Source: Hyphomicrobiales bacterium
GTDB taxonomy: Bacteria > Pseudomonadota > Alphaproteobacteria > Rhizobiales > Xanthobacteraceae
Length of the DNA: 64,000 bases
Reading direction: 5' to 3'
Assembly (NCBI GenBank): GCA_017305555.1
Contig: JAFKKM010000019.1
Location: forward strand, 1 to 64,000
This document shows, piece after piece, positions 1 to 64,000 of this stretch; the stretch's first letter is position 1, and every line of letters starts with the position of its first letter. Position numbers and translations under genes: made by a program. Under the pieces are notes generated by a model. The model did no database searches. It was not told the origin of the DNA and was given only the letters and a program-made list of their open reading frames with translations.

Positions 1-256
1 TGGTGACGCCGAGCCCGGTGCCGAGCAGCAGCAATCCGCTGACCGCGCTCCAGAACACGGTTCCCCACCACGAGCGGCGCTTCGGTGGCAACGGCGTCTC
101 GTCCAGTGCGACCGGCAGTAGGGCAGGGTCCGGGTCCGGTGTGATCTCGATCGCGCCGCGCGTGAACAAGCCGCTGTCGCCGTCGCCATCCTTGACGACG
201 ACACGCGGATCGTCGAGCCGGAACGCGGCCGGGCGGCGTTGTGGTCGTTCGCTCAT
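1..256 (-). CDS. YcjF/TIGR01620-type membrane protein, N-terminal part (runs off window)
   Basis: Only the first 85 or so codons are present. The frame begins MSERPQRRPAAFRLDD, continues with an acidic and proline-rich cytosolic stretch, and ends in a tryptophan-flanked hydrophobic segment that would start the first membrane helix. This layout and its position directly after a YcjX-like gene fit the YcjF/DUF697 family, which is membrane-bound and of unknown function. The start codon overlaps the stop of the upstream ycjX-like gene by 4 bp (ATGA), so the two are probably translationally coupled. The family call rests mainly on the ycjX neighbour, because the conserved DUF697 core is outside the window. 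Confidence 0.7.
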   Translation of the reverse strand, partial: MSERPQRRPAAFRLDDPRVVVKDGDGDSGLFTRGAIEITPDPDPALLPVALDETPLPPKRRSWWGTVFWSAVSGLLLLGTGLGVT

Positions 257-1722
257 TGCAGCCTGTCTCCGATCAGGAATTGGAGCGCGCGGTCGAGGCG
301 GATATGGGGCAGTGCGGGCGTTTCGCCAGAGGCATGTTGCAGGAGCGGCGGGCGAAAGCGCAGGAAACGATAGTCGGTCTCCTCGGGCGATGCGGCGGTG
401 AGGCCGCGAAACGAGGGGGCGTCCGTGAACAGATTGTCGGGATCGGCCGGTAGGTCGCCGGGAAAGGTCGCGACCTCGGTTTCGCCGTCGAAGATTTCGC
501 CGCCGGCCTGCTCGCCCTTGATCGGCGTACCGAGGATCGAGGGCAGCCGCTCGCGGCCGCGCTGCACCTCGGCCTCACGCGTAGCGCGCACCGCCGCCAG
601 CGCCACCACATCGATGGTCGCGCCAGCAAGTTGCGCACGATTGGCGGCGCGGTCCAGCATTCGCCGAAGAATCGCCTCCAAGCGGTCGTGGCTGGTGCGA
701 TGCAAGTGATCTGCCTTGGTGGCGGCGAACAGAATGCGGTCGATGCGCGGCCGAAACAGCGCGCTCCACAAGGTATCTCGGCCGACGTTGAAGCAATCCA
801 GGATGCCGGCGAGCGCGGCTTCGAGATCGTGCAGCGCGGCGGGGCCGGCGTTGAACGCCGCCAGCGCGTCGACCAGCACGATCTGACGATCCAGCCGCGC
901 GAAGTGATCGCGGAAGAACGGCCGCACCACGATGGATTTGTAGGACTCGTAGCGCCGCCGCATCATTGCCCACAGCGAGCGATCCGGCGCGATGCCGTCG
1001 GCCGGGACGTTGAGCGGCGCGAAGGTCAGTGCCGGCGAGCCGGCGAGACTGCCCGGCATCAGGAAGCGGCCGGGTGGTAACAGGCTCATGGCGAAGCGCT
1101 CGTCGCGGCAGGCGCGCAGGTATTCGGTGAACAGTTTTGCGGATGTCAACGTCGCCTGTTCGTCCTCGCGGCCGTTAGGATCGAGAGTTGCGAGATGCGC
1201 GTGCCACGCCGCCGCCAGCGTTGCGCGCGGGCCTTGCCGTGACAGCGCGAGGCTCTCTGCCGACCATTGCTCGTAGCTTTTGTCGAGCAGCGGCAGGTCG
1301 AGCAGCCATTCGCCGGGATAGTCGACGATATCGATAGTGAGTTTGCGCTCCGCGCCGTTCTGCCGCTGATAGGAGAGCGCGAGCCGCAATTCGCTGATGT
1401 CGGAGGTTGACTCCGGCCAGCGCCGCTCGTCGATCAGGGTGTGGACGTGGCCCTCGTAGTTGAAGCGCGGCACGGCGTCGTCCGGCTGCGGTTCGAGTTC
1501 GGTGCGGGCGATGCGCCCGCCGGAGAGCGGCTCGAACACAGGAAAGCGCCCGCCGCGCAGCAGGCCGTGGATCAGCGCGGTGATGAACACAGTCTTGCCG
1601 GCGCGCGACAAGCCGGTGACACCGAGCCGAACGGTCGGATTGAACAGATTGCTGCCGTATTCCAGCAGCGCTTGCGCCGAGAGGCGGGCTTCCTCGATGA
1701 TGTCACTGAAACCGGAAGCCAT
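253..1722 (-). CDS. ycjX: YcjX-like P-loop GTPase family protein (DUF463)
   Basis: A 489-residue protein close to the usual size of the YcjX family of predicted P-loop NTPases. A Walker A motif GLSRAGKT is near residues 38-45, preceded by the family-typical stretch GVT. A central DIVDYPGEW segment near residue 130 is the likely G3/Walker B region, and ATKADH near residue 335 looks like the base-recognition (NKxD-type) motif. No signal peptide or membrane helix is visible, so it is probably cytosolic or peripherally attached through its YcjF partner. In other proteobacteria the pair is stress-associated, but its exact role is not established. It overlaps the next gene by 4 bp. Confidence 0.9.
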   Translation of the reverse strand: MASGFSDIIEEARLSAQALLEYGSNLFNPTVRLGVTGLSRAGKTVFITALIHGLLRGGRFPVFEPLSGGRIARTELEPQPDDAVPRFNYEGHVHTLIDERRWPESTSDISELRLALSYQRQNGAERKLTIDIVDYPGEWLLDLPLLDKSYEQWSAESLALSRQGPRATLAAAWHAHLATLDPNGREDEQATLTSAKLFTEYLRACRDERFAMSLLPPGRFLMPGSLAGSPALTFAPLNVPADGIAPDRSLWAMMRRRYESYKSIVVRPFFRDHFARLDRQIVLVDALAAFNAGPAALHDLEAALAGILDCFNVGRDTLWSALFRPRIDRILFAATKADHLHRTSHDRLEAILRRMLDRAANRAQLAGATIDVVALAAVRATREAEVQRGRERLPSILGTPIKGEQAGGEIFDGETEVATFPGDLPADPDNLFTDAPSFRGLTAASPEETDYRFLRFRPPLLQHASGETPALPHIRLDRALQFLIGDRLQ

Positions 1723-1964
1723 GCGCGGGTCGAATGATCCGATCGGAGGTGTGGCAGGGTTACTTCATAATCGTGGATGTCAATTCTTGCGAAGATGGCG
1801 ATTGTGGAGCCAAAATCAAGTTCCTGTTGACGGGGTCATGTTTGATTGCGGTCCATGTTTCCGACCCATTTCCCAGCCAAGCAGGGCGTCATCGTTGGTT
1901 AAGCTGCGGCGGCTATGCTTGAGGGTGTCAGAGGTATCGCGGCGTCACGTGTGTCGGGTTTCGA

Positions 1965-2660
1965 ATGACGGTCTTTCAGTTGAAACAGTTTGCCTCGCAC
2001 TCCGCCGCTGCTGCGGTCGGGGCGGTGCGCTGGAATTACGATCGCGCCGAGATCATCGCCGATGGCATCGTGCACGGCCTCGGCGTTGGCTTCGGCCTGA
2101 TCGCGGCAACGGTCTTGATCGTGCTGACCGGCGTGTTCGCCTCGACGCCCGAGATCGTCTCGGTCTCGATTTACGCAGCCGGGCTGTTGACGATGCTCGG
2201 CTTCTCGGCGGCCTACAACATGTGGCCAGTGTCGCCGCGCAAGTGGTGGCTGCGGCGGTTCGATCATTCGGCGATCTACATGCTGATCGCCGCCACCTAC
2301 ACGCCGTTCATGATGCAGATGCACGACCGGCTGCTGGCCATGCTGTTGCTCGGCGGGGTGTGGGGCGTCGCCTTCATCGGGATCGCGCTCAAGCTGTTCA
2401 TGCCCGGCCGCTTCGACCGGCTGTCGATCCTTCTGTACTTGGCGATGGGCTGGAGCGGGCTTGCGGCCTATGACGCCGTGTTCACCTCGCTGCCGAAATT
2501 CACCCTCTGGTTCGTCGTCGCCGGAGGCGCGCTTTATACGCTCGGCGTGATATTCCACACGTGGCGGCGGTTGCGCTTCCAGAATGCGATCTGGCATGGC
2601 TTCGTCTTGCTTGGGGCGGCGTGTCATTATACGGCTGTGATGGACTTGGTCCTGACCTGA
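1965..2660 (+). CDS. Hemolysin III / TrhA family membrane protein (PAQR superfamily)
   Basis: A 231-residue protein with about seven hydrophobic segments and the family signatures: an Asp/His pair in EIIADGIVHGLGV near residue 30, SAAYNMWP in the third segment, DHSAIYMLIAATYTP near residue 100, and a C-terminal FHTWRRLRFQNAIWHG with conserved histidines. These His and Asp residues form the putative metal site in PAQR-like proteins. Bacterial members are annotated as hemolysin III, but some (TrhA) act in membrane energetics, so a haemolytic role should not be assumed. It is followed 21 bp later by a co-directional SDR gene. Confidence 0.9.
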   Translation: MTVFQLKQFASHSAAAAVGAVRWNYDRAEIIADGIVHGLGVGFGLIAATVLIVLTGVFASTPEIVSVSIYAAGLLTMLGFSAAYNMWPVSPRKWWLRRFDHSAIYMLIAATYTPFMMQMHDRLLAMLLLGGVWGVAFIGIALKLFMPGRFDRLSILLYLAMGWSGLAAYDAVFTSLPKFTLWFVVAGGALYTLGVIFHTWRRLRFQNAIWHGFVLLGAACHYTAVMDLVLT

Positions 2661-2681
2661 CCGTTGTAATGGAGCACCGCC

Positions 2682-3479
2682 ATGGATGTCGCCGGTAAAG
2701 TCGTTGTCGTGACGGGAGGAGCCAACGGCATCGGCCAGGCCCTCTGTGAAACCTTCCATCGTGCCGGCGCCGCCAAAGTGGTGGTCGCCGATCTCGATCA
2801 TGCCCGCGCGGAAGTCGTTGCCAAGGACGTCGGCGGCGCTGCGTTCAAGTGCGACGTGGCGCAGGAGAAGGATATCCGCCACCTCATCGAGGAAACTGAG
2901 AAGCTGTACGGGCCGATCGGCCTGTTCTGCTCCAACGCCGGCATCGGCGGCGGCTTCGATCCGATGATGGAGAATGTCGGAGGGAGCTCGGACGAGCCGT
3001 GGGCGCGGAGCTGGGCGATCCATGTGATGGCGCATGTCTACGCCGCCCGGCATCTGGTGCCGCGTATGAAAGTGCGTGGCGGCGGCTACTTCCTCAACAC
3101 CATCTCGGCGGCGGGATTGCTGTCGCAGGTCGGCAGCGCGCCGTATTCGACGACGAAACACGCTGCGGTGGGTTTCGCCGAAAGCCTCGCCATCGCGCAT
3201 AAGGCGCATGGCATTCGCGTCTCGATCCTGTGTCCGCAAGGCGTCGAGACCAACATGCTGCGTGGCCTGCCAAAAGGCCCGCAGTCCGGCGACGGCAATT
3301 TAAGTGCGGAGCAGGTGGCGCAGGACGCGCTTAACGGCATCCAGCAGGAAACCTTCCTGATCCTGCCGCATCAGCAGGTGCTGGGTTATATGCGCAAGAA
3401 GACCGATAACTATGACCGCTGGATCGGCGGGATGGCGAAGATTCAGGCTAAGATGCGCGAAGATCTCGGCAAGGCGTGA
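2682..3479 (+). CDS. SDR family NAD(P)-dependent oxidoreductase
   Basis: A 265-residue classical short-chain dehydrogenase. The Rossmann motif TGGANGIGQAL is at residues 11-21, an acidic residue ends beta-2 (VVVADLD), suggesting NAD preference, and the NAG motif is in SNAGIGGG near residue 88. The catalytic Ser is in SAAGLLS, with YSTTKHA (Tyr and Lys) about 14 residues later. The ATG is preceded by GGAG about 8 bp upstream. The substrate cannot be read from sequence. It may be cotranscribed with the upstream HlyIII-type gene. A palindromic repeat follows the stop codon. Confidence 0.9.
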   Translation: MDVAGKVVVVTGGANGIGQALCETFHRAGAAKVVVADLDHARAEVVAKDVGGAAFKCDVAQEKDIRHLIEETEKLYGPIGLFCSNAGIGGGFDPMMENVGGSSDEPWARSWAIHVMAHVYAARHLVPRMKVRGGGYFLNTISAAGLLSQVGSAPYSTTKHAAVGFAESLAIAHKAHGIRVSILCPQGVETNMLRGLPKGPQSGDGNLSAEQVAQDALNGIQQETFLILPHQQVLGYMRKKTDNYDRWIGGMAKIQAKMREDLGKA

Positions 3480-3531
3480 TGATCTAGACCGCCACCCAAC
3501 AACGCAGGTGCTCAATGCCGCGTTGTTTTTT

Positions 3532-3620
3532 CCGTCATGGCCGGGCTTGTCCCGGCCATCCACGTCTTCTCGTGAGCCGAAGTGAAACGCCAATGGCCGG
3601 AATAAATCCGGCCATGACAG
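3532..3620. repeat. Dispersed palindromic (REP-like) repeat, 'GGCCGGG' family
   Basis: Two imperfect palindromes, CATGGCCGGGCTTGTCCCGG and ATGGCCGGAATAAATCCGGC, lie in the convergent intergenic space between the SDR and the molybdoenzyme gene. Closely related copies occur at 15958-15990 and 39035-39110, always between genes. They could act as weak bidirectional terminators. Confidence 0.8.
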
Positions 3621-3638
3621 ATGTTCTTTGGTATTTGG

Positions 3639-5966
3639 CTATTTGTGCGAGCGCTCCACCGCCACCGGCGGATCGAAGGCCTGGATCGGCGGCAGGTTGC
3701 CGGTGAAATGTTCCACCTGCACCGTCGTCAATTGTCCGCAGCAGCCTTGCGCCAGGCTCGAGGTTCCGACGTCGCGTGTCAGCACGTTCGGGTTGCCGTG
3801 GACGCAGAGCGGCTTGTCGTCGGCCGGGTCCTGCGGGTCGTACCACGCGCCGGTGGGAAGTTGCACCACGCCCTCGCGCACCTGATCGCTGAGCCGCACC
3901 GCCGCGAGGCAAGCGCCGCGCTCGTTCGACAGCTTGATGATGTCGCCGTCCTCGATGCCGCGCGGTGCGGCGTCGCGCGGATGCATTCGCGCCACCTCGC
4001 GCCCGCGATGCTTCATCTCGGTCGAGTGACCGCCGAAATCGAACTGACTGTGCAGCCGCGTCGAAGGCTGGTTGGCGACCAGTTGCAGCGGATGCTTGTC
4101 GTCAACGACATCGACCGGCGGAATCCATGCCGGATGGCCGGGACAGTCTGCGTAGTTGAAGCTGGCGATGGTCTCGGAGAAAATCTCAATCTTGCCGGAC
4201 GGTGTCGGCAGCGGCTTGCCTTCGGGATCGTCGCGGAAGGCTCGGAGCGGGCCGCCGTCGTGGACGAGTTGCGGCAGCATCAGTTCGCCGCGCTCCCAGA
4301 ACGTATCGAAGTCCGGTGCATCCAGCCCCGCCGCCGCCAGCGCATCCTGCGTGGTGCGGTAGAGATGGCGCAACCATTGCTCCGGCGTGCGTCCCTCGGT
4401 GAAGGCTTCACCGTGGCCGGCGCGCTCGGCCAGCGCCGAGAAGATCGCGTAGTCGTCGCGCGCTTCGCCGTATGGCTCGGCGGCTTGCTTCATCGCGACC
4501 ATCAGCGGATCGACCTGTGTGGCGCCGATGTCGTTGCGCTCCAGCGTCATCGTCGAGGGCAGCACGATATCGGCATGGCGCGCGGTGGCCGTCCAGCCGA
4601 TCTCATGCACCACGAAGGTTTCGATGTTGGCGACGGCTTGCCGGAGCCGGTTGATATCCTGATGGTGATGGAACGGATTGCCGCCGGCCCAATAGACCAG
4701 CTTGATATCCGGATAGGTCAGGCGCTGGCCGTCATAGTCGAACGGCGCGCCGGGATTGAGCAGCATGTCGGAAATGCGCGCGACCGGGATGAACTCCTTC
4801 ACCGGATTAGTGCCTTGCGGGAAGGCCGCGACCGGCACCGCGTTGAAGGTGCGGCCGTAGTTGGCGATCGCGCCAAGCGCGTAGTTGTAGCCGCCGCCGG
4901 GCAGGCCGAGCTGGCCAAGGATGGCGCCGAGCACCGCCGCCATCCACACCGGCTGCTCGCCGTGCTCCGCGCGTTGCAGTGAGTGCGACACCACCACCAG
5001 CACGCGCTTGCCCGGCAACAGCTTGGCTTGCCGTTCGATCTCGCTTGCCGGAATGCCGCTGATCGCTGAGGCCCACACCGCATCCTTCGGAACGCCGTCG
5101 CTACGCCCCATCAGATAGTCTTCAAATTTCGACCAACCGGTACAGTGGCTCGCAAGAAACGCGCGGTCATGCCAGCCGTTGACGACCAGCGTGTGCGCGA
5201 TGCCGAGCATCAGCGCGGTGTCGGTGCCGGGCCGCAGCGCCAGCCACTCCGCCTTGATCTCTTCGGGAAGGTCGTCGTTGATCGGGCTGATGAGCACGAA
5301 GCGCGCGCCGCGCGCGTGCGCCGCTCGCATGTGATCGCGCTCGGTGTGGCGGCTCACGCCGCCGGAGGCGATACTGGAGTTTTTCAGCGCCATGCCGCCG
5401 AAGGCGAGCAGCACGTCGGTGTGCGCAGCGATGTCTTCCCAGCTCACGTTGCGGCGGGACATGTCGTCGTAGCGGCCGAGCACATGCGGCAGGATCACCG
5501 ACGCCGCGCCGGAACTGTAGGTGTTCACCGAACGGATGTAGCCGCCCATCGCGATGTTGAGGAAACGATGCATCTGGCTCTGGGCGTGATGGAAGCGCCC
5601 GGCGCTGGCCCAGCCGTAGGAGCCGCCGTAGATCGCCTTGGGGCCATGCGTATCGCGCACGCGCACGAGTTCGGCGGCGAGGCGATCGAGCACCTCGTCC
5701 CACGGCAGCGCCACGAATTCGTCACGTCCGCGCCGCTTGTCCTTGCCGGGGCCGTTCTCCAGCCAGCCCCGCCGAACCATGGGCCGCGCCACGCGCGCCT
5801 TGTGGCGCAGCGCGTCGGAGAAATTCTGGATGATGCGATTGGGATGCGGGTCTTGCGGATGCGGCGTGATGACCAGCTTGTCATCGACCCATTTGGTCGA
5901 GAACACGCCATAGTGCGAGCTGTGCGAACGCGGCGTCGCGGATTTCAAGGTATTTGCGGTCATCAT
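3639..5966 (-). CDS. Molybdopterin-guanine-dinucleotide S/N-oxide reductase (BisC/TorA/DMSO reductase-like)
   Basis: A 775-residue protein of the DMSO reductase family, matching biotin sulfoxide or TMAO reductase catalytic subunits in length. There is no N-terminal CxxC iron-sulfur motif. The likely molybdenum-ligating serine is in the conserved YGWASAGRFHH near residue 127, and later cofactor-binding stretches include NPFHHHQDINR and HEIGWTATARHADIVLP. The C-terminal molybdopterin-binding domain contains NQPSTRLHSQFD. No Tat signal is evident before the first conserved block, so the enzyme is probably cytoplasmic as BisC is. Two adjacent ATG codons (5966 and 5963) are possible starts. The substrate is not determined. 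Confidence 0.9.
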   Translation of the reverse strand: MMTANTLKSATPRSHSSHYGVFSTKWVDDKLVITPHPQDPHPNRIIQNFSDALRHKARVARPMVRRGWLENGPGKDKRRGRDEFVALPWDEVLDRLAAELVRVRDTHGPKAIYGGSYGWASAGRFHHAQSQMHRFLNIAMGGYIRSVNTYSSGAASVILPHVLGRYDDMSRRNVSWEDIAAHTDVLLAFGGMALKNSSIASGGVSRHTERDHMRAAHARGARFVLISPINDDLPEEIKAEWLALRPGTDTALMLGIAHTLVVNGWHDRAFLASHCTGWSKFEDYLMGRSDGVPKDAVWASAISGIPASEIERQAKLLPGKRVLVVVSHSLQRAEHGEQPVWMAAVLGAILGQLGLPGGGYNYALGAIANYGRTFNAVPVAAFPQGTNPVKEFIPVARISDMLLNPGAPFDYDGQRLTYPDIKLVYWAGGNPFHHHQDINRLRQAVANIETFVVHEIGWTATARHADIVLPSTMTLERNDIGATQVDPLMVAMKQAAEPYGEARDDYAIFSALAERAGHGEAFTEGRTPEQWLRHLYRTTQDALAAAGLDAPDFDTFWERGELMLPQLVHDGGPLRAFRDDPEGKPLPTPSGKIEIFSETIASFNYADCPGHPAWIPPVDVVDDKHPLQLVANQPSTRLHSQFDFGGHSTEMKHRGREVARMHPRDAAPRGIEDGDIIKLSNERGACLAAVRLSDQVREGVVQLPTGAWYDPQDPADDKPLCVHGNPNVLTRDVGTSSLAQGCCGQLTTVQVEHFTGNLPPIQAFDPPVAVERSHK

Positions 5967-6213
5967 GTGCTCCCGGAATTGGAGTCTTTCGCCATTTCAC
6001 GAAAACGGCGAACGACTCCCGTCTTTGATTTGACGCGTTTTCTTCACGCGAACCGGTTCCCACTTCGCTCGAAAACGCTACCGATCATCCAGTTGCATCA
6101 TCCGGGCATTGATCCAATCGCGTCGGATCGGGCCCACGTCTGGCCTCGTCGATCATTTATGATCCTGCGGGGCTAAAGGCGCGGAACGGCAGGATGCCGT
6201 TCCGGACTGAGCA

Positions 6214-7839
6214 TCAATGCTTTTGTCCATACAGGATCGGGACCGCGGAATCCACGATCACTTCGATCAGATTAGTTCCAGATTCCGTGAAAGCGTGTTT
6301 GAGCGCCGGCATCAGTTCCGCGGATGTCTCCACGCGCACCGCCGCGCAGCCCATGCCCTCCGCAAGCCGGACGAAATCGAGGCCGGGCAGGTCGAGCCCC
6401 GGCACCTTGCGCACCTGCATCACCTGGCTGAACGAGCGCATCGCGCCGTAGCCGGAGTTGTTGATGACGACGACGGTGAGCGGCAGCTTGCGTTGCACGG
6501 CAGTCCATAGCGCTTGTAGCGAATACATCGCCGAGCCGTCGCCGATCAGGCAGACCGTGCGGCGATCCGGCCGGCCGAACGCCATGCCGACAGATGCGGG
6601 CAGCGCATGGCCGAGCCCACCGCTCGACATGGTATAGAAACTGTCCTGTCCCGGCATCGGCAGGAATTTCTGCATCGTCGGGCGATGCGACGGCACTTCC
6701 TCGGCAAGCGCCGCGCCTTTCGGCATCGTGACCGACAGCGCGTGCATGAGGTATTCGACCGGAATCGGATCGGCGGGCTTCGGTGCCGGCGGCAACACGC
6801 GGCCAGTTGGAAGTGCCCGCTTGCTCGGGGGCAGGGCATCGCGCAACGCCGTCAGCGCCGGGCGCATGGTGGCAATGATGCTGGTGCCGAGCGGCGCGAC
6901 CGAGGCCGCGGTCGGATCGTCGGTGATCTGGAAGATCGTGGTGCCGCCGTCGAAGATCGCGGCATGGCCTTCGACATGGAAGGTGAATACCGGTGCGCCG
7001 ATGACCACGACGAGGTCGTGATCGCGTAGCGCGTCGGAGAGTTGCGCCGGCGAGGCGTGCAGGAAGCCCGCGAATTGCGGATGCCGTTCCGGAAAGCTGC
7101 ACCGCGCAGAGAATGGGCTGACCCACACGGCGGCGCGGCTTTTCTCGGCGACCTCAACCATCAGATCGACGGCGCCGGCGCGATCGACCGCGGGCCCCAC
7201 CACTAGCGCGGGCCGTTTGCTTTTCGCGAGCGCTTCGACGAGAGCTTGAATATCAGTCTGATCCGGGCCGATCTCGCGCGTGATGCGGCGCGCGGCGACC
7301 GGCTGCGTTGGCTGCGTCCAGTCGTCGATCGGGACAGATACGAAGGTCGGTCCGCATGGCGGCTGCATCGCGATGTAGTAGGCGCGGGCGATTGCCGCCG
7401 GCACATCCTCGGCGCGTGCCGGCTCGACGCTGTACTTCACGTAAGGACGCGGAAATTCCGAGGCGCGCTCGGCATAGAGGAAGGCGTGCAGCGGCAGGAT
7501 GCTGCGGGCTTGCTGGCCGGCGCTGATCACCATCGGCGTTTGGTTGCGATGCGCGGTGTAGATATTGCCGAGAGCATTGCCGACCCCGGCGGCCGAATGC
7601 AGGTTGACGAAGGCCGCGTTGCGCGTCGCCTGGGCGTAGCCGTCGGCCATGCCGACCACGGATGCTTCCTGAAGGCCGAGCACGTAGTCGATGTCGTCGG
7701 GCCAGTCACTCAGGAACGGCAGTTCGGTCGAGCCGGGATTACCGAACACGCGCTTGATGCCGAAGGCACGAAGCAATTCGAAAGTGGCTTGCTTGACGGT
7801 GACGGTGCTGCTGCGATTGTCGGAAGTCTTGCGGGGCAC
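6214..7839 (-). CDS. mdlC: Benzoylformate decarboxylase, ThDP-dependent
   Basis: Decarboxylates benzoylformate (phenylglyoxylate) to benzaldehyde in mandelate-type catabolism. The N-terminal domain contains NPGSTELPFL, with the catalytic ThDP-contacting Glu in LGLQEASVVGMADGYAQ and the His of NLHSAAGVGNALG. A second histidine lies in IGAPVFTFHVEG, matching the two active-site histidines known in this enzyme. The C-terminal ThDP motif begins GDGSAMYSLQALW and ends VVINNSGYG. I chose the GTG at 7839 because AAGGA precedes it by 7 bp. The frame remains open to a GTG at 7926, so up to 29 extra residues are possible. It is about 190 bp downstream of the dehydratase gene at 8029, on the same strand. 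Confidence 0.88.
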   Translation of the reverse strand: MPRKTSDNRSSTVTVKQATFELLRAFGIKRVFGNPGSTELPFLSDWPDDIDYVLGLQEASVVGMADGYAQATRNAAFVNLHSAAGVGNALGNIYTAHRNQTPMVISAGQQARSILPLHAFLYAERASEFPRPYVKYSVEPARAEDVPAAIARAYYIAMQPPCGPTFVSVPIDDWTQPTQPVAARRITREIGPDQTDIQALVEALAKSKRPALVVGPAVDRAGAVDLMVEVAEKSRAAVWVSPFSARCSFPERHPQFAGFLHASPAQLSDALRDHDLVVVIGAPVFTFHVEGHAAIFDGGTTIFQITDDPTAASVAPLGTSIIATMRPALTALRDALPPSKRALPTGRVLPPAPKPADPIPVEYLMHALSVTMPKGAALAEEVPSHRPTMQKFLPMPGQDSFYTMSSGGLGHALPASVGMAFGRPDRRTVCLIGDGSAMYSLQALWTAVQRKLPLTVVVINNSGYGAMRSFSQVMQVRKVPGLDLPGLDFVRLAEGMGCAAVRVETSAELMPALKHAFTESGTNLIEVIVDSAVPILYGQKH

Positions 7840-8028
7840 GGGGCGGTCCTTGACGGCATCGGTTCGATGGTCAGTCAATCTATCGCGTTTTCGCGCGACA
7901 TGGATACCGCTTCGTGCCCGCAGCACGCATCAAATCCGCAACAATTGACGCGGATCGATATGTGAACGTATTGCCTTTGACTTGCGCGCCGCCATCGGCG
8001 CGCAGAAGTGCAATTTTCGCCGGCTAAT

Positions 8029-8886
8029 TCACCAGCTCGCCGTGCCACGCATGGTGGGTGCGCCGTCCGCATTGGCGACCCAGATGTCGAGACCTTCGGC
8101 GATCTCGTTGGCATTGACGCTGAACTCGCCGCCTTCGAACAACGGCTGCAGGCCGCGATAGTTAAATTTCTTCGGCGCGATGCCGCCATGCAGATGCGCG
8201 GCGAACTCCACCAGCAGCGCCGCCTGCATCGGACCGTGGAAGATCAATCCCGGATAGCCTTCGACCTTGGTGACGTAGTCGCGATCGTAGTGGATGCGAT
8301 GGCCGTTGAAGGTCAGCGCCGAATAACGAAACAGCAGCACCGGATCGGATATATGGGTCTGGCGATGCTTTGCCGCCGGCGGCGTGGCGGCGGGTTTGGC
8401 GGGCGCGGCATTCTTGCCGCCGGTCGGCATATCACGATAGACAATGTCCTGCCGCTCGCGGATCGCGACGCCGCGCGCAGTGGTGATGGTGTGCTCGACC
8501 GAGACGAAGCACAGCGTGCCGGTGCTGCCGTTCTTCACCGTCACGTCGGCAATGCGCGAGGCGCGCGTGGCCTCGTCGCCGACGCGTAGCGGCTCGATGA
8601 ATTGCAGTTCGCCGCCGGCCCACATGCGGCGCGGCAGCGGCACCGGCGGCAGGAAGCCGCCGCGCGTCGGATGGCCGTCCGGCCCCAGCATCGACATTGG
8701 ATAGACCGGCTGCGCCAGGCACCAGTGCGTGGTGAACGGCGCAGCGTCGCCCGTCTTCGGTTCGCCGATATCGAGAAACAGCGTCGCGCGCAGACCTTTC
8801 ACCAGTTGCCCGGTGACGATGTCGCTGGCTTCCTCGGTGCGGCCGACCCATTGCCGCAGATGATCGATATCGAGTTTGTCGGTCAT
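8029..8886 (-). CDS. MaoC-like acyl-CoA dehydratase (FAS1-type / mesaconyl-C4-CoA hydratase-like)
   Basis: A 285-residue double hot-dog protein. The N-terminal half starts DHLRQWVGRTEEASDIVT and contains LGPDGHPTRGGFLPPV, both typical of the fungal-type HTD2 / mesaconyl-C4-CoA hydratase group. The C-terminal half carries the hydratase-like stretch LLFRYSALTFNGHRIHYD, with the catalytic Asp/His-type region seen in MaoC proteins, followed by LIFHGPMQAALLVE. It should add or remove water on a CoA thioester. Its start overlaps the stop of the upstream CoA transferase gene by 4 bp, so both probably act in one acyl-CoA route. The exact substrate is unknown. Confidence 0.85.
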   Translation of the reverse strand: MTDKLDIDHLRQWVGRTEEASDIVTGQLVKGLRATLFLDIGEPKTGDAAPFTTHWCLAQPVYPMSMLGPDGHPTRGGFLPPVPLPRRMWAGGELQFIEPLRVGDEATRASRIADVTVKNGSTGTLCFVSVEHTITTARGVAIRERQDIVYRDMPTGGKNAAPAKPAATPPAAKHRQTHISDPVLLFRYSALTFNGHRIHYDRDYVTKVEGYPGLIFHGPMQAALLVEFAAHLHGGIAPKKFNYRGLQPLFEGGEFSVNANEIAEGLDIWVANADGAPTMRGTASW

Positions 8887-10001
8887 GCCTTTTTCTCCGC
8901 GCGGGCATTGCTGTGCTGGCCGATGGCGGGCACTGCGCCGTAGCGGCGCGGCTCATCCATCACGATGGCGGCGGGCGCCGGATAAGCGAGCTTGCCGTTC
9001 GGCGAGTCCACCTCGATCCGCCGAAGATGCGGATGCTTGGCCAGATCGTCCATGGTGTTGACTTCGGCAAACGCAATGTCGGCCTTGTCGAGCCGTTGTA
9101 GCAGCGTGTCGCGCGTCATCGATGCGAACGCTTCGCCGACGAGGCGATCGGTCAGTTCGCGGTTGCGGACGCGCTCGACCATGTTGGCAAGACACGGATC
9201 GTCGGGCAGCGCCGGTTGCTCCATCACGTCGGCGCAGAGTTTCTTCCACTCGCGCTCGTTCTGGATCGAGATCAGAATGTCCTTGCCGTCCTTCGAGGTG
9301 AAGACGCCGTAGGGCGCGATCGACGGATGCGCGAGGCCGATGCGCTTCGGCGACTTGCCGGCCTCGGCGCTGATCAGCGGCACGGTGAGCCAATCCGCCA
9401 TCACGTCGAACATCGAGATGCGGATGTCCGCGCCCTTGCCTGAAACGGAGCGTCCGATCAACGCTTCGAGAATGGCGGCGTGCGCTGTCGCGCCGGTGGC
9501 GATATCGACGATGGAAAGGCCGACGCGCGAGGCGCTTTCCGGTCCGCCGGTGATGGAGGCGAGGCCACTCTCGGCCTGGATCAGGAGATCATAGGCCTTG
9601 CGGTTGGCGTAGGGGCCGTCGTCGCCGTAGCCGGAGATGGTGCAGATGACGAGGCGCGGATAATCCTTGCGCAGCCGCTCGCGCGAAAAACCCAGCTTGT
9701 CCATCGCGCCGGGCTTGAGGTTCTGCAACAGCACGTCGGCGCCGGCGATCAGCGTCTCCAGCTCCTTGCGTCCGGCTTCTGTCGCCAGATCGACGATGAC
9801 GGAGTCCTTGCCGCGATTGAGCCAGACGAAGTAGCTGCTCTGGCCTTTCGCGAAGGCGTCGTAGCCGCGGGCGAAGTCGCCTTCGGGGCGTTCGATCTTG
9901 ATGACGTGGGCGCCGGCGTCGGCAAGGCGCGAGCTACAGAACGGCGCCGCCACCGCCTGTTCGACGGCGATGACGGTGAGACCTTCAAGCGGGAGCGTCA
10001 T
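8883..10001 (-). CDS. Class III CoA transferase (CaiB/BaiF family)
   Basis: A 372-residue family III CoA transferase. The N-terminus LPLEGLTVIAVEQAVAAPF and ADAGAHVIKIERPEGDFAR are classical, and the conserved catalytic aspartate lies in QAESGLASITGGPE or the nearby SIVDIATG region. Such enzymes move CoA between organic acids through an acyl-aspartyl intermediate. I chose the ATG at 10001. A TTG at 10013 would overlap the upstream acyl-CoA dehydrogenase stop by 4 bp and cannot be excluded. It sits between an acyl-CoA dehydrogenase and a MaoC-type dehydratase, implying activation, oxidation and hydration of one acid. Confidence 0.9.
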   Translation of the reverse strand: MTLPLEGLTVIAVEQAVAAPFCSSRLADAGAHVIKIERPEGDFARGYDAFAKGQSSYFVWLNRGKDSVIVDLATEAGRKELETLIAGADVLLQNLKPGAMDKLGFSRERLRKDYPRLVICTISGYGDDGPYANRKAYDLLIQAESGLASITGGPESASRVGLSIVDIATGATAHAAILEALIGRSVSGKGADIRISMFDVMADWLTVPLISAEAGKSPKRIGLAHPSIAPYGVFTSKDGKDILISIQNEREWKKLCADVMEQPALPDDPCLANMVERVRNRELTDRLVGEAFASMTRDTLLQRLDKADIAFAEVNTMDDLAKHPHLRRIEVDSPNGKLAYPAPAAIVMDEPRRYGAVPAIGQHSNARAEKKA

Positions 10002-10009
10002 GACGCGGC

Positions 10010-11164
10010 TCAATACGAACGCGGCATTCCGAGCACATGCTCGGCAAGATGCGACAGGATCAGATTGGTGGAGATCGGCGCAACCGAATAAAGTCGTGTC
10101 TCACGGAATTTACGCTCGATATCGTATTCCTCGGCGAAGCCGAAGCCGCCATGGGTCTGAATCGCGGCGTTGGCCGCTTCGAACGAGGCGTCCGCCGCCA
10201 GCATCTTGGCCATGTTGGCTTCCGCGCCGCAGTCCATTCCCGCCTCATAGCGGCGGGTGGCTTCGCGCACCATCAGTTCGGCGGCGCGCATCGAGGCGTA
10301 AGCCTTGGCGATCGGGAACTGGATGCCCTGGTTCTGGCCGATCGGGCGGCCGAACACGACGCGGTCCTTGGCGTAGTTGGTGGCCTTGTTGATGAACCAC
10401 TTGGCGTCGCCGATGCATTCGGCGGCGATCAGGATGCGTTCGGCATTCATGCCGGACAGAATGTAGCGGAAGCCCTTGCCTTCCTCACCGATGAGATTTT
10501 CGGCCGGCACCTTCATGTTGTCGAAGAACACTTCGGTGGTGGCGTGGTTCATCATGGTGCGGATCGGGCGGATGGTGAGACCGTGACCCTTGGCCTCGCG
10601 CATGTCGACGATGAAGACCGACAGGCCCTCGGTGCGCTTCTTCACCTGATCCTTCGGCGTGGTGCGCGCGAGCAGGATCATCAGGTCGGAATGTTCGGCG
10701 CGGCTGGTCCAGATCTTCTGGCCGTTGACGACGTAATGGTCGCCGTCGCGGCGCGCGGTGGTTTTCAGCGACGTGGTATCGGTGCCGCTGGTCGGTTCGG
10801 TGACGCCGAAGGCTTGCAGCCGCAATTCGCCGCTGGCGATCCGGGGCAGCCATTTGGCTTTCTGCTCGTCGTTGCCGTGACGCAGCACCGTGCCCATGGT
10901 GTACATCTGGGCGTGGCAGCCGCCGCCGTTGCAGCCGGCGCGCTGGATTTCCTCAAGCACGGCCGCCGCCGCCGACAGTTTGAGGCCGGAGCCGCCGTAT
11001 TCCTCGGGCACCAGCACCGAGAGGTAGCCGGCTTCCGTCAACGCGTCGACGAAGGCCTTGGGATAGGCCATTTCGCGATCGAGTTTGCGCCAGTATTCGC
11101 CGGGGAATTGTGCGCAAAGCTTGGCGACGGCCTCACGGATATCTGCGTAATCTTCGGTGCTCAC
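10010..11164 (-). CDS. Acyl-CoA dehydrogenase
   Basis: A 384-residue flavoprotein with the standard blocks VTEPTSGTDTTSLKTTA and NGQKIWTSRAEHSD, a C-terminal helical domain, and the active-site region THGGFGFAEEYDIERKFRE, whose Glu matches the catalytic base position of medium-chain-type enzymes. The GTG at 11164 fits the family N-terminus (STEDYADIREAVAKL). Extension to 11296 would add residues with no family character. It is the first gene of a probable operon with a CoA transferase, a dehydratase and perhaps benzoylformate decarboxylase. It needs ETF as electron acceptor. Chain-length preference is not predictable. Confidence 0.9.
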   Translation of the reverse strand: MSTEDYADIREAVAKLCAQFPGEYWRKLDREMAYPKAFVDALTEAGYLSVLVPEEYGGSGLKLSAAAAVLEEIQRAGCNGGGCHAQMYTMGTVLRHGNDEQKAKWLPRIASGELRLQAFGVTEPTSGTDTTSLKTTARRDGDHYVVNGQKIWTSRAEHSDLMILLARTTPKDQVKKRTEGLSVFIVDMREAKGHGLTIRPIRTMMNHATTEVFFDNMKVPAENLIGEEGKGFRYILSGMNAERILIAAECIGDAKWFINKATNYAKDRVVFGRPIGQNQGIQFPIAKAYASMRAAELMVREATRRYEAGMDCGAEANMAKMLAADASFEAANAAIQTHGGFGFAEEYDIERKFRETRLYSVAPISTNLILSHLAEHVLGMPRSY

Positions 11165-11380
11165 GGTTTCCTCGATTGGCTGGTGGCCGCAATGTGCGGC
11201 ATCGCGTGCGATAAATCCAGACTTCAATAATCCAGATTTGGCGCCTGTTCCGCGCTGTATGCAGCTAGCGGCTTTGGCCGCGCATCGCCAATACATTTAT
11301 GCTGGGGCGATAGATCGAAAAACGATGACCGGCGACGCGAAGGCGCCGCCGGTCATCGTTTTGCCGTGCGATATCGGAGA

Positions 11381-12652
11381 TCAGGACAGCCGGACGGGCA
11401 GCGACTCGTAGCCCTTCACGAAGCTCGAATAGATCCGCTTCGGCGCGCCGACCACTTCGATATTGTCGAAGCGTTGCAGCATCTCCTCCCAGAGGATGCG
11501 CAGTTGCAATTCCGCGAGCCGCATTCCGACGCAGCGATGAATGCCGAAGCCGAACGACATATGCGTCTTCGGCCGCGCCCGGTCGATGATGAATTCGTTC
11601 GGCTGTTCGATCACCTCGTCGTCGCGGTTGCCGGAGACGTACCACATCACCACGCGGTCGCCCTTGCGGATCGCCTTGCCGCCGATCTCGGTATCGACCA
11701 GCGCGGTGCGGCGCATGTGCGCGAGCGGGGTCTGCCAGCGGATCACTTCCGGCACCATCGATTCGATCAAGGCCGGATTGGCGCGCAGCTTGGCGTACTC
11801 ATCGGGGAATTCGTTGAGTGCCAGCACCGAGCCGCTCATCGAGTTGCGGGTGGTGTCGTTGCCGCCGACGATCAGCAGGATGAGATTGCCCATCAGGTTG
11901 TCGGGGTCCATGTAGCGCGTTGCGTCGCTGTGCGCCATCATCGACAGCAGGTCGTTGCGCGGCTCTGAATTGACGCGCTCGTTCCATAGCTTGCCGAAAT
12001 AGGCGGCGCATTCGGCCAGTTCCTCGCGGCGCTGCTCTTCGGATTCCACCACCATACTCTTCGGCAGCGCGGTGGAGACGTCAGACCAACGCGTCAGTTT
12101 CTGGCGATCTTCCCACGGGAAATCGAACAGCGTCGCCAGCATCTGCGTGGTGAGGTTGATAGAGACGCGCTCGACGAAGTCGAACGGCTCGTTGCGCGGC
12201 AATTCGTCGAGCACTTTCTGGGTGCGCTTGCGGATCAGCTTCGCCATCTCGTCGAGATGCGTCGGCGTGAACATCGGCATCACGGTCTTGCGTTGCGGCA
12301 TATGGCGCGGTTCGTCCATCGCGATGAAGCTCGGCCAGTCGTAGCCTTCCGCCACGTCGCGGATCGAAATGCCGCCGTTCCTCACGTCGGACGAAAAGAC
12401 ACCGTGGCTGGTGTCGACATGCATGATGTCGTTGTACTTGGTCACGGACCAGTACGGCTCGATCGGCGCCTTGGTGCAGTAGTGAACCGGCGCTTCGTTG
12501 CGCAGCCGTTCGAAGTAAGGCCACAGCGTATCGTTGCGGAAGAGCCGAGGTGCGCCGGGATGAAAGTCCTCGATCGGCATCGTGTAGGCTTCTTCACGCG
12601 CGGCCTGTTGCAGCGCTGCCTTGCCCGGCTCGATGGTGCGATGGATGTTCAT
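11381..12652 (-). CDS. Cytochrome P450, CYP153-like (alkane/terminal hydroxylase family)
   Basis: A 423-residue soluble P450. The I-helix oxygen-binding stretch is IVGGNDTTRNS, the K-helix ExxR is in EVIRWQTPL, and the heme loop FGFGIHRCVGMRLAE provides the cysteine ligand. From memory of CYP153A sequences, blocks such as TLFDFPWEDRQKLTRWSD, LALNEFPDEY, VVMWYVSGNRD and SFVKGYESLPVR are strongly CYP153-like. That family hydroxylates terminal carbons of medium-chain alkanes and related molecules. The ATG at 12652 is preceded by GGGAG about 12 bp upstream; a GTG at 12697 would add 15 residues. No ferredoxin or ferredoxin reductase gene lies beside it, so redox partners must come from elsewhere. 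Confidence 0.9.
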   Translation of the reverse strand: MNIHRTIEPGKAALQQAAREEAYTMPIEDFHPGAPRLFRNDTLWPYFERLRNEAPVHYCTKAPIEPYWSVTKYNDIMHVDTSHGVFSSDVRNGGISIRDVAEGYDWPSFIAMDEPRHMPQRKTVMPMFTPTHLDEMAKLIRKRTQKVLDELPRNEPFDFVERVSINLTTQMLATLFDFPWEDRQKLTRWSDVSTALPKSMVVESEEQRREELAECAAYFGKLWNERVNSEPRNDLLSMMAHSDATRYMDPDNLMGNLILLIVGGNDTTRNSMSGSVLALNEFPDEYAKLRANPALIESMVPEVIRWQTPLAHMRRTALVDTEIGGKAIRKGDRVVMWYVSGNRDDEVIEQPNEFIIDRARPKTHMSFGFGIHRCVGMRLAELQLRILWEEMLQRFDNIEVVGAPKRIYSSFVKGYESLPVRLS

Positions 12653-12924
12653 GGCCTGACGGCTCCCTGGATGGTCATGACGATGCGAGGCCGTCACGAC
12701 GAAGCGGCATCGGTCGAGACAAATCTTTCACAGTCTGGGCAAATTCCTAGAGGGATTCTTGCGTCCATACGCCGGCGGGAATGCGGCCGGTCTGTGTGGA
12801 CGCGAAAATGGTATTTCAGTGTGGTTTGTACGGAATAATGCATATTTTACCTTACCCGTAAAGGTTGATTAACCAGCGCGAAACAATCCTTGTGTGTCCA
12901 CGCGTCGGGACCAGGGGATACAGA

Positions 12925-14406
12925 ATGCATTTCCTTCGACGGCCAAGCGATCTGGCCAGCAAGTTTGCCGCCCTCGACAAATCTCAGGCCATCATCGAGT
13001 TCGACCCGGACGGGACCATTCTCGCCGCGAACGAAAATTTTCTCAGCGTGATCGGCTATCGCCTCGATGAAATCCGGGGCAAGCATCACAGTATGTTCGT
13101 CGATCCCGCCGAACGCGATAGCGGCGCCTATCGTGAGTTCTGGGCGGCCTTGAAGCGCGGCGAGTTTCAGGCGCGCGAGTTCAAGCGCATTGCCAAGGGT
13201 GGACGCGAGATCTGGATTCAGGCGTCCTACAATCCCTTGCTCAACAGCAAGGGCAAGCCGTTCAAGGTGGTGAAGTTCGCAACCGACATCACCGCGCAGA
13301 AACTCCGCAACGTCGAATACGAAGAGCAGATCAAGGCCATCGAGAAATCGCAGGCCGTCATTCGCTTCACGCCGGACGGCACCATTCTCGACGCCAACGA
13401 GAACTTTCTCAAGGCGCTCGGTTATGACCTCGCGGACATCCGCGGCAAGCATCACGGCATGTTTGTCGAACCCGCCGAGCGCGACCATCCGAACTATCGC
13501 GCGTTCTGGGAGAAGCTCCAGCGCGGCGAATATCAGGCCGCCGAATACAAGCGGATCGGCAAGGGCGGCAAGGCGGTATGGATTCAGGCGACCTACAACC
13601 CGATCAGCGACGGCAACGGGCGCATCATCAAAGTGGTGAAGTTCGCGACCGATATCACCGCGCAGGTTGAGGACCGCCTGCGGCGCGGCAAGGTCCAGCA
13701 GGTGATCGACGCCGATCTCGGCCTGATCAGCGATGCGATGGCGAAGGCCACCGGTCAGGTGTCGTCGGCCGCGGGCGCATCGACGCAGACCTCGTCCAAC
13801 GTACAGGCGGTGGCGGCGGACGCGGAGGAACTGGCGGCGTCGGTCGGCGAAATCAGCTGGCAGGCGTCCGACGCGCTCAACATCTCGCGGCAGGCGGTGA
13901 CGCAGGCCAACGAGACCAGCACCATCGTCTCCGGCCTTGCCGAGGCGGCGGAGCGGATCGGCGACGTCGTCAAGCTGATCAACGACATCGCCGACCAGAC
14001 CAACCTTCTGGCGCTCAACGCCACCATCGAGGCGGCGCGGGCCGGCGAAGCGGGACGCGGTTTCGCGGTGGTGGCATCCGAGGTCAAGAGCCTCGCGGCG
14101 CAAACGGCGAAGGCGACCGACGATATCAGTTCGCAAATCGCCGAGGTTCAGGGCGCGACCGGCAACGCCGTCAGCGTCATCGAGGCGATCTCGCAAACGA
14201 TTTCCCGCGTCAACGAGATTTCCGCCGCGATCGCGGCGTCGGTCGAGGAACAGGCATCGGTGACGCAAAGCATCTCGTCGAACATGCAGGTGGCGGCGAA
14301 GGGCGTTAACGAAGTCAACGACAGTCTCAGCGATATCGCGGAATCCGCCCGGTCGGTCGACGAAGCGACCCGCAAGGTCAGGGAGGCGTCTCGCTCGCTG
14401 GCATAA
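12925..14406 (+). CDS. Soluble methyl-accepting chemotaxis protein with two tandem PAS domains
   Basis: A 493-residue chemoreceptor without a membrane helix, so cytoplasmic. It has two PAS domains in tandem at about residues 10-115 and 130-240 that are clearly duplicates: each contains a TILxANENFL stretch, IRGKHHxMFV, and ends [13 protein letters not shown] receptor signalling coiled coil follows, with the hairpin tip [19 protein letters not shown] near residue 370. The PAS pair resembles Aer-like or heme/flavin-type sensors, but the ligand is not evident. The ATG at 12925 has AGGGG 9 bp upstream. A TTAACC half-site resembling a CtrA motif lies upstream near 12867-12875, in the region shared with the divergent P450 gene. 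Confidence 0.93.
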
Positions 14407-14434
14407 GCGGGTGCGACTGAGGTGACATCGAACC

Positions 14435-14587
14435 GTCGTTGCGAGCACTCGGATCGGCGTCATAAGCGCGGTTACGCGCGTCCTCGACGCGCTATGGCGC
14501 CGTCCGAGCACAGGCTCCGCGAAGCAATCCGGAAAGCCGCAAAGCAAGGGCTGGATTGCTTCGTCGCTAACGCTCCTCGCAACGACG
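14435..14587. repeat. Dispersed long inverted repeat, 'GAAGCAATCC' family
   Basis: This fills most of the 335-bp gap between the chemoreceptor and ivd. It reads CGTTGCGAGCACTCGGATCGG, then GCGAAGCAATCC, a spacer, GGATTGCTTCGTCGC, then CTCCTCGCAACGACG, so its ends and centre are mutually inverted. Related copies are at 16021-16099 and 17159-17279. Only ordinary upstream sequence for ivd lies in the rest of the gap. Confidence 0.8.
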
Positions 14588-14741
14588 AAACCAGACCGAT
14601 CCGCTTAAATTCCCCGCGCCCGGACCGCGCATACGACCTCTGGCCACTTCTCCGGCCGCACGAGCCGTGGCATGGTTGCCCCGACAGTGGGCCCGCGGTC
14701 ACGCGGTTGCGACCGTGGCCCGGCGGAGGAGATGGTCGACG

Positions 14742-15914
14742 ATGATACCGAATGCGCTACCGACGTTTAATTTCGATCTTGGCGAAACCGCAGACGCGAT
14801 CCGCGAAACGGTTCGCGATTTCTCGGCCAACGAGATCGCGCCGCGCGCCGACGAGATCGACAAGACCAATCAATTCCCGCGCGACCTGTGGCCGAAGATC
14901 GGCGAGGTCGGGCTGCTCGGCATTACGGTCGAGGAGGAGTACGGCGGCGCCGGGCTCGGCTATCTTGAGCACTGCCTCGCGATGGAGGAGATTTCCCGCG
15001 CCTCGGCGTCGGTCGGTCTGTCCTATGGCGCGCACTCCAACCTCTGCGTCAATCAGATCCGGCGCAATGGCAACCAGGCGCAGAAGCGCAAGTATTTGCC
15101 GAAACTGATTTCCGGCGAGCATGTCGGGGCGCTGGCGATGTCGGAGCCCGGCGCGGGGTCGGACGTGGTGTCGATGAAGACCCGCGCCGAGAAGAAGGGC
15201 GATCGTTACGTCCTCAACGGCAACAAGATGTGGATCACCAACGGTCCCATCGCCGAGACGCTGGTGGTCTATGCCAAGACCGATCCGAACGCCGGGCCGC
15301 GCGGCATCACCGCGTTTCTGATCGAGAAGGGCATGAAGGGCTTCTCCACCGCGCAGAAACTCGACAAGCTCGGGATGCGTGGCTCCGATACCGGTGAACT
15401 GGTGTTCGAGGATTGCGAGGTGCCGGAGGAGAATGTGCTCGGTCAAGTCGGGCGTGGCGTCAACGTGCTGATGTCCGGTCTCGATTACGAGCGCACGGTG
15501 CTGGCGGCGGGGCCGCTCGGCATCATGCAGGCGTGTCTCGATGTCGCGGTGCCTTACGTTCACGAGCGCAAGCAGTTCGGGCAGCCGATCGGCACCTTCC
15601 AACTGGTGCAGGGCAAGGTCGCCGATATGTACGTGACCATGAACGCCTGCCGCGCCTACGTCTATTCGGTGGCGAAGGCTTGCGACCGTGGCGAGACCAC
15701 ACGCGAGGATGCCGCCGGCGCAATCCTCTACGCCGCCGAGAAGGCGACGCAATGCGCGCTCGACGCGATCCAGTTGCTGGGAGGCAACGGTTACATCAAC
15801 GACTATCCGACCGGCCGCCTGCTGCGCGACGCCAAGCTCTACGAGATCGGCGCCGGCACCAGCGAAATCCGCCGGATGCTGATCGGCCGCGAACTGTTCG
15901 AGAAGACGACGTAA
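14742..15914 (+). CDS. ivd: Isovaleryl-CoA dehydrogenase
   Basis: Oxidises isovaleryl-CoA to 3-methylcrotonyl-CoA in leucine catabolism, passing electrons to ETF. The 390-residue protein has the IVD-type N-terminus ([17 protein letters not shown]), the [15 protein letters not shown] block, [13 protein letters not shown] for flavin and substrate contacts, and [17 protein letters not shown], in which the Glu occupies the position of the IVD catalytic base on helix G. The end [16 protein letters not shown] is also typical. I chose the ATG at 14742 because GGAGGAGA lies about 11 bp upstream. The methylcrotonyl-CoA carboxylase genes often found next to ivd are not in this window. Confidence 0.93.
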
Positions 15915-15957
15915 ATCGCACGCACCGAAGTCCCGAGCGGGGAAGACGATAAGTGGC

Positions 15958-15990
15958 TGGTCATGGCCGGCACAAGCCCGGCCATGACGG
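15958..15990. repeat. REP-like palindrome, 'GGCCGGG' family
   Basis: The sequence TCATGGCCGGCACAAGCCCGGCCATGA is a nearly perfect hairpin just after the ivd stop codon. It belongs to the same family as the copies at 3532 and 39035. It could stop ivd transcription. Confidence 0.75.
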
Positions 15991-16020
15991 ATGAGGGGGT
16001 AATGACCGCAAACTGGCCCT

Positions 16021-16099
16021 CATTGCGAGGAGCGATAGCGACGAAGCAATCCAGTTCTCGCTTCGTAGCTTTCTCGATCGCTTCGCTCGCAATAACGGG
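16021..16099. repeat. Dispersed inverted repeat, 'GAAGCAATCC' family (short copy)
   Basis: This begins CATTGCGAGGAGCGATAGCG, includes CGAAGCAATCC, and ends CGCTTCGCTCGCAATAACG. It is a shortened relative of the copies at 14435 and 17159. Together with the two neighbouring repeats it fills the 379-bp gap between ivd and the DUF2927 gene, where I see no gene. Confidence 0.75.
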
Positions 16100-16130
16100 G
16101 TGATTTGTCTTCGTTCGCCCCTCATGATGG

Positions 16131-16260
16131 TCGTCCCCGCGTAGGCGGGGACCCATAACCCCTGACTGCACAGTCGGCGGGATTTTCACTCAAAGCTCAC
16201 AAGCGCTATCCACGCCATGAACGACACGGCGTCTGGGTCCCCGCCTTCGCGGGGACGACA
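16131..16260. repeat. Paired REP-like palindromes, 'CGTCCCCGC' family
   Basis: Two inverted units, TCGTCCCCGCGTAGGCGGGG and TGGGTCCCCGCCTTCGCGG, flank about 80 bp, so the whole block is itself roughly inverted. Related units occur at 19673-19700 and 44393-44513. It lies between the convergent ends of ivd and the DUF2927 gene. Confidence 0.75.
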
Positions 16261-16293
16261 TAACTGATAGTTGTTACTTGGTCCTAACCCGTA

Positions 16294-17097
16294 TCACTCC
16301 GCCGGCAGCCCGTTCACCTTGGCGACCCACGCGCGAACGTCCGTCAGCACCTGCGGCAACACGGCTTCGACTTCGGTCATCGTCATGCCGGCCTTGATGC
16401 GCGGATCGTAGAGGATGTTGAGGATGTACTGATCGTAGATATCGAAGAAGCCCATGCGCACGTCGTCGTTGAACATGGTCCACGGCACCGAACCGGTATC
16501 GTTGATCGGCCCCAGTGATTGCAGCAGTTCCTCGTAGGCGCAGTCGCGGAAGGTGAAGTCGCCGTTGTCGACGGTGAGGAACACGTCGGAATGCTGGATG
16601 GCGAACGCCTCGTTCTTGCGGAAGCCGGACAGGCATTGCGGATCGAGCGAGGCGCGGATCTCTTTCGCACGTTCTTCGCCATAGAAAGCCGCCAGCGTGC
16701 TGTCGAAGTCGCGGTCTCGGATCAGGTGAACGTTGACGCTGGCGGCTTCAACGTCCGTGGTCATCGCAATGTCGAGATGGCGGATGTGCTTTGCGATGTC
16801 GGCGATGATCGCTGCGATCTGTTTCTGCCGCTTGCCGTGCACACCGCTGACGGCGACCCGCACCGGCATCTCGTACTTGCGGATACGGTCGACGCGCCCG
16901 GCGAGATGAAACTCCGCGCCGAACGTCGTCTTGAGAAAGCCGTCGATGATGTCTTTGTCGGAAAAGGTCGTGCGCTGCTGGCGTTGGCGCGCGGCGATAG
17001 TGGCGCTGTCGGCGGCGAATGTGGGGGAGGGCGCCAAGGGCAACGCAATCAACGTTGCTAACGCGGCAAGCCAAAATCGGATGACGAGGCTTCGCAT
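16294..17097 (-). CDS. Exported DUF2927-like protein of unknown function
   Basis: A 267-residue protein. From the ATG at 17097 it has a clear Sec signal peptide (MRSLVIRFW, a hydrophobic core, then PTFAADS), so it is probably periplasmic or secreted. The mature part contains DPQCLSGFRKN, DFTFRDCAYEELLQSLGP and DIYDQYILNILYDPRI; the two Cys residues might form a disulphide. This pattern fits DUF2927, a family of proteins of unknown role from Alphaproteobacteria. An ATG at 17127 would place ten residues before the signal peptide and is less likely. It is flanked by dispersed repeats on both sides and seems to be a single-gene unit. Confidence 0.75.
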   Translation of the reverse strand: MRSLVIRFWLAALATLIALPLAPSPTFAADSATIAARQRQQRTTFSDKDIIDGFLKTTFGAEFHLAGRVDRIRKYEMPVRVAVSGVHGKRQKQIAAIIADIAKHIRHLDIAMTTDVEAASVNVHLIRDRDFDSTLAAFYGEERAKEIRASLDPQCLSGFRKNEAFAIQHSDVFLTVDNGDFTFRDCAYEELLQSLGPINDTGSVPWTMFNDDVRMGFFDIYDQYILNILYDPRIKAGMTMTEVEAVLPQVLTDVRAWVAKVNGLPAE

Positions 17098-17158
17098 TGT
17101 CTGTTCTTGAGGTGCTGCGTGCGGCATGTCGCACCTCTATCAATAGTCAGTTGTGGGC

Positions 17159-17279
17159 GTCATTGCGAGGAGCGTTAGCGACGAAGCAATCCAGTCCTGG
17201 CTTTATGGCCTTCTGGATTGCTTCGCGGAGCCTATGCTCGGACGGCGCGGAGCGCCGATCCGAGTGCTCGCAATGACGT
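17159..17279. repeat. Dispersed long inverted repeat, 'GAAGCAATCC' family
   Basis: This starts GTCATTGCGAGGAGCGTTAGC, continues CGAAGCAATCC and GGATTGCTTCGCGGAGCC, and ends CCGAGTGCTCGCAATGACG. It is the reverse orientation of the copy at 14435-14587. It lies just before the L,D-transpeptidase stop codon. Confidence 0.8.
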
Positions 17280-17286
17280 TGCCGGA

Positions 17287-17859
17287 TTAGTTCTTCACCA
17301 CTACCGTAGTGCCGACCGGAACGCGGCTGTAGAGGTCGGTGACGTCGTCATTGGTCATGCGGAAGCATCCCGATGAGACCGCCTGGCCGATCGTTTCCGG
17401 CTCGTTGGAGCCGTGGATGCGATAGAGCGTGGAGCCGAGATACATCGCGCGCGCGCCGAGCGGGTTTTCGATGCCGCCCTTCATGTGGCGCGGCAGGTCG
17501 GGGCGCCGCCGCAGCATCTGCGCGGGCGGGGTCCAATCCGGCCATTCCTTCTTGGCGGTGATGCGGTGGGTGCCGGACCAGCGGAATCCGTCGCGGCCGA
17601 CGCCGATGCCGTAGCGCAGCGCGGTGCCGTTCGACTGCACCAGATAGAGGCGGCGTTCCCGCGTATTGATGACGATAGTGCCGGGTGCGTAGTTTTCGTT
17701 GAAGTTGACGGTCGTGCGTGGGATCGGGTTTGATCCGCCGAACGGTAGGTGGAAGTTCGGATCCATGAAGACCCGCGTATCCATCTGCGCCGAGGCGCTC
17801 CCGGTCATCATCAGTCCCAGCGTCGCCGCAGCCAGCAGGACAGCAAACCCTCGCTTCAT
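17287..17859 (-). CDS. L,D-transpeptidase (YkuD / ErfK family), exported
   Basis: A 190-residue periplasmic enzyme that forms 3-3 cross-links in peptidoglycan or attaches proteins to it. From the ATG at 17859 (AAGGGG at a good distance upstream) there is a signal peptide ending GSASAQ. The YkuD domain has TIVINTRERRLYLVQ, GIGVGRDGF, an internal His in YRIHGSNEPETIG, and the catalytic cysteine motif SSGCFRMTNDDV. It contains no extra peptidoglycan-binding domain. Hyphomicrobiales carry many such paralogues. The gene stands alone between a repeat and a divergent ThDP enzyme gene. Confidence 0.93.
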   Translation of the reverse strand: MKRGFAVLLAAATLGLMMTGSASAQMDTRVFMDPNFHLPFGGSNPIPRTTVNFNENYAPGTIVINTRERRLYLVQSNGTALRYGIGVGRDGFRWSGTHRITAKKEWPDWTPPAQMLRRRPDLPRHMKGGIENPLGARAMYLGSTLYRIHGSNEPETIGQAVSSGCFRMTNDDVTDLYSRVPVGTTVVVKN

Positions 17860-18109
17860 CTTCGCCCCTTCGACATTCGATTGATTGTAATGAGGAAGGC
17901 CATAATTCGCGGCATTTCGCAACCCACAGCCGTGTGAAATCGGGATTTCCGAATTTGGCGTGACCGAAAAGCCGCGCATTGTCAGCGTCAAACCCTCGCC
18001 GGCAATGCCTTCCCGGATGGCTGCATTGCAGCCGCTCTTAATCCTTTGACGCAACCCGCCAACAATGGTTCATCTTGAAGGTAACAAAATGCATGAAGGG
18101 AGTGCGACG

Positions 18110-19654
18110 ATGAACGGTGCGGAAAGTCTGGTGCGAACGCTGGTCGCGGGGGGCGTCAACGTCTGCTTCACCAATCCGGGCACCTCGGAAATGCATTTCG
18201 TCGCGGCGCTGGACCGGGTCGAGGGGATGCGCTGCGTGCTCGGCCTGTTCGAGGGCGTGGTGACCGGCGCGGCCGACGGCTATTTCCGCATGAAAGGCAC
18301 GCCGGCGTCGACCTTGCTGCATCTCGGGCCGGGTCTGGCTAACGGCCTCGCCAATCTGCACAACGCCAAGAAAGCGGCCTCAGGCATCGTCAACATCGTC
18401 GGCCAGCACGCCGGCTATCACATCGAACACAACGCGCCGCTCACCTCCGACATCGAGGGGCTGGCGCGGCCGATGTCGAACTGGGTGCGCACTTCGCCGG
18501 ATGCGAAATCGGTGGCGCGGGACGGCGCCGCCGCGATCGCTGCCGCCAGCGGCGCGCCGCCACAGATCGCAACGCTGATTCTGCCCGCCGATACCGCGTG
18601 GAACGAAGCCGACGGTATCGCCGAGGTTCCGGCGTCGTCGCAGCGCGCCGGCTATTCCACCGAGGCGGTGGACGCGGCCGCGCGGGTGTTGCGGGGCGGC
18701 GAGCGGACGCTGTTGCTGATGACCGGCAATGCGCTCACTGAAAAGGGACTGGCGCTGGCGGCGCAGATCGCCGGCAAGACCGGCTGCGCGGTGATGGGCC
18801 AGACCTACAACGCGCGGATGGCACGCGGGCAGGGCCGCTTCGCTATCGAGCGCGTGCCCTACGTGGTGGCGCAGGCATTGCCGGTGCTGAAGGAGTTTCG
18901 TCACATCGTACTGGTCGAGGCCAACGATCCGGTGGCGTTCTTCGCCTATCCGGACAAGCCGAGCTTGTTGAAGCCCGAAGGCTGCGAAGTGCATCGCATG
19001 ACCGAGGGCGGCGACAATTCGGTCGCGGCACTGGAGGCGCTGGCCTCCGCGGTCGGCGCCAAGCCTGCCGATGCCAAGCCTCAGAAGGCGATGGAACTGG
19101 TGAAGCCGACCGGTGCGCTGACTCATGAGGCGATCGCGATGGCGATTGCGATGGCTATTCCGGAGAACGCCATTCTGGTCGATGAATCGATCACCACCGG
19201 GCGCGGTTTCTTTCCGCCGACCGCGGCGGGCGCGCCGCATGACTGGCTGCAAAACATGGGCGGCTCGATCGGCTTCTCGACGCCGGTGGCGACGGGGGCA
19301 GCGGTCGCCTGTCCGGATCGCAAGGTGATCTGTATGGTCGGCGACGGCAGCGCGATGTACACGCTGCAATCGCTGTGGACGCAGGCGCGCGAGAATCTCG
19401 ACGTCGTCACTATCGTGTTCGCCAACCGCATGTACCAGATCCTGCGCGGCGAATTCGACGGCGTCGGTGCCGGCGAACCGGGCCGCCGTGCGCAGGACAT
19501 GCTGAGCATCGACCGCCCGACCTTGGACTGGGTGTCGCTCGCCAAGGGCATGGGCGTCCCCGGCCGCGCGGTCGAAACCGTCGACGAGTTCAACAAAGCG
19601 CTTGCCGAGGCCAACGCGGATAAGGGACCTCGGTTGATCGAAGTGCGGATGTAA
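18110..19654 (+). CDS. Acetolactate synthase large subunit-like ThDP enzyme
   Basis: A 514-residue ThDP enzyme. The N-terminal domain has FTNPGTSEMHFVAALD and the catalytic Glu in LGLFEGVVTGAADGYFR. The C-terminal cofactor motif runs from GDGSAMYTLQSLW to IVFANRMYQIL. The order matches acetohydroxyacid-synthase-like proteins, but it is shorter than true IlvB and no small subunit gene follows, so branched-chain synthesis is unlikely. I chose the ATG at 18110, with GAAGGGAG 8 bp upstream, over the ATG at 18065. The substrate is uncertain. It shares the overall fold with the benzoylformate decarboxylase at 6214 but is only distantly similar. Confidence 0.8.
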   Translation: MNGAESLVRTLVAGGVNVCFTNPGTSEMHFVAALDRVEGMRCVLGLFEGVVTGAADGYFRMKGTPASTLLHLGPGLANGLANLHNAKKAASGIVNIVGQHAGYHIEHNAPLTSDIEGLARPMSNWVRTSPDAKSVARDGAAAIAAASGAPPQIATLILPADTAWNEADGIAEVPASSQRAGYSTEAVDAAARVLRGGERTLLLMTGNALTEKGLALAAQIAGKTGCAVMGQTYNARMARGQGRFAIERVPYVVAQALPVLKEFRHIVLVEANDPVAFFAYPDKPSLLKPEGCEVHRMTEGGDNSVAALEALASAVGAKPADAKPQKAMELVKPTGALTHEAIAMAIAMAIPENAILVDESITTGRGFFPPTAAGAPHDWLQNMGGSIGFSTPVATGAAVACPDRKVICMVGDGSAMYTLQSLWTQARENLDVVTIVFANRMYQILRGEFDGVGAGEPGRRAQDMLSIDRPTLDWVSLAKGMGVPGRAVETVDEFNKALAEANADKGPRLIEVRM

Positions 19655-19672
19655 GGGCGCGATGAATCTCCG

Positions 19673-19700
19673 CGTCGTCTCCGCCTGCGCGGGGACGACG
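19673..19700. repeat. REP-like palindrome, 'CGTCCCCGC' family
   Basis: A single unit, CGTCGTCTCCGCCTGCGCGG followed by GGACGACG, just after the ThDP enzyme gene. It may act as a terminator. Confidence 0.65.
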
Positions 19701-19846
19701 ACTTCGGTGTGGTGTGTTCGTCCAGAAAGCGACTGTCGATGAAGCACTCAGGCTGAGGCCGTCGCGTAAGCGGGCCGCCCCCGTCCGAACCAGCATTGCG
19801 ACATATGCGCGCGACGGCGCGCGGATGTGGTTACGATTCATTAGCC

Positions 19847-19861
19847 TTAACAATTTGTTCA
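19847..19861 (+). promoter_or_regulatory. Possible CtrA-type box upstream of the double-barrel outer membrane protein gene
   Basis: TTAACAATTTGTTCA fits the CtrA consensus TTAA-N7-TTAA with one mismatch, and lies about 50 bp before the chosen start codon. It is weak evidence on its own. Confidence 0.3.
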
Positions 19862-19911
19862 AGCGTGTCGGTGCCTCCTTACCCTCGGGCGAACCTGTGT
19901 GGGTGAGGGAC

Positions 19912-21615
19912 ATGATGGCGTTGGCGTTGCGCGTGGTTGCTGTTGCGGTGTTGATCGGGAGCGCGGCTGGTTCCGCTGTCGCGGCTGATCTTCCGGTGAA
20001 GGCGCGGGCCGTGCCTGCGGCGTTCGACTGGAGCGGCTTCTATCTCGGCGGCCATCTCGGCGGCGGACTCGGCAGCACGTCGATTACGAGTCCGTTCGGT
20101 CCTTCCATGTATGGTGATTCCATCCGTACGCCGGCGGTGTTCGCTGGTTTGCAGGCTGGCTACAACTGGCAGACCTCACGCAACCTCGTGCTTGGTGTGG
20201 AAGCTGACGTCAGCCTGATGGATGCCAACGGCGCCGACACCTGCCTTGCGCCGTCGGGCGCGCTCACCTCGTTCAATTGCCGCGCGCGTCATGATGCGTT
20301 CGGCAGCATCACCGGCCGCGTCGGATTTGTCGGCGGTGTCGATGGCCGCTCGCTGGTTTATCTGAAGGGTGGCGCGGCGTGGCTGACCTCGCGCTCCGAT
20401 GTGGCGCTGAACGCGTTCGATGACATTGCGCCGGCCGAAACCTACGGCACGCGATGGGGCTGGATCGCGGGTGTCGGCTTCGAGCAGGCGCTGACGCCGG
20501 CGTGGTCGTTGCGCTTCGAATACAGCCACGCGCGCTTCGGCGGCGGCAGCGTGATGTCGCCGATGGCGTTTGCGCAAGCTGCGCCGGGGTCCCCGATCTA
20601 TCTCGACGTTCCCGGCGGACGAACCGGGATCGACCATAGCCTCAATCTGGTACGCCTCGGTCTCAACTATCGTTTCGGTTCTGACTCGCGCGCGAATTGG
20701 TCGGAGCCGCATCTCGTCGCGAAAGCGCCAGCGCTCGCAGCAGGCTGGAATATCGAGGTCGGCGGTCGTTACTGGTATTCCAGCGGCCGCTTCCAGAAAG
20801 ATCTCGGCATCACCACCAACCCCGCGCAACAGAACGTGCTGGTGTCGCGCCTGACCTACGACACCACCGGTCATTCCGGCGAAATTTTTGGCCGCATCGA
20901 CAGTCCGCGCCGCATCTTCGTCAAGGGCTTTGCCGGCGGCGGTACGCTCAGCGACGGCAAGATGCACGACGAGGATTGGCTCGCGCGTCACAAGGATAAC
21001 GTTCCGTATTCGAACACGCTGTCCGGTTACGTGCCCGGTCGCATCGGCTACGCCACGCTCGACGTCGGCTACGATGTGCTGCACGCCGATCGCTATCGGC
21101 TCGGCGGCTTCGTCGGCTATCACTACAATCGCGATGAGAAGATGGCGCGCGGCTGCATCCAACTCGCACATCCGTATGGGGCCTGTGCCGATCCGTTCTC
21201 CGCGTCGCTCTCCACCAACGTCATCAGTGAGGACAACACGCTGCACGCGGTGCGCGTCGGGGTCGCCGGGCAAGTGGCGCTGACCCCGAACCTCAAGCTG
21301 AGTGCGGAAGCGGCCTATCTGCCGTATGCGCGGCTGACCGGCCTCGACGGCCATCTGCTGCGGACTGATACGAAAAACATCTGGTCGCCGGAGTTCGCCA
21401 AGGGCCGCGGCGTGCAACTGGAGGCGATCCTGTCCTACGCGCTGACGCCGAACCTCGATCTCGGCATCGGCGGTCGCTACTGGGCAGTCTGGGCGATCGA
21501 CGACGCCTACACCAACGCATTCGGCATGACGTGCCCCTGTCCGACCTTGCCGATGCGGCAGGAGCGCTACGGCATGTTCGTACAGGCGTCCTACAAGTTC
21601 GCCCCGGACTTTTGA
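19912..21615 (+). CDS. Outer membrane protein with two consecutive beta-barrel domains
   Basis: A 567-residue exported protein. From the ATG at 19912 (GAGGGA just upstream) there is a signal peptide ending AVAADLP. The first domain begins WSGFYLGGHLGGGLG and closes with the terminal-strand pattern LVRLGLNYRFG near residue 270, as in Omp25/RopB-type eight-stranded barrels. A second barrel then begins GWNIEVGGRYWYSSGR and closes YGMFVQASYKF near the C-terminus, which ends in Phe as outer membrane proteins do. Most Omp25-like proteins are only about 220-280 residues, so this appears to be a tandem fusion. In-frame codons extend upstream to 19714, but they precede the signal peptide. Confidence 0.85.
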   Translation: MMALALRVVAVAVLIGSAAGSAVAADLPVKARAVPAAFDWSGFYLGGHLGGGLGSTSITSPFGPSMYGDSIRTPAVFAGLQAGYNWQTSRNLVLGVEADVSLMDANGADTCLAPSGALTSFNCRARHDAFGSITGRVGFVGGVDGRSLVYLKGGAAWLTSRSDVALNAFDDIAPAETYGTRWGWIAGVGFEQALTPAWSLRFEYSHARFGGGSVMSPMAFAQAAPGSPIYLDVPGGRTGIDHSLNLVRLGLNYRFGSDSRANWSEPHLVAKAPALAAGWNIEVGGRYWYSSGRFQKDLGITTNPAQQNVLVSRLTYDTTGHSGEIFGRIDSPRRIFVKGFAGGGTLSDGKMHDEDWLARHKDNVPYSNTLSGYVPGRIGYATLDVGYDVLHADRYRLGGFVGYHYNRDEKMARGCIQLAHPYGACADPFSASLSTNVISEDNTLHAVRVGVAGQVALTPNLKLSAEAAYLPYARLTGLDGHLLRTDTKNIWSPEFAKGRGVQLEAILSYALTPNLDLGIGGRYWAVWAIDDAYTNAFGMTCPCPTLPMRQERYGMFVQASYKFAPDF

Positions 21616-21824
21616 GACAATCAGCAGCGCGTCCGGGGACGTGATCCCGTCCTCGGCCAAGCGCAAAATGATTAGCAAAGTGAAAAGGTTAACGGATTGT
21701 TGCGTTGCAGAAATGTCACGCATTGGCGCGAAGGCAATCGTTAATACAAATTAAGGTTGTATAGATCGGGTTCCATCGCCTATCGAGTTCCATCGGAACT
21801 TCAAACGTGCTGGGAACTCAAATC

Positions 21825-22544
21825 ATGAAGAAAATTCTCCTCGCTTCCGTCGCGATTGCTGCGATGAGCGCACCTTCCTTCGCGGCCGATCTCGGCGCGC
21901 GGCACTACACCAAGGCTCCGGCTCCCGTCGTGAGCCCGGCGACCAACTGGTCCGGCTTCTACGTCGGCGCCATGGGCGGCTACGGTTGGTCGAACTCGGT
22001 CAGCGCCAGCGTCCCGGGTGTTGGCGGCGCCACGGTCAATACCAATGCGCTGAAGGGCGGCTTCGGCGGCGGCACCATCGGCTACAACTGGCAGATGCCG
22101 GGCAGCCAGTTCGTTTGGGGTCTTGAGGCAGATGCGGCCGGCGGCAGCATCGGTGCGTCGTCCACGGTGGTGGGCTTCACCGGCCGTGATCGCATCAATG
22201 CGCTCGGCAGCGTCACCGGTCGCGTCGGCGTCGCGTTCGACAGTGCACTGCTCTACGTGAAGGGCGGCTATGCCTGGGCCAACAACAAGGTCTCGGCCTC
22301 CGGCGGCGGGTTGACGGTTTCGGAGTCCAAGACGCATTCCGGCTGGACCATCGGCGCTGGCGTCGAGTGGATGTTCGCGCCGGCGTGGTCGGCCAAGGCC
22401 GAGTACATGTATGCCGACTTCAGCAAGGAACGTTATGCCGCGAACGTCGTGCCGCCGGGTGTCGACATCGGCGCGTCGGTGCATACCGTCAAGGTCGGTG
22501 TGAACTATCACTTCGGCTGGGGCGGACCCGTCGCGCGGTACTGA
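21825..22544 (+). CDS. Omp25/RopB-like outer membrane beta-barrel protein
   Basis: A 239-residue outer membrane protein with a signal peptide MKKILLASVAIAAMSA, processed after SFAADL. The mature start contains NWSGFYVGAMGGYGWS. The alternating hydrophobic strands end in VKVGVNYHFGWGGPVARY, the usual closing strand of OmpA-like eight-stranded barrels in Hyphomicrobiales. Such proteins are abundant and contribute to envelope integrity. It has its own leader of about 210 bp with AT-rich stretches and a strong terminator 30 bp after the stop codon, so it is probably a monocistronic, highly expressed gene. Confidence 0.92.
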   Translation: MKKILLASVAIAAMSAPSFAADLGARHYTKAPAPVVSPATNWSGFYVGAMGGYGWSNSVSASVPGVGGATVNTNALKGGFGGGTIGYNWQMPGSQFVWGLEADAAGGSIGASSTVVGFTGRDRINALGSVTGRVGVAFDSALLYVKGGYAWANNKVSASGGGLTVSESKTHSGWTIGAGVEWMFAPAWSAKAEYMYADFSKERYAANVVPPGVDIGASVHTVKVGVNYHFGWGGPVARY

Positions 22545-22573
22545 TCGTCATTTATACCAAGAGCAAACTGCGC

Positions 22574-22601
22574 AGGGCCAACCGCAAGGTTGGCCCTTTT
22601 T
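22574..22601 (+). terminator. Rho-independent terminator of the Omp25-like gene
   Basis: A perfect 10-bp stem, AGGGCCAACC and GGTTGGCCCT, with a GCAA tetraloop is followed by TTTTTCTTT. It lies 30 bp after the stop codon. Confidence 0.93.
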
Positions 22602-22728
22602 CTTTGCGCGCGGTTGCGTTCTTTAATTTTAATTAAATGCACCTCACTAAGTCTCGTCGCAATCCCCACACGCCCGGTCAGGCGGGCGTTACTCCTCTCA
22701 CATCCTGAATGCCAGAAAGGCATTTCCA

Positions 22729-24399
22729 ATGCGTCTCGCGACGATCACCAAACTATCCCTCGGCGCCACGGCAGTCCTGGCCGTTTTGACAGGCATCTTC
22801 ATCTGGCGCGAACAAGCCAATGTCGAAACGGAGCGTGTGGCCACCGCGCGGGCTGCTGAGTTCAAGCAACTCGGTCTGGATCTCGCCAGGGCTTCCGACT
22901 ACCTCACCGACGAAGTCCGCTTCTATACGGTGACCGGCGACAAGGCGCATCTCGATAACTATTGGCGCGAAGTGAAGGAAACCAAGAGCCGCGATCGCGT
23001 GTTGTCGCGGTTGAAGGAATTGGGGGCGACGGCCGACGAACTCAGCCTGATCGATCAGGCCAAGGCGAGTTCCGATGCGCTGATCAAGCTTGAAGAGGCG
23101 GCGATGCAGGCCGTCACCGATGGCAAACTCGATCAGGCGCGCGCGCACGTCTACGGAAAAGACTACGCCACCGGCAAGGCGAAGATTTCGAACCTGATCC
23201 AATCCTTCCAGAACAAGATGAACAGCCGCGCCACCGCCGAAGTCACCGCCGCGCGCAATGCCGCTTCGACGCTGATGGTGTTGGTGGACATCATCCTGCT
23301 GATCACCGCCGCCGTCTTCATGTCCATTCTCTATTTCGTTTTCAACCGGCGCACTGTGGCTCCGATCGTCGAAATGCAGGGCGTGGTGACGCGCCTCGCC
23401 AATTCGGAATACGGCATCGAGGTTCCGCATCGAGAACGTCAGGACGAGATCGGCGACATGTCGCGCGCCGTCCTCGTCTTCAAGGAAAACGGCATCGCCA
23501 ACGAGCGGATGCAGGCCGAGCGCAGCCAGGCGCAGGCTGAGCGCGAGCGGCGCCAGCAGGAAGTTGATCGCCTGATCCGCGAGTTTGAGCAACTGATCGG
23601 CGAACTGGTCGGCTCGCTGTCGTCGTCCTCGACCGAGCTTGAAGCGTCCGCCAACACGCTGACGTTCACCGCCGAGAACACCGGCAAGACTTCGGCCGTC
23701 GCCGCCGGCGCGTCGCAGGATGTGTCCAACAACGTGCAGTCGACCGCGGCGGCCACCGAGGAAATCACCTCGTCGGTCAACGAGATCAGCCGTCAGGTGC
23801 AGGAAGCCAGCCGCGTCGCGCAGACTGCGGTGGCGCAGGCGCAGAAGACCGACGCCAGCATTCAGCAACTGTCGCACGCGGCGGCCCGCATCGGCGATGT
23901 CGTCAAGCTGATCACGGCAGTTGCCGAGCAGACCAACCTGCTGGCGCTCAACGCTACCATCGAAGCGGCGCGTGCCGGCGAGGCCGGGCGTGGCTTCGCG
24001 GTGGTCGCCTCCGAGGTGAAGGCGTTGGCGTCGCAGACCGCCAAGGCGACCGACGAGATCGGCGCGCAGATCGTCGGGATGCAGGCGGCGACGCAGGATT
24101 CGGTGGCGACCATCCAGGAGATCAACGCGACCATCAACCTGATGTCGGAAATCTCCTCGACCATCGCCGCCGCCGTGGAAGAGCAGGGCGCGGCGACGCA
24201 GGAGATCGCGCGCAACGTCCAGCTCGCGGCCCAGCGATCCGGCGAGGTCGCGCAGAGCATCAGCGACGTCAGCCGCGGCGCGGGCGAAACCGGCGCGGCG
24301 TCGGGACAAGTCCTCTCCGCCGCCCAGATGCTGTCGAGCGACAGCACCCGTCTCAAGGTCGAGGTGCAGAAATTCCTCACCGGCGTCCGCGCGGCGTAG
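22729..24399 (+). CDS. Membrane methyl-accepting chemotaxis protein with HAMP domain
   Basis: A 556-residue chemoreceptor. An N-terminal helix (about residues 9-27) and a second helix (about 180-205, [17 protein letters not shown]) flank a periplasmic, mostly helical sensor of about 150 residues. A HAMP domain follows ([20 protein letters not shown] to [16 protein letters not shown]). The signalling hairpin contains [19 protein letters not shown] near residue 405. The ligand is unknown; the all-helical sensor suggests a four-helix-bundle type. A perfect hairpin (ACGCCCG/CGGGCGT, 22670-22689) precedes the gene. A terminator follows about 70 bp after the stop codon. Confidence 0.95.
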
Positions 24400-24466
24400 A
24401 ACAATCGCTTCTACAGCGATCGATCATCGGAGCGCTTTGAAACGACAATCAAAAGCCAACAGCACA

Positions 24467-24496
24467 AAAGGGTCAGCCGCAGGGCTGGCCCTTTTT
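24467..24496. terminator. Bidirectional terminator between convergent genes
   Basis: The stem AAAGGGTCAGCC pairs with GGCTGGCCCTTT with one wobble pair, and is followed by T-rich sequence on both strands. It serves the chemoreceptor gene on the plus strand. On the minus strand it overlaps the last codons of the ABC-F gene, whose stop codon is at 24473. Confidence 0.88.
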
Positions 24497-26113
24497 TATG
24501 TTGTCCGGTGATGGTGCATCGATCAGGCGTGTGCGCCCGAGATCAAGCCTGCTTGAGACCGCGATGGATTCGAGGAATGCTTCGTCGTGGCTGACGATCA
24601 ACAGCGCGCCGTCATAGGCACGCAATCCCGCCTCGACAGCTTCGATTGAACCGATGTCCAGATGATTGGTCGGCTCGTCGAGAATCAGGAGCGAGGGCGG
24701 GGTCGGTCCCCCGAGCACGCAAGCCAGACCGGCCCGCAACAATTGCCCGCCGCTGAGACCGAAGACAAGTTGAAGTGCCGCGTCGGATCGGAACATGAAG
24801 CGTGCCAGAGCTGCCCGGCAGGCGTTCTCGTCGGTCGTCCGATTGATGCGTCGGAAGTTGTCTCGAATCGAGACCGACGGATCGAGAAGACTGACCTGTT
24901 GATCGAACATCGCAAAGTCGGTCGTCACGCGCACGGTCCCGTGCCACGGCTGCAACTGTCCGGCAACGAGCGCCAGAAGCGTCGTCTTACCGGAGCCGTT
25001 CGGTCCGACAACCGCAACGCGCTCCGGGCCGGTCATGGAGAAGGAAAGATTCTTGATGATCGGTCGATCCGGCTCGTAACCGGCGCTCACGGCATCGATC
25101 GTTAAAACCGATTTGCTGGCCGGTAAGTGTGTCGGCGGCAGAACGACGGAAAGCGGCTGAAGGATTTCGATGCGCTTGCGCGCGGAGGCGGCAGCCTCGA
25201 ACGCCTGCGTGCGCTGTCGGTCCGCGAGACGCGCGCTCGCGCCGCTGGTGTCCTCGCTTCGGTCCTTGCGCATCCCTGTGAGGATGCGTGGCAGATCGCC
25301 CTTTGCCCGCTTTCTTTGTCCTGCGCGATCTTTCCGTGCTTTCCGCTCGGTGGATTCTTGAGCCTTTCGATCGATCTCCGTGACGCGCTTCTCGGCATCC
25401 GCCAGATCGTGTCGAGCGGCGGCAAGCTCAACGGCTTTGCGCTCACGGTATTGGCTCCACCCGCCGCCATAACGTGTGGCCCCGAGCGACGTCATCTCGA
25501 CGATGGCGTCCATGGCCTCAAGCAACTCGCGGTCATGGCTGACGATGATCGCTCCGCCGCGCCAGCCGGCAAGGAAGTCGATCACCGCCGCGCGTCCCTC
25601 GCGGTCGAGGTTGTTTGTCGGTTCGTCGAGCAGCAGGAAGTCGGGCTCCGTGAAGATAAGCGCGGCGAGGCGCGCGCGCGTGCTTTGTCCGCCCGACAGT
25701 GTCGCGAGATGCGTTTCGGGGGCTGCATCCAATCCGAGGCGGGCGAGCGCGGACGCAACTCTGGCCTCCAGCGTCCAATCGGCATCGGCAAGTTCCTCGG
25801 CACAGGCTTCGCCATTCTCGGCGCGGCGCAGCAGGGCCAGCGCGTCGGTGATGCCGAACAGGTTTGCGATAGCTTCGCCTGGTGTGGCCTGAATCGTCTG
25901 GCGCAGGATGCCCAAGGTGCCGTTGACGGTGATCGACCCGGTATGGGGACGCAGTTCACCCGAAATCAGCTTGAGGAGCGTGGTTTTGCCGATGCCGTTG
26001 CGTCCGACAAGACCCACGCGTCCGATGCCGAATGTCAGTTCGAGATCGGAAAAAAGAGCCCGGCCGTCAGGCGTGGACCATGAACATTTGGAGAGGGTAA
26101 TCGAAGCAGGCAT
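24473..26113 (-). CDS. ABC-F family ATPase (two fused ABC domains, no membrane part)
   Basis: A 546-residue soluble protein with two ATPase domains joined by a basic, charged linker (rich in EKRVTEIDRKAQESTERKA). Domain 1 has Walker A GRNGIGKTTLLKL and signature plus Walker B LSGGQSTRARLA and FLLLDEPTNNLD. Domain 2 has GPNGSGKTTLLALV, LSGGQLLRAG and LLILDEPTNHLD. ABC-F proteins act on ribosomes, in translation or antibiotic protection, or have DNA-related roles (Uup). Which subgroup this is cannot be decided by eye. I chose the ATG at 26113 (GGGAGA about 10 bp upstream). Its last codons are embedded in a terminator hairpin. Confidence 0.9.
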   Translation of the reverse strand: MPASITLSKCSWSTPDGRALFSDLELTFGIGRVGLVGRNGIGKTTLLKLISGELRPHTGSITVNGTLGILRQTIQATPGEAIANLFGITDALALLRRAENGEACAEELADADWTLEARVASALARLGLDAAPETHLATLSGGQSTRARLAALIFTEPDFLLLDEPTNNLDREGRAAVIDFLAGWRGGAIIVSHDRELLEAMDAIVEMTSLGATRYGGGWSQYRERKAVELAAARHDLADAEKRVTEIDRKAQESTERKARKDRAGQRKRAKGDLPRILTGMRKDRSEDTSGASARLADRQRTQAFEAAASARKRIEILQPLSVVLPPTHLPASKSVLTIDAVSAGYEPDRPIIKNLSFSMTGPERVAVVGPNGSGKTTLLALVAGQLQPWHGTVRVTTDFAMFDQQVSLLDPSVSIRDNFRRINRTTDENACRAALARFMFRSDAALQLVFGLSGGQLLRAGLACVLGGPTPPSLLILDEPTNHLDIGSIEAVEAGLRAYDGALLIVSHDEAFLESIAVSSRLDLGRTRLIDAPSPDNIKKGQPCG

Positions 26114-26341
26114 GGATATGAATTCTCCCGATGGCAAAGCAGACTGGCAGTGCTGTCGGGTTGATATCCATCGGTGCCTGTATCCTCTTCATTCGGACGC
26201 ATCCTGAGAACGGCGCGTCGCATCGCCGATATATAGCGGCATTCGGGCTCGTCACAAGTTTCCCTGGATGACTTGTGGCTCGTTACGTCGGTGCCCGGAT
26301 GCATTCCGGCGGATGTTTCGAAGGTGCTGAAAACAAAATGA

Positions 26342-26416
26342 TGGTGGGCGCACAAGGGATCGAACCTTGGACCTCTCCCGTGTGAAGGGAACGCTCTCCC
26401 GCTGAGCTATGCGCCC
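26342..26416 (-). tRNA. tRNA-Val (anticodon CAC)
   Basis: The minus strand folds as a complete cloverleaf: acceptor GGGCGCA paired with TGCGCCC, D arm GCTC/GAGC, anticodon stem TTCCC/GGGAG with loop TTCACAC, a T arm containing GGTTCGATCC, discriminator A, and an encoded CCA end. The anticodon CAC reads the valine codon GUG. Confidence 0.95.
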
Positions 26417-26641
26417 GGGATCGTCGGCGGCAGGGCCGCCTCAAGGTGGCGGGGCCGGTTCGACGCCGCGATTTACGAAGTGCGGGGCTCTGGTGTCAAG
26501 CGCGGCGGCGGGAAAACTGCCGGATTTGCGCCCAGTGTCACCCCGTTGGCGGCCTGACCTCCCGCCTTGCCGTCAGGCAGAGAGCGCGGAGCCGGTCGTT
26601 TCGAGCGAGAATGTGGTGGATCGGGGCTTACGTGCTCCTGT

Positions 26642-27553
26642 TTATCTGGTCTTGGCGACAAAGTCCGCGATGGCCGACGTAAACGATCGGTCGGACGTGT
26701 TGATCGCGTAGATTTCGGACATGTGGCTGTGGCCCTTCAGCACCAGATATGTCGGGCACCGATTTTGCTCGCACAGCTTGGCCTTCAGGGTATCGGTTTG
26801 CCGGGCGTAGTAGGGCACGTCCAATTCGGCACGCACGATCAGGAGGGGCACGTTGCTTTTCGCGAGTCCGTTGATCGACGATCTGTCCTGCCAGAGCGAA
26901 GTGTCCGCGCCGAAGTACGCGCGCTCGCCGGGGTCGTTGGTGCTTGGGTCGAGCGCATAGGTTCCCGAGGCGAGGATGGCGCCGCGCACTTGCGGGTGTC
27001 CGTCGCGGGCAAGGAAGCTGCCGACATGCGATGCGCCGGCGGAGTGGCCGAATAGATAGATGCGATTGCCGTCGCCGCCGTACTTCGCGATGTTTGCCTT
27101 GACCCAGGTGACGGCCGCTGCGACGTCATCCGCACCGGACGGCCACGTCGCGGCCGGCGCGAGCCGGTAGGTCATGTTGACGCCGACCATTCCGTTGGAC
27201 ACTGCCCACAGCATGACGTTGTCGTAGTACGGGCTCGTTCCGGTGCGTTTGTTGCCGCGCCGGTAACCTCCGCCGTGAAGGAAGATCAGGACAGGTTTTG
27301 GATTGTCCGAGCCCTTGGCCTTGAAGACATCGAGCAGGTTGCGCTCGTCGGGACCGTATTTGAGATCGCGTTCGACGATCGCGTCCGCATACGGCTCCTT
27401 GGCTTGCAGGGGTGCGAACAGCTTTCCTGTTTCCGGGGCTTTGATCGTCGTCCCGAGTTCACGAACGGACGCCGCGAGATCCGGAGGCAGTTGCGCAAAG
27501 GCCGTCGTTGTTGTCGCGGAGACAATCAGCGCGACGAGCATCCATAACCGCAT
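26642..27553 (-). CDS. Exported alpha/beta hydrolase (esterase/lipase, HGGG type)
   Basis: A 303-residue hydrolase of the hormone-sensitive-lipase-like or BD-FAE-like group. From the ATG at 27553 (GGGAGG 9 bp upstream) a signal peptide MRLWMLVALIV ends near AFAQLP, so it is exported. The oxyanion motif HGGGYRRGN, nucleophile elbow FGHSAGASH, an acidic residue in IVRAELDVPYY and the histidine in LKGHSHMSEIYAI give a full catalytic triad. The substrate is not known; short-chain esters are typical. It is divergent from the LysR gene at 27882, which could regulate it. Confidence 0.9.
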   Translation of the reverse strand: MRLWMLVALIVSATTTTAFAQLPPDLAASVRELGTTIKAPETGKLFAPLQAKEPYADAIVERDLKYGPDERNLLDVFKAKGSDNPKPVLIFLHGGGYRRGNKRTGTSPYYDNVMLWAVSNGMVGVNMTYRLAPAATWPSGADDVAAAVTWVKANIAKYGGDGNRIYLFGHSAGASHVGSFLARDGHPQVRGAILASGTYALDPSTNDPGERAYFGADTSLWQDRSSINGLAKSNVPLLIVRAELDVPYYARQTDTLKAKLCEQNRCPTYLVLKGHSHMSEIYAINTSDRSFTSAIADFVAKTR

Positions 27554-27881
27554 GTTGAAAACCTCCCGATTGAAACAGGACACGCCGGCGCCATCGAAAC
27601 ACGCGGTCGTTCGGCACGAGTGTCCTCGCTTCGCGGCGCGAGCGGGCGCGAAGTTTGATGAGGAAAACGCATCGAATGAATCGCAGGGCGGTCGCTGTCG
27701 CCGTGCCGCGGCCATCGCAGCGATCGTCGCCGACACCGGCCTTTTCCGTGGCTCTGCCTGAGCAAACCGGTTTCGATGAGAAAGCCTAGGCGACGACACA
27801 GGCCACGTCGAGCGGCTTGGTGGAACTTCAATCGTGCGATAATATCACGAATGGCAATGCGGCCGGTCCACGGGGATTGTC
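27554..27881. promoter_or_regulatory. Divergent promoter region, esterase / LysR gene
   Basis: A 328-bp gap without a credible gene. The imperfect palindrome CGTGCGATAATATCACG at 27833-27849, some 33 bp before the LysR-gene start, resembles a LysR-type binding site and could serve autoregulation and control of the divergent esterase gene. No terminator or RNA is apparent. Confidence 0.4.
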
Positions 27882-28856
27882 TTGAATCGCAGCCATCGCC
27901 TGGAAATGCTGGTCCGCGCCGCCGACACTGGCAGCTTTGCGGCGGCCGCGAGGATCATGGACCTGACGCCATCGGCGGTCAGCCGTGGCATTGCCGATCT
28001 GGAACGTGAGTTGAAGGTCCCGTTGTTCAACCGGACGACGCGGCAACTCAAGCTCACCCAGGAGGGAATGGAGGTCTATCGCCGGGCCGTCGATATTCTC
28101 GCCCACATTGCAGAGCTTTCCGAGAGCCTCGCGCATACGCGCGGGCGGGTCGGCGGCGTTGTTCGTGTCGGCGTGCAGGCGCCGCTCGGCCGCTATGTTC
28201 TGATGCCCAGGCTCGCCAGTCTGCACGATCGCCATCCCGACCTGATTGTCGAGACACGACTGACGCAAGATCCGCGCGACATGCAATCCGAGAACCTCGA
28301 CGTGATGTTCTATGTCGGCGAGCCGGCCTCGTCGCGGCTGGTGGCGCGGCGGCTCGGTCAGGGCAAGCCGGCGGCCTATGCGTCGCCCGATTATGTCCGC
28401 CGTTTTGGCGCGCCAGCGTCGCCGGCCGACCTCGCTCATCACCGTTGCCTGCTGTTTCGGTCGCCGTGGTCGGTCGGTCCCATCGATCATTGGACGTTCG
28501 AGCGCGGCGGGCATCGCGAGATGGTGCAGGTACAGCCCGCGCTGGTCACGCCGGATCGCGAGGGCTTGATCGTCGCCGCGTGTGCGGGTGCCGGCATCAT
28601 CTACATGGCGTGCTTCGATCCGGCGTTATTGTCGTCCGGCCGGCTGGTACGCCTGCTGCCGGGCTGGTCATGCCCACCGAGCTTCGGCATTCATGTTCTG
28701 CACCGACGCGGCGGCGGCAGCGTGCCGCGTGTCGCGGCTTTTCTGCGCTTCGTGCGTGAGGCCTTTGCCGACTTCGATCCGCAGGAGCTGACAGTGCTTC
28801 ATGCCGACAAGACTGCAAGGTCCGTGGCGTCGCATGGGGCGAAAGCAATCGCGTGA
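27882..28856 (+). CDS. LysR family transcriptional regulator
   Basis: A 324-residue LTTR. The winged helix-turn-helix occupies residues 1-60 (ADTGSFAAAARIMDLTPSAV, then LFNRTTRQLKLTQEG). It is followed by a periplasmic-binding-protein-like effector domain with GVVRVGVQAPLGRYVLMPRL and GLIVAACAGAGIIYM. It resembles the CrgA-type subgroup, with a C-terminal RRGGGSVPRVAAFLRFVREA. The start is a TTG at 27882, placed by the family N-terminus (HRLEMLVRAADTGSF), with CGGGG upstream. The effector is unknown. The adjacent divergent exported esterase is the most likely target. Confidence 0.88.
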   Translation: MNRSHRLEMLVRAADTGSFAAAARIMDLTPSAVSRGIADLERELKVPLFNRTTRQLKLTQEGMEVYRRAVDILAHIAELSESLAHTRGRVGGVVRVGVQAPLGRYVLMPRLASLHDRHPDLIVETRLTQDPRDMQSENLDVMFYVGEPASSRLVARRLGQGKPAAYASPDYVRRFGAPASPADLAHHRCLLFRSPWSVGPIDHWTFERGGHREMVQVQPALVTPDREGLIVAACAGAGIIYMACFDPALLSSGRLVRLLPGWSCPPSFGIHVLHRRGGGSVPRVAAFLRFVREAFADFDPQELTVLHADKTARSVASHGAKAIA

Positions 28857-28894
28857 ATCCTGAGGTGCGACGTTCGCGCTCAGATGGGCCGGAG

Positions 28895-30097
28895 TCAGTC
28901 TTGGTGGCGATTGGCCTGCGCTTGCAGCGCCCGAATCCGGTCCGCCAGCGTCTGTTGAAGCGCGACCGCTGGGCCGCCGTTGGCGGAGGAATGAACCGCT
29001 TCGGTTGCCAGAATGGCCTTGATCGGCGAATCCGGGCCTTCCAGCGTCATCGTCAGCCGTGCCACCTCGGCGGCAATGTCGTTGATCCGCTCCCGCAGCA
29101 GCGCGTTGTCGGCCTGCTCGCGCTGGAATGCGTCGCGTTCCTCGCGCAGCGCCTGCAATTTGGCGGCGGCGCCGGCGTGTTCGGCCTGCAAGGTTGCGAG
29201 CGCCGGCGACGAGCGATTGTTGCTGAGCGCGAACACTTCGTCGCGCAATTGTTTGACGGCGGTTTCCGCTTCCTCGCGTGCCTCCCGCAGCCGCGCCGCC
29301 TCCGCGTCGCGTTCGGTCAGCAGGGCCGCCTGTGATGCCGTGCGTTCGCGCAGCGCGTCGGCTTCGTTGCCGAGCCGCTCGGCCTCCTTGACCTGCGCGA
29401 TCAACTGGCCGTCGAGGTCGCCGACGCGTCGGCTCAGGCTTTCGACATGGCTGCGTGCTTCCGCCAGTTCGCTGGCCGCAGTGGCCGATTCGATGCGCTG
29501 CTGGTCGAGCCGCTGCTGAGTGGCGGCGAATTCGCGTTCGGCCTCATCGACGCGCTGCTTGAGCTGGTCGATCTGCTGATGCACCGAGGTCAGTTCGACC
29601 TGGCGGTTCTCGGCGGTCTGCGACCGCTCCGTGAGTTCGGTGTTCAGCCGCACGGCCTCGGCCTGCCGTTCGCCGAGGGTCTGCTGGGTGGCGTGCAGCG
29701 TGCCGGTGGTCGCAGTCAAATCGTCGGTGGCGGCGCGGAGCATGTTCCTCAGCGACTGTTCGCGGGCCTGCAAGGCGAGGACTTCGGCGTTCCGCGTGCT
29801 CAGCTCCATTTTCAGGCGGTTGACGGCATCGGCCTTCTTGCCGAGTTCCGCCGCCTGGCTGGTCGCTTTGCCCTTGAGCTGATCGATGCTCATTTCGAGC
29901 TTCCGCGCGGATATCGCGAATTCGGCGCGCAGCTGGTCCTTGTCGGCCTGAACCTCGGTCATCGACACCGGAGCGGAGGCTTCCAGCCGCTTGGTGGTGA
30001 GCCGGACGGCGCGGTTGTGGACCAGCGGCAGCAGCATCAGGCACAGCAGGGCCGAGAGCAGGAAACCGATCGCCATGTAAATGATCGGCTCAACCAT
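28895..30097 (-). CDS. Membrane-anchored long coiled-coil protein, function unknown
   Basis: A 400-residue protein. A single N-terminal helix (residues 4-25, IIYMAIGFLLSALLCLMLLP) is followed by about 340 residues of almost continuous heptad coiled coil rich in A, E, Q, R and L. The tail is short and non-coiled. It should be anchored in the inner membrane with the rod on the cytoplasmic side, because the first residues are few and the post-helix segment is basic. Proteins like this occur in Bradyrhizobium relatives without assigned function; scaffolding or polarity roles are possible. I chose the ATG at 30097; codons upstream to 30139 seem non-coding. Confidence 0.75.
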   Translation of the reverse strand: MVEPIIYMAIGFLLSALLCLMLLPLVHNRAVRLTTKRLEASAPVSMTEVQADKDQLRAEFAISARKLEMSIDQLKGKATSQAAELGKKADAVNRLKMELSTRNAEVLALQAREQSLRNMLRAATDDLTATTGTLHATQQTLGERQAEAVRLNTELTERSQTAENRQVELTSVHQQIDQLKQRVDEAEREFAATQQRLDQQRIESATAASELAEARSHVESLSRRVGDLDGQLIAQVKEAERLGNEADALRERTASQAALLTERDAEAARLREAREEAETAVKQLRDEVFALSNNRSSPALATLQAEHAGAAAKLQALREERDAFQREQADNALLRERINDIAAEVARLTMTLEGPDSPIKAILATEAVHSSANGGPAVALQQTLADRIRALQAQANRHQD

Positions 30098-30218
30098 GGG
30101 AATTGCTCCGCGCCAGAAAGTTGCGGCCTTCCATGCCACGGCCGGCAGGGCGAACGCCAGCCGTTTGCTGCAATAATGTGAATCCGGTCAGGGGCCGCAA
30201 GCCGGGATCAGAGCGCGA

Positions 30219-30791
30219 TCAGAACGGATTCCAGGTCGCCTGCGGGGTAAACTTGAGATAGCCGATGTTGGCCCCAAGCCGCAGCCCGAGCCCCGAACGG
30301 ATCGGCACCAGCACGATGTCGTTGGCTGTGAGCGCGGTCATGCCGAAGCCGCCGATGATATAGGCGGAACCGTCGATGCCGGCGAAGCGCTGATAGATCG
30401 CGTTGGTGGCCGGGAGGTTATACACCAGCGTCATGGTGCGGGCGCCGTCGCCGCCCCAGTCGAAGCCGACCGAGGGGCCTTGCCAGTAGACTTTCAGGTC
30501 GCCGGCGTTTTTGGTGTAGAGGGTGCCTTCGCCATAACGCAGCCCTGCGACGAACGCGCCGGAACCTTCCTCGCCGAGGATGTAGCCGTTGGGCAGGCCC
30601 CACTGGCTGACTGCGCGCTCGATCACCGAGGCGAGCCCGCGCGAGACGTTGCCGAAGAATTTGTGCCCCGCGCCGACCAGTTCGTCAGGCGAATAAGTGT
30701 GGCGTCCCTGGGCTTGTTGCGCCGAGGCCGGCACCGCCCAGAGCGTCACCGCGGCGAGCAGTACCGCGGCCAAGCGTGAAGCGAACGTCAT
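30219..30791 (-). CDS. eipA: EipA-like envelope protein (DUF1134), exported
   Basis: A 190-residue protein with a signal peptide (MTFASRLAAVLLAAVTLW, processed after ASAQQ). The mature part is a compact DUF1134 domain: TYSPDELVGAGHKFFGNVSR, GYILGEEGSGAFVAGLRYG, VGFDWGGDGARTMTLVYN and GSAYIIGGFGMTALTANDI. In Brucella and Caulobacter the DUF1134 protein EipA is a periplasmic, SYLF-related factor needed for envelope integrity. The sequence match to that family is strong by eye, but the phenotype here is inference. The gene is monocistronic, between the coiled-coil gene and a divergent YHS gene. Confidence 0.85.
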   Translation of the reverse strand: MTFASRLAAVLLAAVTLWAVPASAQQAQGRHTYSPDELVGAGHKFFGNVSRGLASVIERAVSQWGLPNGYILGEEGSGAFVAGLRYGEGTLYTKNAGDLKVYWQGPSVGFDWGGDGARTMTLVYNLPATNAIYQRFAGIDGSAYIIGGFGMTALTANDIVLVPIRSGLGLRLGANIGYLKFTPQATWNPF

Positions 30792-30902
30792 GTAAGACCC
30801 CTGAAGTGTAAAAACCCGGCCGCGACTTTAACCTGATGCACAGAGGCATCGGCCTAGGTTGCGCCCATCGTTCCCCGACTCACAATCTTATTTACATCAA
30901 CT

Positions 30903-31406
30903 ATGACGGTACGGCGGCAGGAAAGAGACGGGTTTTGCCGTCGCGAGATGATGATCGGCCTGTTGGCGGTGGCGGCCGCTGCCGCGGCGGCCCCGCGCGC
31001 GCGGGCTGCGACGACCGAACGCGTGGTGGCGGACCGCTTCACGGGGCTTGCGATCGACGGCATGGACCCGGTGGCCTATTTTACCGAGGGTCGCGCGGTT
31101 CCGGGCCGGGCCGATCTCGAGGCCTCGGTGGCGGGCGCGGTCTGGCGCTTCTGCAACGATGACAATCGGGCATTCTTCCTGGCGCATCCGGAAATTTACG
31201 GACCGCAATTCGGCGGCTACGACCCGGTGGACGTCGCGCGCGGCGTTACCGTCGCGGGCCGGCCGCAGGTGTGGCTGGTCGCGGGACAACGGCTCTATCT
31301 GTTCGCCCGTATTGAGAGCCGCGACGCGTTCGCGGCCGATCCCGCCGCCGTGCTGCGCGAGGCCCGCGCGCGCTGGCCCCATCTGCGCGATGCGCTGGCG
31401 CAGTAA
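30903..31406 (+). CDS. Exported YHS domain protein
   Basis: A 167-residue protein. The N-terminus has a twin arginine followed by a hydrophobic, alanine-rich core (RREMMIGLLAVAAAAAAA), so Tat or Sec export is likely. The mature part carries the YHS-type signature AIDGMDPVAYFTEGRAVPG and WRFCNDDNRAFFLAHPEIY. YHS domains are small metal-associated modules. Here the single Cys in WRFCND replaces the Ser or Ala usual at that point and could contribute to metal binding. The role is not known. It converges with cysQ with only 8 bp between the stop codons and no visible terminator. Confidence 0.8.
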   Translation: MTVRRQERDGFCRREMMIGLLAVAAAAAAAPRARAATTERVVADRFTGLAIDGMDPVAYFTEGRAVPGRADLEASVAGAVWRFCNDDNRAFFLAHPEIYGPQFGGYDPVDVARGVTVAGRPQVWLVAGQRLYLFARIESRDAFAADPAAVLREARARWPHLRDALAQ

Positions 31407-31414
31407 TCTGCCGC

Positions 31415-32260
31415 TTAGGACTCGGCCGTGGGATCGCCTCGGGCGATGAAATCCGGCAGGATGAAGCCTGGCCGCCCGGTGCTGTAGCGCAATGGTTGGC
31501 CTTGCCCATCGGTGACCTTGCCCCCGGCGGCGACGACCACGGCATGGCCCGCCGCGACGTCCCATTCGCTGGTCGGCGACAGCCGCGGATAAATGTCGAC
31601 GCTGCCGTCCGCGACGCGGCCGAACTTTACCGCCGACCCCAAGGTTTTTCGCACCGCGCCCGGCCGGGCCGCGATGAAGGCGTCGGTTCGCGCATCACCG
31701 TGGGAACGGCTGACAGCGGCGATCCACGGCGCGCCGGGCGAGGGCAGCGGCCGGGTCCGAACCGGTTCGATGGCGGTAACACCGGAAGCGGTGCAGACCA
31801 CGCGCGCGGCGCCGTGCCCGACATGGCCGCGCCAGACGAGGCCCAGGGCCGGCGCGCCGACCAGACCGAGGATCGGCGTGCCGTTGGCCACCAGCGCCAC
31901 GTTGACCGTGAACTCGTCGCGCCCGGCGATGAATTCCTTGGTGCCGTCCAGCGGATCGACCACGAAGAACAAATCCGCGAACGGCGGCTTCGCGTCGCCG
32001 GCACGTTCCTCGGACAATGATGGAATATCGGGCGCGAGCCGCGCGAGGCCGTCGGAAATGATGCGGTCCGCCGCGAGATCGGCCTGCGTCACCGGCGAGC
32101 CGTCGGTTTTTGTCTCGACTGCGAGCGCGCCGCAGCGGATGGCAAGGATCGCCGCCCCGGCTTCGATCACCAGCGCGGTGAGCGGCTCCAGCAATGCGGC
32201 CGCACGCGAATCGATCGCGGCTGATGACGGTGTTCCGGGGGGATGGTCTGGCGCGCTCAT
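31415..32260 (-). CDS. cysQ: 3'(2'),5'-bisphosphate nucleotidase CysQ (inositol monophosphatase fold)
   Basis: Removes the 3'-phosphate from PAP formed in sulfate assimilation. The 281-residue protein has the metal-site motifs of the family: SLSEERAGD (Glu ligand), FFVVDPLDGTKEF (the DPLDGT motif), and a C-terminal SEWDVAAGHAVVVAAGG (WDxAA). The sequence resembles bacterial CysQ in length and in the DGTKEF stretch. I chose the ATG at 32260 over one at 32350, because the residues in between are basic and not conserved-looking. The upstream region is shared with the divergent chpT gene. Confidence 0.9.
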   Translation of the reverse strand: MSAPDHPPGTPSSAAIDSRAAALLEPLTALVIEAGAAILAIRCGALAVETKTDGSPVTQADLAADRIISDGLARLAPDIPSLSEERAGDAKPPFADLFFVVDPLDGTKEFIAGRDEFTVNVALVANGTPILGLVGAPALGLVWRGHVGHGAARVVCTASGVTAIEPVRTRPLPSPGAPWIAAVSRSHGDARTDAFIAARPGAVRKTLGSAVKFGRVADGSVDIYPRLSPTSEWDVAAGHAVVVAAGGKVTDGQGQPLRYSTGRPGFILPDFIARGDPTAES

Positions 32261-32438
32261 GCGTCGCGATACGTCATGATCTTCGAGGGCCGGTATCTTC
32301 AGGCGCCGATGCTGGCGCCGTGCCGATACCGTGCGTTCCGGAATCGGCACGCGCTAGCAGCATAAGCGTCCACAGTGTATCAAGCCATAGCCCATGCCCG
32401 ATTCGCCAAACCTGTCGCACGGTTTCGAGGAAGCATCT

Positions 32439-33104
32439 ATGTCCGACACTCTCCCATCATCGACGCAAGGTACCGCCAGCCCCGCGCCGGATACGCTCGA
32501 ACTGGCCGCGCTGTTGTGCTCGCGGGTGTGTCACGACCTCATCAGTCCGGTGGGTGCCATCGTCAACGGGCTTGAGGTGATGGATGACAATCCCACGGCG
32601 GAAGATCGCGAATTTGCGCTCGACCTGATCCGCAAGAGCGCCAAGACCGCGTCGGCGCGTTTGCAGTTCTGCCGTCTTGCATTCGGCGCGGCGGGGTCGG
32701 CCGGTGCGCAGATCGATCTCGGCGACGCCGAGAACATGGCGCGTGGCCACCTTGAGGACGCCAAGACCAAGCTGACATGGAATCTGCCGCGCCTGTTGCT
32801 CGCGAAGAACCGCGTCAAACTGCTGCTCAACATGCTGGTCATTGCGCAGCAGACGATCCCGCGCGGCGGCGTGCTCAACGTCGAGCCGGTGGGCGAGGGC
32901 GATGCGATGACGTTCCGCGTGACGGCGACCGGCATGAATGCGCGGCTGCCGCAGGCGATCGTCGAGATGCTGGCGTCGGAGCAGGCCACGATGGTCGATG
33001 CCCACGCAGTGCAGCCTTACTACACGCGGCTGCTGGCGCAGTCCTGCGGATGGAAAGTATCGCTTGCGATGGACGGCGACGCCGTCGTGGTGACGGCGGG
33101 CTGA
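32439..33104 (+). CDS. chpT: Histidine phosphotransferase ChpT
   Basis: A 221-residue ChpT. It is a pseudo-histidine-kinase dimer that carries phosphate from CckA to CtrA (and CpdR) in Alphaproteobacteria. The phosphorylated histidine is H32 in LCSRVCHDLISPVGA, followed by the second helix (ARLQFCRLAFGAAGS) and a degenerate ATPase-like domain lacking nucleotide-binding boxes. The ATG at 32439 has a GAGGAAG ribosome site. It lies about 8 kb from ctrA and next to the chemotaxis operon, in line with the CtrA control of motility in this order. Confidence 0.93.
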   Translation: MSDTLPSSTQGTASPAPDTLELAALLCSRVCHDLISPVGAIVNGLEVMDDNPTAEDREFALDLIRKSAKTASARLQFCRLAFGAAGSAGAQIDLGDAENMARGHLEDAKTKLTWNLPRLLLAKNRVKLLLNMLVIAQQTIPRGGVLNVEPVGEGDAMTFRVTATGMNARLPQAIVEMLASEQATMVDAHAVQPYYTRLLAQSCGWKVSLAMDGDAVVVTAG

Positions 33105-33305
33105 TTTCCCTCGCGCGCGCATAGTTAATCAAATCTTGCCGTATGGAACGGCCGGACTGAAGCAGTCCGGCCGTGACAACTTTTATTTGGTGTTCGAGCA
33201 CCGCTACAGCCGTATGCTCAACCAATATTAAACGCTTTGCCGAGAAACTGGCCGGACTCTGAAGTGGCGTATGCGTACTGCCCTTCGTACGTGAAGGCTG
33301 GTTTC

Positions 33306-35987
33306 ATGGATGACTTGTTAAAAGAGTTTCTGACTGAGACGAACGAAAGTCTCGATGTCGTTGATAATCAATTGGTCCGGTTCGAGCAGGAGCCGAACAA
33401 CGCCAAGATTCTCGATAATATCTTCCGGCTGGTTCATACGATCAAAGGCACCTGCGGATTTCTCGATCTGCCCCGGCTCGAAACGCTGGCACACGCCGCT
33501 GAAACGCTGATGGGCAAATTCCGCGACGGAATGCCGGCGACCGGCGAAGCCGTGACGCTCATCCTCACCACCATCGACCGCATCAAGGAAATTCTGGCGC
33601 AGCTCGAGTCGACGCAAGCCGAGCCCAAGGGTGCCGACGAGGATCTGATCGGCCGGCTCCACGAGATGGCGGAAGGCACGGCGCACGCCGAACCGGCTGT
33701 CGTCGAAGCGCCGGCATCGACGCACGGCACCCTGGTGGATCAGGTGCTGGAGCGCCCGCTGCGTCCCGGCGAAGTCTCGCTCGACGAACTTGAGCGCGCG
33801 TTCCGCGAAACCGAAGCCGAAGTGAAGCCGGCACCCGCGCCGGTGCAGCAGACCGCGCCGGTCAAGGCGGCGGACAAGCCTGCTGCCAATAAGCCTGCAA
33901 AAAAGACTGTGGTGGAGAACGATGCGGCCGAAGCCGAGCGTGTCTCCAACCAATCGATCCGCGTCAATGTCGATACGCTCGAACACCTGATGACGATGGT
34001 GTCGGAACTGGTGCTGACGCGCAACCAGTTGCTCGAGATCAGCCGTCGCAACGAGGACACCGAATTCAAGGTGCCGTTGCAGCGTCTCTCCAACGTTACC
34101 GCGGAGTTGCAGGAAGGCGTCATGAAGACGCGGATGCAGCCGATCGGCAACGCATGGCAGAAACTGCCGCGCGTGGTACGCGACCTCGCCGCCGAACTCG
34201 GCAAGCGCATCGAGCTGGAGATGCACGGCGCCGACACCGAACTCGACCGGCAGGTGCTTGATCTGATCAAGGACCCGCTGACGCACATGGTGCGCAACTC
34301 CGCCGATCACGGCCTGGAACGGCCGGAGGAGCGCGCCCGCGCCGGCAAGCCGGAGCAGGGCACCATTCGTCTGTCCGCCTATCACGAAGGCGGCCACATC
34401 ATCATCTGCATCGCGGACAATGGCCGCGGCCTCAACACCGAGCGCATCAAGGCGAAGGCCATTGCCAACGGGTTGGCGACCGAAGCCGATCTTGAACGCA
34501 TGACCGAGGCGCAGATCCACAAGTTCATCTTCGCGCCGGGATTCTCGACCGCCGCCGAAGTCACCAGCGTCTCCGGCCGTGGCGTCGGCATGGACGTGGT
34601 GCGCACCAACATCGATCAGATCGGCGGCACCATCGACGTCAAGTCGGTCGCGGGCGAGGGCGCCAGCGTCACCGTGAAGATTCCGCTGACGCTCGCCATC
34701 GTCTCGGCGCTGATCGTTGAGGCGAGCGGCGAACGCTTCGCGATCCCGCAGCTCTCGGTAATTGAACTGGTGCGTGCGCGCGCGAATTCCGAACATCGCA
34801 TCGAGCGCATCAAGGATACGCCGGTGCTGCGGCTGCGCAACAAGCTGCTGCCGCTGATCCATCTCAAGAAGCTCTTGAAGCTCGACGACGAAGCCAGCGT
34901 GATCGATCCGGAGAACGGCTTCATCGTCGTCACCCAGGTCGGCAACCAGACCTTCGGCATCGTGGTCGACGGCGTGTTCCACACCGAGGAAATCGTCGTC
35001 AAGCCGATGTCGACCAAGCTGCGTCACATCAACATGTTCTCCGGCAACACCATTCTCGGTGACGGCGCGGTGATCATGATCGTCGATCCGAACGGCATCG
35101 CGCAGGCGCTCGGCACTTCGGTCGCCGCACAGCACGAACTGGTCGACGAGAACGCCGCCAGCCGTGGTAACGCGGCAGAGCAACTGACCTCGCTGCTGGT
35201 GTTCCGCGCCGGTTCGATGCAGCCGAAGGCGGTGCCGCTGGCGCTGATCACCCGGCTGGAGGAAATCTCCAGCGACAAGATTGAATTGTCGAATGGCCGC
35301 TACATGGTGCAGTACCGCGAGCAGTTGATGCCGCTGGTGCAGATGGACGGCGTCGAGGTCGCGACCTCGGGGGTGCAGCCGATTCTGGTGTTCGCCGATG
35401 ATGGTCGCACCATGGGGCTGGTGGTCGACGAGATCGTCGATATCGTCGAGGAGAAGCTGGCGATCGAAGTCGCAAGCGGCCGCGACGGCATTCTCGGCTC
35501 GGCCGTAATCAAGAGCCGCGCCACCGAAGTGATCGATGTCGGTCACTTCCTGCCGATGGCGTTCGCTGACTGGTTCAATCGCCGCGAGATGAAGCCGTCC
35601 GCTTCCGCGCAGTCGATCCTGCTGGTCGATGACTCGGCGTTCTTCCGCAACATGCTGGCACCGGTGCTCAAGGCCGCAGGCTATCGCGTGCGGGTTGCCA
35701 CCAATGCCGAGGAAGGCCTGCTGGCATTGCGCTCCGGCGAGGAGTTCGACGCGGTGCTGACCGACATCGAGATGCCCGACATGAACGGCTTCGAATTCGC
35801 CGAGACCATTCGCGCCGACCAGAAGCTCAACGACGTGCCGATCATCGCGCTGTCGTCGATGATTTCGCCGGCGGCGATCGAGCGCGGCCGTCAGGCCGGC
35901 TTCCATGACTACGTCGCCAAGTTCGATCGGCCGGGGTTGATCGCGGCGCTCAAGGAACAAACCTCTGACCTCAACCGGGCGGCATGA
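33306..35987 (+). CDS. cheA: Chemotaxis histidine kinase CheA with double CheW-like region and C-terminal receiver
   Basis: An 893-residue hybrid CheA. The Hpt domain is at residues 1-105 with phospho-His H44 in LVHTIKGTCGF. A variable linker contains a P/A/K-rich segment near 190-225. The dimerisation domain, a HATPase domain (HMVRNSADHGLE, IADNGRGLN, SGRGVGMDVVR), and two consecutive CheW-like domains (about 495-770) follow. The receiver (about 775-890) has the acidic pocket LLVDDSA, the phospho-acceptor in LTDIEMPDMNG, and a terminal Lys in YVAKFDR. It is the first gene of cheAWYBR. The receiver may be a phosphate sink or localisation module. A possible weak CtrA-type site, TTAATCAAATCTTG, lies at about 33125. 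Confidence 0.95.
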   Translation: MDDLLKEFLTETNESLDVVDNQLVRFEQEPNNAKILDNIFRLVHTIKGTCGFLDLPRLETLAHAAETLMGKFRDGMPATGEAVTLILTTIDRIKEILAQLESTQAEPKGADEDLIGRLHEMAEGTAHAEPAVVEAPASTHGTLVDQVLERPLRPGEVSLDELERAFRETEAEVKPAPAPVQQTAPVKAADKPAANKPAKKTVVENDAAEAERVSNQSIRVNVDTLEHLMTMVSELVLTRNQLLEISRRNEDTEFKVPLQRLSNVTAELQEGVMKTRMQPIGNAWQKLPRVVRDLAAELGKRIELEMHGADTELDRQVLDLIKDPLTHMVRNSADHGLERPEERARAGKPEQGTIRLSAYHEGGHIIICIADNGRGLNTERIKAKAIANGLATEADLERMTEAQIHKFIFAPGFSTAAEVTSVSGRGVGMDVVRTNIDQIGGTIDVKSVAGEGASVTVKIPLTLAIVSALIVEASGERFAIPQLSVIELVRARANSEHRIERIKDTPVLRLRNKLLPLIHLKKLLKLDDEASVIDPENGFIVVTQVGNQTFGIVVDGVFHTEEIVVKPMSTKLRHINMFSGNTILGDGAVIMIVDPNGIAQALGTSVAAQHELVDENAASRGNAAEQLTSLLVFRAGSMQPKAVPLALITRLEEISSDKIELSNGRYMVQYREQLMPLVQMDGVEVATSGVQPILVFADDGRTMGLVVDEIVDIVEEKLAIEVASGRDGILGSAVIKSRATEVIDVGHFLPMAFADWFNRREMKPSASAQSILLVDDSAFFRNMLAPVLKAAGYRVRVATNAEEGLLALRSGEEFDAVLTDIEMPDMNGFEFAETIRADQKLNDVPIIALSSMISPAAIERGRQAGFHDYVAKFDRPGLIAALKEQTSDLNRAA

Positions 35988-35991
35988 GACG

Positions 35992-36462
35992 ATGACAGTG
36001 AGCCAGGATAATTCCGCAGGCGCGGTGACCGAATACGTGACGATCATGATCGGCGAGCAGCTGTTCGGCCTGCCGATCTCGCGCGTGCAGGATGTGTTCA
36101 TGCCGGAGCGGTTGACGCGGGTGCCGCTGGCCTCGCGCGAGGTTGCCGGCGTGCTCAATCTGCGCGGCCGCATCGTGACCGCCATCGACATGCGCGCGCG
36201 GCTCGGTTTGCCGGACGCCGCGTCGGATCGTCCGGCGATGGCGGTGGGCGTCGATCTGCGCGGCGAGTCCTACGGACTCTTGATCGACTCGATTGGCGAG
36301 GTGCTGAAACTCGCTGACGACAGCCGCGAGGTGAATCCGGTCAACCTCGATCCGCGCATGACCAAGATGGCGGCGGGCGTACACCGGCTCGATGGACAAT
36401 TGATGGTGGTTCTCGACGTAGATCGCGTTCTGGAAATCTCGTCGGATCTTAGGGCTGCGTGA
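35992..36462 (+). CDS. cheW: Chemotaxis coupling protein CheW
   Basis: A 156-residue single CheW domain that links chemoreceptors to CheA. It has the usual pattern EYVTIMIGEQLFGLPISRVQDV near residue 12, VLNLRGRIVTAIDMRARLG in the centre, and LLIDSIGEVLKL. The ATG lies 4 bp after the cheA stop codon, so the two are translationally coupled. It is the only stand-alone CheW in the window. Confidence 0.95.
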   Translation: MTVSQDNSAGAVTEYVTIMIGEQLFGLPISRVQDVFMPERLTRVPLASREVAGVLNLRGRIVTAIDMRARLGLPDAASDRPAMAVGVDLRGESYGLLIDSIGEVLKLADDSREVNPVNLDPRMTKMAAGVHRLDGQLMVVLDVDRVLEISSDLRAA

Positions 36463-36520
36463 GCGGCCCTAAGTTCTCTCCGGGTACTTTTCAGGATCGA
36501 ACAATTGAGCAGAGGCTGAA

Positions 36521-36886
36521 ATGAAAACATGTCTGGTCGTTGACGACTCGAGCGTCATCCGCAAAGTCGCGCGCCGCATTCTCGAAGGTCTGGATTTCCA
36601 GATCGTCGAAGCCGAGGACGGCGAGAAGGCCCTGGAGGTCTGCAAGCGCGGCTTGCCGGACGGCATCCTGCTCGACTGGAATATGCCGGTGATGGACGGC
36701 TATGAATTCCTGCGGGCGCTACGGCAGATGCACGGCGGTGACGAGCCGAAGGTGGTGTTCTGCACCACGGAGAACGACGTCGCACATATCGCGCGTGCAC
36801 TTCACGCCGGCGCCAACGAGTACATCATGAAGCCGTTCGACAAGGATATCGTCACGGCAAAATTTCATGAAGTCGGTTTGATCTGA
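36521..36886 (+). CDS. cheY: Chemotaxis response regulator CheY
   Basis: A 121-residue stand-alone receiver. The acidic pocket is VVDDSS (D8, D9), the phospho-acceptor D52 is in ILLDWNMPVMDG, a Thr/Ser switch lies in FCTTEND, and the conserved Lys is in EYIMKPFDKD. In the che operon it is the expected output protein that binds the flagellar switch. A gap of about 58 bp separates it from cheW. Confidence 0.93.
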   Translation: MKTCLVVDDSSVIRKVARRILEGLDFQIVEAEDGEKALEVCKRGLPDGILLDWNMPVMDGYEFLRALRQMHGGDEPKVVFCTTENDVAHIARALHAGANEYIMKPFDKDIVTAKFHEVGLI

Positions 36887-36967
36887 TTTGTTGCGCCGTC
36901 CGGCTCGTCCGGGCGGCATGTTTCCTTGCTGTCGGCTGCGACGCTACCGGGTTGTATTGGATCGAGA

Positions 36968-38125
36968 ATGAGTGTTGCCGTCGCCAAGTCGACCACGGAT
37001 ACGCTTCGCCCTCCACCCCTGCGCGTCATGGTCGTCGACGATTCCGCCGTCATTCGCGGGCTGGTCACGCGCTGGCTTGACGCCGAGCCCGATATCGAAG
37101 TCGTCGGCTCGCTGCGCACCGGGCGCGACGCCGTCAATCAGATCGAGAGCATCGATCCGGACGTCGCGGTGCTCGATATCGAAATGCCGGATCTCGACGG
37201 CATTTCCGCCTTGCCGCTGCTGCTGGCGAAGAAGCGCAACCTGATCGTCATCATGGCGTCGACGCTGACGCTGCGGAACGCCGAGATCAGCCTCAAGGCA
37301 TTGTCGCTGGGTGCGGCCGATTACATTCCGAAGCCGGAGAGCACGCGCGAGCAGGGGGCGGCGGAAACCTTCCGGCGGGACCTCGTCGAGAAAATCCGCC
37401 ATCTCGGCCCGCGCCGCCGCCGCCTTGCGAGCCCGTCGCTGGCGCCGGCGCAGGATGCGGGACGCGATCCGCTTCGCCGTCCTCTCGTGGCAGCCTCCCC
37501 GGCACATGCCGCACCGACGCTGGTGCCGTTCAGTCTACAGGCGCCGCGCGTGCTGTTGATCGGGTCCTCGACCGGCGGCCCGCAGGCGTTGATGGCTCTG
37601 ATCGGGGAGATCGCGCCGGTGATCGATCGCGTGCCGGTACTGATCACGCAGCATATGCCGCCGACCTTCACCACCATTCTCGCCGAGCATCTCGCGCGCA
37701 CCGGCCGCCGTCCGGCCGCTGAAGCCGTGGACGGCGAAGCGATCACGGCAGGACGCATCTATCTCGCGCCGGGTGGCAAGCACATGCGCGTCGCGCGTCG
37801 CAACGGCGGCCCCGTCATCGTGCTCGACGATGGACCGCCGATCAATTTCTGCAAGCCGGCGGTCGATCCTTTGTTCGCCTCGGCAGTCGAGGTCTGGCAG
37901 GGCGCGATCCAGGCCGTCATCCTCACCGGCATGGGATCGGACGGAATGCGCGGCGGCAAGCAGGTGGTCGCTGCGGGCGGCAGCGTCATCGCTCAAGACG
38001 AGGCGACGAGCGTGGTCTGGGGTATGCCCGGCGCCGCCGCCAACGCCGGAATTTGCGCCGCCGTTCTGCCGCTCGGGCAGATCGCACCTAAACTGATCAA
38101 GCTGTTCGCGGGGGACAGATCGTGA
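36968..38125 (+). CDS. cheB: Protein-glutamate methylesterase / deamidase CheB
   Basis: A 385-residue CheB that removes methyl groups from chemoreceptors. The receiver domain (about 15-130) has [11 protein letters not shown] and phospho-acceptor [12 protein letters not shown]. After a P/A/R-rich linker (about 140-185), the esterase domain contains [13 protein letters not shown] with the catalytic Ser, [11 protein letters not shown] with the catalytic His, and an Asp in [14 protein letters not shown]. The ATG at 36968 gives the standard family N-terminus. The stop overlaps the cheR start by 4 bp. Confidence 0.95.
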
Positions 38126-39003
38126 CGCCTGCGGACTATCAATTTCTGCAAAAACTGCTCAAGGATCGTTCCGGTCTCGATCTCTCCGCCGACAAGCAAT
38201 ATCTGGTCGAAAGCCGATTGTTGCCGATCGCGCGCAAGCTCAGTCTTCCCGGCATCAGCGAACTGACGCAGAAGATCAAGGCCGGCGCGGAAGACATCGC
38301 CAAGCAGGTGGTCGAAGCGATGACCACCAACGAGACCTTTTTCTTCCGCGACAAGATTCCGTTCGATCATCTGCGCGAGACCATCCTGCCGACGCTGCTG
38401 CGCGAGCGCGCCAGTCGTCGTGCCTTGCGGATCTGGAGCGCGGCGTGTTCGACCGGGCAGGAGCCTTACTCGATCGCGATGTGCCTGAAGGAATACGGCG
38501 TCGATCTAAACGGCTGGCGCGTCGAGATCATCGCTACCGATCTCGCGCAGGGCGTGCTGGAAAAATCGAAAGCCGGCATCTTCAGTCAGTTCGAGGTGCA
38601 GCGCGGCCTGTCGATCCAGTTGCTGGTGAAGCATTTCAAGCAGATCGGCGACATGTGGCAGATCAACGCCGACATCCGCGCGATGGTGCAGTTCAGGCAG
38701 TTGAACCTGTTGCAGGACATCTCGCATCTCGGCCAGTTCGACGTGGTGTTCTGCCGCAACGTGCTCATCTATTTCGATCAGGACACCAAGACGGTGATCT
38801 TCAAGCGGCTTGCCAAGGTGACCGCGAGCGACGGTTACCTGATGCTCGGCGCTGCGGAAACCGTGGTGGGGCTGACGGACACGTTCCGGCCGGTGCCGGA
38901 TCGTCGCGGGCTTTACAGTCCCAACGTCGCGCGCGCCGCGCCGTCCATCGTTCCCGACGATGCGCCGAGCTTCGCGCGCAGCATTTCGCCGACGGGACGC
39001 TGA
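38122..39003 (+). CDS. cheR: Chemotaxis protein methyltransferase CheR
   Basis: A 293-residue SAM-dependent methyltransferase for chemoreceptor glutamates. The N-terminal helical domain (residues 1-75) is followed by [18 protein letters not shown], the SAM-binding stretch [17 protein letters not shown], an acidic end of beta-2 in IIATDLAQ, and [15 protein letters not shown]. The gene starts with GTG inside GTGA, overlapping the cheB stop by 4 bp. It is the last gene of the operon and is followed by a REP-like palindrome. Confidence 0.95.
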
Positions 39004-39034
39004 GGCAATTTCCTGCTTTTGACCGAATACCATT

Positions 39035-39110
39035 CGTCATGCCCGGACCTGATCCGGGCATCCATCTTTGAAGAAATGGATGGATTGCCGGGTCAAGCCC
39101 GGCAATGACG
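39035..39110. repeat. REP-like palindromes, 'GGCCGGG/CCCGG' family
   Basis: Two inverted units, CGTCATGCCCGGACCTGATCC and GCCGGGTCAAGCCCGGCAATG, lie between the convergent cheR and glutathionylspermidine-synthase-like genes. It is related to the copies at 3532 and 15958. Confidence 0.75.
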
Positions 39111-39143
39111 AACTGAAGCGTTTCAGCCTGACAACGAAGCGTG

Positions 39144-40298
39144 TCACAGAATCGCGTGCGGAATGAAGCGCGATGTGTTGCCTGTGATCGGGTTCTCATC
39201 CTCGCGGATTGATAGTCCGCACGGCGTCTCGCCGATGATCCAGCTTCCGATCACCGGATACTGACCGGAAAAATTCGGCAGCGGCGCGAAGGCCTGGCGG
39301 ATGAAGCCTTCGCTGCCGTAAGGCCCTGGCTGTTGCTCCAGCGGCGTGCCGGCGCTGACCAGTTCGATATTGGCCCCCTCGCGCGAATAGATTGGCTTGC
39401 GGACATACGACGTGCCGAGTTGCGCCGCCTTCGCGTCGTCCTCGAAATAGGCCGGCAGCAGGTTGGGGTGATTGGGAAACATCTCCCACAACAGCGGCAG
39501 GATGCCTTTGTTGGACAGCACGATCTTCCATGGCGGTTCGATCCAGCGCGTCGGCGCACTCTGCACCTTGGCGCCGAAGGCATCGCGCAGCATCCACTCC
39601 CAGGGATAGAGCTTGAAGGCGAGGTCGATCGGCTGATCGTCGAGGTCGACGAACTTGCCGTGATTAAGTCCGATGCTCTCGATATCGAGCGCGGTGGTAG
39701 CGAGCCCGGCTTGATGCGCGGTGTCCTCGAGGTAGTTCAGCGTCGTCGCGTCCTCGGGGTTCTCGTAACTGCCGGCGAGATGCAGGTGGCCGCTGGGCGC
39801 GATCGCTTTCCAGCGCGCGATCAGGCGGTCGTGGATGGAATTGAACTGATCGGCGCGCTTCGGAATGATTTGGCGTTCGATTGCCTGCTCGAGCCAGGTC
39901 CATTGAAACACCGCCGCCTCGAACAGCGAGGTCGGAGTGTCGGCGTTGTATTCGAGCAGCTTGGCCGGGCCCTTGCCGTCGAAGCTGAAATCGAAGCGGC
40001 CGTAGAGCGTGGCGTCGCCGCGCTGCCAGCTTTCGCGGATGATCGGCCAGCACGCCGGTGGAATCTTCAACCGGCGCAGAATGTTTTCGTCGGCGATGGC
40101 GCGCTTGACCAGTTCGAGACACATCCCATGGACTTCGCCGGTCGGGCCTTCGATCCGGCGTTCGATCTCGTCGAGTGTAAAGGCGTAATAGGCGCGCTCG
40201 TCCCAGTAGCGCTCGCCGTCCATCGTATGGAAGTCGAAGCCTGCCGCTTCCGCCGTGGCTTGCCAGTCGTCGCGTTCGGGGCAGGGGATGCGCTGCAT
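39144..40298 (-). CDS. Glutathionylspermidine synthase-like ATP-grasp protein (YgiC/YjfC type)
   Basis: A 384-residue protein of the glutathionylspermidine synthase C-terminal-domain family. Characteristic are the N-terminal FDFHTMDGERYWDE, the ATP-grasp region RFDFSFDGKGPAKLLEYNADTPT, EPPWKIVLSNKGILPLLWE and VRKPIYSREGANIEL, and the end IIGETPCGLSIREDENPIT. It lacks the amidase half of true E. coli Gsp synthase, like YgiC. It should ligate an amine to a carboxyl group with ATP, but the substrate is unknown. I chose the ATG at 40298, 4 bp from the upstream stop codon. It forms an operon with YgiB-like and DUF350 genes. Confidence 0.88.
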   Translation of the reverse strand: MQRIPCPERDDWQATAEAAGFDFHTMDGERYWDERAYYAFTLDEIERRIEGPTGEVHGMCLELVKRAIADENILRRLKIPPACWPIIRESWQRGDATLYGRFDFSFDGKGPAKLLEYNADTPTSLFEAAVFQWTWLEQAIERQIIPKRADQFNSIHDRLIARWKAIAPSGHLHLAGSYENPEDATTLNYLEDTAHQAGLATTALDIESIGLNHGKFVDLDDQPIDLAFKLYPWEWMLRDAFGAKVQSAPTRWIEPPWKIVLSNKGILPLLWEMFPNHPNLLPAYFEDDAKAAQLGTSYVRKPIYSREGANIELVSAGTPLEQQPGPYGSEGFIRQAFAPLPNFSGQYPVIGSWIIGETPCGLSIREDENPITGNTSRFIPHAIL

Positions 40299-40302
40299 GA
40301 TG

Positions 40303-40725
40303 TCAGCCGCCGCGCGAAAACGACGATGCGATCGCGTGGCCGAAACTGCCGAAGCCGCCCCGGGACGTGGTGCTCTTTGTCGGAATCGCCAAACCGCCAG
40401 ACGACGAATGCGACGATGACGAACTCGAACTGTCGAAGAAGTTGCTGCGCGAGGAGCGGCCGCCGTAGCTGTAGCCACTCGAGCGCGACGACGTCCGGCA
40501 GGATTGGTTTTGCGCAGCCGGCGCGCCCGGCGGAACGGCTTGTCCGGCGGCGGGGGGCTTTGTCGGCTCGCACCTTTCACTCGGCATCATGGCATAGGCG
40601 CCGGTGCCCACCGCCACCGTGCCCATCAGGAACAGTGCGACGTAGCCGGAACGCTTGGCCGGACGTGGGGCCTCCTCGACCGGCGGCGGCCGCTTGCCGA
40701 ATTGCTTTTTAGGAGCGGCAGCCAT
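40303..40725 (-). CDS. YgiB/DUF1190-like small membrane protein with Ser/Gly-rich tail
   Basis: A 140-residue protein with one membrane or signal-anchor helix (about residues 27-46, YVALFLMGTVAVGTGAYAMM). A proline/alanine part with two cysteines (ERCEPTKPP, NQSCRTSS) follows, and then a low-complexity Ser/Gly tail. It resembles YgiB-type proteins by its place beside a YgiC-like gene and by the C-terminal region rich in Ser and Gly. The ATG starts 2 bp after the stop of the DUF350 gene, so it is coupled. Function is unknown. The low-complexity tail makes family assignment by eye uncertain. Confidence 0.65.
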   Translation of the reverse strand: MAAAPKKQFGKRPPPVEEAPRPAKRSGYVALFLMGTVAVGTGAYAMMPSERCEPTKPPAAGQAVPPGAPAAQNQSCRTSSRSSGYSYGGRSSRSNFFDSSSSSSSHSSSGGLAIPTKSTTSRGGFGSFGHAIASSFSRGG

Positions 40726-40727
40726 GA

Positions 40728-41132
40728 TCAATAGATCATCGAGGCGGCGTTGAGTGCGCCCGCCGCGAGCGAGGACAGGCCGAGCCAGATCGCCGGGGCA
40801 AGTTCGCCGCCGGCGATGCGTTTCGACAGGTCGGGCACCGGGATTTTTACGATGGAGTAGACCGCGATCTGCACGATCAGCGCGATCAGGCTCCAGATCA
40901 GACAGTCGAGAATGTTGGCGGCGTGGGTCATGGCGCTGACCACCGGCAGGGCGAAACCGAGCAGGCTGAGCCCGAGCGAAATTGCCGCGCCCGGCACGTT
41001 GTCGCGGATCAGTTGAAATTCGTCGTGTGGCGTGACGCGCGTATAAACGAAAAGATACAGCGTGACAGCGATCAACGCCGTGCAGAAATACGCGAGAAAG
41101 GCCGGCAATCCCGCCAGCGATTGCAAGATCAT
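40728..41132 (-). CDS. DUF350 family membrane protein (YjfL-like)
   Basis: A 134-residue protein with four hydrophobic segments: PAFLAYFCTALIAVTLYLFVY, AAISLGLSLLGFALP, ILDCLIWSLIALIVQIAV and APAIWLGLSSLAAGALNAAS. The internal repeat-like organisation and the conserved sequence VTPHDEFQLIRDNVPGAAI fit DUF350/YjfL. It is the first gene of a three-gene operon with YgiB-like and YgiC-like proteins, an arrangement also seen as yjfL-yjfM-yjfC in enterobacteria. I chose the ATG at 41132, with GGGG upstream. The role of the operon is not established; envelope stress is often proposed. Confidence 0.85.
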   Translation of the reverse strand: MILQSLAGLPAFLAYFCTALIAVTLYLFVYTRVTPHDEFQLIRDNVPGAAISLGLSLLGFALPVVSAMTHAANILDCLIWSLIALIVQIAVYSIVKIPVPDLSKRIAGGELAPAIWLGLSSLAAGALNAASMIY

Positions 41133-41223
41133 GAGGGTGCCCCGGTCATTATCGGCGCGAAGCCGTAACGCTTTGTCGAAAGCGGGCAACAACAGGTTCA
41201 GTCGGCGGAACTTGCGCGCGCAA

Positions 41224-41249
41224 ATAAAAACCCCGCCTGTGAGGCGGGG
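41224..41249 (-). terminator. Rho-independent terminator of ctrA
   Basis: A perfect 8-bp GC stem, CCCCGCCT/AGGCGGGG, with a 3-nt loop. On the minus strand it is followed by TTTTTATTT. It lies about 50 bp downstream of the ctrA stop codon. Confidence 0.92.
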
Positions 41250-41299
41250 CTATAGTCGGGGAGGAGCCAGGTAAAAGTAGTGACTCTCGAAGACGGCGA

Positions 41300-42001
41300 T
41301 CAGGCCGGGATACGAACCTCGTCGTCGTGCGGTTCGCGCAGTACGTAGCCGCGGCCCCAGACGGTTTCGATGAAGTTGCGGCCTTCGGAAGCGTTGGCCA
41401 GCTTCTTGCGCAGCTTGCAGATGAAGACGTCGATGATCTTCAGCTCGGGCTCGTCCATTCCGCCGTAAAGGTGGTTCAGGAACATTTCCTTGGTCAGCGT
41501 GGTGCCCTTGCGCAGCGAGAGCAACTCCAGCATCTGATATTCCTTGCCGGTCAGATGTACGCGCTGGCCCGCCACCTCGACAGTCTTGGTGTCGAGATTG
41601 ACGATCAGGTCGCCGGTCTGGATCACCGACTGGGCGTGGCCCTTCGAGCGGCGCACGATCGCATGAATGCGGGCAACCAGCTCGTCCTTGTGGAAGGGTT
41701 TGGTCATGTAGTCGTCGGCGCCGACGCCGAGACCCTTGACCTTGTCCTCGATGCCGGCGAGGCCGGAGAGGATCAGAATGGGTGTCTTGATCTTCGATAC
41801 ACGCAACTGCTTGAGCACGTCGTAGCCGGACATGTCGGGCAGGTTGAGGTCGAGAAGGATAATGTCGTAATCGTAGAGCTTGCCGAGGTCGACACCCTCT
41901 TCGCCGAGATCCGTCGTGTAGACGTTGAAACTCTCGGATTTGAGCATCAGCTCAATCGACTGCGCGACGGCGCTGTCATCCTCAATCAGCAATACGCGCA
42001 T
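41300..42001 (-). CDS. ctrA: Cell-cycle master response regulator CtrA
   Basis: A 233-residue OmpR-type regulator. The receiver (1-120) has the acidic pocket IEDDSA, phospho-acceptor D51 in [12 protein letters not shown], and KPFHKDEL. The C-terminal winged helix has [20 protein letters not shown] and [15 protein letters not shown], almost identical to CtrA proteins known from this group. It controls flagellar, chemotaxis and division genes by binding TTAA-N7-TTAA sites. Phosphate reaches it through CckA and ChpT (chpT at 32439). The leader holds four GANTC sites and a TTAACCAT half-site, suggesting methylation-dependent and autoregulatory control. Confidence 0.97.
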
Positions 42002-42079
42002 GCCAGTCCCCTATCGTAGCCGCTCCGGGCGTCAGGTCGTCCGCACTACTTGCGGCACTGGAAACGCCTTTGAACAACT

Positions 42080-42157
42080 GATTCGAATCCTGACGGGATA
42101 TGGTTAACAAAACCTGATTCCTCTCCGCAAGCTCTATCGTGCAATTTTTGTCGAATC
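42080..42157 (-). promoter_or_regulatory. ctrA promoter region: four GANTC sites and a CtrA half-site
   Basis: GATTC at 42080, GAATC at 42085, GATTC at 42116 and GAATC at 42153 are possible CcrM methylation sites. ATGGTTAA at 42100-42107 is the reverse of TTAACCAT, the CtrA half-site. In Caulobacter the ctrA P1 promoter is controlled by GANTC methylation and CtrA feedback. The same logic here is inference. Confidence 0.6.
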
Positions 42158-42302
42158 GCCTTAAAACGTTGCTCAGAGGCAGCTTTTGTTTTCCGTTCTC
42201 ACTCAAGCTCCGCATCAAGAGACGGGTCTAACCGCCTCTTAGGACTCGCACCTCATTCGGACGCGCGGGTCCCGTCAGTCACCAAAGACAGTGACGCAAT
42301 GA

Positions 42303-42333
42303 TTAACGATGCGGGTAAACACGAAGTTAAAGC
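42303..42333 (+). promoter_or_regulatory. TTAA-rich segment before fliI, possible CtrA binding region
   Basis: TTAACGATGCGGGTAAAC and GTAAACACGAAGTTAA place TTAA-like half-sites 8 bp apart instead of 7, ending about 40 bp before the fliI start. Together with the ctrA leader this occupies the 368-bp gap between ctrA and fliI, which contains no gene. Weak evidence. Confidence 0.3.
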
Positions 42334-42369
42334 CATTCCCGCAATACGCGGAAACTTAAGGTTTTCGCC

Positions 42370-43695
42370 ATGAAGGCGCTGGCCAACCAGATCGAGGACA
42401 TCGACGGCGTCAATATTTATGGCCGAGTCGTCGGGGTTCGCGGGCTGATGGTGGAGGTCGCCGGGCCCATCCACGCGATGTCGGTCGGTGCGCGCATCGT
42501 CATCGAGACCGGGACCAACCGCTTCATCCCCTGCGAGGTGATCGGCTTCACCGGTAACAACGCCGTGGTGATGCCGTTCGCCGGTCTCGACGGCGTGCGG
42601 CGTGGCTGCCGCGCGGTGATCGCCAACGCCTCCAGCATGGTGAGGCCGTCGCCGTCCTGGCTCGGCCGGGTGCTCAACGCCATGGGCGAGCCGATCGATG
42701 GCAAGGGACCGCTGGAGCAGGGGGCGACCCCGATGCCTTATCGGAATGCGCCGCCGCCGGCGCATTCGCGAAAGCGCGTCGGTGTGCCGCTGGATCTCGG
42801 CGTGCGCGCCCTTAATACCTTCCTGACCTGTTGCCGCGGCCAGCGCATGGGCATCTTCGCCGGCTCCGGTGTCGGCAAGTCGGTGCTGCTGTCGATGCTG
42901 GCGCGGAATGTCGATGCCGATATCTCCGTCATCGGGCTGGTCGGCGAGCGCGGCCGCGAGGTGCAGGAATTCCTGCAGGACGATTTGGGTGAAGAAGGGT
43001 TGGCGCGCTCCGTCGTGGTGGTCGCGACCTCCGATGAGCCGGCCTTGATGCGGCGGCAGGCGGCCTACCTGACATTGGCTATCGCGGAATACTTCCGCGA
43101 CGAGGGCCGCTCGGTGATGTGCATGATGGACTCGGTGACGCGCTTCGCCATGGCGCAGCGTGAAATCGGCCTGTCCGCCGGCGAGCCGCCGACCGCCAAG
43201 GGCTATACGCCGACGGTGTTCACCGAACTGCCGAAGCTGCTGGAGCGTGCCGGCCCCGGTTCTGGCGAGGGTTCGATCACCGGCATCTTCACGGTGCTGG
43301 TCGACGGCGACGATCACAACGAGCCGGTGGCCGACGCGGTGCGTGGCATCCTCGACGGCCATATCGTGATGGAGCGCTCCATTGCCGAACGCGGCCGCTA
43401 CCCGGCCATTAACATCCTGAAGTCCGTGTCGCGCACCATGCCGCGCAGCGCCGATCCGGCTTATCTGCCGGTGATCACCCGCGGCCGACAGGTGATGGCG
43501 ACTTACGCTGATATGGAGGAATTGATCCGGCTCGGCGCTTATCGGGCCGGTTCCAGCCCCGAAGTGGACGAGGCGATCAGCCTGCACGAGCCGCTGGAAG
43601 ACTTCCTGCGCCAGGCCAAGGACGAGGTCACCGGCCTGACCGAGGGTTATCAACGACTTGGTCAAATCCTAGGAACTTTGGAAACGGAAAGCTAA
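42370..43695 (+). CDS. fliI: Flagellar export ATPase FliI
   Basis: A 441-residue F1-beta-like ATPase that drives flagellar type III export. Walker A is AGSGVGKS at residues 164-171, with the family signatures [19 protein letters not shown] and [33 protein letters not shown] (cited in parts: [13 protein letters not shown], then PPTAKGYTP). The catalytic Glu is in GERGREV. It is followed 106 bp later by fliJ, giving a fliI-fliJ pair divergent from ctrA, and is likely CtrA-regulated. Confidence 0.95.
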
Positions 43696-43801
43696 CTTTG
43701 TCGGGCCATCATCCCTGCGTCTGTTGTCCGCCGGTGGGGCCTTTCACGAGGAGCCGGTGTCGTCCCGTTCTGATGAAGGGACTTCTGGGGAGTACGAGTC
43801 G

Positions 43802-44221
43802 ATGAAGTCACGTGAAACCCTCATTCGCCTGAAGAAGTTTCAGGTCGACGAGAAGCGCCGCCGGGTGGCTCAGATTGAGTCCATGATCGCGGACTTCGAG
43901 CGGATGTCGGTCGATCTGGAACATGAGATCGCCACCGAGCAGGAGCGTGCCGGGATCAACGATCCCACCCATTTCGCCTATCCGACCTATGCCAAGGCGG
44001 CGATCCAGCGGCGCGAGAACCTGACCCGCTCGGCCGACGAACTGCGGGTGCAGCTCGACGATGCCAAGGCCCAACTCGGCGAGGCCTTCGAGGAGTTGAA
44101 GAAGGTCGAGCTGCTTGACGAGCGCGATCAGGCGCGCGAGCGCGCGGAAGAGAACGCGCGCGAGCAGGCTGACCTCAACAGCATCGGTTTGATGCGGTCG
44201 CGGATCGGCGCCGTCGCCTGA
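43802..44221 (+). CDS. fliJ: Flagellar export chaperone FliJ
   Basis: A 139-residue, highly charged, mainly coiled-coil protein (MKSRETLIRLKKFQVDEKRR, then LKKVELLDERDQARERAEE). It matches FliJ in length, composition and position directly after fliI. FliJ acts as the central stalk of the export ATPase and as an escort for export chaperones. The ATG at 43802 has GGGGAG upstream. A strong terminator follows 25 bp after the stop codon, ending the fliIJ unit. Confidence 0.88.
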   Translation: MKSRETLIRLKKFQVDEKRRRVAQIESMIADFERMSVDLEHEIATEQERAGINDPTHFAYPTYAKAAIQRRENLTRSADELRVQLDDAKAQLGEAFEELKKVELLDERDQARERAEENAREQADLNSIGLMRSRIGAVA

Positions 44222-44245
44222 ACCGCTACGAACGCTAGTTGTTTT

Positions 44246-44273
44246 AAACCCGGGTCGAGAGGCCCGGGTTTTT
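44246..44273 (+). terminator. Rho-independent terminator of fliIJ
   Basis: The stem AACCCGGG/CCCGGGTT with an 8-nt loop is followed by TTTTT. It lies 25 bp after the fliJ stop codon. Confidence 0.9.
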
Positions 44274-44392
44274 CGTTGTGTAGTGCTTGTTTGTGGGCGC
44301 TGAAGCACGATCGGCCTGGATCGACGCGCGCAACATCGCGTCGGGCGTCAAACCAGAGCTTCATTTTGTGCGCGGATTTGCAACTCGATCAT

Positions 44393-44513
44393 CGTCGTCC
44401 CTGCGAAGGCAGGGACCCAGACTCCGCAGCGGTTCGGCTCAATCATCTGAGGCAAGGTGTTTTATAACAACCAACGCTAGGGAATCCGGGTCCTCGCCTG
44501 CGCGAGGACGACG
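44393..44513. repeat. Paired REP-like palindromes, 'CGTCCCTGC' family
   Basis: The unit CGTCGTCCCTGCGAAGGCAGG and the inverted unit GGGTCCTCGCCTGCGCGAGG flank a spacer of about 75 bp. It is the same family as 16131 and 19673. It occupies the centre of the 517-bp gene-poor stretch 44222-44738; besides two terminators I see nothing else there. Confidence 0.7.
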
Positions 44514-44558
44514 CCGATGTTTGATACCGTGGGCGAGACTTCCTCCACCGCAAAAGAA

Positions 44559-44584
44559 AAACGCCCGCGGGGGGACGGGCGTTT
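44559..44584 (-). terminator. Rho-independent terminator, probably of the small membrane protein gene at 44739
   Basis: The stem AAACGCCCG/CGGGCGTTT with an 8-nt loop gives a U-rich tail (TTTTTCTTTT) on the minus strand. The nearest upstream minus-strand gene ends at 44739. Confidence 0.8.
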
Positions 44585-44738
44585 CTCTATTGTCGCGGGT
44601 CAGCTTGGGGGGACTGACTGATGCGACATACTCACGCGGCGACTTTGGGGGGCAAGGTAAAGAGCCTCGTGAATCTCGTTATCCTCGACTTGACGGTCTC
44701 CTCTGGTTCTTCTGCTGATTGAGCCTTACGTCTCGTTC

Positions 44739-44939
44739 TCAGCGAACCACCATCGTCGTGTCCGAACTTGACACCGCGATCGGCGCACCAGCCTTGATCA
44801 CGCGTGCGGTCTGCACGCCGCTATCTGCATCGATGCGCGCCGAAATGCCGAAGCCCGCCACCGCGATGCCAGCCACCAGCGCAACCACCACGATTTTGAG
44901 GTGGGTCATGCGGTCGGCGCTGTAAATCGAATGGTTCAT
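44739..44939 (-). CDS. Small single-span membrane protein, hypothetical
   Basis: A 66-residue protein. MNHSIYSADRMTHLK is followed by a hydrophobic helix (IVVVALVAGIAVAGFGIS) and a polar tail ending SSSDTTMVVR. The ATG at 44939 has a strong GGAGG 6 bp upstream, which decides this start over the one at 44981. It has its own terminator about 150 bp downstream. I do not recognise a family; small proteins of this type (one helix plus a short periplasmic tail) are common in Bradyrhizobium relatives. Confidence 0.6.
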   Translation of the reverse strand: MNHSIYSADRMTHLKIVVVALVAGIAVAGFGISARIDADSGVQTARVIKAGAPIAVSSSDTTMVVR

Positions 44940-45302
44940 GGAAGCCTCCTGCCGTTTTCGCTGCCATATGCGGTGGGTCACCCCATCGCTGCGGCAGGTT
45001 CAAACTCCTGCTTCGAACTTCACGCAAAAAGAACGTAAGACAGCGGCTTTTCGTTCCGAAGGGGACATCACAAAGCGGTGATAACTGTTGAACGCCCGCG
45101 ATCCTGAAACGCCAAGTCGCCGGGGGCAATAATTACGCGATGAATATCAATCAGTTAATTAGAAATTCGGGGTAGCTCGAATTTGCGGTGGTATTTCCAT
45201 GCCCCGTCAACCATGCGGCAAAACGGTTGCCTGTTGTCAAAAAGTCGCAGGCTGAAAGCTGGAACGGCGCTCCCCCGCGCTGCTCATCCGCTGACATAGG
45301 CC
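44940..45302. other. Intergenic region between flhA and the small membrane protein gene
   Basis: About 360 bp without a gene I can support. It has an AT-rich segment near 45130-45170 (AATTACGCGATGAATATCAA, then AGTTAATTAGAAATTC), which could be the promoter area for the minus-strand small gene at 44739. I see no strong hairpin after flhA. Confidence 0.4.
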
Positions 45303-47438
45303 TCAAATGCTGCCGACGGTTTTCAGCCGGGCGCGCGGATGGATTTCCGCTTGTGACAGCACGCTGGTCTGCGAGCGGAAGCGTTCCACCAGCGAGCGCA
45401 CGAACGGGCGGATCGCAGCGGAGGTGACGAGCACCGGGGCTTCGCCTTCGCGCGCCGCCTGTTCGAAACGGTCGCGCACCGCGGTCATGAACTCCGAGAG
45501 TTTTGACGGCGCCATCGCCAGGCTGCGTTCTTCGCCCTGGCCGATGATTGACTCAGCGAAGGCCTGCTCCCATTTCGCCGACAGTGCGATCAGCGGCAGG
45601 TAGCCATTCGGCGAAGTGTTCTGCGCGCAGATCTGCCGCGCCAGCCGCGCCCGCACGTGCTCGACGATGGTGGCAGGATTGCGCGAGAACGCCAGCGCGT
45701 CCGCGATGCCTTCGAGAATGGTGGAGAGATCGCGAATCGAGATGCGCTCGGACAGCAGCAGTTGCAGCACCCGCTGGATGCCGGAGACGTTGATCTGGCT
45801 GGGCACGATGTCCTTGACCAGTTCGCCTTGCTCCTTCGGCAATTCCTTCAGGAGCTTCTGCACCTCGCCGTAGGACAACAGGTCCGACACGTTGTTCTTG
45901 AGCAGTTCGGTGAGATGCGTCGACAGCACCGTCGCAGCGTCTACAACGGTGTAACCCTTCAGGGTTGCCTCTTCCTTCAGTCCGGCATCGACCCAGGTGG
46001 CTGGCAATCCGAATGTGGGCTCGGTGGTGTGGATGCCTGGCACCGCGACCTGATCGCCGGCAGGATCCATCACCATGTACTGGTTCGGCCAGACGCGACC
46101 GGAGCCGGCGTCCACTTCCTTGATCTTGATGATGTAGCTGTTGGCTTCGAGCTGGACGTTGTCGAGGATGCGCACCGCCGGCATCACGAAGCCCATCTCG
46201 ATCGCCAGCGAACGGCGCAGCGCCTTGATCTGCTCGGTGAGGCGGTCGGTGCCGTCCGGCGCATTCACCAGCGGCAGCAGTGCATAGCCGAGTTCGATCT
46301 TGAGATCGTCGATCTTGAGCGCGGTGGAGATCGGCTCGTCGGCTGCCGCCGCTGCGGCGGCCGCTGCTTCGGGTGCGGCAGCCGCGGCGCTTGCTTCGGC
46401 CGCGACCGCGGCGCGATTGCGCTTGCGCGAAGTCCAGGCCAGTGCGGCCGCGCCGCTGCCGAGCGCGAGGAACGGGATCATCGGAATGCCGGGCAGGGCG
46501 GCGAGCACGAGCATCACCGCCGCCGACATGCCGAGCGCCTGCGGATAGCCGGACAGTTGCTTCATCAGCGCCTTGTCGGCCGCGCCCGAGACGCCGGCCT
46601 TCGACACCAGGAGGCCCGCGGCGGTGGAAACGATCAGCGCCGGCACCTGCGTCACCAAACCGTCGCCGACGGTGAGCAGCGTGTAGGAGCGCGCGGCCTC
46701 GGCGAAACCCAGTCCCTGCTGCGCGACGCCGATGACGATGCCGCCGATGATGTTGATGAACACCACCAAGAGGCCGGCGATGGCATCGCCGCGCACGAAC
46801 TTCGAGGCGCCGTCCATGGCGCCGAAGAAGCCGCTTTCGTCTTCCAGCGCCTTGCGTCGTTCCTTTGCGGTCTTCTCGTCGATCAGGCCGGCGGAGAGAT
46901 CGGCATCGATTGCCATTTGCTTGCCGGGCATGGAGTCCAAATGGAAGCGCGCCGCGACTTCGGCGATACGGCCCGAACCCTTGGTGATGACCACGAAGTT
47001 CACGATCACCAGGATCGCGAATACGATGATGCCGATGACGAAGTTGCCGCCCATCACGAAATTGCCGAACGCCTCGATGACGTGGCCGGCGGCGGCGGTG
47101 CCTTCGTGACCGTGGGTCAGGATCAGCCGCGTCGAGGCCAGGTTCAGCGACAGCCGCAGCATGGTCGAGATCAAGAGGATGGTCGGGAACGCCGAGAACT
47201 CCAGCGGCGCCTGGATGAACAGCGACGTCATCAGGATCAGGATCGACAGCGTGATCGAGATCGCGAGAAACAGATCCAGCACCACGGCGGGCAACGGCAG
47301 GATCAGCACCACAAGAATGGTGAGGATGCCGAAGGCCAGCGCGAGATCGCCGCGCTTCAGCATGGTGACGAGGTCACCGACGCTCGGCAGCCGCGTTGCC
47401 GGCTTGTCCGCGCCTTGTCCCAGAGTGGTGTCGGTCAT
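45303..47438 (-). CDS. flhA: Flagellar biosynthesis protein FlhA
   Basis: A 711-residue integral component of the flagellar type III export gate. The N-terminal half has about eight membrane helices, beginning near residue 30 (DLALAFGILTILVVLILPLP). The FHIPEP motif region contains NFVVITKGSGRIAEVAARF and SAGLIDEKTAKERRKALEDE. An A-rich linker (about 330-360, AAAAAPEAAAAAAAA) leads to the cytosolic domain with IRILDN-type sequence and FVRSLVERFRSQ near the end. The ATG at 47438 gives the usual start. A near-consensus CtrA box lies about 175 bp upstream, so it is likely a CtrA target and the first gene of its transcript. Confidence 0.96.
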   Translation of the reverse strand: MTDTTLGQGADKPATRLPSVGDLVTMLKRGDLALAFGILTILVVLILPLPAVVLDLFLAISITLSILILMTSLFIQAPLEFSAFPTILLISTMLRLSLNLASTRLILTHGHEGTAAAGHVIEAFGNFVMGGNFVIGIIVFAILVIVNFVVITKGSGRIAEVAARFHLDSMPGKQMAIDADLSAGLIDEKTAKERRKALEDESGFFGAMDGASKFVRGDAIAGLLVVFINIIGGIVIGVAQQGLGFAEAARSYTLLTVGDGLVTQVPALIVSTAAGLLVSKAGVSGAADKALMKQLSGYPQALGMSAAVMLVLAALPGIPMIPFLALGSGAAALAWTSRKRNRAAVAAEASAAAAAPEAAAAAAAAADEPISTALKIDDLKIELGYALLPLVNAPDGTDRLTEQIKALRRSLAIEMGFVMPAVRILDNVQLEANSYIIKIKEVDAGSGRVWPNQYMVMDPAGDQVAVPGIHTTEPTFGLPATWVDAGLKEEATLKGYTVVDAATVLSTHLTELLKNNVSDLLSYGEVQKLLKELPKEQGELVKDIVPSQINVSGIQRVLQLLLSERISIRDLSTILEGIADALAFSRNPATIVEHVRARLARQICAQNTSPNGYLPLIALSAKWEQAFAESIIGQGEERSLAMAPSKLSEFMTAVRDRFEQAAREGEAPVLVTSAAIRPFVRSLVERFRSQTSVLSQAEIHPRARLKTVGSI

Positions 47439-47610
47439 CGTCGCGGCGTCCCCTCTCGTTTGCCGCCCGCGCGTGGCAAACGTCTGTGCGGCGGCCGTGG
47501 GGCCGCCGGTTCGAAAGTGAGGTACCGCACTTGCATCCACGGGCTGCCCCCGGCTGCGCAATCACGACACTCGACTTCACGCGTGTAGGCAAAATTTGCC
47601 CGGTGTATGG

Positions 47611-47626
47611 TTAGCAAAGCGTTAAC
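47611..47626 (-). promoter_or_regulatory. CtrA box upstream of flhA
   Basis: TTAGCAAAGCGTTAAC matches the CtrA consensus TTAA-N7-TTAAC with one mismatch. It lies in the 328-bp divergent gap between flhA and the MFS gene. The rest of that gap shows no other feature. Confidence 0.6.
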
Positions 47627-47766
47627 TTCGGCGACGCGACAGATCCTGTGGCTCAATTGTCGCGAGGAGCCACACTGCGTTGTTCCTGTTTTGTGCGCGC
47701 CGGGCGCATGTCTCGAATGCGTACGGGATCGCTTGACCGCGTGAGGCGGGCCGACGAAGTTGCGCC

Positions 47767-49014
47767 ATGGCACAAAGTTCCAATCCGGCGCTCGATTCGA
47801 GCAAATTCGTTCCCGATTCCCGCAAGGCGTGGGTTCGTCTCGCCATCGCCGTGCTGATCGGCTCGATCGGCAGCGTCGGCATGTGGTCGGTGGTGGTGGC
47901 GCTGCCGGTGGTGCAGGTGGAATTTGGCGCCTCGCGCGGTGCGGCCTCGCTCGCCTTCACCATGGTGATGCTGGGTTTCGGATTGGGCGGCGTCGGTACC
48001 GGCAAGATCATGGACCGGTTCGGCATCGTCACCGCGATCGGCATCGGCATCGCCGCGATGGGACTGGGTTACGTCGGCATCGGCTATGCGACGGCGCTGT
48101 GGCAGGTGATCGTGCTGCATCTGTTGATCGGCCTCGGCTCGTCCGCCACGTTCGGGCCGCTGATGACGGAAGCCTCGCACTGGTTCGACCGTTATCGCGG
48201 GCTCGCCGTCACCATCGCCGCCAGCGGCAACTATGTCGGCGGCGCGATCTGGCCGCCGATCTTCAGTTGGGGGATCCAGTCGTTTGGATGGCGGTCGACG
48301 CATATCACGGTCGGCATCTTCGTCGCGATCGCGATGACGCTCGTCACGCTGGTGTTGCGCAGCCAGATGGGCGGCGCGGCACGGCACACGCACGTTGACG
48401 CTCCGCCGCCGCGCATCGACTTGCGGCTCGGCAACAACACGTTGACGGCGATCCTCGGCATCGCCGGCGTTGCCTGCTGCGTGGCGATGTCGATGCCGCA
48501 GGTGCATATCGTCGCTTATTGCGGCGACCTCGGTTACGGCGCGGCGCGCGGCGCGGAAATGCTGTCCCTGATGCTCGGCTTCGGCATCGTCAGCCGGATC
48601 GGTTCGGGATTTCTCGCCGATCGCATCGGCGGCCTGCGAACGTTGCTGATCGGCTCGATCGCGCAAGGCACCGCGCTGATGCTGTTCCTGTTCTTTAACA
48701 GCCTGAGTTCGCTGTTCGTGATCTCGGCGCTGTTCGGCCTGTTCCAGGGCGGCATCGTGCCGAGTTACGCCATCATCGTGCGTGAGTCGATGCCGGCGCG
48801 CGAAGCCGCCACCCGCGTCGGCATCGTCATCCTGGCTTCGGTCGTTGGCATGTCGCTCGGAGGCTGGATCTCCGGCGTCATTTTCGATGCGACCGGCTCC
48901 TATGCCGCCGCGTTCCTCAATGGCATGGCCTGGAATGCCGTCAACGTCGTGATCGTGATCGCACTGCTGCTGCGGGCGCGCGGCCGCATGACGCTGGCCC
49001 CGCGCATGGGGTGA
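47767..49014 (+). CDS. MFS transporter
   Basis: A 415-residue major facilitator with twelve hydrophobic helices. The loop 2-3 signature is GKIMDRFG near residue 78 and the loop 8-9 counterpart is GFLADRIGGLR near residue 280. Helix 5 contains TIAASGNYVGGAIWPPI. It resembles the monocarboxylate/oxalate-formate type of transporter (MCT-like), but the substrate is unknown. The gene is divergent from flhA and is the last typical chromosomal gene before the tRNA and the accessory island. Confidence 0.9.
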   Translation: MAQSSNPALDSSKFVPDSRKAWVRLAIAVLIGSIGSVGMWSVVVALPVVQVEFGASRGAASLAFTMVMLGFGLGGVGTGKIMDRFGIVTAIGIGIAAMGLGYVGIGYATALWQVIVLHLLIGLGSSATFGPLMTEASHWFDRYRGLAVTIAASGNYVGGAIWPPIFSWGIQSFGWRSTHITVGIFVAIAMTLVTLVLRSQMGGAARHTHVDAPPPRIDLRLGNNTLTAILGIAGVACCVAMSMPQVHIVAYCGDLGYGAARGAEMLSLMLGFGIVSRIGSGFLADRIGGLRTLLIGSIAQGTALMLFLFFNSLSSLFVISALFGLFQGGIVPSYAIIVRESMPAREAATRVGIVILASVVGMSLGGWISGVIFDATGSYAAAFLNGMAWNAVNVVIVIALLLRARGRMTLAPRMG

Positions 49015-49183
49015 GGGCGGGCGAGGGTTAACCGATCGAGCGGACTTCCTAGGCCAACGGCGGCTTTCCGGCGTTGCCGGGATGGGATCGAGGGATAATC
49101 CGCCGCGCGCGGATTGCCGTGCGGTACCCGACACTGTAAGGGATGCCTGCGCCAACGCCGGTCGCGAATGCGACGCCCGGCCA

Positions 49184-49259
49184 GGGCCTGTAGCTCAATG
49201 GTTAGAGCCGGCCGCTCATAACGGTCTGGTTGCAGGTTCGAGTCCTGCCGGGCCCACCA
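49184..49259 (+). tRNA. tRNA with anticodon CAU, tRNA-Ile2-like (possible tRNA-Met)
   Basis: A 76-nt cloverleaf with encoded CCA: acceptor GGGCCTG/CGGGCCC, D arm GCTC/GAGC, anticodon stem GGCCG/CGGTC with loop CTCATAA, and T arm GCAGG/CCTGC around TTCGAGT. A CAU anticodon could mean Met or lysidine-modified Ile2; the loop and the D arm (AATGGTTA) resemble Ile2. The accessory island begins about 15 bp after its 3' end. Confidence 0.88.
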
Positions 49260-49273
49260 ACGATATCAGTAGT

Positions 49274-49321
49274 TGAGCCGACACATTAAGAGCGAGTCGA
49301 TCGCCGTCTAAGAACGAGTCG
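49274..49321 (+). repeat. Candidate left end of the Tn7-like element with two TnsB-site-like direct repeats
   Basis: TAAGAGCGAGTCG (49287-49299) and TAAGAACGAGTCG (49309-49321) are direct repeats with one difference and a 22-bp period, preceded by GAGCCGACACAT. Spaced short repeats next to a terminus are typical of TnsB-binding ends. The element would start near TGAGCC at 49274. A canonical TGT terminus is not clear, and the matching right end lies outside the window. Confidence 0.4.
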
Positions 49322-49462
49322 GTTGGTTCGATAGTAGTATTTCAACCATCGCGAGCCCAATCTTATTGTGGAACGGTCGCCGGCGCTGTTCAATATCGTT
49401 AATTTTATATTATAGGCCGCGTCGGTAGGGCGATCCGAGTGACGATAAGTAAAGGAACGTGG

Positions 49463-50101
49463 GTGAGTTCGAAATTTTCGACCAACGACAGAATGGTGCG
49501 GGCTTCCGTCAAAGCCTATCTGATCGCGAGTCACGTCAATGAGGATGCTGTCGTCGTCGAGGAATTACCGGCGCATAGGGGCGCGGTGCGTTTGGACCTT
49601 GCGGTCGTAAACGGGAGACTTTCCGGAATCGAGATCAAGAGCGACTGTGATCACCTGGGGCGTCTTGGGCGTCAAGCGGAACTTTTCAGCCTCGCGGCGG
49701 ATCGAATGACTTTAGTCGTCGGAGAATCTCACCGAGACGCCGCGATGGCAATGATCCCGGATTGGTGGGCGATCACGCTTGCAACGCTGAGAGATGATGG
49801 CTGTGTCCGGTTGAGAACAATTAGGAAGGGACGTCTGAACAGGACTACAAACCCCTGTGCTCTAGTTCATCTGCTGGAACGCGAGGAGATGGTTGCTCTT
49901 TTGGAGTGGCATGACCTCGTCAAAGGATATCGAACGGCAGGTTATGCTGAATTGGCGGATCGGATCGTCGTCAAATTATCTCGCACGCAAATCGCTACGG
50001 GAGTTCGACGCCTGATCAAGATTCGTGCGTGGATTGAGAAGTCATACTCGCGGTCGGCATTTGGCAGGACGGCTGTCATCTGCGGGAAGCCAGTCTCGTA
50101 A
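49463..50101 (+). CDS. sce7726-like PD-(D/E)XK nuclease family protein
   Basis: A protein of about 212 residues. Counting from the GTG at 49439, the restriction-type fold is marked by D53 in AVRLDLAVVNGR, E65 and K67 in GIEIKSDCDHLGRLGRQ, and a following Gln, giving D-X11-E-I-K. This and the rest of the sequence (WWAITLATLRDDG, NPCALVHLLEREEM) fit the sce7726 family, usually found with an sce7725-type partner in mobile or defence islands. I prefer the GTG at 49463 (AAAGGA 6 bp upstream). The end overlaps the convergent partner gene by 26 bp. It is the first gene after the tRNA, and its base composition is lower in GC than the flanking chromosome. Confidence 0.8.
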   Translation: MSSKFSTNDRMVRASVKAYLIASHVNEDAVVVEELPAHRGAVRLDLAVVNGRLSGIEIKSDCDHLGRLGRQAELFSLAADRMTLVVGESHRDAAMAMIPDWWAITLATLRDDGCVRLRTIRKGRLNRTTNPCALVHLLEREEMVALLEWHDLVKGYRTAGYAELADRIVVKLSRTQIATGVRRLIKIRAWIEKSYSRSAFGRTAVICGKPVS

Positions 50102-51230
50102 TGTGTTGATTTGCCCTCACTGCAATCCAAGGCCCCGGAACGGTATACTTAGTGCGATCGACGATCATGTCGCCGTCGGCTACCTGATCAATAATTGAAG
50201 AACCCCAGCATTTTTGAGCCTGCGACCACTGCTCGGATTTACGTGTGGCACTCGCGCATCGAACATAACCCGAAGGGTCAGAGTTCTTGTCGTCGAGTTC
50301 GATGCGCCAAGCGTCGGAGGATGATAAGACCAAATCAACGTGAGGAAGCCAGCCGTTGCCGCCCGCCTGAGGGCGCTTACGGGGGATGGAAGCGTTGTCA
50401 CCGTAGCGAATATCAAACGTCTCCGCGAGTTGCGAGAAAAGCGTTCGCTCTTCCATCTGCAAGATTCTTGGTAAATCGCGTAAGGAGGATCCTGGAAAAC
50501 TTCCTGACACAAGAACTTTCTCAATGGCGTTGAATGAGTCTCCGAGCTGACGCCTCAAGAACGAAAATGCCTCATCGACTTTTCGTGTTGCCTCAGCCGT
50601 AGATCCGCGAACATAGCCAGCGTCTATGATCAAAATTGAATCGGATGGATTGGTTAGCTGCGCGATGCCATATGCCGCGAGTACTAGTCGTCTCGTATCG
50701 GTCGAATCGATATAGAATGCCAGCGGTATCGAGGATTTTGCCGCAGCGATTTGTGCCGATACGTCTTCCTGCGATTCCAAGCGTACAACTGGAATCATTC
50801 CCTGCCATAAAGCCGCCAGTTCGATCCAAGTCGAGGATGTTTGCAGTCCTTTCAAGAACGCGTTGAATCCCCCGGTTTTTCGTCTTATCTCAGCATAGCG
50901 TTCAAGCTCTCGTTCTGTGCGTTCGCGCATAGGCTTTTTGCCGAGTGCCTTTCGCACCTCTGCCTTTTGCCGACGTTTCTCTTCAGCTTCAACCGCTGAC
51001 GTGACCGGGCGCGGGGTCGGATCGAAACTAACGATCGCGCGCCGCCCTTCAGTAGCCTTCTGCAGGGCGGCGAAGGATTCCTCGAATGATGTAGCTTCCG
51101 TCTGCCGAGTTAAGGTTACGACAGGGGTCACCAAATCCTTGATCAGCTTGCCGCACTCAGCGTAAGCGCGCAGTTCAAAGGTTCTGGTGCTGAAGCACGG
51201 ATAGTATGATTGAGAAAAAGTATTGGTCAT
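50076..51230 (-). CDS. Beta family protein (sce7725-like), partner of the sce7726-like nuclease
   Basis: A 384-residue protein starting MTNTFSQSYYPCFSTRTFELRA, a pattern (YYPxFxxRxFEL) typical of T4 beta-like or sce7725 proteins. Central blocks include IPVVRLES, IPLAFYIDSTDTRRLVL and ILIIDAGYVRGS, which suggest a TIM-barrel-like alternation, and a C-terminal tail with WGSSIIDQVADGD. Genes of this type usually lie next to sce7726 genes, but normally in the same direction. Here the two converge and share 26 bp at their 3' ends. A defensive role is inferred from family context only. Confidence 0.8.
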   Translation of the reverse strand: MTNTFSQSYYPCFSTRTFELRAYAECGKLIKDLVTPVVTLTRQTEATSFEESFAALQKATEGRRAIVSFDPTPRPVTSAVEAEEKRRQKAEVRKALGKKPMRERTERELERYAEIRRKTGGFNAFLKGLQTSSTWIELAALWQGMIPVVRLESQEDVSAQIAAAKSSIPLAFYIDSTDTRRLVLAAYGIAQLTNPSDSILIIDAGYVRGSTAEATRKVDEAFSFLRRQLGDSFNAIEKVLVSGSFPGSSLRDLPRILQMEERTLFSQLAETFDIRYGDNASIPRKRPQAGGNGWLPHVDLVLSSSDAWRIELDDKNSDPSGYVRCASATRKSEQWSQAQKCWGSSIIDQVADGDMIVDRTKYTVPGPWIAVRANQHITRLASRR

Positions 51231-51853
51231 GGGGAAAATCTAGCGAGCCTTATATTAGTTGCGATCGTCATTTCGTCTAAATTGCGTTGCCGAGAAAATC
51301 TTGGATAACTCGCCGTACGTGCGTCGCTACGGGACGGCATTCTCGGATATTTCTGTACTTTCCGACCCTAGTGGTCCGGACCCCGATCTGGGTTTTTCGG
51401 AGCGCGCCCAGCAGTCTCGCTCCGTTTGATGTACTTGTTGCCCCGAGCATCGGAAGACACCGGTGCCAGTCCAGAAGCCGTGGCTGAAGGTGAAGCTCCA
51501 TTTCCGGAATATTCCGGCCGACAATCGAGATCAGGCCGACGAAGAGTGCGTTCATTCGGGGGTGAAGGTGGCTGATCGCTAAGGTATGATCGGCCGATCC
51601 AGTCGGCTTTCCAAGGTCATGATCGCGTGACGCCTCGTACCGTCATGCTTGCATGTGTTCTCTATTTGTTCTAGAGTGCCATGTTGGTGAGAGAAAACGT
51701 GCGGCAGCCAATAATTCAAGGATTGGTTGAATTATGACTTTTTCAGCGATAGTTCGATTGCTGACCTATTGCCGGTGCGATTCGTCTGCGGTTTTCACTC
51801 TAGGCATTCGTGTCGACCGCACGGATTTTTGCACAATCTTTTTTGGTGCCATT
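51231..51853. other. Gap between the beta protein gene and darT, with a perfect inverted repeat
   Basis: No gene that I can support. An open minus-strand frame at 51277-51555 has no recognisable features. ATAATTCAA (51711-51719) and TTGAATTAT (51727-51735) form a perfect 9-bp inverted repeat with a 7-nt spacer about 120 bp before the DarT homology begins. It could be the operator of the darTG operon. Confidence 0.5.
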
Positions 51854-52567
51854 TTGCCGCAACGTTTCATTTTCCGGATGACTTATTATGAGGATTGTCC
51901 GCGATTTTTCGCGGACGGAGAGTTGCGCTCGAAAAATCATCTGCAGCCGCAGCCCTGCCATCAAGCCAATTATGCTGCGATTGTCAGTCGACGGGGTGGT
52001 CCGGAATTCATGACGCCAGCTGGTCGGGTTATCAATGACTATGTAGCATTCTATTTTTCACCTCTGACCGCCATGTCATTCACGATTCATCGCGGAAACG
52101 TCGATTTGTTGTCACCTCAAGGATGTGTGTTGGGGAAAGCTACAATGGACGACAGAATTTTCTTTGTTGCGAACGCAGAGAAATTTCGAAATGCCGGACA
52201 CGAGTTCTGGTTTAGCAATGTAGCTTGCAATTCGCAGGCGCCTTGCCCTCAGTTCTCAAGCAATCTGGACGAGATGGAAAACCATATCGCATGGGATTTA
52301 TTTGATGAGGCGCCCATTGCCGGGCGCATCAACGAAATTGGCTATACCGGGTGCACAACGTGGCAACACAATCGAGACAAGCCGACTCGTTACCAGAACC
52401 GGAGGCAAAAGCGAATGGCAGAGTTTCTGGTAAGGGACGCAGTTCCTTTGTCGATGTTCGACTGCATCGTGACGAAGTCCGACGTCATCAAGACTGCAGT
52501 TAAGCGAATGATGCGTGACACGGATATCAATTTACCTATCTACTCGAAACCGGGATGTTATTACTGA
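51734..52567 (+). CDS. darT: DarT-like DNA ADP-ribosyltransferase toxin
   Basis: Up to 277 residues. It resembles DarT (DUF4433), which attaches ADP-ribose from NAD to thymidine in DNA. Counting from the ATG at 51734: FIFRMTYYEDCPRFFADGEL (45-64) matches the NAD-binding start, INDYVAFYFSPLTAMSFTIH (100-119) is the signature block, and RMAEFLVRD contains E230, the probable catalytic Glu. Residues 1-40 have no family similarity, so a start such as the TTG at 51854 is plausible. The ATG itself lies in the last bases of an inverted repeat. The stop overlaps darG by one base, so toxin and antitoxin are coupled. The gene is clearly AT-richer than the chromosome. Confidence 0.85.
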   Translation: MTFSAIVRLLTYCRCDSSAVFTLGIRVDRTDFCTIFFGAILPQRFIFRMTYYEDCPRFFADGELRSKNHLQPQPCHQANYAAIVSRRGGPEFMTPAGRVINDYVAFYFSPLTAMSFTIHRGNVDLLSPQGCVLGKATMDDRIFFVANAEKFRNAGHEFWFSNVACNSQAPCPQFSSNLDEMENHIAWDLFDEAPIAGRINEIGYTGCTTWQHNRDKPTRYQNRRQKRMAEFLVRDAVPLSMFDCIVTKSDVIKTAVKRMMRDTDINLPIYSKPGCYY

Positions 52568-53607
52568 TGGCTTTGACCTTCAAAACCGGGAATATGTTTG
52601 AGGAGCGCGCCGAGGCGATCGTGAATACGGTCAACTGTGTCGGTGTGATGGGAAAGGGTGTTGCGCTGGAATTTAAGCGCCGCTGGCCGGAGAATTTCAG
52701 CGCCTATAAGCGCTTGTGTAATAGTCAGAGGTTGCGTCCAGGTAAGGTCTACGTGCACCAAAACACGGAGATGTTTCATGATGATGGACGGAAGTTCCTT
52801 GTAAATTTCCCGACGAAGGATCATTGGCGGTCGAAATCTAGGATGGAGTTCATTGAGAGCGGGCTCGACGATCTTGTCGAACAGATTCAGCGGCTCCGCA
52901 TACGATCAGTAGTTTTGCCACCGTTAGGATGCGGAAATGGTGGTTTAGATTGGAGCGAGGTGAGAGATCTGATTACGTTCAAGCTTTCACAGATCGCTGA
53001 CGTAGATTTCGTCGTTTTTGCTCCGGTCAACGATGGCACAGAAGAAGGCAAAGATTCACCTGGTGTTCGGATGACTTTTGAACGCGCCTTGCTTTTGAAG
53101 GCGTTCAATGATCTTGCCGTTTATTTCGATGGCAGTTTCACACACGTTTCAATGCAGGAGTTGGTTTATTTGTTGCAGGAAATGGGAGCAGGCTTTGGCC
53201 TGACATTCTCCCGGAAGGAGTTCGGGCCTTATTCAGATGGCTTGCAAGACGCATTTGTCACCATGAAACGTCAGGGACTTATTGCTGGTTTTAGTGTTCA
53301 CTCTGACCAGATTGTGGTGACATCTGAAGGTATCCGTCTTGCGGAAGAATTTCTTCAAGGTGAAGAGCGCGCACGCGCTGATACTCTTGTTCAATGTCTA
53401 AGCCGACTGATTGAAGGATATGAAAGTCCTTATGGGCTGGAGCTTCTTTCTTCGGTTCACTTTGTTGCGCATTATGAAGATGCAAAGGGCGTTGAAGCTA
53501 TATCTGGCGTTCTTGGTGGATGGAGCGCTCGCAAGGGTCTAGAATTCAATGCTGAGATGCTGGGTGTTGTCATCGACCGTTTAAATGAAGATCGTTTGCT
53601 GGGCTGA
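52567..53607 (+). CDS. darG: DarG-like macrodomain antitoxin
   Basis: A 346-residue antitoxin. The N-terminal macrodomain (1-155) begins LTFKTGNMFEERAEAIVNTV and contains NCVGVMGKGVALEFK, with the Lys expected for DNA de-ADP-ribosylation, and VVLPPLGCGNGGLDW. The C-terminal domain (about 180-346), with the pattern LVYLLQEMGAGFGLTFSR and YGLELLSSVHFVAHYE, matches the DarG region that binds and blocks DarT. It directly follows darT (TGATG). It removes the ADP-ribose mark and neutralises the toxin; such pairs are known in phage defence. Confidence 0.9.
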   Translation: MALTFKTGNMFEERAEAIVNTVNCVGVMGKGVALEFKRRWPENFSAYKRLCNSQRLRPGKVYVHQNTEMFHDDGRKFLVNFPTKDHWRSKSRMEFIESGLDDLVEQIQRLRIRSVVLPPLGCGNGGLDWSEVRDLITFKLSQIADVDFVVFAPVNDGTEEGKDSPGVRMTFERALLLKAFNDLAVYFDGSFTHVSMQELVYLLQEMGAGFGLTFSRKEFGPYSDGLQDAFVTMKRQGLIAGFSVHSDQIVVTSEGIRLAEEFLQGEERARADTLVQCLSRLIEGYESPYGLELLSSVHFVAHYEDAKGVEAISGVLGGWSARKGLEFNAEMLGVVIDRLNEDRLLG

Positions 53608-53648
53608 GGTCGTTTGTTGTCGATTCATTCGGCCGAAGCTACAGACAG

Positions 53649-54116
53649 TTGGAAATTCTCGTGATCGCAATAGGGCTGCGGGCGGCACCGTCTGAAATCA
53701 CATATGCGATCTATGATGTCGACGCAAAAGCGGTGGTCGATATTGATCAGATTGTCGTTCCGACCGCCATGGAATGGCCCGCCGCACTCAAGTACGTTCG
53801 AAGTAATCTGTTGGATATCCTACGTGAGTATGAGGTGCGCTGTGCTGGAATTCGTTTGGCGGAAAGCAACGCCAAAACGCAAAATATCAGCCGATTGCAC
53901 CTCGAAGGAGTGATTCAAGAAGCATTCGCAAGCAGCGACCTCAATGGTTATTACGTTGGGGCGATTCCGACGATGGCTGCACGTCTCGGCGTGCCTAGGG
54001 GCGACATGCGGGGCATCATCGGCGGAATCAACAGATTTGAAGTTGAGGGGTGGGATAAATTGTCGGAGAAAGAGCGCGAAGCCCTTCTTGCTGCGATGGG
54101 ATCGCTCCGTGTTTAG
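53649..54116 (+). CDS. Unknown protein with possible RNase H-like fold, in operon with a kinase
   Basis: A 155-residue protein, not recognised as a named family. The pattern is a beta-hairpin start (LVIAIGLRAAPSEITYAIYD, then AVVDIDQIVVP), a helix (ALKYVRSNLLDILREYEV), beta (CAGIRLAESNA), a helix (LHLEGVIQEAFAS) and YYVGAIP, followed by a charged helical tail (EREALLAAMG). The order and the E/EGVIQEA pattern recall RuvC/RNase H-like folds, but catalytic acids are not clearly in place, so this is inference. The start is TTG at 53649 or GTG at 53661. It is 41 bp after darG and shares 8 bp with the kinase gene. Confidence 0.6.
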   Translation: MEILVIAIGLRAAPSEITYAIYDVDAKAVVDIDQIVVPTAMEWPAALKYVRSNLLDILREYEVRCAGIRLAESNAKTQNISRLHLEGVIQEAFASSDLNGYYVGAIPTMAARLGVPRGDMRGIIGGINRFEVEGWDKLSEKEREALLAAMGSLRV

Positions 54117-55149
54117 TCCCCTTCAGATCGCCCAGGTGGCTTTCGAATTTCGCGAAGAGATCGGTGCGGATGGAAAGAACTCCCAGACATTTCTTGCTTA
54201 TGATCATCAGCTTGATGCCAATATCGTCATCAAGAAGATAGCGAAGGCCGATATTGAGGATAGAGAGACATATTTTGAGGAATCGCGAAGATTATACGCG
54301 AGCGCTCATCCCAATGTAGTGCAACTCCATTACGCTTGTGAGGATGATGATCATATCTTCGTTGCAATGCCCTTCTATCGGAAGGGCTCTCTCAAGCATT
54401 TGATCAACGAAAGATACCTGACGGTACGTGAAATCGTTGCGTACGGCTGCCAGATCGCAAGCGGTCTGCATAATATCCATTCCAAGGGCCTAATTCATTT
54501 CGATGTGAAAGCCGACAACGTGTTGCTGTCGGATCGCAATGAGGCGTTAATATCAGACTTTGGCTTGGCGATGGCCCAAAATACTGCGGGTAAAGCTTTG
54601 CCCTACGGCGTCTACGTGCCCATTACTCCACCAGAATCTCTCTCTGAATTCGAATTCGATAGAACCTACGACATTTACCAGTTTGGTATTGCGCTCTACG
54701 TGATGTGTAACGGACCAAAGTGCCTGTCAGATCAGGTGAGTAGCTTTGAAATCGATCACGATCTGGGCGCAAATGCTTTTTATACGGCTTTGACGGACGG
54801 AAAATTTCCTGATCGTAAAGCCTTTCTTCCGCATATTCCGAGCAAACTGAGACGAATTATCGTCCGTTGTTTGAACATTGACCCTGGAAAGCGGTACCTC
54901 TCTGCTTTGGACGTCGCTAATGATCTGGCACAGGTGGATGGGTTACTGGATTGGCATTTCGAGGTTTTGCCTACGGGCCGCCGATGGACACGCGCAGTTA
55001 ATGGCACGATCATTGTCTTGGACGTTGAGCAAGGAGGCTCAAGTGTCATGACCAAGTCCGTGAATGGAAGCAAGGCAAAGCGGCAGACCAATGGATGTAA
55101 AGTGAATTTGACCGATGCCGGGATCTCAAAGTTGCTTGGAGCATCATGA
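54109..55149 (+). CDS. Eukaryotic-type Ser/Thr protein kinase, HFD variant
   Basis: A 346-residue cytosolic kinase. It has a degenerate glycine loop (EIGADGKNSQTF), the ATP-binding K42 in NIVIKKI, and a Glu in the following helix. The catalytic loop IHFDVKADNVLL has H130-F131-D132, K134 and N137, with Phe where most kinases have Arg. DFG is at 150-152, and an activation segment with PPESLSEFEFDRTYDIYQFG follows. No membrane helix is present. The last 60 residues form a short C-terminal extension (FEVLPTGRRWTRAVNGTIIV, then a basic tail). GTG at 54109 was chosen because it lies in the end of the previous gene. The target is unknown. Confidence 0.85.
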   Translation: MFSPLQIAQVAFEFREEIGADGKNSQTFLAYDHQLDANIVIKKIAKADIEDRETYFEESRRLYASAHPNVVQLHYACEDDDHIFVAMPFYRKGSLKHLINERYLTVREIVAYGCQIASGLHNIHSKGLIHFDVKADNVLLSDRNEALISDFGLAMAQNTAGKALPYGVYVPITPPESLSEFEFDRTYDIYQFGIALYVMCNGPKCLSDQVSSFEIDHDLGANAFYTALTDGKFPDRKAFLPHIPSKLRRIIVRCLNIDPGKRYLSALDVANDLAQVDGLLDWHFEVLPTGRRWTRAVNGTIIVLDVEQGGSSVMTKSVNGSKAKRQTNGCKVNLTDAGISKLLGAS

Positions 55150-55328
55150 TGACTGTTAAGAATAGGCCGAATGAATACAGAAAGCGATCGACTCCAAGGC
55201 CGGTAAGCAGAACGGTGGTGTCTATTGATTCGGTACAGAATCTCCGGCGAGCATTTGTCGCTGCGTTACGTACTTCGGGATTTCATTTCCATATTGATCT
55301 AAGAAAAGTTCGAAGGGGCCTCCGATAA
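55146..55328 (+). CDS. Small basic protein following the kinase, unknown
   Basis: A 60-residue basic protein (about 14 Arg/Lys) beginning MMTVKNRPNEYRKRSTPRPV and containing SVQNLRRAFVAALRTSGFH. Its ATG overlaps the kinase stop codon by 4 bp (ATGA), which suggests translational coupling. The many Ser and Thr residues next to Arg make it a possible kinase substrate, but that is inference. The gene ends 17 bp before the convergent tniQ gene. No family recognised. Confidence 0.45.
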   Translation: MMTVKNRPNEYRKRSTPRPVSRTVVSIDSVQNLRRAFVAALRTSGFHFHIDLRKVRRGLR

Positions 55329-55345
55329 ACAAATCTGGGAACGCG

Positions 55346-57379
55346 CTAGTTCCCGAGTGAGTTATCCTCGGGGATATCCTCCACGGCCGCCCGATCAAAT
55401 GCCAGATACTTGTTCGGCTCGAGTTCAAGGGAAACCTCGACCCCTCGCTCCGCAAGCCACTTACGGACGTCCCGAGATCGTCGTATCTTCGCCCGCTCGA
55501 CGATCTCCGGAACGAAAATGTACCGACGAAAGAATTCCTCGATCTGTTCGCGGTCGTACAGCGTATGAGCGTGTGGGCCGGATCGATCTAAATAGCCCCT
55601 GCTTGCCAACGCACTAATCGTTGCCTCATTGACACGGAGCATTTCGGCAGCGGTCCGATTGCCGACCCATCTATCGGCAACTGACGTATCTTCCGGAATG
55701 AGTTCGGCCTGAACTGCTGCGATGAACTGACGCAACTCGCATGTTCCCGAACCAGTCCTCCAGGTTTTGTTTTCACCCGCTACGCGGTGAATTTCCGCCT
55801 TTCCGGATACGATGGCCGAGATCACGGCGCCCCAAGGGATGGGCGACATGCCCAGGCGTTTGACGGCTTTGGATAGCCGGAGAGCCTGCGTCCCGGCAGG
55901 GCGAGGTCGAATGGCAGCGTCGATCCTGCCCGCTAATTCCTTGACCTCTTCATTCCGAAAATAGGTGTCCGTGCTTTCGAACAACCCGGTCGCCGGACCT
56001 TGAATCCGATGGATCAGCCCGCGGGATTCTAGACTAGCGAGGGTCGAGACGTCGACGCCGAGAGAACCAGCCGCAAATTTCTGATGAATCCGGTCGTTAT
56101 AGATATCGATCAGTGGCGCCACGTCATCGTAGTTCATCAACTTCGGCGCTCTTTTCGCGGCGGTTGCCGTGATGACCTTCACCAGGCCGCTATCCGCCAA
56201 TCGGGCCAATACGCGCGGCGGGACGCCAGTTTTTGCGGACAAGGGTTTCAATCCCATGTACCCGTCATTCCGCGCATAATCATTGCGGCGGGTAAGGTTG
56301 CTGGAGTTGGCCCCTTTCATGTCATTGTGGATCGCCTTACGGATGATCTTTCGCGTCGCCTCGCTTAAGTGCTGGTCTAGGCTTACGCAGAATAACGGCA
56401 ACAACTCCTTTTTGACCCCATAGAATCCGACCCGATCCTTCGCATCCCGTCGAACTCTGTCCGCAAGCTCGGCAAACCCATGCTCGCCGTCCAGTACGAC
56501 GCGTGCAGCCGACGTCAGGATGTCGGGTGTGAACCTTTGATAGGATTCCTGCCGTTTGGGGCGTTCAAGGGTGGTTGAACGTGTGCCATCACTCTTCATG
56601 ATGAGGGCGCACGCAAAGGCAATGATTGTCTCGAACATCTCCGAACAGGATTGAACGCCCCACATTTCCTGGTCGGCCTTCCGGAGTGCCTCTCTTCGCA
56701 CATCCGGATCCGGTGCGATCAATTCGACAAGGAAATCCAGGGCTTCGACGTCATCGACACTGATCAATGGCTGCGGATAGTCCCGAAGATCGACTTGGGC
56801 GAACCCATCCTCGTCGCGGCACCATTCACACATGTGGGTGCCATATGCGCGAGTCCAGGACAGCAGCTTTTTACATTCGGGGCATTTGTCTAGAAGCGAT
56901 TCCTTGGTTTCCGGATCGAAGGAGAAGACCCGCAAGTCCCAAATTGCCCGGTGATGCAGAGATTTCCGCAATGCTCGCGGCGACACGCGGCGTGCGTGCG
57001 GAAATCGATATGCCACCCTGACCATCGTGCCGAAGAAGTCGATCGCGGCACTTTTCCCGTTGTCCAACGTTCCCGAACGATAAAGGCGCTTTTCAATCTC
57101 CTTCTCGGTTGTCTGGAGCAGTGTCGCAAGTCCCCGGATTTCATTGGGATCAGTGAGGGTTGTTGGGAGGCTGTCCGGCGAAAGCTTGCCGATGCCAGCC
57201 AACGTAAGGGCCTGCACGACAGACCGTACAGGCGTGCGGGCGAAGCATCCCGTGAGGAACCCGAGCAGACTTTCATCGATCTCCGGGGAGGGGAGATTGA
57301 CCGCAAAGGGACGGACTTCCTCTAACGACAGGACAGAAAGACGCCCGCCCGCCGAGATTGGCTGGGGCGACACCATCAT
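55346..57379 (-). CDS. tniQ: TniQ/TnsD-type target-selection protein, long form
   Basis: A 677-residue protein. The N-terminal TniQ domain has LPSPEIDESLLGFLTGCFAR near residues 30-48, and a zinc finger with C166, C169, C184 and C187 (CPECKKLL, then CEWC). The long C-terminal part contains repeated helix-turn-helix-like segments: PLSAKTGVPPRVLARLADSG, SLGVDVSTLASLESRGLIH and TAAEMLRVNEATISALASRG, the last followed by YDREQIEEFFRR as in MerR-like wings. TnsD of Tn7 is about 510 residues, so this is clearly longer and probably reads a long DNA site. Its start overlaps the tnsC stop codon by 4 bp. A tRNA-associated target is inferred from the island position. Confidence 0.85.
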   Translation of the reverse strand: MMVSPQPISAGGRLSVLSLEEVRPFAVNLPSPEIDESLLGFLTGCFARTPVRSVVQALTLAGIGKLSPDSLPTTLTDPNEIRGLATLLQTTEKEIEKRLYRSGTLDNGKSAAIDFFGTMVRVAYRFPHARRVSPRALRKSLHHRAIWDLRVFSFDPETKESLLDKCPECKKLLSWTRAYGTHMCEWCRDEDGFAQVDLRDYPQPLISVDDVEALDFLVELIAPDPDVRREALRKADQEMWGVQSCSEMFETIIAFACALIMKSDGTRSTTLERPKRQESYQRFTPDILTSAARVVLDGEHGFAELADRVRRDAKDRVGFYGVKKELLPLFCVSLDQHLSEATRKIIRKAIHNDMKGANSSNLTRRNDYARNDGYMGLKPLSAKTGVPPRVLARLADSGLVKVITATAAKRAPKLMNYDDVAPLIDIYNDRIHQKFAAGSLGVDVSTLASLESRGLIHRIQGPATGLFESTDTYFRNEEVKELAGRIDAAIRPRPAGTQALRLSKAVKRLGMSPIPWGAVISAIVSGKAEIHRVAGENKTWRTGSGTCELRQFIAAVQAELIPEDTSVADRWVGNRTAAEMLRVNEATISALASRGYLDRSGPHAHTLYDREQIEEFFRRYIFVPEIVERAKIRRSRDVRKWLAERGVEVSLELEPNKYLAFDRAAVEDIPEDNSLGN

Positions 57380-58437
57380 GATGCTGCAGCCGCATTTTGG
57401 CGAGACGTCTCAGCCTCCTCCTCGGCGAGAATCCGGAGGGTGTCTCGCTTAACGCCCTTAAGGAAGGGATCGTAGTAGGTGACACCATCGCCCACCTTCG
57501 ATGCACGGTTCCGAGCTTGGATCGACCGCTCGATGTCGTCCCATTTTAGGAAGCCTCGGTCGTTGGCGAAGGCCCGATCCAGCGCCGTTTTCATGATCCT
57601 GCTGACGCTGCCGATCACCCCACTGGCAAAATCATAGACGCACGCACGGTTTTCGACCGTATCGAGAAGACCTATCTCCTTGTCGATGACGCCCTTTAGA
57701 CGCATCTCGTCTTCCAAAAGCCCAACGAAATTGAAGAAGTAATCTCGTTCTTCGCGCTCTTTGATGCTAAACGCGCCGAAATCGACCGTATCCACTAAGC
57801 GCCCGGCCAATTCCTTGTCCGCTACGAACAACTGAGCCAATTCGTTGGTGCCAACACAAACGATCGAAAAAATCCCATCGTTGACTAGACTCTTCATCGA
57901 TTTTGCCATGGCAACGGTACTTTTCTCGGCACCGTTGATGATCATGTTATGAGCTTCGTCGAAGACGACAATCGAGGTTTTGCGGTCGCGTGCGATGGCG
58001 CGAATGTCTGCGTTCACCCGAGTTTCGGAATAATCACGCGCGTTCAGCAGGACGGTCGAACTGTTGTCGCCGTAGGCTTCGAGGATCTGGGCCTGCAAAG
58101 CTCTCGGATTTCTCGTGGAAGTACGGATTGTTGCGTGCAGAACAGGAACGTCCCTGTCCGCTAAAGATTTGTCCGCCAAGAGTCTTTCAATCACCGTGCT
58201 GATCGTCTTGGATTTCGTGGCGCCGGAAGGGCCGATGATCGGTAAAACCCAGAGGTGATCCACCGGAAGTGACCGCCCCTTGACCTGAGCTTGCCGCTTC
58301 TCGTCTTTCGCGATGCGGGCGTGGGTATCGTCGATGAGGTCCAGGATGCGATTTTCCACCTCGTTCATGCGTGGATGCGGAATGACGATGGAATCGAAGG
58401 CGTCCAATCGGCGGCGCCGTTCAGCTCTTGAGATCAT
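57376..58437 (-). CDS. tnsC: TnsC/TniB-type AAA+ transposition regulator
   Basis: A 353-residue AAA+ ATPase that would connect target selection by TniQ to the TnsA-TnsB transposase. The N-terminal part (RMNEVENRILDLIDDTHARI) is TniB-like. Walker A reads IIGPSGATKSKT around K75, with Thr in the place of the usual Gly before the Lys. Walker B is SIVVFDEAHN (D160, E161), and sensor-1-like IVCVGTNELAQL follows, then a Glu/Arg region ADKELAGRL. It lies 25 bp after tnsB and overlaps tniQ by 4 bp. The overall order ABC-Q matches Tn7-like core modules. Confidence 0.88.
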   Translation of the reverse strand: MISRAERRRRLDAFDSIVIPHPRMNEVENRILDLIDDTHARIAKDEKRQAQVKGRSLPVDHLWVLPIIGPSGATKSKTISTVIERLLADKSLADRDVPVLHATIRTSTRNPRALQAQILEAYGDNSSTVLLNARDYSETRVNADIRAIARDRKTSIVVFDEAHNMIINGAEKSTVAMAKSMKSLVNDGIFSIVCVGTNELAQLFVADKELAGRLVDTVDFGAFSIKEREERDYFFNFVGLLEDEMRLKGVIDKEIGLLDTVENRACVYDFASGVIGSVSRIMKTALDRAFANDRGFLKWDDIERSIQARNRASKVGDGVTYYDPFLKGVKRDTLRILAEEEAETSRQNAAAAS

Positions 58438-58462
58438 GGTCAGAAATCCGGGTGAAAGGAGG

Positions 58463-60772
58463 TCAGCGCTTTGTATTCCAGGTCCAATTTTGTCTCTTTC
58501 TCAGTTGCTCGCTGTAGGATTTATCGGAAGATGCGGCGTGATCGGTTCCGGAAAGATGAATACGCTGCCGTTCTTCCTCTGCAGCCGCTTTCGCTGCGGC
58601 TTCACGATCGTTGGCCTCCTGCTCGGCCTTCCTGCGCGCTCGCGTTTTCTTGGCCCGTGCAAGGGATTCTTTCGATGGTGTAAAGCCAGCCGGTGGTTCC
58701 ATATCGTCGATCCGATCGAAGGCCGGAGGATCGGTCGGGACAAGCGTTGCCTCGGCATATCCGTCAACCGACGGCTTGGACGTGCTGTCGAGAACGTCCC
58801 GGTTGCGGACGATGCTTGGTTTCGGCTCGACGTCCGCTTCCTCGTAGGTGCCCATTGTCTGGGCAATGCCACGGCGTGCATCCCGGGCATCGCCTATGCG
58901 TTTCCCCGCGAGGGCGTCGTACTCCCTACGCAGGCGCTCCCGCGCTTGCCACTGCTCTTCATCCGTTTGGAAACGGAGGTCCTTTTCCAGAGCGTATTCG
59001 CGAACTTTGGCCGCCTGCCAAAAAGACAGATGATCTGTGAACCGCTGAGAAACATTGGACAACGCAACGTAGTGCTTGATCTCCGCTCCGTGATTCCAGA
59101 CCTCGATCTTGGATGCGTCCGCGGGATTCCATTTGAACTTTACGCGTGTGCGGGCCGAGGATATCGGTTTGGTTGATTGGGTGCGCTTTGCCTCCAGTCG
59201 CAACATGTCCTCAAGGAGTCGTGTGGTCGCCGCAGGTTCGTGAAACACCATGTTCTCGAACTTGATCCCCCGCCGCGTCAACGTTCCGACCCCGACGCGA
59301 CCGAGCATGGCGCCAAGTTGGCGGGTATCGGGAATGAATCGGCGGCCATGACGATTGATCTTCTCGTCCCACATCCGTGCGGGAATAGCGCCGAGCCCTT
59401 CGTTGAATTCGTTCTGGTAGACGATGATTGCATGATGGATGAGACGATCGAGCGCGCCCAAGCTGATGACCGCATTCTCTGACGGCTTGAGGCCGAGTTG
59501 GCTCATTGTCTTCGGATCGTAAGGAACGCCACCCTCGAGCTTATGAAACAACATCGTGTTGAGCGTCCGGAAAAAGCGCTCCCCGATGGCCTTGTATTCC
59601 GGTGTTCTGACGGGAGCCCAAATGATCTCGGTGCCGATGTCGGCGAGGGCGTCCTGAAACGATGGAGAGGTGAATTCGAGCCCGTTATCGACGAGGATCG
59701 CTTCCGGATGACCCCAGCCGTCCCACTTTCCCTCAATGTCTCCAAAAACCTTCGCGATATAGCCCTTGTTCTTGTTGACTCGCCGGAGGGTGGTCAAAAC
59801 CGAATAGAGGCTGGCAGGTTCAAACGAAATCAGATGCCCTAGCGGCATCCGCGTTGCGACGTCTATTGCGATCGTGAGGCATGCCCGTTGCTTGAACGGA
59901 ATACCCGTTGTCGTATCGAGAACTGTCCAGGTGTCGACCACGGTATGATCCATGATCACCAGTTCCAAAGGCTTGTCCGCCTGAAGCCCGCGACGAACGC
60001 CCTTGAATTTCCGATCGGCTTCCAGTTTTGAATACTTGCGCGCCCAGTTCGCATGGTTCGTCGCCGCATTGATCCGGCGGCGCAACGATTCCATCTTCTT
60101 CGGAAATGGAAGGATCGGAAGTTCAGCGAGATGACGGCGTTCGTTCTCGCGCCGGATCAGGCCACGGAAATGCGCGTAAGCGTCCTGGTAGTCCCAGGTT
60201 CGGTCGCTCCAATATTCGATAACGGCCGCGTCGAGGGCTTTAAGCACGAAATCGTTCAAGCGCTTTCGAGTCCCTTTTCCTCGGCGTGATCGGAAGAGCC
60301 GCAAAGGACGGTTGCCGATCTCACCGCATCCACGGATTGCTTCATACAAGCGTGCAGGCTTCACGTCGTGCAAATGTCCCCGCTGTATGGCTTCAGGCCG
60401 CCATCGGTGAATGAAGACAGCAAGGGCTCTGCGGCCCAATCCGATCGTGCCATCCGCATCCCATCTGCGTACATAGAATTGAAGAGTCTGAGCACGCACG
60501 ATCTCCGGAGAACCTTCCTCGTCCGGACCAAACTCATCATTGAAGTTGGCGGGTTGAACCTGTTCGCCTGAAGCCGTTCGGGTTTTGAAGAAGTTGATCT
60601 CGAAAACCTTCCCGCGCCCGTGCAGGGAAACAAACTCGTCGCGGGTGACGAATTTGTCGGCAGCCGTACGTTCCTTCTGAAACAACAGGACGTCGTTGGG
60701 ACGTTCACTGCAAAAGCGGTGGACTCCTTCCGGAAACTCCCAAAGGGAGCCGATTTCGATCAACAACTCCAC
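58463..60772 (-). CDS. tnsB: TnsB-type DDE transposase (rve integrase core)
   Basis: A 769-residue transposase of the Tn7/Mu type. The N-terminal DNA-binding part (1-265) contains KGTRKRLNDFVLKAL and PFPKKMESLRRRIN. The catalytic triad is D275 (VIMDHTVVD), D362 (ILVDNGLEFTSP) and E398 (AIGERFFRTLN). A beta-barrel region follows (VKFKWNPADASKIEVW). The C-terminal 140 residues are charged and probably disordered (RAKKTRARRKAEQEANDRE), ending near the TnsC-binding tail typical of TnsB. It cuts the 3' strands and joins them to the target. It is 5 bp after tnsA. Confidence 0.92.
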   Translation of the reverse strand: MELLIEIGSLWEFPEGVHRFCSERPNDVLLFQKERTAADKFVTRDEFVSLHGRGKVFEINFFKTRTASGEQVQPANFNDEFGPDEEGSPEIVRAQTLQFYVRRWDADGTIGLGRRALAVFIHRWRPEAIQRGHLHDVKPARLYEAIRGCGEIGNRPLRLFRSRRGKGTRKRLNDFVLKALDAAVIEYWSDRTWDYQDAYAHFRGLIRRENERRHLAELPILPFPKKMESLRRRINAATNHANWARKYSKLEADRKFKGVRRGLQADKPLELVIMDHTVVDTWTVLDTTTGIPFKQRACLTIAIDVATRMPLGHLISFEPASLYSVLTTLRRVNKNKGYIAKVFGDIEGKWDGWGHPEAILVDNGLEFTSPSFQDALADIGTEIIWAPVRTPEYKAIGERFFRTLNTMLFHKLEGGVPYDPKTMSQLGLKPSENAVISLGALDRLIHHAIIVYQNEFNEGLGAIPARMWDEKINRHGRRFIPDTRQLGAMLGRVGVGTLTRRGIKFENMVFHEPAATTRLLEDMLRLEAKRTQSTKPISSARTRVKFKWNPADASKIEVWNHGAEIKHYVALSNVSQRFTDHLSFWQAAKVREYALEKDLRFQTDEEQWQARERLRREYDALAGKRIGDARDARRGIAQTMGTYEEADVEPKPSIVRNRDVLDSTSKPSVDGYAEATLVPTDPPAFDRIDDMEPPAGFTPSKESLARAKKTRARRKAEQEANDREAAAKAAAEEERQRIHLSGTDHAASSDKSYSEQLRKRQNWTWNTKR

Positions 60773-60777
60773 GATGA

Positions 60778-61536
60778 TCAGTTCCGGAGATTTGCGAGGT
60801 GACGAAGCTCGGTGCCATGGTCAAAGACTTGCCGTATATTCACGAATGCGGCGCGTCTTACGATCAAAGCGCAGACGAGAGCGAAGGCCAACGGATCGAA
60901 ACGATCACGGCTTTCACTGACGGCTTCAATAGCCTCGCCCAGAGCGAGACTTCCGCCCGCCGCGTCGAGCGCCTCGTGAAATCGCAGTTCATCGAGTGTA
61001 TCGACTTGAGTGAACCGGTAACTCTGGATGGTCCTCGCGTTCGAGAGAAAGGGCTCGATCTCGATATCGTCGGTCGCGGTTAGTATCCTGAACTTGTAGC
61101 CTTTGGCCTCATATACTTCCCGCGCAAATTCGAGCTTCGCTTCGTAGGCCGGATCGCTGCGGATTTCGTTCCAGTCCTTCTTCACTTCAATGATTTCTTG
61201 GCTTCCATCGGCGCGCTCGCACAGCAAATCCGGAAAATACTCGAGATCGCGGGCCGTCGTACTGCGGTCGAGCAATGGCATCGTGACGCGATGCGGTTGT
61301 TCCAGATAACTGACGACGTCAGGATCGGCTTCGCATAGCCACATCAACTGGCGTTCGTGAACGGATTCCCAGGTATGGGCGCGCGCGTTCTTATAAGAAG
61401 GATATCGGCCGATCGGCTTCCGCTTTCCCCGACAATGAATGGTGCGGACCGAACGACCTTCGGGGCCGCGCGTGATCTCCGCAACCGCGTTGACGTAACG
61501 CCTGGCTTCGGCGTGAACTTCTTTCTCTTTCAGCAT
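60778..61536 (-). CDS. tnsA: TnsA-type endonuclease
   Basis: A 252-residue restriction-fold endonuclease that cuts the 5' strands so that transposition is cut-and-paste. The core residues are E61 in SVHERQLMWLCEADPDVVSY, D103 in YFPDLLCE, and E117 with K119 in IIEVKKDW, matching the E-D-ExK pattern of Tn7 TnsA. The C-terminal domain (about 165-252) is helical and may bind TnsC. Presence of TnsA, absent in Tn5053-type relatives, suggests simple insertion without cointegrates. Confidence 0.9.
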   Translation of the reverse strand: MLKEKEVHAEARRYVNAVAEITRGPEGRSVRTIHCRGKRKPIGRYPSYKNARAHTWESVHERQLMWLCEADPDVVSYLEQPHRVTMPLLDRSTTARDLEYFPDLLCERADGSQEIIEVKKDWNEIRSDPAYEAKLEFAREVYEAKGYKFRILTATDDIEIEPFLSNARTIQSYRFTQVDTLDELRFHEALDAAGGSLALGEAIEAVSESRDRFDPLAFALVCALIVRRAAFVNIRQVFDHGTELRHLANLRN

Positions 61537-61797
61537 AGCTTTCTGCCGCCACTCAAACCGTCACTCGCTTCGCGGGTAACGAGCGAATTCTTGCTTCCTG
61601 AAAGTTGCGGAAGGGTTCACTGGGGAGTCCTTCCGTCAACAACGCGAAACGCGGTGAAGAGTCCGTTACCCGAAATGGTTGTCATACGCGCAACGCGACT
61701 GCATGTTGCGGAGTCCATGACAGGGGTAGCCGGTGTCGCAATAGAGAAAGTCGACGATCATCACATCCCGGATCGAATCGAGGTGCTACGCGTCAAG
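61537..61797. other. Leader between the AAA-M41 peptidase gene and tnsA
   Basis: A 261-bp gap. A minus-strand frame at 61666-61761 could encode a 31-residue peptide (MIVDFLYCDTGYPCHGLRNM and on), with three Cys residues. It starts 36 bp after the peptidase stop. Whether it is translated is unknown. The gap could also hold the tnsABC promoter. Confidence 0.35.
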
Positions 61798-63900
61798 CTA
61801 CGTATCGAGGTTGTGTTCCTTGAATATTTGCAGGAGTTCGGATCGTTCTACGTAGCCCTCGTCCCGGAGGGCAGTCGCGATTTCGAGAATTGCAGCACAG
61901 TGAAGCTGGATGATCGTTTCGGCTTTGAGATGGCATCGATGGAGGCGATTCCTGATTGATGCCACCGTTTCCCTATCGTGCAGCATGAGTGCGCGCGAGC
62001 TATCGGGGAGCCGGACTAGGCCGCACTCGCCAAAGCCAAATCGGGTTTCGATATCGTATGCAATGTCGGTTGCCCTCTGCAGGTCTGACTGATCGCCAAG
62101 TCCTGAGCCGATTGTCACTTCCTCGGCTCCGAGCATGAGCTTCTCCGCGGCCCGGCCGCCGAGCAGCATGGTGATGATGCTTTCGAGGCCTCGGAGCGTG
62201 AGGTGACTTTCGGCACTGACCTCGCCGATGGTCAGCCCCCCGTTGTGAGTGATCCAGGCGCGGTCGGGCTCGTAGCATCCGAGGGCGGCGCCGACGACAA
62301 TGTGTCCAGCTTCATGGATGGCGACGATATTCCGCAGGTCATGAGATAATTTCGCTTGTTCTCCTTTGATTTCGAGCATGATGTCGTCGATTTTGAGAGC
62401 GCGATCACGGCGGCGCGCGGTCGATCGGGCCCTGCGGACCCAGGATTCGACATCCGCCCCGGTTCGGCCGCGAGCGGCCAATGCCAATGGGACAAGATCG
62501 GCGTCGGGAAGATCATCCTTGAGGTAGAAGCGAAATATCTGACAAAGATCGTCCGTATCGGGTGGCTCAATTGTGATGGTCTGGTCGAGCCGTCCGGCGC
62601 GTCTGATCGCCGGATCGATCATATCCGGATGATTTGTTGCGCCGACCACGACGACGCCCTCGCGGTCGTCTATCCCTGCGAGCAATTCCAGCAGAAGATT
62701 GACGATCTGGGACCAATACTCCACGTAATCGCCCTGCAGTCGGGATCGATCGGATATCCCATCCAGTTCGTCGATAAATAATATGGAGGGCGCCAATTTA
62801 CGGGCCTGCGTGAAGGCGTTTCGCATCGCCTGCAACGTTCCGGACAAGTGATTGGCCGCATTCCATTGTGCGACTGACGTCGCAACGATGGGGACACCGG
62901 CGCTACGAGCAAGAGCTTTCGCATACTGGGTTTTGCCGACGCCGGGCGAACCAGCCAGAAGAAGGCCTCGATCAATGCAAGACCAATCCAGGCGACCCCG
63001 CTTATAGGCGGAGAGGTCGCTCGCGAGGTTCAATCCCCAGTCTTTTGCCGGGCCGTAGCCCGCCAACTCTTCAAGCTTTGGCACGCTGTCGTCGAAGAGG
63101 TCTTTGTTTCGGACGATTTCGCTGAGCTTTTTGAGGCATTCATCCGGTGTCTGGCGTTTCCGTATCACGAGCTGCAGGTCGCTCACGTCAATGGCGCGCG
63201 CAAGTTCCGGGTCGATGTCGTTTGCAGGCACCGAACCGGTGACAGCTTCGATGACGAGCGAAACGGCGCTTTCATCGAGGTCGCCGAGAACGAGGTGGTG
63301 TTCGGACGTCCGCATCAAATCCCGGGGCAGATGCCGCCGCGGGTCGGTCGCAACGCCGATGATGGGTGATTGTGCGTGCAGTGCCGCCGCTATGGCGTCG
63401 TTGCCACGATCCGGGGTGTGTCCGCTTCCGGTACCATCCCGAGAGATAACCAACGCGCTTCGGCGGTGATGGCTCGGCTCATACTGTCCGTTCTGCTGGA
63501 CCCGGATGTCTGATCCGAAGGCGCACGCTTCCAGGACTTCCGCCACGAGCGCCACGTATTCAGGATTGTGTGTTGCGATGGTCACAACAGGGCTGGCGCG
63601 GCGCAATTCCTTGATCATCTCCGGCACGGTCTCGAGCGTACGAGCGGTCAAAATCGCGATGGCGGCGACATCGGGGCGGATGGAAGCATGATCATCACGG
63701 CTGGATCCGCTAGAGAGATCATCCAGCAATTTTTCGATCGGGTCATCAGGGTCACCGCTTCGCAGCATCGACTTGGAGTCGTCTCCCGATGCGCGCGCGA
63801 GGATATCGAGGAACGCCCGCGCCAACAAATCGGACGTTGCCTTCGAAGTCGATGTGGCAACAAGTGCGGTCGAACGATCATTGACTTCCGTCACAGACAT
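61798..63900 (-). CDS. Soluble AAA+ ATPase fused to FtsH-like M41 zinc metallopeptidase
   Basis: A 700-residue protein. Residues 1-270 form an N-terminal region of unknown fold containing Rossmann-like stretches (VVTIATHNPEYVALVAEVLE). An AAA+ module follows, with Walker A GSPGVGKT (317-324), Walker B ILFIDELDGI, a pore-type region SRLQGDYVEYW and arginine finger R437 (RRAGRLD). The peptidase has the zinc motif HEAGH (529-533) and D606 in SDLQRATDIA as a third ligand, as in FtsH. Unlike FtsH it has no membrane helices. It lies upstream of tnsA in the same direction, so it may be part of the element's core. Its substrate is unknown. Confidence 0.85.
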   Translation of the reverse strand: MSVTEVNDRSTALVATSTSKATSDLLARAFLDILARASGDDSKSMLRSGDPDDPIEKLLDDLSSGSSRDDHASIRPDVAAIAILTARTLETVPEMIKELRRASPVVTIATHNPEYVALVAEVLEACAFGSDIRVQQNGQYEPSHHRRSALVISRDGTGSGHTPDRGNDAIAAALHAQSPIIGVATDPRRHLPRDLMRTSEHHLVLGDLDESAVSLVIEAVTGSVPANDIDPELARAIDVSDLQLVIRKRQTPDECLKKLSEIVRNKDLFDDSVPKLEELAGYGPAKDWGLNLASDLSAYKRGRLDWSCIDRGLLLAGSPGVGKTQYAKALARSAGVPIVATSVAQWNAANHLSGTLQAMRNAFTQARKLAPSILFIDELDGISDRSRLQGDYVEYWSQIVNLLLELLAGIDDREGVVVVGATNHPDMIDPAIRRAGRLDQTITIEPPDTDDLCQIFRFYLKDDLPDADLVPLALAARGRTGADVESWVRRARSTARRRDRALKIDDIMLEIKGEQAKLSHDLRNIVAIHEAGHIVVGAALGCYEPDRAWITHNGGLTIGEVSAESHLTLRGLESIITMLLGGRAAEKLMLGAEEVTIGSGLGDQSDLQRATDIAYDIETRFGFGECGLVRLPDSSRALMLHDRETVASIRNRLHRCHLKAETIIQLHCAAILEIATALRDEGYVERSELLQIFKEHNLDT

Positions 63901-64000
63901 GAGGATGCCTCACTTTTAAAGGGACAACGACGTCGGGTTTGCTATTGGTGGCGCGCTCAGTGGCGCCGAACGTCGAGCGATGACGGGTCGAGCCTGTATA
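63901..64000. other. Upstream region of the AAA-M41 peptidase gene (window end)
   Basis: The last 100 bp contain the probable promoter of the minus-strand operon. GTCGAGC occurs twice, 15 bp apart (63972 and 63987), but does not match the 22-bp-spaced repeats near 49287. I see no right terminus here. Confidence 0.3.

Follow-up and report, generated by a model that had tools for sequence, protein, structure and literature searches.

What lies immediately behind the tRNA gene with anticodon CAU in this window (the whole stretch of DNA analysed, 64,000 nt of contig C53 from genome G000), and what brought it to this address? The region carries genes for a Tn7-type transposition machinery beside a tRNA gene. 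The reading that we prefer, with a probability of roughly 0.87, is that it is part of a Tn7-like transposon, at least 42.9 kb long, whose long TniQ is most likely a TnsD-type selector that homes on tRNA(CAU).

The ends and extent of the element

Three features define the left border:

49184..49259, + strand: tRNA gene, anticodon CAU, the attachment gene (ARAGORN call: Met)
49269..49273, no strand: first copy of the 5-bp target duplication, GTAGT; the other copy flanks the A end, on contig C159 of G000
49274..49330, + strand: transposon B end, comprising the terminus TGAGCCGACAC and the TnsB-type sites TAAGAGCGAGTCG (49287) and TAAGAACGAGTCG (49309), 22 bp apart

The tRNA may be tRNA-Ile2, to which its C4-G69 and C5-G68 pairs point. 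The edge of the element falls exactly at 49274, 14 nt past the 3' end of the tRNA gene, which is left intact, and this edge is a true transposon end. GC content is 0.656 at 48-49 kb and drops to 0.49-0.60 beyond 49 kb; the preliminary description had likewise seen a lower-GC island, starting about 15 bp behind the tRNA. Its extent was underestimated: the element runs past 64000, and its other (A) end lies on C159, at 17129. The ends are asymmetric, with two TnsB-type sites at B and four at A, and the end pattern matches exactly two places in G000, one on each contig, both bordered by GTAGT. Hence, the two ends and the 5-bp duplication, which the preliminary description had proposed seeking, have been recovered. 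An end close to tnsA (61.5 kb) was rejected, as the pattern scan found no second end on C53; moreover, the near relative G004 shares 55378-62957 and continues through the FtsH-like gene (see below) to the end of its contig. In G004, homologues of both C53:65253-65435 (75%) and C159 cargo (88%) occur on one 3-kb contig, which hints that the two G000 contigs are joined in one element, as they presumably are.

Across 391 genomes, the end-pattern scan gave 18 matches, versus 21 for a reversed control, such that lone matches with two mismatches are meaningless; ends were accepted only on the basis of pairs, second sites, duplications and tRNA position. Five such lone matches were dropped (G599, G758, G740, G110 and G083), and that of G652, which is of the same kind, was retained because a second site is present and it lies at the tRNA. 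The end in G745 scores 14.0 against the end profile, below an unrelated-looking 16.8 in G219 (the ends used to build the profile score 32.6-41.6), and was kept solely for lying 14 nt past the tRNA. All six elements for which both ends are available, G000 included, have 5-bp duplications, one of them via a one-base shift:

G000: GTAGT
G193: ATAGC
G179: CGAGA, with the B terminus shifted by one base to fit
G765: TTTTG
G753 and G219: CTTCG

The transposition proteins and the cargo

The four transposition genes are encoded on the reverse strand:

60778-61536, − strand: TnsA endonuclease; open frame, FPD and ExK kept in 4/4 aligned
58463-60772, − strand: TnsB, DDE transposase; D275, D362 and E398 kept in 4/4 aligned members
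57376-58437, − strand: TnsC, TniB-type AAA+ protein (TniB E=1.1e-12); P-loop GPSGATKS, Walker B DE
55346-57379, − strand: 677-aa protein read as a long TniQ, with the zinc motif C166/C169/C184/C187 and a helix-turn-helix at the C-terminus; presumed to recognize the tRNA site

All four frames are open and the catalytic residues of TnsA and TnsB are kept, in agreement with the preliminary description, which had also remarked correctly on an odd P-loop in TnsC: the final glycine is missing, with the DE of Walker B retained. Since 6 of the 17 TnsC sequences compared lack this glycine, the change is a subgroup trait rather than decay. TnsC presumably works despite it. The Pfam TniQ model does not match the window TniQ, and its match to that of G219 is weak and under the cut-off (E=1.5e-4); the zinc cysteines are invariant in 11/11 aligned sequences. 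AlphaFold models the window protein poorly (mean pLDDT 51).

In G000, the tns genes are set 6 kb inward of the B end; in four relatives, they are ~12-104 kb from either end. They run in either direction relative to the ends, an arrangement unlike that of Tn7. This placement would fit an arrangement in which the tns genes reside within an unrelated island of larger size, whereas the 49274 end stems from a different element with the same type of site, as would the location of the two G000 ends on separate contigs, and the presence of an end in G003, G073 and G652, where tns genes were not found in the stretches searched. We consider this improbable, given that one end pair with its 5-bp duplication brackets one tns set in G193, G219, G753 and G765, and that, in G179, a stretch of 16.6 kb contains the two ends together with a broken tnsC and a TniQ at 85% identity.

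Between the B end and the tns genes lies the following cargo:

49439..50101, + strand: sce7726-family protein (PADLOC cll)
50076..51230, − strand: beta-family protein
51734..52567, + strand: DarT toxin; domain from residue 48, real start probably later
52555..53607, + strand: DarG antitoxin
53649..54116, + strand: 155-aa protein, no family over the cut-off
53944..55149, + strand: Ser/Thr kinase, mad6/PD-T4-6 type; real start probably later, as the kinase domain begins at residue 67-68

The defence-type cargo of the preliminary description therefore holds within the window (sce7726/beta, DarTG and the kinase), but not beyond it: past this tRNA-proximal part, the cargo is chiefly copper resistance among the ORFs scanned.

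The tRNA(CAU) address across genomes

In six genomes (G000, G179, G652, G219, G753 and G745), the B end follows tRNA(CAU) at a distance of 13-14 nt, and a decayed B end occupies the same position in G005; in these insertions, the B end faces the tRNA, and the distance is nearly fixed across genera. In six of the seven genomes, the window's counted, the tRNA gene is identical to that of the window at 75-76 of 76 positions (the gene in G652 has an extra base, and the comparison was ungapped), whereas the bases between the CCA and the insertion point vary among genera, as would be expected if the determinant resided in the tRNA gene. Comparison with relatives lacking the island, which the preliminary description had also advocated, revealed precise empty sites: in G757, G784 and G662, the tRNA(CAU)-side site is uninterrupted, and the left and right flanks of the G753 and G219 elements overlap there by exactly 5 nt. 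For G000's own element, no empty site was found among the compared genomes. At the level of sequence comparison, both ends, the GTAGT duplication, a distance from the tRNA that hardly varies among genera (six genomes and a decayed copy) and the empty sites for two relatives' elements are established, and they uphold the Tn7-like lineage beside a tRNA gene that had been suggested at the outset.

Not every member uses this address. Complete tns sets are also found in G193, 12 nt past the stop codon of a gene read as gabD (no empty site in 18 genomes), and in G765, 35 nt past a gene read as dksA. Identity to the window TniQ is 37% for the tRNA-site members G219 and G753, and 33% and 34% for G193 and G765, respectively; judged by this measure, TniQ identity does not separate tRNA sites from other sites. 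The G193 element is 188.8 kb long, and no conjugation genes were recognized in it when gene starts were read by eye, which is no proof of their absence. A search for TnsB in plasmids gave 3413 records, all of them at <60% identity and none covering 80% of the query.

The position, the architecture and the known TnsD proteins lead us to infer that targeting is the task of the long TniQ. According to the mechanism that we propose, TniQ would bind the tRNA(CAU) gene and then recruit TnsABC; TnsA and TnsB would move the element by cut-and-paste under the control of TnsC, inserting it 13-14 nt past the 3' end of the tRNA with the B end tRNA-ward; this would duplicate 5 bp and spare the tRNA. The element is probably active.

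A tRNA-borne island mobilized by a tyrosine integrase, with the tns set as mere cargo, is very unlikely. The tRNA is indeed a hot spot: in G003, the 3' part of the tRNA recurs 36 kb off, and no intact B end stands behind the tRNA. However, neither the integrase nor the duplicated tRNA 3' end that characterize such islands was found in the available parts of the element: all 14 Phage_integrase places in G000 lie outside C53 and C159; other matches to the tRNA 3' end on C53 are at chance level (best E 0.42), the longest being 18 nt at 89% (E 6.5) inside the DarT ORF; and the A end is followed by GTAGT, with no tRNA sequence. The TnsB-type sites on both ends also speak against an integrase island. 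The preliminary description had seen no integrase beside the tRNA, and had named an att duplication of the tRNA 3' end at the far border as evidence against itself; the observation holds, and the duplication is absent past the A end.

That a guide RNA encoded in the missing part leads the insertion, as in a CAST, instead of the TniQ protein is scarcely credible: type V-K CASTs do guide to tRNA genes according to the accessible text of PMC11406308, but the TniQ here is long, like the protein-guided selectors in that of PMC10293859, and, just as the preliminary description had no CRISPR parts in view, neither the CRISPR array nor the Cas effector expected inside a CAST was detected, with three stretches covering C53:49269-87999 and C159:17099-20590 free of clustered direct repeats, and no Cas families among the proteins scanned (a subset of the cargo ORFs).

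Relation to known systems and the FtsH-like neighbour

By sequence profile, the closest solved TnsB and TnsC are those of Tn6677 and other I-F3 CASTs (157 bits to Tn6677 TnsB versus 54 bits to Tn7 TnsB); these differ in that no Cas genes are seen here and TniQ is long, and the aligned PDB TnsC has the P-loop glycine missing from the window protein. Tn7, which homes on glmS by means of TnsD, is alike in its TnsA, TnsB and TnsC, its TniQ-family selector (putative here), 5-bp duplication, asymmetric multi-site ends and single target orientation; it differs in its target and, beyond the lower TnsB score, in the placement and direction of the tns genes. TnsD-homing elements beside tRNA genes, namely, CAST I-B2, I-D and relatives, and CyCAST, share Tn7-like proteins, a long TniQ/TnsD and insertion downstream of the tRNA (accessible parts of PMC10293859 and PMC11406308). 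Thus, tRNA-homing Tn7-like elements are already known, and the present element represents a new lineage among them. As far as those sources go, CyCAST inserts 30-33 nt past tRNA-Leu and has CRISPR parts, whereas the distance here is 13-14 nt, the tRNA is CAU and no CRISPR parts were found; TnsA and TnsB are fused in the I-D/I-B2 subfamily but separate here; and protein-guided tRNA homing is placed in CASTs and cyanobacterial relatives, whereas the hosts here, where named, are Hyphomicrobiales. To judge from the titles of the reports, heavy-metal cargo is likewise borne on a Tn7-like element in the Pseudomonas syringae copper-resistance transposon and the Burkholderia metal islands, albeit in other hosts. 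The 188.8-kb G193 member exceeds the 140 kb given for the longest element in the accessible text of one survey (PMC8649781).

The separate TnsA and TnsB, the short, nearly constant distance and the clean empty sites make the rule by which TniQ would read the tRNA gene directly testable. Given the long distance between the tns genes and the ends, end searches near tnsB could miss such elements. Besides this placement, the P-loop and the 188.8-kb member, the oddities of the lineage include a recurrent gene upstream of tnsA:

61798..63900, − strand: soluble FtsH-like AAA+/M41 protease, HEAGH intact, on the same strand as tnsA

In other Tn7-like complexes, host ClpX is thought to unfold or degrade the machinery after insertion. 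It is possible, although doubtful, that in this alphaproteobacterial group the FtsH-like protease is a transposition factor that would do likewise to TnsB/TnsC, letting very large elements finish insertion without a host unfoldase; as a remodelling factor encoded by the element, it is a concrete candidate. A search with its N-terminal profile located 39 places, spread over 29 of 198 genomes; 16 of them have TnsB no more than 10 kb downstream and on the same strand, and none has it in any other arrangement; ~0.04 such pairs would be expected (random places in a 5.2-Mb genome; 41 TnsB places used). A strict core component was rejected, as 23 of the 39 places have no TnsB partner and 25 of the 41 TnsB places lack the gene upstream. 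At the 20 of the 23 unpaired places that were examined, profiles found no tns set (two weak TnsA hits, E 9e-4 and 1e-4, were disregarded). In a tree built from 39 rows, of which 20 lie beside tns genes and 19 do not (G004, G558, G753 and one short row were omitted), there is no tns-only clade: 11 label changes were counted, whereas shuffling gave a mean of 13.3 and reached a value as low in 65 of 500 runs. By eye, some of the unpaired places have integrase-like neighbours.

Termini and contents of the element

The element that opens at position 49274 is a genuine Tn7-like transposon, and its homing beside tRNA(CAU) is well supported. It begins on the 88,722-b contig C53, bases 1-64000 of which form the window, in the 5.17-Mb draft genome, here G000 (G-, C- and L-numbers denote genomes, contigs and fetched loci, respectively), where the features that concern us are:

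49259: 3' end of the tRNA(CAU) gene
49274: first base of the B end, i.e. the tRNA-side terminus
55346-61536, minus strand: genes for TniQ, TnsC, TnsB and TnsA
61798-63900, minus strand: FtsH-like AAA+/M41 gene

The B end starts with TGAGCCGACACATTAAGAGCGAGTCG, and its second site follows 22 bp on. Sequence of this type occurs at one other place in G000, C159:17129, where four sites make up what is probably the opposite terminus (the A end); the same five bases, GTAGT, precede the B end and follow the A end. The known portions total 42,911 b (39,449 on C53 and 3,462 on C159), not counting the stretch between the contigs. Its cargo within the window consists of an sce7726/cll protein, a beta protein, DarTG, a small unknown protein and a kinase. 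Past the window, where the family scan covered nine proteins only, the cargo includes a heavy-metal P-type ATPase, two multicopper oxidases, CopD, a CusB-like protein and an RND pump, with an HpaB-type hydroxylase and a TetR regulator close to the A end on C159. Elsewhere in the window, ARAGORN calls a tmRNA at 26342-26533 (minus strand), the first part of which is overlapped by a tRNA-Val(CAC) call.

Related elements and the target site

A Hyphomicrobiales MAG record (JAFKKL010000181; 10,725 b) contains a close relative of the tns region. TnsB finds matches, mostly distant, in 33 of 198 family genomes, the closest being G004 (96%), G193 (46%) and G219 (42%); at a threshold of 1e-40, the TnsB profile matches 8 of 397 order genomes, and TniQ has matches in 12 of 391 family genomes. 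Both ends are known for six elements, namely, that of G000 and the following:

G193: 188.8 kb (C1:4376013-4564855; L103, L110-L118 and L104)
G179: 16.6 kb, tnsC broken
G765: 50.8 kb
G753: 52.1 kb
G219: 43.9 kb

A 5-bp duplication flanks all six, although for G179 this is seen only with the B terminus moved one base outward, the five flanking bases being mismatched at the base originally assigned; neither tnsA nor tnsB was found in this 16.6-kb element. By eye, the G193 stretch contains many metabolic genes, and its tns set lies mid-element.

Four of the six two-ended elements occupy the tRNA(CAU) site. The distance from the 3' end of the gene to the B end is 14 nt in G000, G219, G753 and G745, and 13 nt in G179 and G652; G005 retains a decayed B end at 14 nt (G745, G652 and G005 are known from the B end only); in all seven cases, it is the B end that faces the tRNA. 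The other two elements lie 12 nt past the stop codon of a gene read by eye as gabD (G193) and 35 nt past that of a gene read by eye as dksA (G765). In G073, inspection by eye shows no tRNA immediately before the B end, and in G004 the B end is joined to an A end. At this junction (L101, G004:C156, 3867-3914), only four bases separate the CCGACAC motifs, whereas two elements with a normal duplication would need more room; the fusion may be a circle junction, a deletion or an assembly artefact.

The search for empty sites gave matches in 60 of 117 genomes, but most of these matches differ at three positions and have another gene end. Uninterrupted sites without mismatch were found in three genomes from the genus of G219, presumably Bradyrhizobium (G757, G784 and G662); at each, the sequences flanking the G753 and G219 elements on the left and on the right overlap by five bases, and an ARAGORN tRNA(CAU) call adjoins the site. 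Of the loci with one mismatch, two were inspected: the five-base overlap is present in G794, where the left match is short, and absent in G838, and ARAGORN called no tRNA within the 1001 bases of either.

TniQ is likely to be the reader of the tRNA(CAU) site. Tn7-like elements that home to tRNA genes are a kind already known; in the literature searched, which takes in few subscription papers, no paper listed on these and on TnsD concerns the present lineage, and none of those linking Tn7-like elements with Bradyrhizobium treats elements of this sort, as judged from titles and the beginnings of abstracts. As far as our searches reach, the novelty lies in the lineage, the TnsC P-loop, the size of the G193 element and the FtsH-like neighbour.

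In the wider group, two Methylorubrum genomes (TnsB identity 35.5%) have a run of some nine TnsB-type sites, most of them spaced at 22-23 bp, that starts ~20 nt past a tRNA-Glu(UUC) gene (L121 6160-6600 and L122 7540-7980), and in G272 and G231 TniQ adjoins a gene reading by eye as gyrB. Several target genes, including those for tRNAs, therefore seem to be in use across the wider group.

At one further locus, in G003, a second copy of the 3' part of tRNA(CAU) (C13:3614-3682; L075, also L074 and L105/L106) lies 36 kb from the gene and is followed by the end-like sequence TGTGCCGAC; an A end at C13:22126 is situated between the gene and this copy. The locus resembles a mixture of an integrase-type island and a decayed element.

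The tns set and its FtsH-like neighbour

In Tn7, the tns genes adjoin one end, whereas here they lie from 6 to about 78 kb inside: the distance to the B end is 6 kb in G000 and about 20, 24 and 33 kb in G219, G753 and G765, respectively, and in G193 the A end is about 78 kb away. In G000 and G179 the set is directed towards the B end, in G219, G753, G765 and G193 towards the A end. Among 17 TnsC proteins compared, six (G000, G004, G193, G219, G753 and CER78, a further tns locus) have GPSGATKS, GPTGSTKT or GPSGAMKS as the P-loop; the other 11, Methylorubrum included, retain the GK pair, and the aligned PDB TnsC has GDTGVGKS at this position.

Upstream of tnsA, an FtsH-like gene is found in G000, G004 (truncated by the contig end), G219, G765, G412, G272, G231 and G558. 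G753 has only its first part, G193 and CER78 have a different AAA+ protein at this position, and the gene was not seen at the two Methylorubrum loci. The protein comprises AAA and M41 domains, with HEAGH kept in all seven aligned copies, and the window copy has no strong membrane stretch. ClpX is thought to aid disassembly of the post-insertion complex in other Tn7-like systems (PMC12326709). That the FtsH-like protein has a role in transposition here is a guess; the gene may equally be a passenger common to integrase islands. No paper that brings FtsH together with TniQ, or with both Tn7-like elements and TnsA, was found in the literature searched, most subscription papers being outside its reach.

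M41 FtsH-like genes also occur apart from tns genes (L206-L225), several of them, by eye, near a metallophosphatase-like, 3'-5' exonuclease-like or integrase-like gene, and these neighbourhoods are possibly a shared island module. Additionally, G000 carries two more, distant TnsB genes (L226 on C149 and L227 on C25), and both are preceded on their own strand by an FtsH-like gene.
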